Assembly: GCA_905182995.1 (NCBI GenBank)
Contig: CAJJDP010000007.1
Coordinates: 372,049 to 436,048, forward strand
Length of the DNA stretch: 64,000 nt
Origin: Paramecium octaurelia
Taxonomy: Eukaryota > Ciliophora > Oligohymenophorea > Peniculida > Parameciidae
Direction of reading: 5' to 3'
The notes below the pieces were generated by a model. It did not search any database, was not told where the DNA came from, and saw only the letters and a program-made list of their open reading frames with translations. A program made the position numbers and the translations under genes. Positions 1 to 64,000 of the stretch are shown piece by piece (within the stretch, counting starts at the first letter, position 1; every line of letters starts with the position of its first letter).

Positions 1-32
1 ATTGATGTTCTAATAAAAAGATTATTTTATGA

Positions 33-1722
33 TCATTTTTGCATCTTTTTTCTTTCTGCAATTTTCCTTCTAGCTTTTTTAGCTTAATAAAGCAATTTTA
101 CAACTATTTTCAATGCCATTTAAATATTAAGACTAGTCAAGGCAAATCGAATATCCATTTCGGTGACATCAATATATTCAATATATTAATTAATTATTGG
201 CTACTTACCGAAATCAGTTACCCAATCATCCATAATGATCTAATCAATTTTCAACCTTTTTTCAGGAGACTTTTATAATAAACCCTACAATAATTTAATA
301 ATTGAATTTGAAAATCCTTAGGGCTAAGTAAAAGGTGGACTATATAACAATAATAACTAACTTGTCCTCCAATATTTGTTATCTCAACTCCATTGATTTC
401 TAACTTGTAAATGGCAGTTTTCCATAGACCATCTAATACAGAGTTACTCCTCCTGCCCAGATATCAACTGGTTTTCCATCAAAATTCTATCCTAAATAAT
501 AGACTCCATCCGTACCTTTAAATACCTCTGGAGCTAAGTATGCTTGAGTGCCTGTCTAATTGGATATGCGACCATCTCCTCCGTCTTCCATGATATGAGA
601 AACTCCGAAATCTGCAATCTTAAGCTAATTGTTTATGTTGACTAATAGGTTTTCTGGTTTTATATCTCTATGAATCACATTGACACATTCATGTACTGAA
701 TATTGAATACTATTTTACAGTAATACAACCCTTTTATAAAATCAGAAAAGTAATGGCGACATTGCTCTTCTGTCAATTTAAGCAAGGGATTTTTGTCCTC
801 AATTTCATCCAATATGTTGGAGGTAGTTTTCTATTTTTTAAAGAACCCTTTGCTTAAGATACTTCCTTTGCCCATGTATTCCATAACCAAATAGAGCTTA
901 TCTTTGTTTGGGTCATCGATTACCTCAAATAATTGAACTACGTTTTCGTGGGATATCTAATTAACAGTCCTGATACCTTTTTCATGATGGCTATTTCTCT
1001 TTCTAACATGGTATAAGCATTTGATTTTGAAAGCAGTTTCTTTTTTAACTTTTTTTTATTTGCTATTTTAATTGCCTAAGAAATTGAGTTAATATATCTA
1101 CAAAGATTTCGCCTTTAAAATTTTATGCTTTTTTCACTTTTCCAAAGGCTCCTTGTCCCAATGATTCTAGGACAGTATATTAGTTAATTTATGCCATGCC
1201 TTCTTCATTTACACTCTTCTCCAAATGTGAAGTTTGGACCACTTCTAGTGTGTGTTAGACTTATAAGGATTTCCTGGGTTGCTTCTGTCTCTGAGAGCTT
1301 AGCATCTAGGATTCCTTAATGCTCAAATATTTCTCCATTGATATTTCTACTTTCTCATACGATTTACTCAATCTTACTTCAATTTTCTTTGATTTCCTAA
1401 TAACATCAATCAAATTTGTAGTTGCATACTCAAGGAAGGGCTTCTTGATCCCTGGAGACTTCGCATTAAAGGCTTACAAATTTTATGGATTTTGATTTAG
1501 AACTATTCTAGAAGGCACATTTCTGACTATTTCAAGAAGATTAGTCTAATGTTTGAGTTTATTTTTATGCGAAAACAAAGTTGTATCATCCCATCTGAGA
1601 TTAAAATCACTGGGATCTGTTTTCAATCTTTCAGGCTCTTAAAGTAGAGATAGCATCCTTACCAGTCTAAATCATAGATACCTATAATTGTTTAACTGAT
1701 TGTTTGATGTCCCACTGCCCAT
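33..1722 (-). CDS. CaMKK/LKB1-activator-like Ser/Thr protein kinase
   Basis: About 527 residues over six exons. A polar N-terminal region (residues 1 to about 180) precedes a full kinase domain: glycine loop GQGAFGKV, AIK lysine, catalytic [13 protein letters not shown] (IADFGVSHI) and an APE-type LAPEVF. The wording after DFG and the DIWAGGVTLYQMVYGKLPF segment resemble CaMKK and yeast SNF1-activating kinases, which phosphorylate downstream kinases on the activation loop; that family call is inference. The C-terminus is basic. Introns of 20-26 nt are needed in the domain, one ending in CAG. The start at 1722 (MGSGTSNN, a myristoylation-type N-terminus) needs an unusual 15-nt intron at 1667-1681. 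The alternative Met at 1656 avoids it. Divergent from the next gene, 32 bases away. Confidence 0.85.
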
Positions 1723-1754
1723 ATATATTATATTCAATAAATTATTATTGAATT

Positions 1755-3033
1755 ATGCAATCCGAAGACAATGAGTGGTAAAAAGTGGTTCAGACCACCA
1801 CCAAAATAGATTAATAAATCAAGAATATCAAATTGAGATTATAGTCAGCATTGACATAGCTTATCATTCAATCCGAAGAAAATAATAAAATTAGCAATCC
1901 TGAACCAATCCTTCCAAAAACCAATGTTCCTTTGATCATACAACATACCAGCAGATCTATTGAAAAGAGAGACAAACCTGCAATCAGACAGTGTGCATCT
2001 AAATCTCCTATTAGAACCCCTGAAACTACGGACTGCCCATCTCCAATTTCATCAATAGCTCATAATTCCCTTCTAAGAATGTAATTGAAGGCAGCAGAAG
2101 TGTTAAGTCCAAAATATCAAAATATATCGGATAGATTCCATATAGGCAAATTTTTGGGTAAAGGCAAATTTAGTGATGTATTTTAAGCATAGTAAAATAC
2201 TAATTTAAATTAGAGAGAAATCATCAAAAGTGTTAGTGGCTTTAAAAGTAATTCAAAAGAGTGTTATCAGCAAATATAAAATGGAGGCCCAATTGGCCCA
2301 TGAAATAAAAATTTAGAGTTATCTCAATCATCCAAATATACTTAAACTATATGGTGTATTCTAAGAATAAACTAAAGTATTTAATTGAAGATTATTAGAT
2401 TGTTTTAATTTTAGAATATGCACCAGATGGAGAGTTATACAAGTTGCTTAAGAAACAACCAAATCGTAGATTCAGTGAAAATAAAGCTGGAAACTATATT
2501 GCATAGATTGTGGAAGGGATTTCGTACATGCATAAAATGAAAGTGATTCATAGAGATATCAAACCAGAAAACATATTAATTAGTCTAGTAATAAAGATGA
2601 ATTAAATTAGTAATTTCTAAAAATAGCTGATTTTGGATTAGCTACATATTCACCAGAATCTAAACCCAGGTAATCCTTTTGCGGCACAATTGATTATATG
2701 TCTCCAGAGATAGCTTCTGGGTAAGACTATGATCACTCAGTTGACTTGTGGTCGATAGGCATCCTAGCGTATGAATTGACTACAGGAACCACACCTTTTT
2801 ATTAATCATCTAAAGAAGATACCATGAGGAAGATCATAGAAGGTCGAGTTGATTTCCCTAAATATGTTTCGAATGAATTATAAGATTTTTCAAAGTGCTG
2901 TTTGAGGAAGGATCCCTCATAAAGGTTGAGATTGGAATAGATGGCTGTTCATAAATGGATTCAAATGAATCATTAGGCTGGGGGATAGTATGATCGAATG
3001 CTTGTTTAATAATTGGTAACAATACTGAAATGA
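1755..3033 (+). CDS. Aurora-like Ser/Thr protein kinase
   Basis: About 403 residues in four exons; introns of 22, 22 and 23 nt restore the frame. An N-terminal tail of about 120 polar residues with SPIRTPE-like sites precedes the kinase domain: GKFLGKGKFSDVF loop, ALKV lysine, EYAPDGELYKLL hinge, [22 protein letters not shown], and FCGTIDYMSPEIASG, the Aurora-style activation segment. The EYAP hinge and the GTIDYMSPE block point to the Aurora family, which acts in mitosis and ciliary disassembly. It could be another AGC-related kinase, since the distinction rests on short motifs. The next gene starts 45 bases after its stop on the same strand. Confidence 0.82.
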
Positions 3034-3078
3034 TTTATGTGATTATGTGAAAATTTGTTTTAATTTTATTATAAATTA

Positions 3079-7094
<4,016 letters not shown>

Positions 7095-7118
7095 AAATAC
7101 AATTATTAAATTATTTCA

Positions 7119-8969
7119 ATGGAATATTATCAAGTCAAGACAAATCGAGTAGAGACTAATATTACATCAGTAAAGAGTAATGGCTAGAATTTGACGACGA
7201 GAGTGGAGTCTGTAAGCAACGGGGAACAAGATCGGAGAATTCAAAATATTACAAAATAAATGCAAATATTTTTAATGGCCATAGAACTAGAAAGACTTAG
7301 TGAATAAAATTACAAGTTATAATAGAGGTTGAAAAATATGGAGGATCAACAATTTAATACAATGAATCTTGAATAATAGATTATAGATTTGAAATAGAAA
7401 ATGGATTACTTAGAGCAATAGTATTAAACAGTTGTAATTCAGAAGGAAGAAATCAAGTATAATTATGAAGAAATCATAAAATATCATGAGAAAAGTGAAG
7501 ACAATTAGAATCTATTAAAAAATGACATCGAAAAACTCAGAATTAAATTAAGAGACTTTGAGGAATAAAAACAAAATGAGATTTTAGCCATCATTAAATA
7601 AAGAGATCTTGAAGCACAAAAATTATTGGTATTGAAATTTTTCATATCTAATAGTAAAAACATTAATAAGAGAATGATTTCAATTGGAAACAATAAATGG
7701 AATACATGGAGAAGGAATTATAAAAATACAAAGAATTGCATTACTAAATCAAAAAAGAAAATACAGAATTGAAAACTATGTTGCAATAGGAGGATCTTTC
7801 TAAAAATAGAGAATTGGAAACATTAATAATTTAATATAAAAATGATATAGATAGGCTTAATCATAATTTGAATAAATATTAATTAGAAAATTAAGATTTA
7901 AAAGAACGAATATATAACGTTGATTAAATACAAGAAGAATTACAGAAATTATTATAAGAGAACCAAGATCTTCGTGAGAACCTGTAATAATTAGAAAATG
8001 AGAACTAAGAAAAACATGTGGATTGTAAAATATTTTAAGAAGAACTTGAAAAATTAAGATATGGTTTATCAGTAAAAACCTAAGAACTTGATGAATATAA
8101 AATAAAAGCTACCAAATATGAGAAATCCTAAATAGACTTCCAAAGGAATAAAAAATCATTAGATGAAAAATTTGCAATTATGCAATAGGAAATTGACAGA
8201 TTATAATTTATTATTAGGTAAAAAACGACTGAAATAGAGAATCTCTAAAAAAGAATTCATGACAATTCAAATGAGAAACAAAGAATGGGAGAATTGGAAT
8301 ACCTATCAAAATTAAATGATAAGAAAAATCAAGATTTGGATAAAAGAAATTAAGAACTTAACTAAAAATTAATTGATTAAACCAAAAAGATCTCAGAACT
8401 TGAAAAATAAAATAATGACTATCTCTCCTTACATAATAAACTCAAAGAGAAATGTGAAGAATTTGAAGGAAGATATAACAATCTCCTTTAAGAGGTAGAT
8501 AAAATAAATAAATAACTTGCTTAGAAGTAATATTATATTTAATTTCTAAGAGTTTAGGAAAACGAAGGTTTGAATAAATAGATCGCAGATAGTAGAATGA
8601 AATTGGCCAATTATGATAGCCAACTTTAAGATTTATATGATTAAATTAATATCCTGGAGTAGGACATTGAGAAATTAAAAAAGTATGAAGAAAATGTAAG
8701 AGCATAATGATTTTTAGTGTAGAGTATTATCATATGAGATTGATAGATTGAATAGCCTGATCGCTTAATAAGAAGAGGAACTTAAGAAGTGGAGACTATA
8801 GTATGCAAATGAAGGATCATTAAATAAAAAGATTATTGAACAGTTATCCATAATGTTTGTTCTTATGATTGAAATAGATAGTTTAAGAAATTCCATTGTA
8901 CAAAAAGACAAATAAATTGAGGATCTAAGAAACTAAAACTTAGCTCAATTTAAAGAAAAAAATAAATGA
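7119..8969 (+). CDS. Long coiled-coil protein, unknown
   Basis: About 600 residues, three exons (introns of 26 and 22 nt). Almost the whole chain is Glu/Lys/Gln-rich with Leu or Ile at heptad spacing, so it is predicted to be a continuous coiled coil. The C-terminal end turns more hydrophobic (MFVLMIEIDSLR). No enzymatic motif is visible. Proteins like this in ciliates are often basal-body or cytoskeletal components, but that is only a possibility. It converges on the kinesin gene with a 32-base gap, so the 3' ends of the transcripts probably overlap. Confidence 0.75.
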
Positions 8970-9001
8970 TTTTAATATGTTTGCTGATTATTAATTTAAT
9001 A

Positions 9002-12000
9002 TCAATTTTAATCATCAACAATAAATTCACCAATAGCATTTTACATTTATAATAAATTTTTCGACGGTCTCCAAATTTTAATCAGTTTATCTTATCCTCC
9101 ACTTATCACTAAATGGTTGTCTTGGATAACGTGCAATGCATTAATTTATTGCTAGAATTCTAATAAATAATACATTTGAAGCAGTAATTTCATGAAGTAA
9201 TTGGAATTTCCTTTCCTCATTAACTTTGATGGCCCTGACATTACCATCCTTACAAGATGTGTAAATCAATTTCAAACTTTTATCAACTAAACATAGCCTT
9301 AAAATGTACTTGCTAAAGCAGTTATCAGATCTTTATGTATGCTATCATTTGTAGTAGATTCTAAACCTGTTTGCTGTTTCCAAAGTAACATTCTTTTGCT
9401 CAAAGAACTATTTAATCTTCATATATTTATACCAACTCACTATATAGTCCCCAAAAGAGGCAACTCCTGTTACCTTATCCAATTAAGGTGGCTATAACTA
9501 TTAAATTTGATTATATTTATTTTTATTAAAGGGTATTCTTTTAGTATAATGCTTTAATGTCCCATAAATCAACTCAGAATTCTCATCAGAACCATAAATG
9601 CTTAAGATATCTGAACCCTTTTCAAATTCATACAAAATACTTAAATAATGTTATTATATACTTATTTTATCTGGAATCCCAAATATTCAAAGCATTAGAA
9701 TTAATAGACTTACCTGCTGCAACCAATAATCCATTGATACTAGTAATACATTTGATTTCTTCTATTGAAGATTTAAGTAATCCTTTGCACATTAGTGTTA
9801 ATGGATCATATAAAGATATTTGAGATCCATGTGAAACAGCAAAGGCATCTCGATTTGCCCAATAATATATGGATCTACAGTGATTACTTTGATCTATTGT
9901 ACTGATAAGTTATTGAGATTCTACATCCCACACTTTAAATTATTTGTATTATCCAGAGCACAATATGTTGTCTTTTGTATATAATGATAGGATGGGTTAA
10001 TCATGACCTTAAAGAGTTTTCACAATACTAAAATCGATATTAATATTTACTCATAATTAATGATTTCTTATGATGAATTTAACTACTCAGCTATCCAATA
10101 TTAAGAAACCGAACTTCTAACTCTCATACTTGATCCTAATTACCCAAACGATTTTACATGACTCAAGGCTAAAGGTAGTTGTTATTCTGATTTTAATTCT
10201 TTGCTAATTGAATTTCTAAATGTATGATATGATTATGAATGCTATAATTATTATCCTAATCCAATTGACTTATCTTTTTGCTATTTATTGATTTATTCAC
10301 TATAAAAATTCTTGTAGTAATCCAATTCTATGCTTATTGTTCTATATTAATTTTACAATGCCTACAATTTTCTTTTATATTCATTTATCTACCTTTTCAA
10401 ATCATCTATAGGTGTATTTTATCTAATAGATTTTTTTATGGGACTAGGTTTTGCATGAAGAAGTTCTTGATTTGTTTAATTTAACTCCTCTATTTATTGA
10501 GCGTATAAAGTCATTTAATAATGATCTTTGACCCAATTATCAATAACATATCTGAATGATCTGGTACACCAATTATGTAAATCTTTGAAGTACTGATTAG
10601 TTAATACTATAGTATAGTAATCATTTGCTTTAGATGATATCACTCTATAATCATCAATTTTTTAGAGCTAGAATTCTATTGTTTCTGAGATATTTTCTCT
10701 TTTTTACTAAAAATCATTTAATTCTAACTCATATTATTGTACACTCTCAATGCTACAAGCTGCATTGCTTTATGTCATGTCAAATTGAAGTTAATCAATT
10801 TTAATTTGTAATGAACAAATCTTTGCCTCAATTTGTCTTAATTCTTCTTAGATTTCTTCTAACTTAGAGTATTCCTTAGTTATTTATTCTTCAGCCTATT
10901 CACCAAGTATTAATTCTGAAAACAAGTCATCTATTTACTTTTCAAAAGTGTCATATTATAATGATTTATTTGGATTATATCGATTGTGTTATTTGATAAT
11001 TAATTTTTCATTTTTTTGTTTTTATAATTCATCCTCCTTTCGTTTTAATAAAACATCTTTTTTAGTATTATCATTTTTCAATTTACTTACCAAAGTATCT
11101 TATTATATTTTTAATTTTTTTGCATATATTAACTCTTTATGTTTTTACTCCTTGTCTTTTATGTATTTCTCATTTTCTTATTTCATTTTCTTAATCAAAT
11201 CAACTTTCTATTTTTTCATTTGTTCAATATTAGTTCTAAGTTCTTTCACTTAAGTTTCCTAATCATCCAATTTCTTTTACAATTATTTTGAGGTCAATTC
11301 TTTTTATCTCATATCCAATATTTTAGTTTCGTATTCTGATATTTTCAATTTAAGTTAATTCATTTAAGCAGAATCCTATTTAGTATTGAGTTATTTTTAT
11401 AGTTTAGCCTTCTCTTCTTCTAAAATAGATATTTATTTTAAATAGTTTTGCTTATCATCTGATAACAATTAAATTGTCTCTATCTTTATTTTATCCAATT
11501 CTTGAAGCTGATACTCCTATTCTTCAATTTGAAGGTCCTTCTGTATTATTTCAGAGTCATCTAACTCAAAATCGTCATCTATTTAATCTACATCTTATTT
11601 TTTTTTTTCTAATCTCATTAATTCATGTTGCTTTTATCTCAATAATTTTTGATCTCTGCGTGCTTCCTGTACTAAGTTATGTATCATACTAAAATACTTT
11701 TATCAATTAATCATTACTAGATTGTAATAGAAATATTCTTTGTTCATGTTCTATGACTACATTCTTTAAATTAGCAATTTCATTATAATAAGTATCCATT
11801 TGTTAATCCTCATTGAAATTAAATTAGATATTATATTTTTATAGAATTCTAAAATCAAATATATAATCTTACTTTTTTGCATCTTGAAATTGTTTCATAT
11901 TTTAGTCTCTTTGTTTCTTTGCTTTGTAACCTTCTAGCATACTTTCACTTAATCCTTTTTACGAATTCTACAATTCTCTTTACAAATTATTTAATTGCTT

Positions 12001-13395
12001 TTCTAACTATTAATTCTAATTTTTTAATTTAAAAATAGTTTCTCCATGTTCTAAACAAGATTTTTAAGGTCCAGAACTTGGAGAGATAGATTCATAAATC
12101 TGATCAGCCATATATTTAACAGAATCAGTATTGATATGATTATCCTATAGTATTTAAGCAAATTGTTTGATTTGACCCTGAAGACCAAGTATCTATTGTT
12201 TTAAAGCTAGTATTTAAGCTGCATGTGGATCCTTAAATAACACTAATAATTACTCTGTTTTGAGTAGGCTTATTTTTAATTTCTCTAGCTCTACTTGCAT
12301 ATTTCAAAGTGTTAATTGTTTCTTCGTAATTACTAGCCGAGGGTGAAATACAGGCAATCATATAGGTGTTCGAGTTACCTCCCAAGGAATCTTATAGAAT
12401 TCTAGATAATTATTTAAATATTTCAATACCTAGTTAACTTACTTTCTCTATATGGAACATGTGCTGATTTTTTTTAATCACTTAATGTTTTAATTACATT
12501 CCCTAACACCAAAAGGCTTTAATTAATATTAATCCCTTCTTCCATCTGCTTACCTATAGCCAGAGTTTTTTTTAGTCTCTCACTACCAGCCAAATCTACA
12601 AAATGAAATTTGGCACTTAGAGATTCTTCCTCTGATTCTGGGTTTATTTTAAAATAAATTGTAAATATCGCATGGGATCTTGAACTATTCAAATTCATTT
12701 GAGTTGCTGCTGTTGTTCTATGGGTTCCTCCTTTATTTAATATTTGAAGCATATCCTAAGGATTCATTACTGATATTTATGTTAAATTTTGAATTGAAAT
12801 TGTATGATCCTTCTCCTCTCTTATTGTTGGTTATAAATTAGATTTCATCGTTGATTCATTTAGCAAATCAATTATTTATTCATTATATAATTCTATGTAT
12901 GAACATGTAATAATTATGTCCTAGTCTAATTCTTGTTTCCTTTTCTCCACTTCATCAAATAATAAATAAACTGCTCTTGGTATCATTCCCCATTCGTTCT
13001 AGTCTATGTATTAATCACAATATTAAACCAGAATATTGATCCAAACCTAAGGTTCCCATTGTAAAGGTTTTCCCAGAACCTGTTTGGCCATATGCCAATA
13101 TTGTACTATTATATCCCTCAAAGCATCTTTAAACTAAATTGGTTACACAACTAGAAAATAGGAATTCCAATCCTTACCTGTCAAAAATCTCCTCCTAGTT
13201 TGAATCCTAATTGAAGACATGATCAAAAGTAAAGATTTTTCCACTTTATGGCAAAATTATCTATATTATAGTTATTAATACTCTGGTTTCCTCATTCTTC
13301 AAACAACATTCGTCCTTTGCATTTAGTTCCTTGTTGCTTAAAGGCCTTACTCTGACTGCCACTTATACATTTAATTATTAAGTTTGAATATCCAT
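9002..13395 (-). CDS. Kinesin-4/KIF21-like motor with C-terminal WD40 repeats
   Basis: Roughly 1,400 residues. The N-terminal motor domain begins with [14 protein letters not shown]. It has the P-loop [14 protein letters not shown] (near 13060-13100), switch [14 protein letters not shown] and switch [14 protein letters not shown]. The [23 protein letters not shown] region resembles kinesin-4 members KIF4 and KIF21. A long coiled-coil stalk follows (about 12200 down to 10300), then a linker and WD40-type repeats ([37 protein letters not shown]) to the end. Motor plus stalk plus WD40 tail is the KIF21 layout; KIF21 motors walk to microtubule plus ends and limit growth. I checked frame continuity across the stalk/WD40 junction, where one 23-nt intron is needed. 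Internal introns elsewhere are only partly placed. Confidence 0.87.
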
Positions 13396-15386
13396 TTTAT
13401 TATTATTCCAACTTAAGTCAATTATTTATATATACAATCTTAAAACTAAAATATTTATTTATCTGCATCTATAAGCAGCTTCGAAACAAAAGTTTTTTGT
13501 TTTTCAAGATTCATTTATTTTATTTTATATGAATTGACAATCTTGTAATATAAATTGAGCTTTGAAATATGATTTTAGAGTAAAACAAAAAATGGAGAGT
13601 CGACATTTTAATTCGTATTTAGCTTTCAATTTTGCATTAGTTCCCTCTTTATTCTAATTATCGAATAATTTGATTATAATACATTATTTGCCATTAATAT
13701 CTTACAAATAAAAAGTAATACAGAAATAAAGCTTAATGAAGCTTGCAATATATAATCACTAAGTCAAACTAGATTATTTAGAGAATCTTGGGAAAAATTC
13801 AATTTTTAATATATAATATGTTATCATTTTTAGGATTCAGACTAAATGGCCTTTGAATCCCTGAAATTCTTCTAATGAGAATAGTGCTTTAGTTAATGCT
13901 TTGCAATTGAGGAACGCTAGCATATAGTTTTTTTAAATTTGTAGGGGGATTTTATTTGGGTTTTACGAGTTTCTTTTCCTTTTTTTATTTTGAAGTGCAA
14001 CAAAAAAACATTTCCTTCAAATCTTAATTTATAGCTATTAAAAATTATTTAATTAATATTTATTTTAGGGCAAAATCCCAAGATTTATTTGAGAAAATTA
14101 TTGGATTAAATCTAATATCTATGATTTTTTTGTGATTTTTAAATCAAGAATTTAAAATGCACAATAGAATCATTCAAATATTAATATCAATTTTAATTCT
14201 TCTTATTTTCCTAATCTAAAATATCAAAAATATTTAACCATCATCATTTTTAATATAGGCCAATTAATCCATCAAGAATAGCTAAATAACATTATTTAAG
14301 GCTTACAGTCATTAGTTCTCATAATATACATTCACTTTTATTGATTTAAAATTACTAACCATAATGGACCATTTGATAATATCATCTCAGAATTTAATTT
14401 ATGATTGTCTTATGCCTTGTAATCGTAAAAATAATTAATCAATGAATTTCTTACATTTGAATTGATGAGCAAATTATGATTATTTTTTAACTTGTTAATT
14501 TATATTCGTAATTATTATACTTTTATTCTTTTTCTATAATTATTTAAGTATTTAATGAAATTATTGAATTTTTTCATTTCTTAATAAATCAAACCAACTA
14601 TCTAGTTAAATACCTAACTTTGAAAATTATTTAGTTGAATTTAAATATTTCTCATTTTAGTTTAACTTATTAAAAGGCCAATCTAGCTTCTGTTATTCCA
14701 TTATTCTATTTTATACATTTATATCATTTTAATATCTTTAGATTTTATATTTTTTCCTGCTTTTAAGATATCAATATCAAAGTATTTAATTATTTCTCAT
14801 TAAAATTGAGGAAGATAAAAATTTTACATTATTTTAGAAACTTTAAAATAAGAAAATCTTAACTTAAACAAAAGTTAGTAGAAAAGCAAGTTTGCTTATT
14901 TAAAATAGCCATCAATCAATTAAATTTTGCTTTTTTTCTTTTACTTTTAAAAATTTATACTTTTAGTGAACTGAAATAACAGAATAAAATTTGCATGAAT
15001 TATCCTAATATTAATAAATGATAATTAAAACTAAATTGTTTCAAAATAAAGAATACAACCTACTTTTTTAGAAACATCTTTTAATTATTAATCTTTTGTT
15101 AAACTAGAAAAATAAAATTAATTCTTAGGATATTTTTAAGTTGATAATTCATTGTAAGTAAGGAATACTAATTCATTTAAGTAATTTAACTAGAATATTT
15201 TTCCCCTTTACTAGAAATATTATATGAATTACTTGTTTTTGATATTTGTTAATTGTATAATTATAATTTATATATTCTACATAAATTTACAGATTGTTTT
15301 ATTTAAAGCACTTTTATGAGAAATACTCTATATTCACATAAATTGCTAATGTATTGTTATTTTTGGATAATTATAAATATTTTATA
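13396..15386. other. Long AT-rich stretch without a firm gene
   Basis: Nearly 2 kb between the kinesin start and the next small gene, unusually long for this compact genome. It is very AT-rich with many homopolymer runs. Two TGA-free ORFs near 90-100 codons occur (from 13592 and 14157 on +), but with TGA as the only stop such lengths are common by chance. I see no tRNA, rRNA or repeat array. Confidence 0.6.
14157..14465 (+). CDS. Doubtful 102-residue ORF with hydrophobic N-terminus
   Basis: An uninterrupted reading frame with TAA/TAG as Gln. Residues 4-22 are strongly hydrophobic (RIIQILISILILLIFL), which could be a signal peptide or anchor. The rest is unremarkable. It lies inside a long gene-poor stretch, so it may be chance. 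No family recognised. Confidence 0.2.
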
Positions 15387-15750
15387 ATGATATAAATTTA
15401 ATTAATTGAAATCGGAATTGTATTGTTAGTGGCATGCTTAACTTTCTTCCTTTTGGGGTATCAATGGGCTGAGTAAGAACAAAAGCTTAACTATGATAGC
15501 GTATTTGTACTAATTATTTTTTTAGCTTGGATCTGAAGATGATGATAGCTAAGTACATATTTAGTAAATATAGAGAAGCTAGAATAATAGATAAGAGACT
15601 ATAAATAGAGAGAAGTCTAATATCAGAAATAAATTCAAGAACTAAAAAGGTAAATAGGTATGGCAAATAACAAAAAGAATAGTGATCTATGAACATTATT
15701 TGTCATTAATTTAACATGTGGAAATTAAATTCATTTATTATATTAATTGA
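15387..15750 (+). CDS. Small single-pass membrane protein, unknown
   Basis: Two exons joined by a 25-nt intron (GTATTT...TTTTAG) give 112 residues. Residues 9-26 form one transmembrane segment (IVLLVACLTFFLLGYQW), followed directly by acidic then basic, Gln-rich residues with no further hydrophobic stretch. The exon/intron structure in the typical Paramecium style argues that it is real. Function not recognised. It converges on the metallophosphoesterase gene. Confidence 0.5.
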
Positions 15751-15837
15751 AATAGTAAAATATGGTAATAAGGAATAATTGGATAATATGTGTTTAATTG
15801 CGAATAAATTAATATTAAAGTCTTTTTTAATTGTTGT

Positions 15838-16536
15838 TCATCTGTTTTTTTATTCTCTGCAAGGAAGAGTAAACGAAAAAGGTTTGTTTCCAACTGAATA
15901 GTTTTTTTTAAAGTAAGAACAATTAATAAATTAGATGCCATCCTCTTCTGAAATTCCATAGGCTTCATGTATATGACCAAAAATATGATATTTTGGTTTT
16001 ATTTATTTAATTCTTTTTAATAATTATTTATCACCAACATGTTCACAAACTTCACTTTTGGACATATCCCCATGGCCATATGGAGGTCCATGCGTTAACA
16101 CAATATCTGCTTAATCGTTTATGTTCTTCCAAAAATTTTCAGATTCTTTAGGGGACAGTTAAAATGCTCCATTCCAGTATTCTAATGAATATGGACTACC
16201 CCATATTTTATATCCTTCGATATCAACTTCTGAATTTTCTAAATAAATAAAATTCTTTTTTAAATAATAAATCTCTTTTTAGAGCTCCGTATATTATTGC
16301 AATTCTGGATATTTTTAAGAATCAAAGCTTAAGTCATGATTTCCAGCAATGATGATTTTATATTTGAATCCCTATTATGCGTCAAGCCATCTATTGAAAT
16401 TTTGAACTTCTTTATAATCCCCTATACAAGTAAAGTCTCCACAGTGTATTAACACATCCCCTTTTTCTAATATATGTGGATGGGAATTATGAGTATCACT
16501 TAGACAAACAAATTTTAATCCTTATGGTTATTACAT
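15838..16536 (-). CDS. MPPED1/2-like metallophosphoesterase
   Basis: Intronless, 232 residues. Calcineurin-like phosphoesterase motifs occur in order: FVCLSDTHNSHPHI, GDVLIHCGDFTCIG, IIIAGNHDLSFD, VLTHGPPYGHGD and HIFGHIHEAYG. These supply the metal-binding Asp, His and Asn residues. The spacing and the EVQNFNRWL and WGSPYSLEYWNGAF segments match the MPPED1/MPPED2 (UPF0046) branch rather than PP2B or PP1. Members hydrolyse phosphodiesters in vitro; the physiological substrate is not known. The start at 16536 is the first Met after an in-frame TGA. Confidence 0.88.
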
Positions 16537-16696
16537 TCTAAAATAATAATTTTTTAATTTCTTTATTGAATGATGTTATGATGATAATAATGCTCAGTCC
16601 CAATCAGAATCCATTACACTATAAATTTATTTTTCATATAAAATTAAGACGACTTTTGAGTGCTGATTTAATTTTGATTATTAATTTATATATTTA

Positions 16697-17719
16697 ATGG
16701 AGTTGACTTTTGCATAGAAGTATAAATTTACTTTGGATAAGAAAATAGGAATTGGAGCATTCGGTTAAATCTATTTGGGTAAAATAGAGTTCTATAATAG
16801 GAAACAATATCAAAACTGGCGAAGAAATAGCAATCAAACTAGTAACTGAAATTCTAATTTTAATAGGAAAACGTGACCAATAACCATTCCTAATTGTTAC
16901 ATGAAGCTAAAATTTATAGAATCTTATTACTTGATGGTCCAGTACCTGGAATTCCAAATTTACATTGGTTTGGATAGGAAGGAGATTTTAATGTGTTAGT
17001 CATGGATATACTTGGACCAAGCTTGGAAGACTTGTTCAATTACAATGGAAGGAAATTCTCACTTAAATCTGTTTTAATGCTAGCTGATCAAGTAGATATT
17101 AATCAACTTACCCGTAGTTACTAACAAGAATTTCCTACTTGCATAACAAAGACTTTATTCATAGAGATATCAAACCTGAGAATTTTTTAATTGGCCTCAA
17201 CAAAAAGGCAGACAACATTTATATGATTGACTTTGGTTTGGCTAAAAGATATAGATATCAAAGAACAGGTAAGCATTCATTCAATTCATAGAAACACATA
17301 TCTAATATGGTGAAAATAATCAATTGGTAGGTACATGTAGGTTTTCTAGTATCAATGCTCATTTGGGAATTGAGTAAAGTAGAAGGGATGATTTGGAGTC
17401 TATAGGCTATATGCTCATTTATTTTTTAAGAGGATCTCTTCCCTGGTCAGGAATCAAGACAGAAACCAAAAAAGCAAAGTATGAAAAAGTTGGTGAATGC
17501 AAGATTGCCACTCCAATAGACAAATTATGCGAAGGATTCCCTGGTATTTGAATGTATTTATGAATAGAGGAGTTTGTTAAATACTTTAATTACATTAAGA
17601 GTTTAAAATTCGAAGAGATACCTGATTATGTTTGGATTAAGCGATTATTCAAAGATCTATTTATTAAGTAGGAATACACATGGGATAATGTATTTGATTG
17701 GGCCTAAGAGTCAAAATGA
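16697..17719 (+). CDS. Casein kinase 1 family protein kinase
   Basis: About 300 residues in several exons with introns of 22-26 nt. Short N-terminus, glycine loop IGIGAFGQIYLG, lysine in [28 protein letters not shown], and the CK1-specific [21 protein letters not shown] block in place of [11 protein letters not shown] follows. These are diagnostic of CK1. The C-terminus ends soon after the catalytic core, with no long regulatory tail. CK1 kinases phosphorylate acidic or primed Ser/Thr sites and are strongly expanded in Paramecium. Confidence 0.92.
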
Positions 17720-20242
17720 ATATTAATTAAAATAAGAAATTAACTATACATTGATATTGATCTATAATTCAACCTGATATTAGAATCAGAGTTACTTGGT
17801 TTCCAACCTTATCCCTAATTATCTTAGAATGTCACTTATTACATAAGATAAGTGGGCTTAATTAAATACTCATTATAATTTTTTTGAAAAACTTTAATCA
17901 TGGAAGAAATTATTTTATCAATTTGAGCCAAGTAGCTTTAAGAATAATAGTAATTACTTATACCTACATCTTTACCCATTCATATAAAATAATAAATTAT
18001 TATTACAATATTTATATTTTTAAATTACAGAATTTAATTTTTTAAGCCGCATTTCAATTATCAATGAATTTTACTTCTAATATAAGTATCATTTTAAGTG
18101 GTCAGAATAAGATTTTTGTTTGTCACAACAATATTTACACTTAGTTTGCATCTTCAGAAATAAAATCTCCTCTCGTTATCCAAAATTATAAAGATAGTTA
18201 TCCACTACAATATTACAACATGAAGATGATCTAATGTTAACTTTACTTAAGATTATGTTTAATGTCAACAAGGTTGCCAAAAAATACGTACTTTGAGGAA
18301 CGTAGTCATCATTCTAAGTTTCTTTAAATCTTTTGTCACTAAAAATAATTTTATATAGTATTTTTGTGTTTGGTTGTAAGAAAGGAAAAACAATATATAA
18401 ACAATGAAAATACTCTTATTAACTAAGTATATTATCAATATCCTATTTTCATAAATAAGTGTGTTTCTTTAATGGCTTGCTTTTTCTCAATATTTTTAGT
18501 GCTAACTATTTCTTGAAATTTTGGTACTCGCTCGCCTCCTCTATATATTTGGGGAATGTAATGATTTTATAGCTTTTTTATTAGAGTGTCTCTGTAGCCT
18601 AGGTATCGAAATTCATTAAGATTTTAATAATTATTTTCAAATATAATTAGATATGCAATATACTTTAATTAAATAATCACAGCCATAAATTTAAGAAATC
18701 ATAGATATTGGAATCTAGACTAATGGATAGTAAATTTAATAATTAATTGTCTTCAGAAATTCCTATGAATAAAAGACTTTAATTTTTAAATATTATTACT
18801 ATTTTTATCCTATTTTATTAAACTAAAACTTTTCTAAACCATTATTCCAAAAAATTCTTATATAAAATTAAATATATTATAAATATATAATGATAACCCT
18901 ATAGCCAATCTAATCATTAGTTATATAGTTATATTTAACAATAATATATGTGAATGTATTAAAGTAGATAAGTTAATGATAGTAGTGACTATTAATTTTA
19001 CTTTTCCCATAGGAAATCCTAATTGGCATGCTACAACAATCCGTAAGGCTTGAGCATTCTATTGATGATTGAAATTATTTTTTATTCTTATCCACTTCAC
19101 TAATTAAATTGACATATCTTAATTCGCACTATTTTTATTCTAATTTATAAATAATATTAAATATAAAATAAAAATATTATTTTTATTATTCGGAAAGCCA
19201 CGTATATAGTTAATATAACTACTAATTCTTTCGTAAATTTTATTTAACTTCATCCAATAATTTAATTATGTTTAAAATTTTCAGAGAAGTGCAAGTTTTA
19301 TTATAGAGTATTTGTAAAAAGCAGAGGAAATGCATTAAAAGCTAGCTAAAGCATTCTAATTTAAAATAATTTATCAAATTCTTGTAATATGTCCTCATTC
19401 TTAAATGCAATCATAATAAAACTTGAAGTAATAAGTAATTCAGTTAGAAGATGAATCTTATCAAAAATCCTATGAACAAAACATGAGTAAATTCAACAAA
19501 TGCTTAAAATGAATTGAAGAAATAATTGACTCCTTTTCAAAAGCAAAAGGTTAAATTAATAAACTTTGAAAAAGTTATCTCAGAAACTCAATATAAAGAA
19601 GATTTAAATGCTTTTGAAAAAGTCTTGCTTTCATTAAAAAAGGATATTCATGAAATTAACAATAATGATTAATGAAATGGACGGATTATTTTTTTAGCAA
19701 AGATCTTAACATAATTAATTTTGAAGAAAGATTTATTTTGTTTACCAATAAGGAGAAAATAATTATGTAATAAATAAGATAATATCAAAAAAAATAAAGA
19801 AATATTAATTCATCTAATAATCATTATAAGAATTTCAAAACTAATAGCATTTCTTAATCAAAATTTGCTTAAGATCAAATAAAAAGCTAAGCTAAAGGAT
19901 GTAGAGAAAGTTCATTAAAGGACATTTAATGGCTGTTTGGTATATTTAATTTATCACTGATGAGGAGGTTAGCTAAAGATTTTTGATGAATCTATAGTAC
20001 ACAACACTCAAAAAATCTTATAATGAATTGAAAAATGTTGTAAATATTGCTTAGAGAATAAGAGAGGAAAAACTATATTAAATTAGGAATACTAAAAGTA
20101 AATTAAAAGTTACAAGAGTTTGATAAAAAGAAATTGAATAAAAAATAAGTAATTATAAGGGATTAAAAATTGGATTTATGGAATACAAATTATAAATATT
20201 GATTAAATAAGATCATATTAGAATAGTTTATCAGTTTATCAT
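17720..20242. other. Long AT-rich stretch, mostly without a recognisable gene
   Basis: About 2.5 kb, the longest gap in the window. From 17720 to about 19260 I find no supportable gene, tRNA or repeat. From about 19270 on there is coding-like sequence, listed separately. A GTGTAT-type short repeat near 20320-20345 encodes the His-Thr tail of the cyclic-nucleotide-binding protein in the next gene's last exon region. Confidence 0.55.
19270..20135 (+). pseudogene. Possible gene or decayed gene, frame not resolved
   Basis: Several stretches look coding when TAA/TAG are read as Gln. One Lys/Glu-rich run lies near 19510-19670 (FQKQKVKLINFEKVISET); another is open for about 95 codons from about 19685 (NFEERFILFTNKEKIIMQQ). 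They lie in different frames, separated by in-frame TGAs, and I could not find introns of normal size that join them cleanly. Either introns have been missed or this is a decaying gene. No family recognised. Confidence 0.25.
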
Positions 20243-21997
20243 TCAATTAATTTCTTTACTATGAGTATAATTAGGTGATTAAGAGAGACATGGAGTGAAT
20301 GAATTAATAGCAGTAGATTAAGTGTGGGTATGTGTATGTGTATGCTGAATTTTGGTTAAGTACTAAGATTGATTGGTTTATAATGTTAATAAGGTTCTTG
20401 CTGTTAAAGGAGGAGGTTTTAGAAATTAGAGCCTTCTTTTTTTGGAACATAATTTTTTCAGATACTATTCCTTAAATGCTTTAAGTGGTATGTTATTAAT
20501 TTTATCATATCTTGGGATGAAACCCAATTTTGGAGATTAATATAAATCTTATCCGAATAATGTTGCAATTGCATCCTTTTCTGGATCGCTTTGATATTTC
20601 TAAAGGTAGATAGAATTTTTTTCTTCAATCAGAGTTCCTATATCAATTCTCTCTTAAACCTCTTTACTCTTAATCTTGATTGAATTATTTTTAATATCTA
20701 TGAATTGTTTTACTGTAGTGAATTTTGGTTTTCCAATTCCAGTTACACTTTCCATGTTTTTGGATTAAAACATTTTTCTAAATTTACTTTTTTTATAGTA
20801 TTCTTCTTTAACCCACAATTTGCATTCTTCAGGAAACTTTTATAAGAATTCATGTTTGTGGATAACCATTACAGTAGCCTCATTAGATAGAACAATGGAG
20901 TTATATTCACAACAACCATCTTCATTCATAACTATTTCTTCCCCAAGTAATTACCCCTTAGCTAATTTAATAAGAATGACTATTACTTAGAATACAAATC
21001 TTTGTCATTTAATCATTTATCATTTTTTCGATTAGAATATCTCCATATTGAATTAAATAGAAGGACTTTTTTGGAAGTCCGTCTACTGTTAAAACACAGT
21101 TTTTTTAAAATTATTCAACATCAAAACTGTATGCTAAATGTTCTAATTATTTTGATGAATAATCTCCTTAGACTGGGAATTTAGTGAATATTAGACTTTT
21201 CTTTTCCTTCATTTACTAGATGAATTGTTGTCGTATTAAATCGAAATCGTCTTTTTTCAAGATCAACAAAAATAAATCTTAAGTATAAGCACAAGCTGTT
21301 AATGCCCTTGGAACATTCTCCAATAAAGCTCTATCACCAAACCCTTCACCTCTCTTCAATATTCTGATAGTCTCCCCATATTTCTCACTTAAAACTTAAA
21401 TTTCTTATTGACTTATTTAAACTCTCTCATTTGTCTAACCTTGTATTATATTACCTTTCATTTTATCAGCAAACCTCTTAGAATATGCCAATTATTTGAA
21501 AAAGTTTGTGCCAGTAGCATTACCATTTATAGTCTTCCTATATCAATCACAATTATATGAATACTGAGGTATTAATGGAGCAGGTTTGGCTAACTAATTT
21601 TGTGGATTCGAAGGTGTTTTTTGAATTTCAGGAGTCTTTTCAATCGTTTATTGCATTTACTAGGGTCTTGACTTCATCAATGCAACTTTCCCATTGAATA
21701 TTATGTATAATTTGTCGTTTGACTTGTCTCCCTCTTTGAATATTTGTTCTCCTCCTTTGAAATGTTCCATTCTGAATTTGCCGCATAACTAATATAGGGA
21801 TTTAATGTACATATAATAGACTCTCCCTTTATGTTCCTTTAAGATTCTTCTCAATGAAGGAGTTAAAATATTATAACTGCTGTAATTTGGAATAAATAAT
21901 CTAGAGGTTGTCAATGGTTGGGTTAAGATGGTTATTCAACAGTTTTTGTAGATTTAGATTCTATTTAATGTTTACACTATATATATACCTCATTCAT
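20243..21997 (-). CDS. Protein with tandem cyclic-nucleotide-binding domains
   Basis: Around 540 residues, several short introns. The first CNB domain runs from HFKGGEQIFKEGDKSNDKLYIIFNGKVAL to the phosphate-binding cassette GEGFGDRALLENVPRALTA, which keeps the phosphate-contacting Arg but has Asp where Glu is usual. A second CNB-like domain (GLPKKSFYLIQYGDILIE ... GQLLGEEI) has no obvious cassette Arg, so it may not bind nucleotide. No kinase domain is fused. A 27-nt intron near 21540 is a multiple of three and carries an in-frame TGA. The tail contains a His-Thr repeat. The N-terminus is uncertain: a 28-nt and an unusually long 40-nt intron are needed for the start at 21997. Confidence 0.78.
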
Positions 21998-22024
21998 AAG
22001 GATTATAAGTTTTTTTAATTAAAT

Positions 22025-23851
22025 ATGAAAGAATCAATATCGGCTTATCTGAAAACTGAACCAGATTCACTCAAAGATCATCTTCCGAGCAAATTTAGGC
22101 AAAACATAATCTTTAGTAACCAACGAATTGTAAATGGTAAGAAAGTGACTTACTTGAACATCAAAAAACAAAGTCCATAAAACCAGAAAGATGCTTGGAA
22201 GCAAATTTTCGGCAATTTCCTACACGATATCAACTTGAAACAAAAAAAGAAAGGCTTTTCCTCTGAGGCCAAGGAAGTACCTATTTGTAATATGATCACA
22301 GCATCTCTAAGATCCATTAGTAAATGAAATTTCTATTCTACTTCCTCGTACTAATAAACAATTCAAATTGGTGTTCTACAAGTATCTTGAAGGAGAATAA
22401 TCAATTCAGTAATTAATGGAAGTAATTAATTTTCCTCATGTTCATGCTGTAAGCCAATCTAATTTATACAAAAATAGAAGCAGGTTGAGGACTCTAAATC
22501 ACTATAGAGAAAATTGTCAATAGTCCAAAAAATAAAAAAATTTAAGAATCATGGATACACTAAAACCAATGACTCAACTCCTTTATTGGATATAAACAGT
22601 TCAACTAGACAACTCAAAGCACATCAAATACGTATGGTTGATCAAAGAAGATTTACTGAAGCTGGAAAATTATTGGATATTTTTAAAACCAAAATAAATA
22701 AAAAGATTTAGGTTTTGAAAGACTTCTTTTAATAAAGAGTACTAGTAAAATCTAAATTTATTTTTTAATTTGAGAAAATCTTTAAATAAAGAACAAAGAG
22801 AAGAAGATATTAGAAATATTCATTTTATCAAGACTTTCTTTGATATCACTATTGATTATAATTAACATATACAGTAACAATAAGAAGAACTTAAGGATGA
22901 TGCTTAATATTTAAAGAAATTAGTACCATGTCAATGAAAACTAAAATAATTATTAGTAAATTATGATAATGTACAACCAATCATCAAACATCTGGAAAAG
23001 CATTTTGATCAATTTGATTGCCCCTCTTTGGGGATGTTGAAAAATTAAATGAATCAATTTTCAAAAGATTATTTATTGGAATTGGAATAACAAAATAAAT
23101 TTAATTTAAATCAGCTCTAAATTAAGTACGAAAACTTTTGGAATAATAGAATATTAAATTTTAATCCGAATCAAGAAAAAACCAAAATTAAGAGCAATTA
23201 AAATTCAATATCCTAATCCCCACTCACATTAAAATAACAATAGGATCATTTATTCTAAAGTAATTACAATTATCTACTGATTTTCCATGAGATGTTTATG
23301 TGGTTAGTCCCAATTGATTATTATTAATAAATTATAATTTCAAATATATTATCATATAATCAACAATAATATAAGTCAATTTGTTAATTGTAGGATTCTA
23401 TTTCTGATCATAGGAAAAGGAAATAATTTATCATTACAAAAAAACTTTTCTAAGGGAATAAAAATCTGAAAAATTCTAAAGGTTTGATAACTAACTTTGA
23501 TGTTAAATTATACGATTACATACACAATAGGAATATATATACATTGAATAAGCAGTATAATATGTTATTTAATGATAGGGTTAAGGAGATGACCTAGAAA
23601 TTTCATATGAATAATTGGAAACAAATTTAAATCAATTAAAATATCGAAAATTGAAATATCTTTAGAGTGGATCTTTGAAAGCTTAAAAACGAATAAAAAC
23701 TTAAAAATAAGTAGATGAGATTTCAGATGATTATTCACTTTAATCTATTTATGAAGTGAATCTTGAAGTTTTATATGATCAAACCAATCAATTGACCAAA
23801 AAGTTAAAAGAAATGAACGATGCAGGGTTTATAAAAGAATTAAACAACTGA
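22025..23851 (+). CDS. Unknown multi-exon protein
   Basis: Starts 27 bases from the divergent CNB gene (MKESISAYLKTEPDSLKDHL). Exon pieces joined by introns of about 25, 29, 27, 29 and 24 nt give a basic, charged protein of roughly 550-590 residues. It has a segment QRRFTEAGKLLDIFKTKIN and a coiled-coil-like C-terminus (DQTNQLTKKLKEMNDAGF). One splice near 22740-22790 is unresolved. No known domain recognised. The continuity of long coding blocks across matching micro-introns supports a real gene. Confidence 0.6.
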
Positions 23852-23902
23852 TTCGATTAGAGGAAGTGAATTCGTAAATCCTATTTAATTTATATTTAGA
23901 CA

Positions 23903-24043
23903 ATGCCTTAAGACAAATCTGTAGAAGTTGAAGAAATCCCAGAATTCACTAAACAATTGATAATATGGCTATGTGTTCTCTATTTATTATAAAAAGTTAG
24001 TTAGTTGCAGAATAAATTTTAAATTATATCTAATTAACAATGA
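23903..24043 (+). CDS. 46-residue ORF overlapping the SPEF1 start, possible uORF
   Basis: MPQDKSVEVEEIPEFTKQL followed by a hydrophobic stretch (LIIWLCVLYLL). Its TGA overlaps the ATG of the next gene as ATGA. It fills almost the whole intergenic gap. It could be an upstream ORF, a tiny membrane protein or chance; short ORFs ending in TGA are common here. Confidence 0.2.
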
Positions 24044-24677
24044 CAAGCAGAGACATGGATGCTCCTCCCTTGAATGAAGACGAATTAAATGAAATTTATA
24101 ATTGGGTTGATACTATACCTTTATCAAGACCTAAAAGACATATAGGAAGAGATTTTGCAGATGGAGTTTTGATGGCTGAAATAGTTCAACATTACATACC
24201 CAGAATAGTTGATATACATAATTATAGCTTAGCTCATTCTGTTTAATAGAAATAATACAATTGGAATACTTTGAATACAAAAGTAAGTATACTAATCCAG
24301 ATTTATAGGTCTTTAGAAAGATGGGTTTCTAAATTACTTAAAAAGATATTGATGCAGTAATTTCAGTTGTACCTGAAGCAGTCGAGAGAATTCTCAAAGT
24401 TGTTTAAGTGAAAATATCAATGTTTTTGGATAACAAGGAACAAAATTAGATTCATCAATAGGAGAGGCCTGTTGAAGTTTAGCAGAATCAAAATAAAGGT
24501 AGCAACAAACAGGCACCTAATAACAAATCAAACGAGAAAGATTTAATAATCTAAGATTAGAAGGAAACTATAGAGATTCTAGAACTTAAAATATAAAAAT
24601 TAGAATAACTTGTAAAGTTAAAAGATAGTAAAATATAATAGTTAATGTAAAAACTCTAATAAGCAGGAATAAAATGA
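24040..24677 (+). CDS. SPEF1: SPEF1/CLAMP-like calponin-homology protein
   Basis: 203 residues, one 26-nt intron in the CH domain. Residues 12 to about 115 form the SPEF1-type CH domain: LNEIYNWVDTIPLSRPKRHI, then GRDFADGVLMAEIVQHYIPRI and FRKMGFQITQKDID. The C-terminal third is a coiled coil (DLIIQDQKETIEILELKIQKL). SPEF1/CLAMP binds and bundles microtubules, in cilia of animals and in the central apparatus. In Paramecium a role in cilia or cortical microtubules is the natural inference. Confidence 0.9.
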
Positions 24678-24694
24678 TATAGTTACTCTATATA

Positions 24695-25375
24695 TCATTC
24701 ACATATATTTTAGAAATAGTTTGTCTCGATATTATTTTCACTCGAATCGCTTTTTCCATCATACTATCCATTGCCTAATTGATATTAATTTCTTTTCATA
24801 TTTTCTTGAATCTCCTCTTCATCAGAAGAGAATGCTTATGACTAGCCTTTCATCTTCTAAAATATCGACATCCTTTATTTTTTTAAGGGTTCTTATATCT
24901 CCAAGTTTTTAGTGATCAAGGGAGAACTTTAAGGAGTTGCGTTTGGAGTTCGTCGTTATTTGATCGAATTCATTTCTATACTCATTTGTTGAATAGTTTG
25001 CCGTGTTGATTCCGTATTATCATTATCTTCATTATTTGATGTAGTATTAAATGTCATAGTACTGGATTTATTCACTCTTCTCTTAGGTTTTTTAAAAAAC
25101 TTCTCTTGCTTTTCCAAAGGGTCTGTTTTCATTCGTATACCAAATGATTTTAAATATGCTACAATCTCTTGCTCTTTTTTTATCCATTCGTTTTCTGGAT
25201 GTTGATTGCTAAGTATGAGTAATTCGACAGACTTGTCAGATTATTAATCACATGTATATAAATTTTGTACATCTCTAAAATTTAAATTTTGCGATATGTC
25301 AATTTTTTCTGTAGCATTAGTACATTCTTAAGTATTGAATGTAGTTTCTGATGATTAAAATTAACCTAATTTCAT
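24695..25375 (-). CDS. Low-complexity Ser/Thr/Asn-rich protein, unknown
   Basis: Intronless ORF of 226 residues. Residues 60-95 are more ordered (HPENEWIKKEQEIVAYLKSF). The rest is Ser/Asn/Thr/Glu-rich with a TPNATPQSSP stretch, suggesting a phosphorylated disordered protein. No domain recognised. Convergent with SPEF1, 17 bases from stop to stop. Confidence 0.6.
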
Positions 25376-25722
25376 ACACTGCTAAGAATGAAATGACGAT
25401 TGAATTTTATTTATTATTATTAATATCATAATCTATTTTTGATTTGGACTTGTAGTATGATCACAGATTAATTGAAAATTCGATTAGATAACACCTAACT
25501 ATTATTGATAATTGATTAATTAGAAATATATTAAAATAATAATTGAATATAAATACAGATAAATGTAGATTAGCTTCAATTTAATGTAATGTTTTTAATT
25601 AATTAAATAATTTTATACCTAAAAATATAACAGTTAAATTTTAATGAGTTAAAATATTTTAGCATTTTATTAATCTCCTCTTTAAAACAGCATATTATGA
25701 AAAAATAACTTAAAAATTTTAA
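25376..25722. other. Intergenic, AT-rich, nothing recognised
   Basis: About 350 bases between two minus-strand genes. No ORF with a convincing start and no structured element seen; it should hold the promoter of the 24695-25375 gene and the 3' end of the next. Confidence 0.5.
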
Positions 25723-27277
25723 TCATTTTATAGAGACATTGACTTTTCTAAATTTAGTTTTTATCTCTTAATCATTTGCTATGTTCTTTAAGAGTCTTTT
25801 ATTTTAGAGTAACTCCAGCTTTGACATTTTTTCATGCAAACTTTTATTCCTTGATTCTTCAATCTATTTTTTAATATCATCTTAGTTCTATTTACGACTT
25901 TTCCTGATTGACTATGAAGCATATAGCATAATAACTTACTTCCTATTTTTCTTACTGCTTCTATGAGAAGTTTAGTAGATCAAGTTGTTATTGAATGAAT
26001 AACATCTTTTATTGTTCCTCTTCTGATAATTTTTTTTGCTATTTTTATTGGATTTGCAATTACAATTATTCTTTAATCAATTCCATTTTTTGTTTCTCTT
26101 TTTATTTCTTTTCCTATTCTTATTGCTTTTCTAATTGTTCTTATTTCTTTAATTATTCTACTAAATATTTTCCTTCGTTTTCCTCCTGCTCTTATTATTT
26201 ACTAAGCACTTAAAAGCTATAATTGCTCATGAATTATTTAATCTTTTCTTCCCTTTCCTTTTTCTAATTCTCCCTCTTTTCATCCTCTTGAATCTACCTC
26301 TATAACTCTAATTGTTGTACCCTCTAATCAAGATCTCTTTATTGTTTCAAATCATCTTAAGCCTTTATAAATTTAATCAGAAATTACCTTTTATCTGAGT
26401 AACTCATTCTCCTTAAGTATTTATTAGAATTTTTCCTTTTATTCCTATCGTTTTTTGTTAAGTTCAAGAGACTCTCGATTGATTTCATTTTTTAATTGTT
26501 ATAAAATTTCATCCTCCTTTAATTTAGACTACATTTAGATCTCCTTTCTAAGATATAATTCTAAGTTGTTTACTTTCTCAGTTTTTCAAGTTGTACTTGT
26601 TCATCTCTTAACTTTTTCTCCTCAAATTATTTATGTTTTTATGATTCCTTTTTCTATTTCTCCAATTATTCAAATTCAATTTTACGCTACTAATTTTATT
26701 AAGCATATAGTGCTTCCTTCATTTCCTCTTCTCTCTTTTATTACTCCTTTTCTTATAATTGTTTATCCAAATCTTCTTTTAACTTTTATTTCATAATTTA
26801 TTATTTCTTCTTTGTTTCTAATTACTCCTTTTAATATTTTGCTGTATCATATTTAATAATGGCTGCCCACTCATCTTAGTTATCATCTTCAATCTCATAA
26901 ATGGACTTCTATCGATTCTCAGAGGGGAAAGATTCTTGTCTATGTATTTCATGGCCAGCCAAATTATTGTTTTGATTATTCTGTTCTTGTGTAAGAGTGG
27001 TTATTTAAGCATTTCTGTTATTCTTCTATTTCTTTACATTTGGTAGTTAATCCTTTTGTAACAATTAAGAATTAAGGTTGCTAATAAGACTCGCCATTAT
27101 CTATTCTTTTTCAGAATCAGACTTCAGTAATGCAGATTTAAGTTCGCTTTTTAGTTATCTTACACCTTGTTCGTTGTAAGATGAATATTTAGATTTATAA
27201 TCATTTACATAGCAAGTTATTAACTTAGTTAAATAAATTTAATACTCTTCTGTCAATAGGCTTCTAGCCAAAATCAT
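25723..27277 (-). CDS. Coiled-coil, Gln/Glu/Lys-rich protein, unknown
   Basis: About 500 residues. The N-terminal 170 residues are mixed (MILARSLLTEEYQIYLTKL, then a Gln/Asn-rich linker). From about residue 180 the chain is a highly charged coiled coil to the end (SRNKSLHEKMSKLELLQNKR). At least one 28-nt intron (GTAAGT...CATAG) is needed near the C-terminus. An alternative upstream Met at about 27338 (MNPQQASNKDK) is in another frame and I could not splice it in. No family recognised. Confidence 0.6.
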
Positions 27278-27465
27278 TTAATAGTTTTTCTAAAATAAAT
27301 TCTGATATTTTGAAATGCTGCTTAGCTTTATCTTTATTGCTTGCTTATTGAGGATTCATATAAATATTTTATAAATTTAGAATAAAATTTAACTATTAAC
27401 AGTTCAACAAAGAATTAAACTTAATATATATATAAAATTTATCATAGTTTAAGTCCAATTCATAA

Positions 27466-28867
27466 TCATTAATCTAAAATACTGTCTTAACTAATTTCTA
27501 TTAGTTTACTGCCTTTTAAATTTGATCTTTTCAGTTTTTCTAAATCAATAATTTCTCGGCAATTTGGACATTTATAATTTCCATTACATCTAATTAACCA
27601 GTTATAAAGACAGTCAACATGAAATTGATGTTGGCATAGTATTAATCTGAGATCACGCTTTTTCTCTTCCAAACAAATTGAACAAGGTTAATTATTATAT
27701 TTTTTTCCTTTTTCTACTTTTTTCATGTATTTTGTTAAAAATTCCATTGAAAGAGTAATTTCTTCCATCGGAATTACACGTAAGTCATGTTATCTTCTAT
27801 TAAGTCTACGTCTAATGCAGACAATCAAAATGATCAACATGATTATAAATACAGCGATTGAAATTGTAACAAATAGTATTATATTTAAGTTAGCATCATT
27901 AGATTCACTAGATGAAATTGAAGTAATATATAAATTACATCTTACTTCTTTCTCTGTTACTAAGCTAAAAATCAGACGATTAAATCTAAATCAAATGCAA
28001 AAGTACCTCAATAGATTTGAATTGTAAGATAATTTTGAGACATCGAACTTTATTGAATTAGACATGAGATCTTTTGTAAAAGTGAAATTCGTATAATATT
28101 GAGTTGGAGCGCCGAATATATAATTCTCAAACATGTAATAAAGTGTGACTTAAGTGATCTCTTAGTAATAATCACTTTCCAAACCCATTTCAAATACAAT
28201 CTTTTCTAATTATGTAGGTTATTAAAAATAAAAGTATTTAGTCCCTAATATTGTCATATTTTCAATCTTCTCATCCAATTTTATAGCCTCACTCTCTTTA
28301 GAGCAATCTAAATCTATTCTATTCTCGTTGCATGAACATATCCCATCAACACATTTACCTTAATCAGAAGAACAATTGTTGGGACACGGTTGGTAGGGTA
28401 ATTTTCTTATTTTAAGAAAGTATTAATATGTGCGTCTATCACTTCCTATTAAATTAGTTAAGAAAAACTTATCTCCTGTTTTAAAGGAATTAGATGGAAT
28501 GATGATGTTATGATAGTTTTTATGGAGATAGAAACCGTTATAATCGGTGTATGTAGTTATGATATTAGAGTTTTCCAATTTGGTTAATTGATTTCTCCCC
28601 ACTGCCATAAGGAAGTTCACATCTCCCTCTTTGGGATATGAAAATTATATTCTAATTATTACTATTATGTTACTCTAAAAATATATATCTAGGAATGTCA
28701 TATGTATCTACTGTCAAGTAGAAAGTAGCATTTTTCACTTTTTGGGTTACCATATATTCACTACTTTCCAATTCAAAAAGTTCCCCACTGTCCATAAAAT
28801 CTACGTCTACATTAATTATTGACAACATATAGTATTGAGATAGAAATAATACTAGATATTAGAACAT
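27466..28867 (-). CDS. Membrane RING-H2 protein with EGF-like ectodomain
   Basis: Roughly 440 residues. A hydrophobic N-terminus (MFQYLVLFLSQYYMLSI) looks like a signal peptide. An extracellular-type region follows with an EGF-like Cys cluster (CPNNCSSDQGKCVDGICSC) around 28290-28390. One transmembrane segment (IILFVTISIAVFIIMLIILI) and basic residues follow. The C-terminal RING-H2 domain has CSICL, CQHQFHVDC and CPNC, with all eight zinc ligands. This is the layout of membrane-bound E3 ubiquitin ligases of the endomembrane system (PA-TM-RING-like), though no protease-associated domain is identified. Substrate unknown. At least one 22-nt intron. Confidence 0.82.
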
Positions 28868-29120
28868 AGGGTTTTAATTTATTTATTATATTAGTATCGG
28901 AGATTGATATATAATAAAAACTAACTATTATTTATAAAACATACTTCAATTCAGATTATGTATTAATAATGGAAAATTGTAATTGCTTAAATGATTTAGA
29001 GAGGACATTATACCAGACTCAGTCAACTCTTAACGAAATCAAAATTTATTGATAACTTTATTCATCAAGAATATATTATTATTAATTTTGCGCGACGTTA
29101 ATTATTTTAACGAATAAATT

Positions 29121-30357
29121 ATGGAAATTAAATACAACAGATCTCTAAGTGGAGTACCAGATAATCAATCATAATAACCTCTCAGAAGAATAACCAAAAC
29201 CTATATTGAAAAGAGAGACCCTGTAAGAAGGAATTTAACTTAATTGTACAATGAAGGTAAAAATGATATCTAATTGGAATCAAGACACCCAACAAATTAA
29301 TAAGTCAATGCTTGGCAGTAATAACGACTTAAAGAGAAAATAAGAAAGAGTCAAGCGATCTCTCAATTAAGACGTTCTAGAAGATAAGGAGAATATGCCT
29401 TAACACAAAGCCATCACAACTAAAATTTATACTCTCCCCTAAGAATTCTCTGCAATTTCAATTAAAGAGAAATTTGATCTTACTGTTTAGGAAAATTAGA
29501 ATCTCTAAAAATTATATACAGATGATATATTTTTCTACTTAAAAGAGCAAGAAGTATTTATGATTTAAAATTTCACTAGAAAAAATCAACTCCTTTAGAA
29601 TGGTTAAAGAATCACTCAGTTCCAAGCAATTTGAGAGCCAAAATGATTGATTGGATGGTCGAAGTGTTATGTTCATACAAATGCTCAGATTAAACATTTT
29701 TTGTAGCAGTAAGAACAATGGATTTCTATTTTTCAAAAAGCATCAAACAATTAGAAGTATCAGATTTACATCTAAGTGGTGTAACCTCTATGTTTATTGC
29801 TGCAAAATATGAAGAAATTCACCCTTTGAAATTATCTGTTGTTCATGAGAAGATTGCTCATAAAAAACTATCCACAGATCAAATAAAAAAGAAAGAAAGT
29901 GATATTTTGTAAACTATAGGTTTTGATTTGGTTGGTGGTACTCTTTATGATATTTATAATCTAATACTAACAAATTGTTTTATTGAATAAAGACTACAAG
30001 AGAAAAACTATAAATATCTCAAAAAATTATGTTTGTATCTCTCTAAAATGGTACTGTATGATTATGAAATTTGCGGTAAAACTAACTACACTGTATTGGC
30101 TGCTGCTTCCATTTTCGTTGCATTTAAAATAATAGAACAATTAGATACTAGTTTTAATGCTGATAGTTAAGTATAATTTTATATTAAATTATAAGATTAA
30201 AGATGTTGCTTAAATCATTTAAGTTGACCCAGATTAGTTAATAGAAACTGCAGCCAAAGTCTTGAATCTAGCCAAAAATTTTGAGAAGCATTTTCCGAAT
30301 TTGGAAAATTTAAAAAAATTTAATGGATTTTAGTTAGAAGATGATGAATAATAATGA
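29121..30357 (+). CDS. Mitotic-type (A/B-like) cyclin
   Basis: About 370-390 residues. The polar N-terminal region contains RSLNQDVLEDKENMP. The cyclin box is clear: LRAKMIDWMVEVLCSYK, then FFVAVRTMDFYFSKS, SGVTSMFIAAKYEEIHPL and the second fold with YTVLAAASIFVAFKI. The KYEE motif and the order are those of A/B cyclins, which activate CDKs at mitosis. No clean RxxL destruction box was identified. Introns: 26 nt before the box and 25 nt at 30171-30195, the latter ending in AAG. The first exon is uncertain: the Met at 29121 is in another frame and needs a 37-nt intron ending in CAG. Confidence 0.85.
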
Positions 30358-30439
30358 TGTAAATCTATGTTTGTTACTTTTATTTAATTATAAGTGGCCA
30401 ACAAAAAATATTTCTAATGTACTTCTATATTTTAATAAA

Positions 30440-30921
30440 TCAATCAGCTTTTTTAGTGCTTTCAGTGGTGTGTTTCTCACCCTTTCCTTTTGTTGAAACC
30501 TTGGCTGAGGCCTTTCTTGCTAACAATTATTTTCTGTCTTCATTGAGGTAGGGTTTTGTGATGATGCATTATGATGGTCTGATTGGGATTTAGTATGGCA
30601 TTCCTACAATAACAATTATTAATTTACCATTGGCTTTTGTTCTTGTGAGTTTCTCGATCTAAATAACCCATCTCTTTCTGTAAACCGATGAAACCTTACC
30701 CTTTGTACCCTTATGTGTGCCTACTCTCAATTTATTATTATACCCCTAACAACTGTGACTTCATCATCCTTTCTTACAGGTAATGCTCTAACATTGTATT
30801 TCTTTCTTAAATCCTTTGAAAGATGAGCACTCATTAATTTATATCTAAGGTTTGATGGTGCTCCCAATTGGGCTCTTCTGCCCTTTCTTCTTTAACTTGA
30901 AACTTCGACATGGGTTTTCAT
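30440..30921 (-). CDS. RPL26: 60S ribosomal protein L26 (uL24)
   Basis: 144 residues in three exons (introns of 23 and 24 nt). It contains the L26/uL24 signatures [36 protein letters not shown], a KOW-type VVRG...[13 protein letters not shown], and TRTKANG. The C-terminus is Lys/Ser/Thr-rich as in other eukaryotes. It binds near the polypeptide exit tunnel of the large subunit. Convergent with the cyclin gene, 82 bases apart. Highly conserved, so it is a good marker for the genetic code and intron sizes here. Confidence 0.95.
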
Positions 30922-31687
30922 TTTGAAAAAGATTTAATTAAAAATAAATTTTTTGCTTTTTTCTTAGTACTTTCATGCAATATATTAAAATTCAATAAAT
31001 TCTTATAGAAATAATCTAAATGGTTTAACATTCAAAACAAAGAGGATGTTGCAATCCAATATGTTAGGAAGTTATACAATACTTGGTAGTTAATAATTTA
31101 ACATAAATTAAATAAAAGTCTATATTTTTGTTAAAATTACATTTATCACACCTTAAAGGAATTAAAATTCTTATGACTTGATGATATTGGAATAAATTCA
31201 AATTATTAATTTCTATTCCAAATAACTACAAAGGGATTTAAAGAATATTTAATTGATTTCATAAAATTAGTATTAAAAACTTACAGAAATATCAATGCTT
31301 GAAATTCTACTTACTTTTAGTATTATACCCAATTCATATGTACGATTCTACTCAAGATTCTGTTTCTCCATACCTATTATAGGTTATTATATGTTTAATT
31401 AATCCAATTTAATTTAATCAAGCCAATAAAAAGTAAGCTTTATTTGGCTTTTAAAATTTTGAATTACTGGAAAGAATGGTGAGATATCAGGAAAGACAGA
31501 GAGGAAGAGCTGATCCAAACGATTATTATAATGATAATCACTATTAGGAATTTATTTGAACTCAATAAATAGTAGGAAAATGAAAATGCTGCTTAAGCAA
31601 AATGTGTAAGAAAATGATTCAAAAGAAAAGAACCATGTGTTTGGAGAAAGTTAAGGTAAATTAATTAATCCTTAATAAAAATAAAAC
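30922..31687. other. Intergenic between RPL26 and histone H4
   Basis: About 770 bases. A short ORF on + from 31476 (MVRYQERQRGRADPNDYYND) runs only 28 codons before TGA. No good intron extends it, although later Gln/Asn-rich codons look coding-like. It should include the RPL26 promoter. Otherwise nothing recognised. Confidence 0.45.
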
Positions 31688-31996
31688 TCATGCACCAAAT
31701 CCATAGAGAGTTCTTCCTTATCTCTTTAATGAGTAAACAACATCCATAACAGTGACTGTCTTTCTTCTAGCATGCTCAGTGTATGTGATAGCATCTCTGA
31801 CAACATTTTCCAAAAAGCTCTTTAAAACATTTCTTGAGTCATCATAGAGGAAAGATGAAATTCTTTTGACTCCTCCTCTTCTAGCTAATCTTCTGATAGC
31901 AGGTTTAGTGATTCCTTCAATTGAAGCCTTATTTGGTTTTCTAGCATGTCTTTTAGCACTAACTTTGCCGATTCCTTTTCCTGATTTTCCAGCCAT
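31688..31996 (-). CDS. Histone H4
   Basis: 102 residues, intronless, recognisable along its full length ([74 protein letters not shown]). In-frame TAA at 31718-31720 encodes the conserved Gln; a standard-code reader would truncate the protein here. The N-terminal tail departs somewhat from the canonical [20 protein letters not shown], and the last residue is Ala where nearly all eukaryotes have Gly. No histone H3 gene is beside it. It packages DNA in nucleosomes. Confidence 0.97.
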
Positions 31997-32445
31997 TTTT
32001 CTTTATTTTGAATTAAATAAAGATAATTAAAAAGTGGAGGTTGTAAATGGGATCAAAATCCAAATAGTGCCAAAATTAACCAATCAAATTTTTCTTAAGA
32101 ATTTCATTTTTATACTGTTGTTTAATAATTATATGCGCCATTCTTTTTATTTTAATTTATTCAAATAAATCATAATAATAATTCTCCATCACTTACTAAT
32201 TTTATAATTATTATTTAAATAATTCTCTCATCTATTTTTGAATAATTATTAAGTATTTTAATTAATTATAAATATATTAATGAGTTTCATTTCAATATTA
32301 TCGAGTGAATTTGATTCACAATCCATATTTATAGAAGCTATTCATTAATCAAAAATTTAATATAAATAAGTATGATGAGTATGTAGATGGATAATAATAG
32401 TTAAATAATGAATTAATAAATAATATTGATAAAATTAAATGATAC
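31997..32445. other. Intergenic upstream of histone H4
   Basis: About 450 AT-rich bases between two minus-strand genes. It holds the H4 promoter by position. No specific element can be identified by eye and no ORF is convincing. Confidence 0.5.
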
Positions 32446-33543
32446 TCATGCCAATCCTCTTTCTTTCATAACTTCCAACATAGTTTTACCAATTTAAGCA
32501 GGAGATTTCACAACTCTGATTCCTGCTTATTCAAGTGCTCTAATTTTTTCTGGGGCACTTCCCTTTCCCTCTAAAAAATGAATAATATAGTTATATTACT
32601 AGATACAATAGCTCCTGCATGTCCCATTCTTCTTTCAGGAGGTGCAGTGATACCAGCAATGAAACCAACAACTGGTTTATTTTTGGGATTATTCTTCTTA
32701 ATCCATTCAGCTGCCATTTCTTCATTTTCACCACCAATTTCTCCAATCATAACAATTCCTAAAATGAATAGAATTAAAAATGTACCTTCAGTTTCTGGAT
32801 CAACCATGAATCTTTCTAAAACATCAATAAAATTAGTTCCATTGAATGGATCACCACCAATTCCAACAACAGTTGATTGTCCTAATCCAGCTCTTGTAGT
32901 TTAATCAACAGCCTCATAAGTAAGAGTACCAGATCTGGAGACAATACCAATTTTTCCATTTTAATGAATGTATCCAGGCATGATACCAATTTTGCATTCA
33001 TTTGGTTTAATGATTCCTGGACAATTTGGCTAAATTATAGACAATATGAACATACACCAATGACACGAGTAACTGATTAAGATCTCAATGCATGTTTGAC
33101 TTTAATCATATCATGTTATGGGATTCCATCTGTAATAACAACCTTTTACATACATATAGTAAAATTACCACCAAACCAATTTAGGCTTCGATTGCTTCAA
33201 TGATAGCTGCAGCAGCTGTAGGAGGAGGAACATAAATAACTGAGGCATCACATCCTGTGTTTTGCTTGGCTTCTTGACAATTCTTAAATACAGGTAATCC
33301 TAGATGAGTGCTTCCAGCCTCTATTTTATTGATTCAATTCTTACTCTTAGGTGACACTCCACCAACCATCTTTGTGAAATAGTTTAATGCTTATTCTGTT
33401 TAGAAGGTACCCTATTATTATTTAATATCAAGCAATACCTAATTACCAGTGATACCTTAACAGATCACCTTGGTATGTTTGTTGACCCACACTTAAGGAG
33501 CTGTGGTCGATGAAAATGCACGAAAGATTTATCTGCCAATCAT
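32446..33543 (-). CDS. Succinyl-CoA ligase alpha subunit, mitochondrial
   Basis: About 320 residues, several introns (one of 27 nt after ITGNQ). It starts [13 protein letters not shown], a plausible mitochondrial presequence. Family motifs: [83 protein letters not shown] with the phospho-accepting His, and [13 protein letters not shown] near the end. It forms with the beta subunit the TCA-cycle enzyme that interconverts succinyl-CoA and succinate with ATP or GTP formation. Confidence 0.95.
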
Positions 33544-33779
33544 TTATTTTATTTAATCAATATTTATTAATCTTAAATTAATCTCTTTCTCAAACTAAGC
33601 AGCATCATTCTCATTCTTTTCAATACTCTTAATTCAATTTATTTCTATAGTAATTCTAAAACATCATTGATTCACCTCTTGAATACCAAATTTTATCTAA
33701 TTATTAAATGAGATAATATTAATCATAACCATAAAAGTCTCCTTCAAACAGGGAAAAGAGCAACACTGTGTTTACCTAA

Positions 33780-35078
33780 ATGGATTCAGTTGAAAATTGT
33801 TACTCAAATGAAAATAATTAGCATGATCAATATTTCAATCAGATTATCTAAATGCTCTAAAAAAGATAAGAGTTTTAAGAATAAGAATACAGAATTAAAG
33901 TAGCCTCTTTAGAAAAAAGAATTAAATACTTAATTTAAATCAGCTCCTAACTAACACAATAAAATACTTAACTAAAATTATAATATGCGGATTTGGTCAA
34001 AGAATATGACATTATGAAAGACAGAATTATTAATTATGAGGCCAATATGAAAACGAAAAATTCAGAACATTCATTGAGTTTAGACGAAGTAACTAAATTA
34101 AAAACCGAAAGAGAAAAACTCCTAGGATTAGCAAATAAGTATCATGAAAGATCAAAAATTAGAAAGAAGCAAAGTATTGAATAGGAAAAAGCTATCACGA
34201 TTTTACAAAAATAAGTTAATGATTTACACAAGGATAACCTTATTTTGGTTTCCGAAAAATAAAATTTATTATTGCAAAGTTAATATAACCCTTAATTTCC
34301 AAATTAATAATAAAATATATTGCAATAGGAAATTGTAGGGAAATAATAACACCATATTGATCTATCAAATAAAAATGAGATACAATAGATTATCAAGCGA
34401 TTCTTGAATGATTATTGCATTCATCTCACCTATATCAACAATGAGACCAATCAATTGATTGTTCTACTAAAAGAATATCATGACATCAATCTTGATCTTA
34501 ATAATTAATCTAAATGTAATAAGCTTGTAAAACAATTTGATTCGTTAATTAATAAATATAATCAAATGTTAGAGCAACATAACAAATTTCAATACTAATT
34601 TAATATTTCTACATAAGACACTTTATTATTAAACAATAATAATAATTATTATTAGAATTAGAATTTTTACAACAATAATAATAATGCAAATAATACTATT
34701 TTAAGTAGCAAATTAAACAGCTATAATAATTTTTATCAAAGCAATGCTAAGTAAGACATTCTTAGAACCAGCAAGTTTATTAAAATCTAATAAATTAATA
34801 TGTTCCTAACACAAATTGTTGAATCATTTATTATCTATATTTTTAGAGTTAGAAATCTAAATCATCAAATTCTCCAATCAGACCCAACTCATAATGAATA
34901 GAAAACTATTCTAAAGAAAACCATAATTATGATTATTGCAATAATAAGAATGCAAAAGAAAAAAAAATATCATGATTATAAACCAATGGTTATAGAATTA
35001 CCTATTGAGGAGACTATGTATTAATTACTAGAAATAATAAGTACTTAATAACAATTAATAGAGAAGTTTTAGGAGTGA
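33780..35078 (+). CDS. Coiled-coil protein with Asn-rich tract, unknown
   Basis: An open frame of 432 codons. Residues 20 to about 170 are coiled coil (FQEQEYRIKVASLEKRI, VTKLKTEREKLLGLANKYHE). Then comes a region with a poly-Asn/Tyr tract (about 34630-34690, NNNNNYYQNQNFYNNNNN). The C-terminal third could instead be spliced: a 29-nt GTT...TTTTAG segment near 34824 would switch to a Ser/Asn/Pro-rich end. Function not recognised. Its stop is 8 bases from the stop of the convergent gene. Confidence 0.6.
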
Positions 35079-35086
35079 TTTATATT

Positions 35087-35982
35087 TCATCGTAATTATT
35101 CACTAATCTTTAATAGTAACATATCAATGTTTTTATGCAATCTCTAAACTATTTGATTCATTTGGTAGTTCAATTATATAGTATATTTTTCTTATGGGGA
35201 TTGTGTTTGTACCAATTCGGCTAAAATCTTAAATTTATGTTCAATCTTCTTAATTTCACTTAAATATTTTCTTTTTGTTCCTGCCAATTAATAATTGAGT
35301 GATTTAGCCTTTTCTGAATCACAATTAATCAATTCTTCAAGAAATCGTTGTGTATTTTGATTTTCATATAAATCAAGCTCTTCAATAAAAGTTTCTAATT
35401 CTAATAAATTTATATATAGTAGCTTATTATTGTCTAGATTAATATTCTAAGATTTAATTTTATTAGTAATCTTTTACTTCACTTAACTGTTAATTACATA
35501 ATCTAAATCGCATCGCAATCCATTCATTTCCTAGATTTAATCAAGCAAATACTTTATAAATATTTTTATATTCTTATTGCACATCTAATTTAACAGTGTT
35601 CATGTTCTTTTTAAAGGTGTTTTCAATTTAAAGAATTTCAGGACGTCTAGGTTATGTTTTAGAATTCAAAATCTAGTTGTCCATCTCTATCATCCTTGTT
35701 TCGAGTTATTTAATTTGATAAGATAATTAAGAAGTATTTTGCTTACTAGATTTATGCTTCCCACAATTTTCATAATCATCTATTCTGTTTTATAAAAGGT
35801 GGATTTATTCTTCGATTCTGTGAACCTCTTCAAATAGTTTAATCTATTTCATTAATCCATCCTATTCATTAATGATTTTATTGATGTTATCTATGTTAAA
35901 AATACATGTTACTCTCTAAAGTTGTTATTTTTGAATTTGCCTCCGTTTCCTAATTTAACTTTGCATCACTTACAAATTGCAT
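35087..35982 (-). CDS. Coiled-coil protein, unknown
   Basis: 283 residues over three exons (two 22-nt introns, both GTA...TAG). It is predicted coiled coil for most of its length (INKIINEQDGLMKQIKLFEE, LLELETFIEELDLYENQN). No catalytic motif or membrane segment. Possibly cytoskeletal, which is only a guess from composition. Convergent with and nearly touching the preceding plus-strand gene. Confidence 0.65.
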
Positions 35983-36317
35983 TAAAGAAGAAAAAATTTA
36001 ACGTATATTAATTATCAATTTAGTAAATTTAGAAGAACTAGTCAAATAAAGGGTAATTTCAAACTAATAAATCATTTCGCAAAAGTTTATGTTTGAGAAT
36101 TCCACAATACTAAGGCTTTCAATATACTATTCTGCAGAACAGATGATAAACAAACAATTTTATAATTCAGAATTATAAACCAAGAATTCATAGAATAAGA
36201 AGGATGATAGATTGGAATAAAATATGGTACTTTTATTTTTAATGTGTATTAGGGATCAACTTACAACATTGTGTAGAGTTTATACTAATTGATTCTCATT
36301 AACTTTTAGGATAAAGG
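35983..36317. other. Intergenic, nothing recognised
   Basis: About 335 AT-rich bases between two minus-strand genes; it contains the start region of the coiled-coil gene and the 3' end of the nucleoside hydrolase. Confidence 0.5.
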
Positions 36318-37325
36318 TCACTTAATCTAGTTTAAATATTAATGATTAATACTTGCTTGTGGGTCCTTGTCTAACCATTTGACTGAGACCATTCCTCTTC
36401 CTTCTCCTTCTAAAATTACATTACAAGGTCTCTCAACAAATTCTGTGATGATATCTGGCATGGTGGCTGCGAGAATGCATAATGGATCTTGGATATCATA
36501 TCTATTATTGGCAGTTTTCATTCCTTCATAAATTTCTTTGACGAATTTGCCTTTAATAGTTGTATCCTATTCAAAGACTGTAGCAATCTGATTATAAAGG
36601 AGATGATTACTGTGAATTCTGAAACTGAGATAACCCCTTCATAAGGTATTACAATTAGCTTCTTAGCTAAAACCTTAAAGACGAGATGAGCAGCTTCTGG
36701 ATCTGTGTGAACATTATATTCAGCTACTCCATCATTCATAAATCCCAATCCTAAAATATTTCCGCATAAACCAATGACCAAACCAATATTTTCTTCAAAA
36801 TCTACAGTCTTCATCATTGCACATGCTACATTTGTCAAAGCACCTAGACAAATGATTACTAATTCTTCCTTATATTTCAAAGCGCTTTCTATCAAAAAAT
36901 CAACAGCATGTTATTGTTAGAGTGGATATTGCTATATGTTGAGTTCCTTTAGATATTTTTCTTAATGGCCACTTAATCCATCATCACCAAAGAATTTCGA
37001 GCTTAAAGTTATTCTTTATTTTAAGTTTCTATCACATCCCTTATAAATTGGTATATTCACTCCTGCGATTTTTTAGACAATTGTAATATTCTTGATCCCA
37101 TCATCTATCTAAGAGTTTCCACTATTATATTAGAGACAGAGAATACTTAATGCAAGTGATACCTATTATTTCGATATTTTTCTTGGCTGCCAAATCAAAT
37201 GCTGTCAATAACGCATGTATATCATCGCCTCCAGAATCTGTGTCTATAATCATTTTCGTTCTTTGCTTCAAAAGCTTTTGAGGAATACCAAATTGATGTT
37301 TGATGAATGATGGTAGCGAAATCAT
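36318..37325 (-). CDS. Inosine-uridine-type nucleoside hydrolase
   Basis: About 310-320 residues, introns near 37140 and 36570. It has the Ca2+/ribose-binding MIIDTDSGGDDIHALL (usual DTDPGxDD), ITCINGN, GDDGLSGH, LGALTNVA and AEYNVHTDPEAA. These are the signatures of enzymes that hydrolyse purine and pyrimidine ribonucleosides to base and ribose for salvage. Two positions differ from classical members: the HG before DGL is absent, and the usual HDP near the C-terminus is QDP. Activity or specificity may therefore be altered. The first Met at 37325 overlaps the upstream gene's stop; the Met 24 residues in (MIIDTDSGG) is an alternative start. Confidence 0.85.
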
Positions 37326-38314
37326 TTATAAATATTATTTATAATACTAATTTAATTTGCCTTTGGAGTGAAGATTTTTGTTATCAAATTTTAATTTTTC
37401 CTCTTCACTCTGTCCACACTCGATTTTGGTCTTAATAGAGTCTTCTTCATTACAACTACATCATTTATTCGATCTTTCTCTTATATTATTGGCTTAATAA
37501 AATCCATTACAAAATTAATTTTATCTTCAATGACTAATTTAGGTTTATGGAAGGATTGTTTTAAAGAGGTACTTTTCATTTTCAATTAATTTTCATTACT
37601 GCTAAATAGAATTCTTCTTACTTTTTTACCCCGATATTACGAATTAGTGTTGCTAACATTTTAACATGAACGTAGATGTTATAAATCAAGATCTTATCCA
37701 GATATTATCCAAGTCTATTGTTTTAACTAATCCCAAACCAAAATGTGAATATGTTCAAAATAGCAACCTGCACACCATTTCTTAGTTTCGCATCTCCAAA
37801 TATTTAGCAAAAAGTTTTTAAAATTTTATTATACCTCCTTATTTGATTACATTCCTTATATCAAACAAATGTATATACATTATTGACTCTATTTAGGAGT
37901 TATGTAGAGTAATTTAGTTTATTTTAATTGCTAATCGCATTTGAAACACAACTATCCTTTTGTTGTAATGTAACCGCTCTCCATTTCTGCAATCATAGTT
38001 TTAATGTCCATAAAAGTTAAGGTGATTTCACTTTCTGCCTGTTGTAGTAATTTTATTTCTTTAGGAGATTAAGTAAAATAGAAATCCCTTTGCCCTAAAA
38101 TAGACCATAAGTCAACACTCCCAAAGATTGGTAAAAATTCATCTTCAGTAGTACAAGTACCATGTTCAGTTTTTAGTATTGTTCCTTCTGTTTTACATCT
38201 CACTTCAGAACGTGATTTCAAATTGATTCTGCATATATCTAATGGTGTTGTGAATTATGTATGAATTCGTCTACTGTGAATAGCAGAAGGTAAACGAAGG
38301 TCTAATTATTTCAT
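37322..38314 (-). CDS. Unknown 330-residue protein with Cys pairs
   Basis: Uninterrupted frame of 331 codons starting MKQLDLRLPSAIHSRRIHT. A central part has two Cys pairs, LCFKCDQQ and CETKKWCAGCYFEH, spaced as possible zinc ligands. The C-terminal third is basic (KKTLLRPKSSVDRVKRK). I do not recognise a family. The stop TGA (37322-37324) overlaps the ATG at 37323-37325 of the nucleoside hydrolase on the same strand. Confidence 0.55.
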
Positions 38315-39005
38315 TCAATTTAAATAAAATTAAAATTTCTTGTTTGAGAATCATCATTTTATAACATTCGATAAACTTTTTAGTTCTACAGTATTATTAT
38401 ATGAAGGGAGATTCATCAAATATTATAGTATTTTTATTAATATAATTCTAACTTTTATTCCAGCTATCTCTATCTACTAATTATACTTCTCTATTTACAA
38501 ATTGATACTACATTTATCATCTAGAAAGGTATGATACAATCTGATAAAATTAAGTAAACTTAATAAAAGTATTAAATTTTACTAAGAAAATCCAATATTT
38601 ACTTTAGATACTAAATATTATAAATCAAAAATGGAATTATTTGAGCATTTTATGATATTGAAATAATCATGCATTTTCTTTGAATTATTTGGATGGATAA
38701 TTTTACAATTAGTGGCACATATTATTAAATAATAAAATATATATTTAAAGATCTTCTCAATTAAACTAATTTAATAAGAATAGAACTTATTAAAGTATTA
38801 ATACAAAGCATTTATTGATACTCCTAAATACAATTGATTTTTACAAAAACTATATATGATTTAATTGCAGTAAAATGGGTAGCAATATAACAAGAATCTT
38901 ATAAATGATACTTCTCTTTATTCCATAAATTTATAAATTTTGGTAAAAAAAAGAGTGAAGTTTATTTTTCAATAATATTAAATAGTGATTAATTAATTTA
39001 ACCAA
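38315..39005. other. Intergenic, AT-rich
   Basis: About 690 bases between two divergent genes. It must hold both promoters. No ORF, RNA gene or repeat supported. Confidence 0.5.
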
Positions 39006-39985
39006 ATGGAGAAATTTAGAGCATATGCTGATCCTCATACCGGAATCAATTTATTTGTACCTGCCTTTGTCAATTAAAAGTTATCCCCACTTATTCTGCT
39101 ACTACATATTGTAATTATTTTATCATTATAGTAATTAGATTCTAGGATTTTTATTGATTTTAATTAGAATTCCTCTATTGGCTATTCTGATTTTCTTATT
39201 AATAATTTTGAATACTTTGAAAATAGGCACTCTAAATTCATTAATAGGTAAATTGATGTTGTTTACTTGCGGATTTTATAAAGTTGAAAATTAGATTCCA
39301 ATTCAGGATAAAGGTGGATAACTCATATTGGCAAATCATTCTAGTCCAATTGATTGGATTTATTTCTTAGCTTAATCATCGCCAAACTTCGCAACTTTCG
39401 TAGAATGTGGTGAAGAAATTAGATATCAAATTCTATCCTTAAATTAAGTGATTAAGAATTTGTTTTCAATTAATATAGCATAAAATGGAACTGGATTGCA
39501 ATTAAACGAAGTGATATTTTAAAATAAGCCAACCTTACTGTTTTTTGAGGTATTTCATTATATAATTATATTTATCTAGGGTTGTTAAACAAATTAATTG
39601 GGAGTATTGTCACCACCAAAATAAATGATTGCGGAATTACAAAAACTTGGATAACCTATTGTAATTATTAATATAACAATAGAACATTTATATATTAACA
39701 TATCCTGACAGATCTATATTTACTCCTATCAATACTACAAGGAATGGATTTTGGCACTTTATATTATTGTTAACAAATATTTGGAATAATTTAAAGGTTG
39801 TCAGTCAAGAATTTTAAACCTCTAAGGACTATTAGAAGCTCATAACTAATTTTTATGAATGTGAAGGATTAAAAATAGTATTTTATCATTTTATCCCTTA
39901 GATCCATTAAAAATACTCTGTGTAAACTGAATTTTTAAGCTATTTTTGGAGAACTTAGAAAGGAAATTATGTTAAATAAGATTGA
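39006..39985 (+). CDS. PlsC-type lysophospholipid acyltransferase, membrane protein
   Basis: 299 residues over four exons (introns of 28, 30 and 22 nt). Residues 35-70 form a hydrophobic hairpin (ILGFLLILIRIPLLAILIFL). The catalytic motif NHSSPIDW carries His and Asp of the HX4D box. A second block FFEGCQTN matches the family FPEG/EGT motif, where Gly and Glu bind glycerol phosphate, and TYPDRS comes later. The family transfers acyl groups from acyl-CoA to lysophosphatidate or other lysolipids at the ER. Which lysolipid is used cannot be told from sequence. Confidence 0.83.
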
Positions 39986-40455
39986 ATATGCTATTTATAT
40001 TTTACAATAATTATAAAAAATTTAATTCTAATATTGAAGAAGAAAATAGAATTTAAGATTTTAATTAAAAAATTTGTTAAAATAAAAATCCTTCCGTTCA
40101 TTTTCTAAATTATTAGCAAAACTTCTCATAAATACAATATTTAATCAAAAAAAAAAATAGTAATTAAGTGAATGGTATTTTAGGAATTACAAAATAATAT
40201 TCATAAGGGCAGTTAATATTTTTATTAATTTGTATTTGTAAATATTCCTTTAAATAAAAATCTATTTTATAACCATCAATTAATTATGATTTATTAGATT
40301 ATTAGGGAAATAATTTCAATGGTGTTTTATAGAAATTGATTAATTAAATAAAAAATAAGTGATTTAAAAAATATAACAAATCATAAGGAAGTGTTATTAG
40401 AAAGTGGAAATGAATATATTAGTATTTATTATTATTTAAATTTGATTAAAAATTA
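39986..40455. other. Intergenic, very AT-rich
   Basis: About 470 bases between tandem plus-strand genes, with poly-A runs; no gene supported. Confidence 0.5.
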
Positions 40456-41302
40456 ATGAACAATCATTATGAACCATATGTTAGAAATAAACGAGATTTA
40501 AAAGTTCCATACATTTCATGCTAAGATTACACAAACTTAGAATAGGCAGCAAAATTGATACCTGCTTTGAAGTAAATAAATTAGAGTGACAGACATTTGG
40601 CAGATGCTGCTAATGCACATACATACATTCTTCGTAGTAACAATGATGATGATATTCATAAGGTAATAAGTATAAATATTAGAAAATAGTCTATAAAATA
40701 TGGAATTTGGACATCAAGCAAAGAAAACAATGAGAAATTGAATGCAAAGTATTTGGAAGCACAACAAGAAGGAATTCCAGTTTATTTGTTTTTCAGTGTA
40801 GTTAGAAGTGGTCAATTTGTTGGAGTGGCCAAGTTGACATCTGGATATAAAGAGGAGAGTTTCCAATATTGGTGGGAGATAAAGAAATGGAAGGGACATT
40901 TCAACGTGTAATGGCTGTATGTAAAGGATGTACCAAATAAACATTTTGAGCATCTGAGAAACAGGTTAGCATTTAATCATAACCATGAATAGTGATAACG
41001 TAGAGGTGACTAGATCAAGAGATGGCGTATGTCTGAGTTGGGAAACTGGAAAGGAGATGATGAAAATATTTGAAGAGTTTTCCGATAAAAAAAGCATATT
41101 GAATGATTTCACAGTGATCGATGAGAGAGAATAAGCGTTGAGATAATACAAATATTAGATGCAGCAGTAACGCAATCAACAATAATACTATCCTTATTAT
41201 CCATATCAATATTATGATTACCAATAATAATACCAATAGTACCCTCAACAATATCAATAGTAATAATATCAAAATTATTATTGGTAACAACCTTAGAAGT
41301 GA
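40456..41302 (+). CDS. YTH-domain protein (m6A-RNA reader) with Gln/Tyr-rich tail
   Basis: 263 residues, introns of 27 and 28 nt. Residues about 50-200 are a YTH domain: AHTYILRSNNDDDIHKS, KYGIWTSSKENNEKLNAKY, VYLFFSVVRSGQFVGVAKL, FQYWWEIKKWKGHFNVQW, LYVKDVPN and EVTRSRDG. The Trp residues that build the m6A-binding cage (GIWTSS and the KWKG/W positions) are present. The last 50 or so residues are almost only Gln, Tyr, Asn and Pro, like a prion-like domain; nearly all the Gln there are TAA or TAG. YTH proteins bind N6-methyladenosine in RNA and affect decay, splicing or translation. In animal YTHDF proteins the low-complexity part precedes the domain; here it follows it. Confidence 0.9.
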
Positions 41303-41368
41303 TTTTATATATCAAAGATTGTTAAAGTTTCACCATACACATAAAACAATAAAATTTATATAAATAAA

Positions 41369-43452
41369 ATGAAAATGGAGAGAAGTCTCTATCTAAATGG
41401 CAAACCATTGATAAATCCTCCATTGACTATTGAAGAACAATTGAATGAAAGACTTGATAGAACAGGATACAAAATTGATGATTTGAATAGATTGAATGAA
41501 AGGCCAGTTTTACAAATTGTACTTATTCAATATATGGACTAGATAGATCTTGATGGTCTTACTTCTGGTTACTTGAACAACAATCCCGTATTTTAGATGT
41601 TGAAGCAGGAAATAATGAATTGGAATGAAAAGGTGACACTTCATAGAGCTGAACAAATCAAATTATCAGATCCATTAGTTTCTGACAATCTTTATAGATA
41701 ACTCAAGAATTCCCTACTAGAAGTAGTGAGTACAAGGAACAAAATATAATAATAAGCTTTCTTAAACAAAGTATCCAATTGGTTCTTCTCTTAATTACCA
41801 AAATCTTAAACTGCATCATTGAAACAATCTCTACTGGAGAAAAAAGACACTGTATTTTATTTATCACTATTAAAGACTCTTCACTTTATTCCTAATACAT
41901 ACAGTGAAAATTTCTATGCCTCTGGAATCGAAGATTACACACTTAAATTTCGATCAGTCCATCCAGAATTCGATCCTCCAGAAGATAGAGTTAAAACCTA
42001 TCAAAGAAAAAACCTATTATCAGATACTAGTACTCGTCCTGGAACAACACCAGGAGTCTTAGGAATTTCGCAATTTACAAGACCTTAAACTTCTTAAACT
42101 ACTTATAAAATGATTGATCAAATCGAAAAACTCTAAAGACCAAAAACTAACTAATTACATACGATTCCAAAATAATAATAATCTTGGATGTACGATCCGA
42201 ATTTTCCAGTCTTATAACCTAATGATGATTAACAACAACAGTCTACCAGAAGATAGATATAAAGGGAAGAGTCTCCTTTAAAAGCTGACAAACCAACTGA
42301 TAGAGATAAATTAGAGTAAATTGAAGGCATAGAACAAGAACAAGAGGAGGATGAAGATTAATCACCAGACAAATTAGAAGAATCAAACAAAAATTTAGCA
42401 TCTTAACAAGATATCTCACCAGTAAAAAAAGGTAAAAAAGGAAGAGCTGATAAATATATTAGTATTGCTCCTTCAAATAAAACCTATAAAACTGATTTTG
42501 AGACCTAAAATGCCTATTCAGTTGGATAGCAGGGTAGATTAGGAGAATTTTAAGGTACATTTCAAAATTATGATCCTACTCAAATTGAAGATAAAATGGT
42601 AGCAGCTAGGCTTAATTAATATTATACTGAATAAAGAGTTAAAGAAGTCAAAGAATAGAGGGAAGATATTGAAATGGTTTAATCAATGAGAAACTGGGCA
42701 ACTAATAAAAGTAGAGTTGACGAAATGGTACTTCAATCTGAATATGTATTTATAATCTATAATCTTTATTAGTTAACTGCAATGGGATCACAATTTTCGA
42801 ATGTTGGAATTAAAATTTCTGATTTGTATGAATCTAAAAAAATGGATTTGGCAGAAGAAAAAGCTTATGCCAACTATCTTAAAAGATCCTCTCTACCAAA
42901 AGCGAGAATGGTACAGAGTGCTGTACCCATGGCAAAGGTAGTTTAAAACACTGTCATTCCAACTTAAGTGGAAGAAGAGCCAGAAGATTTTTAAAGCAAA
43001 TAAGCAGATCTTGAAAAATAAATTAATTCATAAAGACTTCGCTTGTTGAAGATGTCTAGAGGATCTTGTCTACCAGGTGGACTTATGAATAATCCTAATG
43101 AAGAAACCATTTAAAGTAATAGGGTGATGTCTTCTAGTTGCTTTAAAAGTGCTTAACCTAGAAGACAATTTAGTTCAATTTTAAAAACACATAGTATTAA
43201 GTAGGAAATGGACTCTTAAGTAAAAATAATTCTATTAAATTTATTTAGATTGGAGAAATTAAACAATTAAAAAATAGATTAGCGTCTGCTAATAAATTTG
43301 TTCCAATTAATATTCTTTAAAAATCTATCATGATACCTTAAGGACATGCAAATCCGTATAAAGTACCTCTACCAAAGCCAGGAATTCTCTTAGCGAACGT
43401 TCCAGTTGATTCAAAATAAAGAAAAGGTAAAAAAAAGAAAACATAAAAATGA
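41369..43452 (+). CDS. Unknown 675-residue protein
   Basis: Three exons; introns of 27 nt (a multiple of three, with no in-frame TGA) and 29 nt. The N-terminal 200 residues look folded (LNERPVLQIVLIQYMDQIDL, SLLKTLHFIPNTYSENFYAS). The middle is polar with an acidic QEQEEDEDQSPDKLEE stretch. The C-terminus is basic (KQRKGKKKKTQK). No known domain recognised. Its length and continuity support a real gene. Starts 66 bases after the YTH gene. Confidence 0.7.
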
Positions 43453-43708
43453 TTAAAATATAATTTGAATCTAAATAACTAATATACGTTTTACTTTGGT
43501 TAATGAAAAACATACTCATTTATCTTCTAATTTAATATTTTATAGGTTCTTTTGGAAGTTTGAAAAGTACATAAGTAATTTGTTGATTTATATATCTAAG
43601 CAAATGTATTTCTGTCTTATTTAACAAATATATTAAAAAAGGAGTTGATAATTACAACTTTTGATATATCTAAGAAAGAAACTTTATTTGTTCAAACTTG
43701 AAACATAA

Positions 43709-43951
43709 ATGAAGAGTGTCAAAATCATAGGTCTATCATTAGTGACATTTTTCTGTTTCTAATATGTAATCATTATATCTTAGAATTAAATCCTTTACTA
43801 TTAAATATGCAACTGGAATAATTATTTATTTTAGGATTGCTCAGAGAATTAATATAACTAATATTTTAAATCCGCATAAAAAGAAGAAACAATTTGTTTA
43901 AAATTTGTTAAATAAAGTGTATAAATATTTTTATTTGTTACACCTATTTGA
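43709..43951 (+). CDS. Possible small secreted protein
   Basis: 80-codon ORF: MKSVKIIGLSLVTFFCFQYV looks like a signal peptide, followed by a Gln/Asn/Tyr-rich chain with three Cys. It may be spliced further downstream, since coding-like sequence continues to about 44090. Not recognised. Confidence 0.3.
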
Positions 43952-44257
43952 ATATATATTTATCAGAAAATAAAAGTGAGATTTCAGAAATTTAGTGAAT
44001 TAATAAATAATTTAACAAATATTTTGAATGATTAGAAATTTAAGGAGTTAGCGAGGCAAAAAAGATTAATCTCTAAAAAAAGACTAGATAATAATGTGTA
44101 AGGAAGAAACTGAATATAAATTGTATAAATTATTAGAAGATTGGATTGTTAATGAGGAGAAAGTTAAAGTTACAGAATTAATTAAGTTTGAAGGAATTAA
44201 AAGAAATAAGTAGTAATACAAATGCTAAGGACATATGACATTTGATTGCTAAAATAA
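43952..44257. other. Region before the PARP gene, partly coding-like
   Basis: Holds a 62-codon ORF at 44094-44282 (MCKEETEYKLYKLLEDW) in a different frame from the PARP gene. It could be an upstream exon, but I found no intron that joins it without hitting a TGA. Otherwise AT-rich. Confidence 0.35.
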
Positions 44258-47200
44258 ATGGTATCTATAATTAGTAATTTGAGGATTTTAATTGAAGGAG
44301 TGTCAATCATTAATTCTGATGAAACCCTCTATATTGTAGACTTAGAAATATATTCATAAGCAATTCGTAGTTTAATAAACGAGGAGAAAGCAGTAATCGA
44401 GAGAAACTAAAAATATTATGATGATAATGATGACAATGAGGATGAGCTGCCTAAAAAAAAATCAAAGAAAAATATCAAATAAAATGAAGAATTTAACGCG
44501 AATTAAGTTGAGGAAGATGAAGAATCAAATGATTCATATTCTTCAGCCGAAGAAGATCCAGTTCCAAAGAAATAAAGATTATCAAGAAAAAAGGAAGAAA
44601 AAGATTAAAAGAAAGGAAAATAAAAAAGCAAAAAATTTAGAGATATATATAAAAACCTAAAAAAAGAGTGTGCTTAATTTGAAGGAACTGAAGATCATTT
44701 TTTAGATCGTCTAAGTATAAAAGCCAACAATAAGGAAGTGATTCGAGCAGCATAAACAGGAAATAAGAAATTAATGGAAGATATATTTGCAAAAAAATGG
44801 AAAATATCTTGTGCCTAAGATAGTTGGGGACCAGAATTAGATATAACACCAGTTGAAATTTTATTAAAAAGACAAGATAAAGAATTATTATCATATTATC
44901 TATAAAACAGAAGTAAAGTTGTTTATGGTCATAATCAACCTTGCACATTAAAAGAAATTAATACAGGCTATAACAATAGATATGCATATGGTGTAAGATT
45001 ACGAAAAGTTGCTCTAGGCAGAGGAAATAGGGAGGGAAATAATGCATTTGTCTATGATTTAGGTAATGATAAGCCGGATTATTAATTTTAAAAATTATTG
45101 GAAATTGAAACCGATCCTTAATTGTATGAATTATTTTTCCTTCATTGCAAAAATGAAAATTATGAAAGTTAATTAATTGAAAATGTTTCAAAGGCTGTTA
45201 GATGTGGAAATTGGAAGACTGCTAAATTTTTGATTAATTACTCTATAGCAAATAATGAAGATGGATATGGATTTAATTATCTTCATCATGATGCTTTTGG
45301 TGATAATTTTAGTACCTATAAATTGGCATAAATTAAAAAGATTTCAATTACAAAAAAAACATCCAACGATTTTTTAATCACACCTATTCATTGTGCCTGT
45401 ATCAATCCATCAGAATAGTTTTTGAAATATTTCTTGGAGTAAACTATGGAATACAATTGTTAAGATGAAATAGGCAGAAAACCTGTACACTATGCAGCTG
45501 CATCTTAAACTTCTAATTGTTTAGAATATTTATTGGCTAATGGAGTTGATGGAAGAGAAGGTGATAAATATTTAATGACACCTGTAATGATAGCAGCAAA
45601 ATATGGGAGAGCACATAATATAAAACTATTACTTAATACCAATCTTAAGGGTAAAAATAAAGAAGGAAATAGTGCCATTCATTTGGCTAGTTAGAATGGA
45701 CATACTGAATGTGTTAAAATACTCATTGAAAATGGTGTATTAATAAATATTGCAGGTAAAAATAGAATGACTCCCTTGCACTTTGCTTGTGCATATAATC
45801 ATATGGAATTAGTAGAATACTTACTTGATGAAGGGGCCAGAATTAATTCTAAAGATAAGTTTGGTAGAACTCCCTTGATTATGGCTGCAAGAAATGGAAA
45901 TCTAACTATTTTATCTAAATTAATTTATTATGGAGCAGATGTAACTATTAGTGATTCATCAAAAAATAGTGCTATTCATCATGCTGCTGCTTATGGTTTC
46001 ATAGAATGTATTGAAAATCTAATTGAAGTAAATGTTGATTAAAATTAATTCAATTCATGGAAATTGACTCCTTTAAATGTAGCATTAGCTAAGAATCATT
46101 TTGGCATAGTTAAATCTTTACTCAAATATGAAAGTACAGATGTTAATTGCATAGACGATGATGGATTAACTTTGATAGGTAGCATGGTAAAGCAATTCAA
46201 CTCTACTCTAGAACAATATGAATTTATCTAATTCCTTATCACAGAGAAAAAGGCTGATATTAATATCTAAGACAAATATGGAAAAACATGCATACAACAT
46301 GCATTGCTTTGTAGATAATCGGAGTTATAAGTTGAATTAGTAAAATTGTTATTAGAGAATGGAGCTGATATAAACATCAAAGATAAGGATGGAAGAACTT
46401 GTTTATTGCATATTCTGGGTAGTTAGTAATCTTAAATTCAAACAGAACTTGTTAAATTACTCTTGTAAAAAGGGGCAAATATTAATTCTTAAGAAAAAGA
46501 AAATGGTTAATCAGGCTTCTCTCTTTGTTTAAAATAAAGAAATTATTCCCTGATTTAGGAACTTTTAAACGTTACAGAAGTTGATGTCAATCTAGTTAAT
46601 AATGAAGACAAAACATTTTTGCATATTATGATTGAAAACCAATTTTATTATGATCCCTAAGCAATCTAAATTTTTGAGATAATTTTAAATAAAATAAAGT
46701 CTTCATTAATCAACTTTTATGATCAGGATGGATTTGTACCATTATTAAGATTAGTTCATAACTTTGTTTAAAGTATAGCATCAAGAATCCAATAAGACTT
46801 TGACTAAAAAGTTGAAAAGCGTAAAAAAGAAATTTGGGATTAAATTGTATAGGAATATAAATCTAAGGAGGAAGAATTTAAAAACATTTTGTAAAATAAT
46901 CCTTCAGCTAATCCAATTTATGCTTTCTAAAAAGAAATTGAATAAAGATTAGCAAAAGCTAAATAAATTTGTCATGCCTCAAGATATTCATATGAGAAAA
47001 TTTATGCGTAGGTAGGATTAACTTAGGAAGAAGTTCAGGAATTTAATTCGTAGAAAGTTGATGATGGGTATAGACATTAGAACAATTTTTTTGAAACTAT
47101 GAAGCTGTTAATTTCTAAAGGAGCTGATACAGCAGTAAGAGTAATTAAGTAAAAATGGTGCAGAGATCTAGAAAAGGAAACCTCCTCATTATAAAATAGT

Positions 47201-50200
47201 AATGTATTTCATATAGCCTTTTAATTCTTGCCTAGTGTTTCCTTTGTTACAGAACTTTAGAATTATTTCCCCAAATATTTACTATATGAACATGATATAT
47301 TTGGTTAGCCAGTCCACTATTTCTTTTAAAATTACAAATAATATTAGGTAATTTTGGAGAGGTCTAAGAAGGAGACTTCTGAAATATTTTTTTAATACTT
47401 GATCACTTTAGGGCTAGACTTTACAGAAAAGAACTCAGTTGGCAATACTCCAACTTTGATGATTGCTTATAAGTTTGAAGAGGGCTATGTTCCATTGTTA
47501 GAAAAACTTGTGAGTTTAGGAGGCAAAATAAATGATGTTAATAATTCAAATGTGGTGCCTTTGCATAAATTCGTATCTTAATCAAACATAAAATATGTCA
47601 AGTCTTTGGTTTAGAAATTTAAATTGGATCCTAATTATTAAGATATGAATGGAAGGACAGCGTTGCATTATGCTACCAATTTCAGTAATCCAAATGCGAA
47701 TGCCAGTTTTTAAATGGAATAGATCTTAATCAAAAGTGGAGCCAAATGCAATATCAGAGACATATATAATAGAACTCCTTTGTTTTATGCATTTACCAAA
47801 TTTGATAATCCTAAAAGTACACAAGAAATAGATCCTTTTGAATCAGTTTCATCCTTATTAGCTTATGATGAATGTGAGGTCAATGCTCTAGATATATATG
47901 GAAGATCCCCTTTACATTATGCTGCATTAAGAGGCAGTGCCATTTCAGGTAGATATATGATTAAAATGGGGGCAAAAATTGATGAGCCTGACAATTTTAA
48001 TAACACTCCTTTGGCATATGCATTTTTTGCACATTCAAATTTTAGTACAATGCTTATTGATAATAAAGCAAATGTTAATAAACTAATCTCTATCATTAGT
48101 GAAACTGATTTCAAAGCAGAGAAATATAAAATTTACTAGGAATAAGTTAGAAACGATAGAGAAGTAGATAGACTTATGAAATTAGAAGATTAAGAAATAA
48201 ACACAAAACTGTTAAAGTTGAAATAGGAGGAGAGAAGTAAATAATTGGAGAAAATCTAAAAAGAAATGTAATAAGATGATAATAAAAATGATTAAATTTC
48301 AGAAGAATCTGATAATGATGGATAAACTGATAATAAAATTAGAGAATAGTAGCCTATTATATTTAGAAGAAGACGTAAAGATAAAATTATTTAGAGGAAG
48401 AAAATTATTGAATAGCTGGTTTAAGAAAAATTAAAAAATGATATAGACATACCTTAACATTTACATAATCAATTAGCAACAGGAAAATATAGTTATTTCT
48501 CATAAGCTATAAAATTTGGTTGGCAAGGAGTGGCATATCTATTAATTAGTGATGGATATGAATTTGTCAAGGCCATTCAAGATGCAATTAATGCAAATCA
48601 ATTTTAATTAGTGCTAACTCTATTAATGAAAGTGAAAAATATAACAGATGTGCAAAGATTAGATGAAAAAGGATAAAATTTATTTCATTTATTTGCAAAA
48701 TATTCATCGAGTGTTAATTTTGATCTCAAATAGGAAATTATTGAGGAATTTGAAGCTAAGCAAATTAGTCCATACTTATAGGATATTAACTTAAAAACTC
48801 CCTTCCATTATGCAGCTGAAAATCAAGATTAATAATTGATAAATTACTTCCTTTTAAAAAGGAAATGCGATCCAAATATTATGGATTCAACATAAAACAA
48901 TCCATTTACTATTTTACTCTAAAAAAATTACTCTTAAAATTTTTATAATTTTATTGAGAATGGATTGAAAATAGATGTATAGTTTCAAGTCCTTGCTAAT
49001 AATAAACTTATGAAACCATTTATGTTTTTAGTAAATTATAGAAAATTAATTAATGTTGAAGTGTTATAAACCTATATCAAATATGGAGTTGACATAAACG
49101 AATAAAATGAGGAATGCGAAACCATTGTAACAATGGCAATTCAAAGTAATAATATAAGTCTATTAAAATTCATCTTGGATTAACCCAGTTTTAAAAAGGA
49201 GTCTCATGCAATAGATTAAAATGGTAAAAGTCCAATCCATCATGCTGTCTTACCATTAGAATTCGGATCTTATGAAAACTTAAATATTTTGAGATTATTG
49301 ACTCCGATATTTGATTATAACACCTAAGATAATAAAGGATTAACACCCTTGGATTACGCTTTGATTTTTGATGCTTAAATTATGAAAGATGAACTTTTAA
49401 GTTTAAATGCTCATCATACTAGAAGTTTAAGGTAGTAGAGAATGCCAACTTCAATTATATCAACTGCTTTGTGGCCAGATTAGGTATTAGATTTTGAAGA
49501 GGATGCACATTAATACTAAGGATTAATGAACATGCAATTAGAACCAGAAATTGATAATAAAGAGATTGTTGACAAATCAGCTATCATTACAAAAGGAGAT
49601 TTAATTGTTTATGAAGATCCAGAATATGGACTATTCTAATGTTTGATGTCAAAAGTTGATATAGTGAATAAGAATTTCCATAAGAATGTATTCTATAAAA
49701 TGCAAATTCTATTGGATTAAAATAGGAATAATTACATTTTATTTACAAAATGGGGTTAAATTGGGGAAGAAGGTTAATTTTAAATGACTCCTTTTGAAAA
49801 TTTAGAGGCTACTATAAAAGAATACTGCAAGATTTTCTCAGCAAAAACAGGGGGAAATAATTGGAAATTAATCAAAAGAGGCGAACAAGAATTTGAGAAG
49901 AAACCAGGAAAATATCAATTAATGCAATTTAGCAACAATGTCAGTTATAAAACATTCTTAAAGCCTTTTGATTTAAGCGATAAATCTCCATATCCTAAGT
50001 GTTTATTACATTAAAGTATTTAAACTGTGATTGAACAATTTTCACAGGTAAAATTGTATTAGTAGGAATTATAAAACTATCATTTTGACACAAGTTTTGT
50101 TCCATTGGAAAAATTAAATAAAACCGTAATTTTAAAAGCCAAAGAATATTTATTAGAACTTAAGGAAATAGTAAAAGAACTTGAAGAATATATGAAATTA

Positions 50201-51202
50201 ACAGACCAAGATCTAAAGAGATTGTAACAATTTTACTCTGAGATCAACGAGAAATCAGCTAGATATTATGAACTTATACCCTAAACTTAAATGAGATAAA
50301 ATGTGCTACCTTTACTGGAAAACGATAAAAACATTAATTAATAATTATAATTAGTTGAGGTACTCCTCAATGTTGAACTCTCAGTTAAAATACTTCTAGG
50401 AGCTCATTTTAAGGCAGATACTATTCATCCATTAGCATATTGTTTTAATGCATTAAATATTAAAATGCTTACATTAACAAAGGATGATTTAGAATATAAG
50501 ATGATAAAGACATATATGGGAAAAACTTAAACTGTAAAAATCTCAAACATTTTTGCTATTGAAAGGAAAGGAGAGGCGAAAAAATTTGAGTAATTTAATA
50601 ATGGGCCTAGAATGTTGCTATGGCATGGCTCAAAAATATCAAATTTCATTAGTTTGATGGCACTTGGATTGAAAAGTAATATAGCAATTTTATTGATTAG
50701 TTGCACCTTCTTGGGCTGTAAATACAGGAGCTTTGTATGGAAAAGGAATCTATTTTGCAGACCAATTTGCCAAGAGCTATAACTATACTACTGATTCTAC
50801 AATCAGATAAGGCAATAATAATTGGAGATCTCAATTGTAATATCAAAATCTTCAAAAATACAGATATTTATTATTATGTGAGGTGAGTTGTACGAATCAA
50901 GTGGATCTTTATAATTATCACTAATAAGATATCAGTACCTACTTTAGTAATCAATTTTGTTATAATTAGAACCTGAAATAACTTTAAGGGTTGTAGGATC
51001 CTAAGGTCCAGATTCCATGTCTTAAATTAAATTACCAAACGGATGTGTTGTTCCCATAGGTAATCTCGTTTCTTAGCCTTTTCCTGATCATCTGAAAGAA
51101 AAATTAGGGCATTAAAATGGGTTTAAGACTGCATAAACTGAATATATAATTTATGACGAAAGCAGAGTGAGAATTAGATATTTGGTCTAAATTGAACAGT
51201 GA
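44258..51202 (+). CDS. Giant ankyrin-repeat, WGR and PARP-domain protein
   Basis: About 2,298 residues; only two introns seen, both near the 3' end (25 and 23 nt). After an acidic and Lys-rich N-terminus come many ankyrin repeats (for example NRMTPLHFACAYNHMELVEY, GKTCIQHALLC, GRSPLHYAALRGS, GKSPIHHAVLP) in two or three blocks split by charged linkers. A WGR domain follows at about 49650-49980 (ILFTKWGQIGEEGQF), then the PARP helical region and catalytic domain with LLWHGSKISNF, GALYGKGIYFAD and TEYIIYDESRVRIRYLV. His, Tyr and Glu of the ADP-ribosyl transfer triad are all there, so poly-ADP-ribosylation is likely. Ankyrins recall tankyrase, but WGR recalls PARP1-3; the mix is unusual. The exact start is uncertain. 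Confidence 0.9.
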
Positions 51203-51362
51203 TTTTATTTAAGTATTATTTCAATATAATATTAATATTATCTGTCAGGAAATACTGTAGGTTTTAAGCTTGAACCACATAATTTGATTTTAAACAATAT
51301 TAATATTCAAAACTAAATAAACTTAATTAAATTGATTCTGAACTATAAAAAAATTATTGAAA

Positions 51363-51734
51363 ATGGGAAATTATTGTATAACGGAGATGACAATTGAAGA
51401 GGATAATGAAGCATTTGCAAAATCAAGTGTTTAAGCTAGTAATTTGAATAAAATTTTTTCCTCAAAATATAAAATGGAGGCTGACGAAGACTGTTTATCA
51501 GAATTAATCAATCAAATTGAACCTGGATTTAGTGCATAATTTGAGATCAGAAAAAAGAGGAATATGAGTGGCACACATTTTGAATCAGCCACCTAATATA
51601 AGGATGTCCATCAAAAATAACTCAAACCTTCACTTAAATAAATTTCTCATCATAATTCTCTTCAAAGAGAGCACAGTAATAAAACAGTTAGATGGGACAG
51701 TTAGTGTCACTCATCTGATTCTCTTAAATAATGA
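51363..51734 (+). CDS. Small protein with N-myristoylation motif, unknown
   Basis: 123 residues, intronless. MGNYCITE has Gly2 and a nearby Cys, a pattern for dual myristoylation and palmitoylation and so membrane anchoring. The rest is polar and Ser/His/Gln-rich (FSAQFEIRKKRNMSGTHFES). No domain recognised. The next gene starts 22 bases after its stop. Confidence 0.55.
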
Positions 51735-51756
51735 ATTCTGTATTATATATTAAAAA

Positions 51757-53548
51757 ATGTATTAAAACACTTTGCAAAGCTCAATTAAAAGGTTTGACAA
51801 ACTAACTACTTCTGAGACTAAATATTCTCGATAATCTTAAGATTCATATTATATAAAAAATAAATAGCAAACCCAATTGGCAATTCCTAGTTTTCGAACC
51901 CTCATTACATCTAGATGCAAAACATAATAAACTATTGATATATAATAGGATAAATCACCAACTACCACATAAAGAAGAATTCTAAAACACAAGGATGAGG
52001 TTGCTGAAAAACTTATTCCAAGATCAAATGAAATACTTGAAATATACGATGAATTCGAAAAAAATTATAACAATGTTAAAATGTTGAACTAATTCGCTTA
52101 TGAATTGAATTATTTGGATCAACAATTATATAGTACGATAAACAAATAAGAATCTGAAAATATTAATAAAGTGACTAATTATTAAAATAACTACCTTACT
52201 TAATGTGATCTTAATTATGAAATGAAATTAGAAATTCATAGATTTCGATTCCAGTACTACAGAATTAGAATCAAGGATTAAGAATCTCCTATTCAAATAA
52301 CATTCTTAAGCTAAAATGCTCAAATAAACAGTCTAAGATCATATTTTTCATTAAAAATTGAATTTCCAACCAAATTTAATGCTGACTATTAAGTAAACAG
52401 TAAATCAATTAGAATTTTCACTAACAATAATACATAATTTTTTACTGAAGACTATTTATTTATGACATTATACTCACAAAATGATTTTTTATGTACAGTC
52501 GTTGTCACTTTTGGATTTGAGAGAAAACTGAAAGTTAACAAACCATAAAAAGCACAATCTTTGTTTGAAGATTTTGTTCCAAGAACAAGAAAGCAAAAAT
52601 CTTAACCAAAAATATATTAACCCGAGGCTCGATTATAAAATCTTCTAAATCCTGAGATATTATAGCAAATAAAATCAGATAGATAAATCAGATAATAAAG
52701 AGTTCTTAATAATGGAAAAAATATCACTGAAGAAAAACTATTAGAAAAGAAGAGCAAATTATTTGTGAAAGAATAGATTATAAAATATAGAGAGATTGAA
52801 AAAATGACAAAGCAAAAGGTTTCATACAGAAATGCAATTTAAAAAGCATGGCTAAAATGTATTTTTACAACTATTTTCCTCCATAATTTACAGTATTTTT
52901 TATTGGTACATTATCTGTTAATTATTTAGTGTTAAAAAAAATAGATTCGATTAGAAGCCAGAGGTAAATTATTAGTTTGGCAATTATAAACGAAATCCTT
53001 AATTTCTGTTAAAGATTTTGGAGATACTCCTACTGAAAGAACTATTTTTAAGTCATCACTTTCATTAAACGCTATCTGCATGACTTTAAAGAAACCAATC
53101 AAATAAAAGGCTAAAAAAGTAATCTCATCTTATTTATAATCCATAATATTGGCCATTAGTGTTCTAAATAAATATTAAAGATGGACAGCAAAGAGTATAT
53201 TTATTTAATCTAATTTTTAGTAATTTCTATTTAAAGAAATTTCAGGAATATGAAAAGTAAAAAAAGAAACTTTAAAGAAAAGCTTTGGAGATTAATAAAA
53301 GAGGAGTTTGATGATATCATTTATGAATTTGCTTAACTAAAAGGCATTACTTCATACTATGAATATGAAGAAAGATCACATATACATATTGATACGTATC
53401 TCTTTATTCTATTCAAAGAGTTTTAATGTTTTCATTATTAGATGAATATGCTTAACGAAAAAAAGAGATCTGGTAAAAGTATATCCATGATACATTTGTT
53501 GTTAATAATCCTAAAAATGTATTCAATTTATTTTAAGATAGAGATTGA
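51757..53548 (+). CDS. IQ-motif/coiled-coil protein, unknown
   Basis: About 580 residues in three exons (introns of 26 nt, and of 23 nt at 53396-53418, the latter ending in AAG). The N-terminal half is polar; residues 150-260 look folded (LKIEFPTKFNADYQV, YLFMTLYSQNDFL). The C-terminal part is basic and helical, with an IQ-like IISIQRNFRNMKSKKRNF segment that could bind calmodulin, then LWRLIKEEFDDIIYEF. Function not recognised. A ciliary or cortical calmodulin-binding protein is possible, but that is inference. Confidence 0.6.
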
Positions 53549-54170
53549 TAAGTTTGGCTATAAATTTTAAAAAACCATCTTTGTTTTAGTTACCTAATGA
53601 ATTTGAGATCAGAGATATAATCGAGAAATATGCATCTATTAAAAGGCTAATATGATAACATCAATTATTTTAATGATTATAGAAACTGAGACATTAATTA
53701 AAAATAGACTTGGTTTTAGAATAAAGTCTAATATTCTTTTTACTTTCTTTTCTATTGGAATAACTTTTAAATATTGCTACTTTTCAATTACTATAATGTA
53801 GATAATCAAAATATTTTTTGGTCCATATTAGTACTTCTTTTATTTAAGTAGCTATACTCTCACTTCTAAAGATATAGAATATTTTTTAATTATTTGAAAT
53901 GAATTTTTTTTTTTAAATTTGATTCATTATTTTTTTTGAATCAAATTTTAAAATAGAATTAAATAATATTCATCCAAAGATCTGCACTTAATTCATAAAA
54001 GTCTAGATTCATTTATAACAATTGCAAACTAGTTTTATAAAATCATTCTTTGATCTTAGCATATCGTTAATATTAATTAAAGAAGAATTCCTTATTTTTT
54101 TTTGTTTTTTATTTTCTCCTAATTTTATAAGCTTTTCAATTAAAAAATATGAATTCGCATTTATTGTAAT
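53549..54170. other. Intergenic, very AT-rich, with a hairpin
   Basis: Dominated by A/T runs. The one ordered feature is the inverted repeat listed at 53915-53948. No gene supported. Confidence 0.5.
53915..53948. repeat. Perfect 12-bp inverted repeat
   Basis: Left arm AAATTTGATTCA (53915-53926) and right arm TGAATCAAATTT (53937-53948) are exact complements with a 10-base T-rich loop. It lies between the IQ-motif gene and the convergent large gene. It could fold as a hairpin in either transcript, or be a protein-binding palindrome. It may also be chance in such AT-rich DNA, although the GATTCA core is not simple sequence. Confidence 0.55.
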
Positions 54171-54671
54171 AATGGGTAGATTTTGAGATTAAGATCGGTA
54201 TATCTATTACAAAATAGAATATTCAATAAATTTCTAAATGAGTTGTCGAATAAAACAATGATTTAGGATTTTCAAATTAAAATACAATAAGAACAATATT
54301 ATTACAAGTAAGTGCCAGGAATATTAATGAATGGATCAAGATAAAAAATTTAATAAGTAAAATTGATCTTTTTTTGATAGTTAAAAAAATAATAAATTCT
54401 AGAGCCTATTAAATACAAATAATATAGTAACTTTGGTTCTAATAGGACTTGCCATGATAATTCATGATAAAAAATAAAACTGAAGAGAAATTACTTAATA
54501 GAATATTAATTTGAGAAGTTAATAGAATTCTTAAATAATTTAATATCTATAGAGGAGTGTTTTATAATTATTGGAAAAACCTTGAATGCTAATTTCAGCA
54601 TTGTATAAACAACAATGAAACATTCTTAAATGCAAAATTTAGATTAGATTATAAAAAACCAAATTCTATGA
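54171..54671 (+). CDS. Possible small gene, structure unresolved
   Basis: Coding-like pieces: FLNELSNKTMIQDFQIK and VPGILMNGSRQKIQQ near 54230-54350, and RILKQFNIYRGVFYNYWKNL near 54520-54580, with candidate introns such as a 24-nt GTAAAA...GATAG. No clear start and the pieces are not fully joined. Not recognised. It would converge on and overlap the end of the large minus-strand gene. Confidence 0.25.
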
Positions 54672-57600
54672 TCATTATAGGTGATAAACACTTTCTTTAT
54701 TAGGGCCTACTAATATACATTAGTTGTGTTAAGGAGCAGCATTATTTAATATTTTGCATTGCTTTATTGTAGCAATATGTTCATTTTCTTTTAAAGCATC
54801 ATCACCTGAAAAAACCTTGTATAATTATGAATCAGCCTCTTCAACAATTACTGAAAACTCAAATTTGTTTTTTTCTATGATAACTGTATTTACCTTAGCT
54901 ATGCTAACCTCTTTTTTAGAATTGTATTTAATAGTTTTTAATTAAAATTCTTTTTTTTGATCTTCTAATTCCATTGAATCATTATCTGATTGATTTAAGT
55001 CTCTTAAGATTAAATACTTAATTTCAAGCTGATACTAGTTTTCCTTTTCTTTCTTTACATTACAATAGCTATAAAACACCAACAAGTCACCATTCTCAAA
55101 ACTTGCCACTATGGAAGGAATTTAAATGTTCATATTAAATTAAACTGGTTTTGTTTTTTGTATGGGAGATTCTAAGAACTACAGGGGTTCTTTTTCCCAT
55201 GAATTAGGCTTGTATCTTAGAATGTTTTCCCACTTGATTTTTCGAATCATTTAAATTGAAAATTCATAAATGGTTGTACTTGTGCATAAAACCAAATACG
55301 GACATTTTTTTCCTCCTTCTTTTTAAAATTTGACTTCAAGTCCAATCAAACAAAAGTCTTCTTTGATCGAAGCTATTGTATATATTAAAGTGATGGGGAC
55401 CTTTGTAATTGAGGCTTCTGTTGAATCCTTTACGTCTTGTAAATTTATCCAATCACTAATTTTATATTTTAAAATATACCTTTCATATAAATTTAAGGAA
55501 ATGTGATCTTAATGAATAATTTTTCTAACTATCCAAAGTTGTTCATTATAGAAATCATTCAAAACGACTTCCTCAAAATCCAGATAATCAACTTTATCTT
55601 TTGGATCTTCAAATATAAATTTTCTTGTTTTTGGGTTTGGTTTTTCATGAAAATACAACAAATATAAGTTTTAAACTTAATTATAATTGAATATATATTG
55701 ATTATTTCTGTCCTCCAACCACTAAATAAATAAACTAAATAGTTACATTGATATATAGGCAAGATTCCCTGAGTTTACTTGGTTTTTCTATCTGTTATAT
55801 AATAAATTGATTGGTTTCAACTTCAATATCCATCGTTTTTTTCATCAAGTCATAGGTAAATAAAAATTTATGAACTTGCGATAAAGCCTATTTTGATAGC
55901 ATCTTCAAATTGATACTATCCTCTTGATTTTATATTTATAAATTATCCTAAACCAATTCTTAAACAATCACAAAAAAGACTAATGTATTTTAACTTTATG
56001 AAATTATTTTTCTATTTAGTTGGTTGGATTTAAATAGTTTTTTCTTTTTTTGATAAAACTCAAAGTTCTATTAATTCAATATCAAGCAATTTTCTAATAT
56101 CAAATTTGATGAATTTCCAAAAAGAGACAATCTTTAAATCTAGGATTAAATTGGAGTTGCTAAATATTAGGTTTGTGTTTCAAAGTAAAGCAAGGAATAA
56201 TTATCAATTTTTACAACAATAGGGTTTTCATAACACTTCTATTTACCAGCATTTTCTGTTACTTTCAAAATATTCTAATTGTTTTCATCAATTTCAATTA
56301 TTAAGGAGACTGTTCTCAATTGAAAATCTTCTTCTTGGCAAGATGACTAGTATGAACCTCCTAATAATAAGAATTTATTTTGATTAAGCTCAGTAATTGA
56401 AAAATTTATTAAAGAAATAATATTCTATTTACTAATTTCTTGATTACAGTATTTTTTTGGTTATTCTATTTTATCTAAATCATATTTGTACACCTCTACA
56501 TAGTATTAAAAACCAGTGTAGTTATTTTTTGACATTTTATGTCCACTGGAGGAATTGGTTGAAATTAATACATTAAATTAATATAAATATGAATTTAGCA
56601 ATAAATAGGAACTCTTGAAATTAAGTGTTTTAAACAATGGATATTCTTTTAGATAAATCTACTCTTCAATTTATTTTTCAATCTTTAAATTGTATTAGCA
56701 TTTTTTATACAATAATTTATTTTCTTACACAATACAAAGTATAAAGTAATTTTTATCTACATTATAAGAAATAAAGTGTTCAAATTCTGAAACTTTTATA
56801 GGTTATTTAAACGTAAAATCATAGACTTTGGTTAGAACAATTTGATTTATCAGATTTAAAATTCCAATAACATTAAATTCAAATTCTTAATCTTTACTCT
56901 TTATTTCCTACTCTTATTCTGAAGAGATTTAATAAACTAAAAGTTAATTATCTTATAAATATTCCATTTCAACATCTACCGATTAATATTTATTTTTTCT
57001 AACTTGCAATGCTGAATATTAATGATCAAAAAATTATTTTTCTTTTTAGTTCTATGCAAAATAATAACTATATTCTCTATATTATTAAGGAGACATATCT
57101 TCACATTTATAATATGCTTTATTCTTTCGTTTATATGAAAAATCCAAACATGAATTGGTTATTAAAACATTATATTTTAAGTATTTTTCATAGTTATATG
57201 GGGAATCTTAAGCTAAACAAGGGATAATTATGAGAGAATTTTATGAAATTTTCTCCAATTAGGTAATTAGTTTTTATAAATAGTATGTCTCAAAATCAAT
57301 AGAATCCTAAATTTGTATGAATAAAACAATAATCTTTGGCTTAAACTATCTTATTTTAGTCTTTAAAAAGTATTTATATAGTAAATGAATTTGATTAGTA
57401 ATCTTGTTGGAGACATTTAATTTTGCAAAATATTGATTTTATGTAATTTAATTATTGACACTTGTTTATAATCTAGATTAGGAATATTAATTTTCGATCA
57501 TTAAGGAGAAACTCTAGAAATCTTAAAACTCCTTTTCTTTATTTATAGGCTCAAAATCGAATTCTGAAGTAATACCAACATAACTAACTCTTAAATCTTC

Positions 57601-58233
57601 TTTCTTTTTGTTATCATTTCGAAAATTAAATTCCTTTATTGCTTTATTCAAATAAATAATTATTTTATCTGGGTTTATTAAATTATGTTGCAATAAAATC
57701 TATGAGCATTCTCCCAAATGAAAATTTTCAAATCCAAATTTGAGATATTCTACAAAATTTTTTTCAATTAATTACTCTTACACTTCCTCATCATAACTAC
57801 AGTTAGTTGATACGGATTATGAAATTTATTCTCTAGTCAGTTAAGTGGTAAAAATTCTGGGCTCTTCTGTTGATCTTTTCACATATGTGTATTTTTTACT
57901 ACCAATTTCTTATTATTGAAATTCAATTATATAATCTATTATCCTTTCTTAAATAGATATAGATTTATCATGATTTAAAATTTATTCCCTTTATTCTCTC
58001 TTTAATTCATATTCTTCTACCTCTTCTTTCTTATTTATTTGCTTCTTTTTATACATCAAATTATTTAAATAATAGAATTGCTAAAAATTTTAATTTTCAG
58101 GAAGGCTTGTACTTTTTCTAAAAAAATTCTATGAAAATAAATGTCTATCTTCATAACTCGGAAGTTTATGTTAAATTTCCCTTCCCAACTTGTTTATGTT
58201 AACTACGGAATTAGAATTGGCCAAAGAATTCAT
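54672..58233 (-). CDS. Large unknown protein, about 1,170 residues
   Basis: A frame open for nearly 2.6 kb without TGA, then a 25-nt intron (GTAACT...ATTTAG near 55730-55755) and a second long exon. Only the first 300 residues are clearly helical and charged (KEEVEEYELKREQ). The rest alternates short hydrophobic strands with polar turns (FILCIVQENKLLYKKCQ, NKFLLLGGSYQSSCQEEDF, DLLVFYSYCNV), which suggests beta-propeller-like repeats without a named motif. No signal peptide or membrane helix. Family not recognised. Confidence 0.65.
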
Positions 58234-58647
58234 ATTTTTTAAATAAATAATATTAAAAAAAATTCATTTATCTTGTAACTACAAATTTATTATAATTGGA
58301 TAGTATATGTTATTAGTAAAAAAAATCTATTAGTCTAAATATATAAAGAAATAGAAAAATTTCAATAACGAAGTAGAATTAAAATTTGTTCTTGAATAAA
58401 AATGAAAAAAATATTGGCTTCAATCATGATTCAGATAGTAAGTTTATGTTAATTGAATTTCTTAGTCAGGTTGGTTAAGACTTTGCTAGATTTTCTTGTC
58501 AGAATATTATAATAATTGGGTTACAGATTTTATTAAATTTAACATATTTGATTGAAAAATTAAGTTTGTATGTCTTAAAAGTTAAAAATTGATCAATAAT
58601 TTTTAACAATTGATGATACAATTATTACGTAGTATAATTAAATAAAA
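58234..58647. other. Intergenic, AT-rich
   Basis: About 410 bases between two minus-strand genes. A 49-codon ORF on + at 58402 (MKKILASIMIQIVSLC) resembles a signal peptide but has no further support. Confidence 0.45.
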
Positions 58648-60948
58648 TCAAAAATAATGAGAAAATTAAGCATCATTTCTTGATTCTAAAATTTTACATA
58701 ACAAATCTCTCAAGTTAGCTTTTGTAACAGGTTTTTCTATGGCTCCAAACATTCCTACTCTTTTGTAGACTTCTAATTGCTCAGGCGTTTATCTATTTCC
58801 TGTACAAGCAACTATTTTTAATGATTTATCAATATCTAATAGTCTATTTGCAGTTTCCATTCCATCCATAACAGGCATCTCAATATCTAAAAAGATGATT
58901 TTATATTGGTTAAAATCCTTAATTCTTTGGCGACATTTTTTAATTGCAATTTCACCAGATATAGCAGAATCACAAGTTAAAAATAACTATTCTAATATGT
59001 ATTAAAGGACAATTATGTTAAATTCATTATCATCAACGATTAGAATAGGGGGCTGTTTTTGGGAAGGGTCTGACCAACTGTTGATTTGTTCAATAATCAA
59101 ATTAGATTAAGTTGTGGATTTTCTTTGGTAGGATTTCTCATTATCAGTATTAAAAGGTAATAGGCGATTTGAAGATAATAGGTTGGATGAATTGACTCTC
59201 AGATTATATTTTTTGATATCTTAATTACTTTAAATTTGAATTCCTTGACAATTTTCACATGAGGCTTGTCTGACAGCAACAGCAAAATCTTATGAAGCCT
59301 ACCTTAAACTCTGGGTGTTCAAAAAATGAGATTCAGGTAATTTCTGAATTTCTTAAGCAGCCATTTCAGAAGACTCTGATAGATCCTCATCTGAAGGTTT
59401 TTGATTAAATATTGAAAATGAAAATGTAGATCCATTTCCATATTATGATTAAACAGAGATCCCTTCATTATTAGATGATAATAATTTTGATAATTCATTG
59501 CTGATTAATAATCCTAAACCTATTCCATTAGGATTTACATCCCTATTTGCAAGATCCTCAACTCTTGAAAATTCTTAAAATAAAGATTATAAATTCTCTG
59601 GTTTGATTCCCAAACCTGAATCAGTGACTTAAATAGTAAATGTCGAACTGGTTTTTTGATAATCACAATTGATAACAATTATCTTTTTAGCTTCTGAATA
59701 TTTAATAGCATTACTTAATAAATTCAGAATTACTTACCTGATTCTATTTTTGTCGCTATTAACAAATTAATTAATTTGTGAATTAGTACAATAATTTAGG
59801 ATTATTTTAAGCTCTTTTTTTTCTTTTTGAATATCAAATATTGAGATTGTTTTTTCTATTAACCGTTTTAGATTAAACTTTCGAAATACTAATCTGATTT
59901 TGTTGTTCTATATTTAAGCCGAATCTAAAATATCATTAACCAAATTCAAGAGCAATCTACAAGAATTAAGCGAGGGCTTTAAGTAACGGTTGAATAAGTA
60001 AGTGTCTATTTATTCTCTCAAACAAAGCTACATATTTATAATTGCATTTAATGGTGTTCTCATATCATGAGAAACTTTGCTCAAGGTCTTCATCATTTTT
60101 TTAGTACGTTCATCTGCAATATCAATCTGATTCTAATTTAATTTATTTTTTTTTTATTTTTTGACAACCAGATAAAATAGTTGTTTTTTTTAATTGATCC
60201 AATTACAATATTTATAAACATGATCATTACCCAAATACACCTTCTTCACTATTATTACAGAATCTGTAAAAGTATCAAATTTCTACATTGACCACTCTTT
60301 ATTATTCGTTTTTAGTTGAGAAAGCGCATGTTTAAATTCATAAGTATTTTTATTATTAATGAATTAGGGATATATTCCAACTTTTAGTGGTTCTCTATAA
60401 GTAAGAATATTATCGACATAATGATCCTATGAAATAATCACTTACTCCTTCTGTATTTATGCGAATCTTTCTTCATCATATACTGGATTCAAATTGTTAT
60501 CCAATATTACATAAATATTTGATGTGATTTATTTAATTATATCTTGTGCTTGATTTAAATTATAGGATTGTTTCTTAAAGAGAAAAAGCAATAAAAAGTA
60601 GGAGAGACAATTTCTAATTATTCCGGTTGGCAAATAATCAAGGTTGGCTGATGTTATTGATACTAAATGTATAGCAAATGCTATAGGAATCAATAATTTA
60701 GTTTTGGTCTAGTTTAGTTTGAAAATGCACACAATTTGAATTCCTATATGGACCATCCAATTTTGATACAATAATTAAGAAATAAATAGGATCCATGCTA
60801 ATTTAAATATGTTCAGAGTCATTTTAATTGAGGAATTACTACATAATTATTCAGCAATGAAGAGAATTAGGTGAAATCCAACTGAAGATAATCCCATTAT
60901 CAAATATTTGATTTCATCTGTAAAGTAAAATTACAAGTGTAGTATCAT
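58648..60948 (-). CDS. Hybrid sensor histidine kinase
   Basis: 766 residues, intronless. The N-terminal 150 residues hold three or four hydrophobic segments (LGLSSVGFHLILFIA-like, LLIPIAFAIHLVSIT, NCLSYFLLLFLF). A PAS-sized soluble region comes next (ITSNIYVILDNNLNPVYDE). The HisKA H-box is SKVSHDMRTPLNAI, with the phospho-His near residue 291. The HATPase domain has NRIRQVILNLLSNAIKY (N box), DSGLGIKPENL (G1) and NGIGLGLLISNEL (G2). The receiver domain has ILIVDDNEFN, FLDIEMPVMDG with the phospho-Asp, and a Lys in AIEKPVTK. It should autophosphorylate on His and pass phosphate to its own Asp. The signal sensed is unknown. Confidence 0.93.
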
Positions 60949-61195
60949 ACTGTCGATTGTCAACACTATTTATAATATTTAATCGTCACTTAACATTTAA
61001 TTAAATACTTAATCAATTAATATAGAAATATTAAGGACCTTTATCAATAAATAATATTTTGGTTATAATAAATTTGATCCAATCTAATTTATACGATGAC
61101 TGGAATATTGACCTAAACTTGAATTTTAGAAATTGAGTTTTATTTTAAATTATCATAATTTTTTAAAAAGAAAAAGACTTAATTTTCGCTGCAAA

Positions 61196-62653
<1,458 letters not shown>

Positions 62654-62824
62654 ATCTGCGGGTCTTATTCATTAGTATATATTTTAATATCTATGTTATT
62701 TTTATCATTCGAAATTTGTTTATAAATCTAAATCATTTATAATAAAATAATCGAATTTAGTAAATTTTTTTATATATGAATTATAAACACATTAACACTT
62801 ATCATATCAATACAAGTATTAGAA

Positions 62825-63216
62825 TCATAAGATCTTTTCTAGAGTTTAGTAAAGAAGAGCGAATTGAATCTCTTCTTCCCTGTCTTCTTATTCAAACCAC
62901 GATTACTTAAACTCAATTTCATGTTTTTTTAATAATTGCTAACTCAATCCTTTTGACATTTTTGTACTTCCAGTTGTATCATCATTTTAATTAAAATAGT
63001 TCCCGCAAGCTTTCTGGATTTTATCTCTATTTATTTGCTGAATGTTATTTGTAATACGAAATTTTGTCTAAATCATTACAATAAGTAACTTACTGATGGA
63101 GTTATTGGGTTAAAATTTGTTTAGCTTTTTTCTCTAGTAAATTATCTTGATATTGTTGGCCGAAGTACAGTTTTTCTTTAGATATTAAATTATGAGTGAG
63201 TATTCATAAAGTTCAT
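62825..63216 (-). CDS. Small unknown protein
   Basis: 121 residues from two exons with a clean 26-nt intron (GTAAGT...TTTAG). The N-terminus is basic and Thr/Ser-rich (RKTVLRPTISRQFTREKS); the C-terminus is acidic and helical (KHEIEFKQSWFEQEDREEE). No family recognised. The intron and matching frames support it. Confidence 0.5.
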
Positions 63217-63612
63217 TATAAATATTTATGTTATCTATTTATATGAATTAAATCAATAGCTATAATTTTATATTTCAAAATTATTGGTATTAATAAAATT
63301 ATCATATTAAAATTACATAAATAGCAGTCATGTCTTTTAAGAATTTTGCAATAATCAAAAATACTGAATTAATAATTGGAAATATATTATTATAGAAGAT
63401 ACTCTTAAGCATATATATTTTATATATTCTACAAGTATTTAATCTTAATGATAATGACAAAATGATTTCATATTTAATAATTTTGATTAATTTAAAGTGA
63501 CAGAGGAGAATAAATTAATGAAAGTTATTTGAACAAAATAAATCATCTTTGTGGGGAAAAATACATCTGTCTTATAGATTTGAACTATTCTCTACTTAAT
63601 CTTGCAAAGCCA
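63217..63612. other. Intergenic, AT-rich
   Basis: About 400 bases between two minus-strand genes; no gene, repeat or RNA recognised. Confidence 0.5.
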
Positions 63613-64000
63613 TCATTTTGATTTAAGTATTATTACTAGTTACCCTAATTTTAAATAATCTGGCCATTATTCTATTAAAATGGCTTCTATTAGATTCCTG
63701 GTTATGCAATTTTCGAGAACTTTTATCAATTTAATTCTTACTTCAATCAGTTTATTATCTTAGAATCGAGATTAGGTCTGATTAATGTTAAGTTATTATT
63801 AATTTCGACTATCATTAGGAATCCTTATTCCTTCTTTTTAAAATGCCTATTAATTTAATAAAATGGCAGGCACATTAATTCTTTAAATTTGAACATTTTT
63901 GTTTACCAAGTTCTGTGGTGCAATTTCTGACAATTCTTTTTTTATATTTTCAATTGTTATTCTCTTTTTTGGATCTCTTTATAACATATTGATTAAGAGC
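63613..64000 (-). CDS. C-terminal part of a protein kinase, cut by window end
   Basis: The visible part begins LLINMLQRDPKKRITIENIK, the typical end of a kinase domain (subdomain XI with the invariant Arg). A polar tail of about 100 residues follows (NQQAFQKEGIRIPNDSRN; LIEVRIKLIKVLENCI), ending in TGA at 63613-63615. The catalytic core lies outside the window, so the kinase family cannot be told. The last few residues could change with a short intron. Confidence 0.6.

Follow-up and report, generated by a model that had tools for sequence, protein, structure and literature searches.

The locus and its gene model

The window, that is the whole stretch of 64,000 nucleotides of Paramecium octaurelia DNA analysed in this work, has a GC content of 24-31%, and its long frames stay open only when TAA and TAG code for glutamine. 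Read with the ciliate code (NCBI table 6), positions 44258-51202 of the + strand give after splicing one 2298-residue protein from three exons. The frame is open from 44246/44258 to 50794 and its first in-frame ATG, at 44258, is the putative start codon. The spliced frame contains 131 TAA or TAG codons read as Gln and a single TGA, the terminal one (51200-51202). The original prediction of one protein of about 2,300 residues stands in this respect, but the stretch is interrupted by two introns which had not been described, both of them inside the catalytic domain. The introns were deduced from frame and homology, the removal of a GT...AG segment regaining the frame in each case. The low GC content, the glutamine reading of TAA and TAG and the intron lengths of 23-25 nt agree with DNA of a Paramecium macronucleus. 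The gene is composed as follows.

44258..50675, + strand: exon 1, an open frame under table 6, with the N-terminal linker, all ankyrin blocks, the WGR domain, the helical regulatory domain and the start of the catalytic domain
50676-50700, + strand: intron GTAATATAGCAATTTTATTGATTAG, 25 nt (GTAATA...TTAG); splicing links LGLK to IAPSWAVNTGALYGKGIYFAD, as in PARP2 GLRIAP...TGYMFGKGIYFAD
50701..50946, + strand: exon 2, the central part of the catalytic domain, carrying Y2157, K2164, S2165 and Y2168
50947-50969, + strand: intron GTAATCAATTTTGTTATAATTAG, 23 nt (GTAATC...TTAG); its removal regains the frame to the final exon (E2279) and the alignment with PARP1/2 is continuous
50970..51202, + strand: exon 3, the end of the catalytic domain and the TGA stop

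The stretch 43700-44257 was examined for a further exon; two of its small frames were scanned and gave no Pfam match. The GC content of this region is 21.7%, versus 27.7% in exon 1; the low value suggests intergenic DNA, and the region was left out of the gene model. Just 5' of the PARP start, short + strand frames are found at 43709-44257, one of which opens with the signal-peptide-like MKSVKIIGLSLVTFFCF; they may represent a small gene or be non-coding.

Elsewhere in the window a CHD/Mi-2-like chromatin remodeller frame is present at 3149-6499 (+), with a PHD finger, a weak chromodomain, SNF2 and helicase C domains. A glutamine-rich frame at 10023-11687 (-) has a KIF21A-like domain match of 36.9 bits (cut-off 33.1), and the frame at 58651-61047 (-), in which HisKA, HATPase and receiver domains are combined, is a hybrid histidine kinase. 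Hybrid histidine kinases are an unusual type of signalling protein in eukaryotes, though they are known from ciliates.

Domain architecture and class of the protein

The spliced protein carries, from the N-terminus, a charged linker, three ankyrin blocks, a WGR domain, the helical regulatory domain (HD) and the PARP catalytic domain (ART), located as listed.

44405..44647, + strand: charged N-terminal linker with acidic runs and the basic clusters PKKKSKK and PKKQRLSRKK (composition)
45380..46492, + strand: first ankyrin block, aa 375-745, strongest repeats at aa 467-598 (Pfam and segments of a home-made profile)
47642..48022, + strand: second ankyrin block, aa 1129-1255 (home-made profile segments)
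48080..48517, + strand: charged coil-like linker with the basic cluster RRRRKDKIIQRKK (composition)
48782..49432, + strand: third ankyrin block, aa 1509-1725, divergent and adjoining the WGR domain (home-made profile and PDB ankyrin matches)
49637..49873, + strand: WGR domain, aa 1794-1872 (Pfam E 2.5e-18, 66.4 bits, cut-off 22)
50000..50446, + strand: helical regulatory domain (PARP_reg, PRD/HD), aa 1915-2063 (Pfam E 7.9e-18, 65.3 bits, cut-off 26.8)
50492..51196, + strand: PARP catalytic domain, aa 2079-2297, split by the two introns (Pfam E 2.5e-36, 125.5 bits, cut-off 26.7)

The ankyrin repeats gave many Pfam matches (Ank_2, E 4.1e-100), and the home-made ankyrin profile found 18 segments in the protein and 0-2 in shuffled copies (n=20). 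As some of the seeds of this profile came from the PARP protein itself, Pfam is the independent evidence for the ankyrins. The predicted union of ankyrin blocks, WGR, helical regulatory domain and PARP in one chain was thus borne out by Pfam matches, all far above the curated cut-offs. The WGR domain, on whose detection at about 49650-49980 the original prediction had been made to depend, was matched at 49637-49873, close to that estimate, and among solved structures in PDB it matched PARP3 (6.7e-11) and PARP2 (4.3e-10). Neither SAM, BRCT, PADR1 nor a PARP zinc finger was reported by Pfam in the spliced protein at E values up to 1, and an NCBIfam search of the protein gave no match. AlphaFold runs without alignment returned mean pLDDT values of 32 and 40, the models being useless. 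On composition, the basic clusters PKKKSKK and PKKQRLSRKK of the N-terminal linker may be NLS-like.

The Pfam domains, together with the ankyrin segments compared to shuffled copies, show that the protein is no random open frame and that its ankyrin and PARP parts share one frame. Two adjoining genes, one for ankyrins and one for a PARP, joined by read-through, are a very improbable explanation of the locus, given that a TGA-free frame runs from 44258 to beyond the HD, with the ankyrin, WGR and HD parts covered by it uninterrupted, that the ankyrins reach about aa 1725 while the WGR domain begins at aa 1794, and that an equivalent fusion is published in other species.

All three residues of the predicted HYE triad are present in the spliced protein (H2123, Y2157 and E2279), and K2164, S2165 and Y2168 near the triad are also conserved. 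Over its full length the WGR-HD-ART part can be aligned to human PARP2 (8.5e-44, 33% identity). The catalytic domain alone matches PARP1 at 1.2e-23, PARP2 at 1.1e-22, PARP3 at 8.4e-14 and the tankyrases at about 0.07. By its catalytic domain the predicted enzyme is of the PARP1/2 type, not a tankyrase; it had been placed between tankyrases and PARP1-3, and with ankyrins, WGR and HD in one chain this placing holds. Since the triad and the nearby K2164, S2165 and Y2168 are kept, competence for ADP-ribose transfer is likely, and the conserved triad glutamate makes elongation of poly(ADP-ribose) chains plausible. A true tankyrase could be suspected from the many ankyrin repeats with a C-terminal PARP domain, and comparable protist proteins were formerly reported as tankyrases (PMC2964712). 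The lack of a SAM match at E values up to 1, the presence of WGR and HD, and the distance of the tankyrase catalytic domains as compared to PARP1 refute this assignment and leave it a negligible chance.

The architecture is in fact a known one. Citri et al. (2010, PMC2964712) defined PARP Clade 1A as ankyrin, WGR, PRD and PARP, with members including Paramecium tetraurelia, Dictyostelium and fungi, and argue that its ankyrins were gained independently of the tankyrases. Otto et al. (2005, PMC1266365) described the combination of ankyrin, WGR and PARP for Dictyostelium and C. elegans, and Perina et al. (2014, PMC4245714) listed further species under the name 'Clade 1-ank'. The combination had been suggested to be special; this is not upheld, the class having been known since 2010, also from Paramecium. 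The protein has N-terminal ankyrins, WGR, PARP_reg and a PARP1-like catalytic domain with HYE, as Clade 1A does, and Pfam reported none of the zinc fingers, PADR1 or BRCT of PARP1 proper (Clade 1B). Judged by architecture and pairwise scores, membership in Clade 1A ('ankyrin-type Clade 1') is near certain, and the gene very probably encodes one of the published Paramecium Clade 1A proteins or a close orthologue. The analysis confirms a complete gene of this class and gives its exon structure.

No relatives turned up in viral contigs, whether these were scanned with the C-terminal part or with two alignments, or in bacterial genomes scanned with the full alignment. A scan of bacterial genomes with the catalytic core recovered three WGR-PARPs (L001-L003), which were used solely for residue comparison. 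All three have YGR at the WGR motif. In L003 (Armatimonadetes, 2984-4784) the WGR-PARP frame is directly followed by a frame which by eye is macrodomain-like; the two would be a writer/eraser pair. In L001, a gut Mediterraneibacter contig, the WGR-PARP-like protein (31-1461) adjoins relaxase-like and peptidase-like frames, which suggests that the gene is in a mobile element.

WGR residues and the proposed function

In PARP2 the residues W151, K130, K183 and Y201 serve detection of the 5' phosphate, R153 and N127 contact the 3' side and connect to the helical domain, and N129 relays the signal; mutation of R153, N127 or N129 ends DNA-dependent activity (PMC8190142). In the Paramecium protein the WGR motif reads W1832-G1833-Q1834, the glutamine being encoded by the TAA at 49757-49759. 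In the alignment, R153 is thus replaced by Q1834, N127 by H1808 and K130 by V1811, while W1832, K1863, Y1886 and N1810 are kept at the positions of W151, K183, Y201 and N129. Human PARP2 and PARP3 and the bacterial L001-L003 all have N, K and R in the three replaced columns. These replacements make DNA-coupled activation less certain than the list of domains implies. The enzyme had been proposed to be DNA-break-responsive: WGR, HD and the example of PME-5 of C. elegans make this plausible, but the loss of the arginine and the asparagine, both needed by PARP2 for DNA-dependent activation, weakens it, and the link from DNA breaks to activity may have been loosened or rewired.

The WGR domain could even be uncoupled from catalysis, with partners bound to the ankyrins switching or placing the enzyme in a tankyrase-like manner, for a role in chromatin or signalling and not as a break sensor. 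The three replaced residues, the effect of R153 or N127 loss in PARP2 (PMC8190142) and the ankyrin blocks, which span more than half of the chain, argue for it. We nevertheless consider it unlikely, as the equivalents of W151, K183, Y201 and N129 are conserved, the HD still scores 65 bits, the residue changes could offset one another, and related ankyrin-type PARPs have a link to DNA damage (PMC2964712).

Our preferred reading, which we hold with good confidence, is a Clade 1A PARP that would be nuclear and chromatin-bound, docking through its ankyrins and sensing DNA ends with its WGR domain. PME-5, the best-studied protein with ankyrin, WGR and PRD, is induced by ionising radiation (PMC2491638) and was reported to be nuclear and chromatin-associated (PMC2964712). 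In Tetrahymena several PARPs co-purify with H2A/H2B (PMC6562869). By analogy, a function in DNA damage or chromatin is likely also for the Paramecium protein. The protein would be nuclear, and its ankyrin arrays would recruit it to chromatin partners or substrates. The WGR domain would read a 5'-phosphorylated DNA end, with partly altered chemistry, and the HD would restrain the ART until engaged. With autoinhibition relieved, the ART would go on to attach poly(ADP-ribose) to itself and its neighbours at damaged or processed chromatin.

HPF1 binding by PARP1 requires Leu985, Ser1012, Leu1013 and Trp1014, among others, which PARP3 does not have (PMC7884425). The Paramecium protein ends in RYLVQIEQ, short of the HPF1-docking tail, and in the alignment carries A2276 at the position of Leu985. 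For both reasons partnering of the HPF1 type is unlikely, and the enzyme would be expected to work without such a partner, as PARP3 does.

The original prediction also linked the gene to the genome rearrangement of ciliates, and a developmental PARP acting at the many breaks that arise as the new macronucleus forms has to be weighed. Ciliates do break their genome in a programmed way, seven of the 16 PARPs of Oxytricha are expressed preferentially in macronuclear development (PMC5312943), and in Tetrahymena PARP expression is timed across the life cycle (PMC6562869). The architecture is however also found in Dictyostelium, fungi and C. elegans, which have no rearrangement of the ciliate type (PMC2964712, PMC4245714), so that it is not itself an adaptation to this process; we regard so specialised a role as quite unlikely. 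If true, the link would bear on how ciliates handle many scheduled breaks. More speculative still, and something of a long shot, is a Clade 1A PARP in which replacement of the WGR arginine and its partner asparagine has taken activation off the DNA-break allostery of PARP1/2, the ankyrin arrays both placing and switching the enzyme, perhaps on developing macronuclear chromatin. The residue change in the WGR domain is a specific and testable point; should the R-to-Q change prove to be fixed in Paramecium, it would reveal to what extent coupling to DNA breaks can drift with the WGR and HD fold kept.

Comparison with known PARPs

In architecture the Paramecium protein could not be told apart from Clade 1A, which likewise has ankyrins followed by WGR, PRD and a PARP domain with HYE, the catalytic domain being PARP1-like and not tankyrase-like. 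PME-5 (Ce.pARTc) of C. elegans, likened here by its published description, also combines ankyrin, WGR, regulatory and PARP domains and has a DNA-damage link; it differs in being an animal protein, whose clade placement was unclear to Citri et al. (PMC2964712).

Human PARP2 (ARTD2) shares the WGR-HD-ART order, the HYE triad and the equivalents of W151, K183, Y201 and N129. It has no ankyrin repeats, whereas the Paramecium protein has Q, H and V in place of R153, N127 and K130, carries inserts in both HD and ART, and lacks the C-terminal HPF1-docking tail. Human PARP3 likewise is without the C-terminal HPF1-docking residues and its WGR domain is the best single solved match, but it has no ankyrin repeats and a more distant catalytic domain (8.4e-14). 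Tankyrases 1 and 2 (Clade 4) share the large ankyrin arrays and the C-terminal PARP domain, and differ by the presence of SAM, the absence of WGR and HD, and a very distant catalytic domain (E about 0.07).
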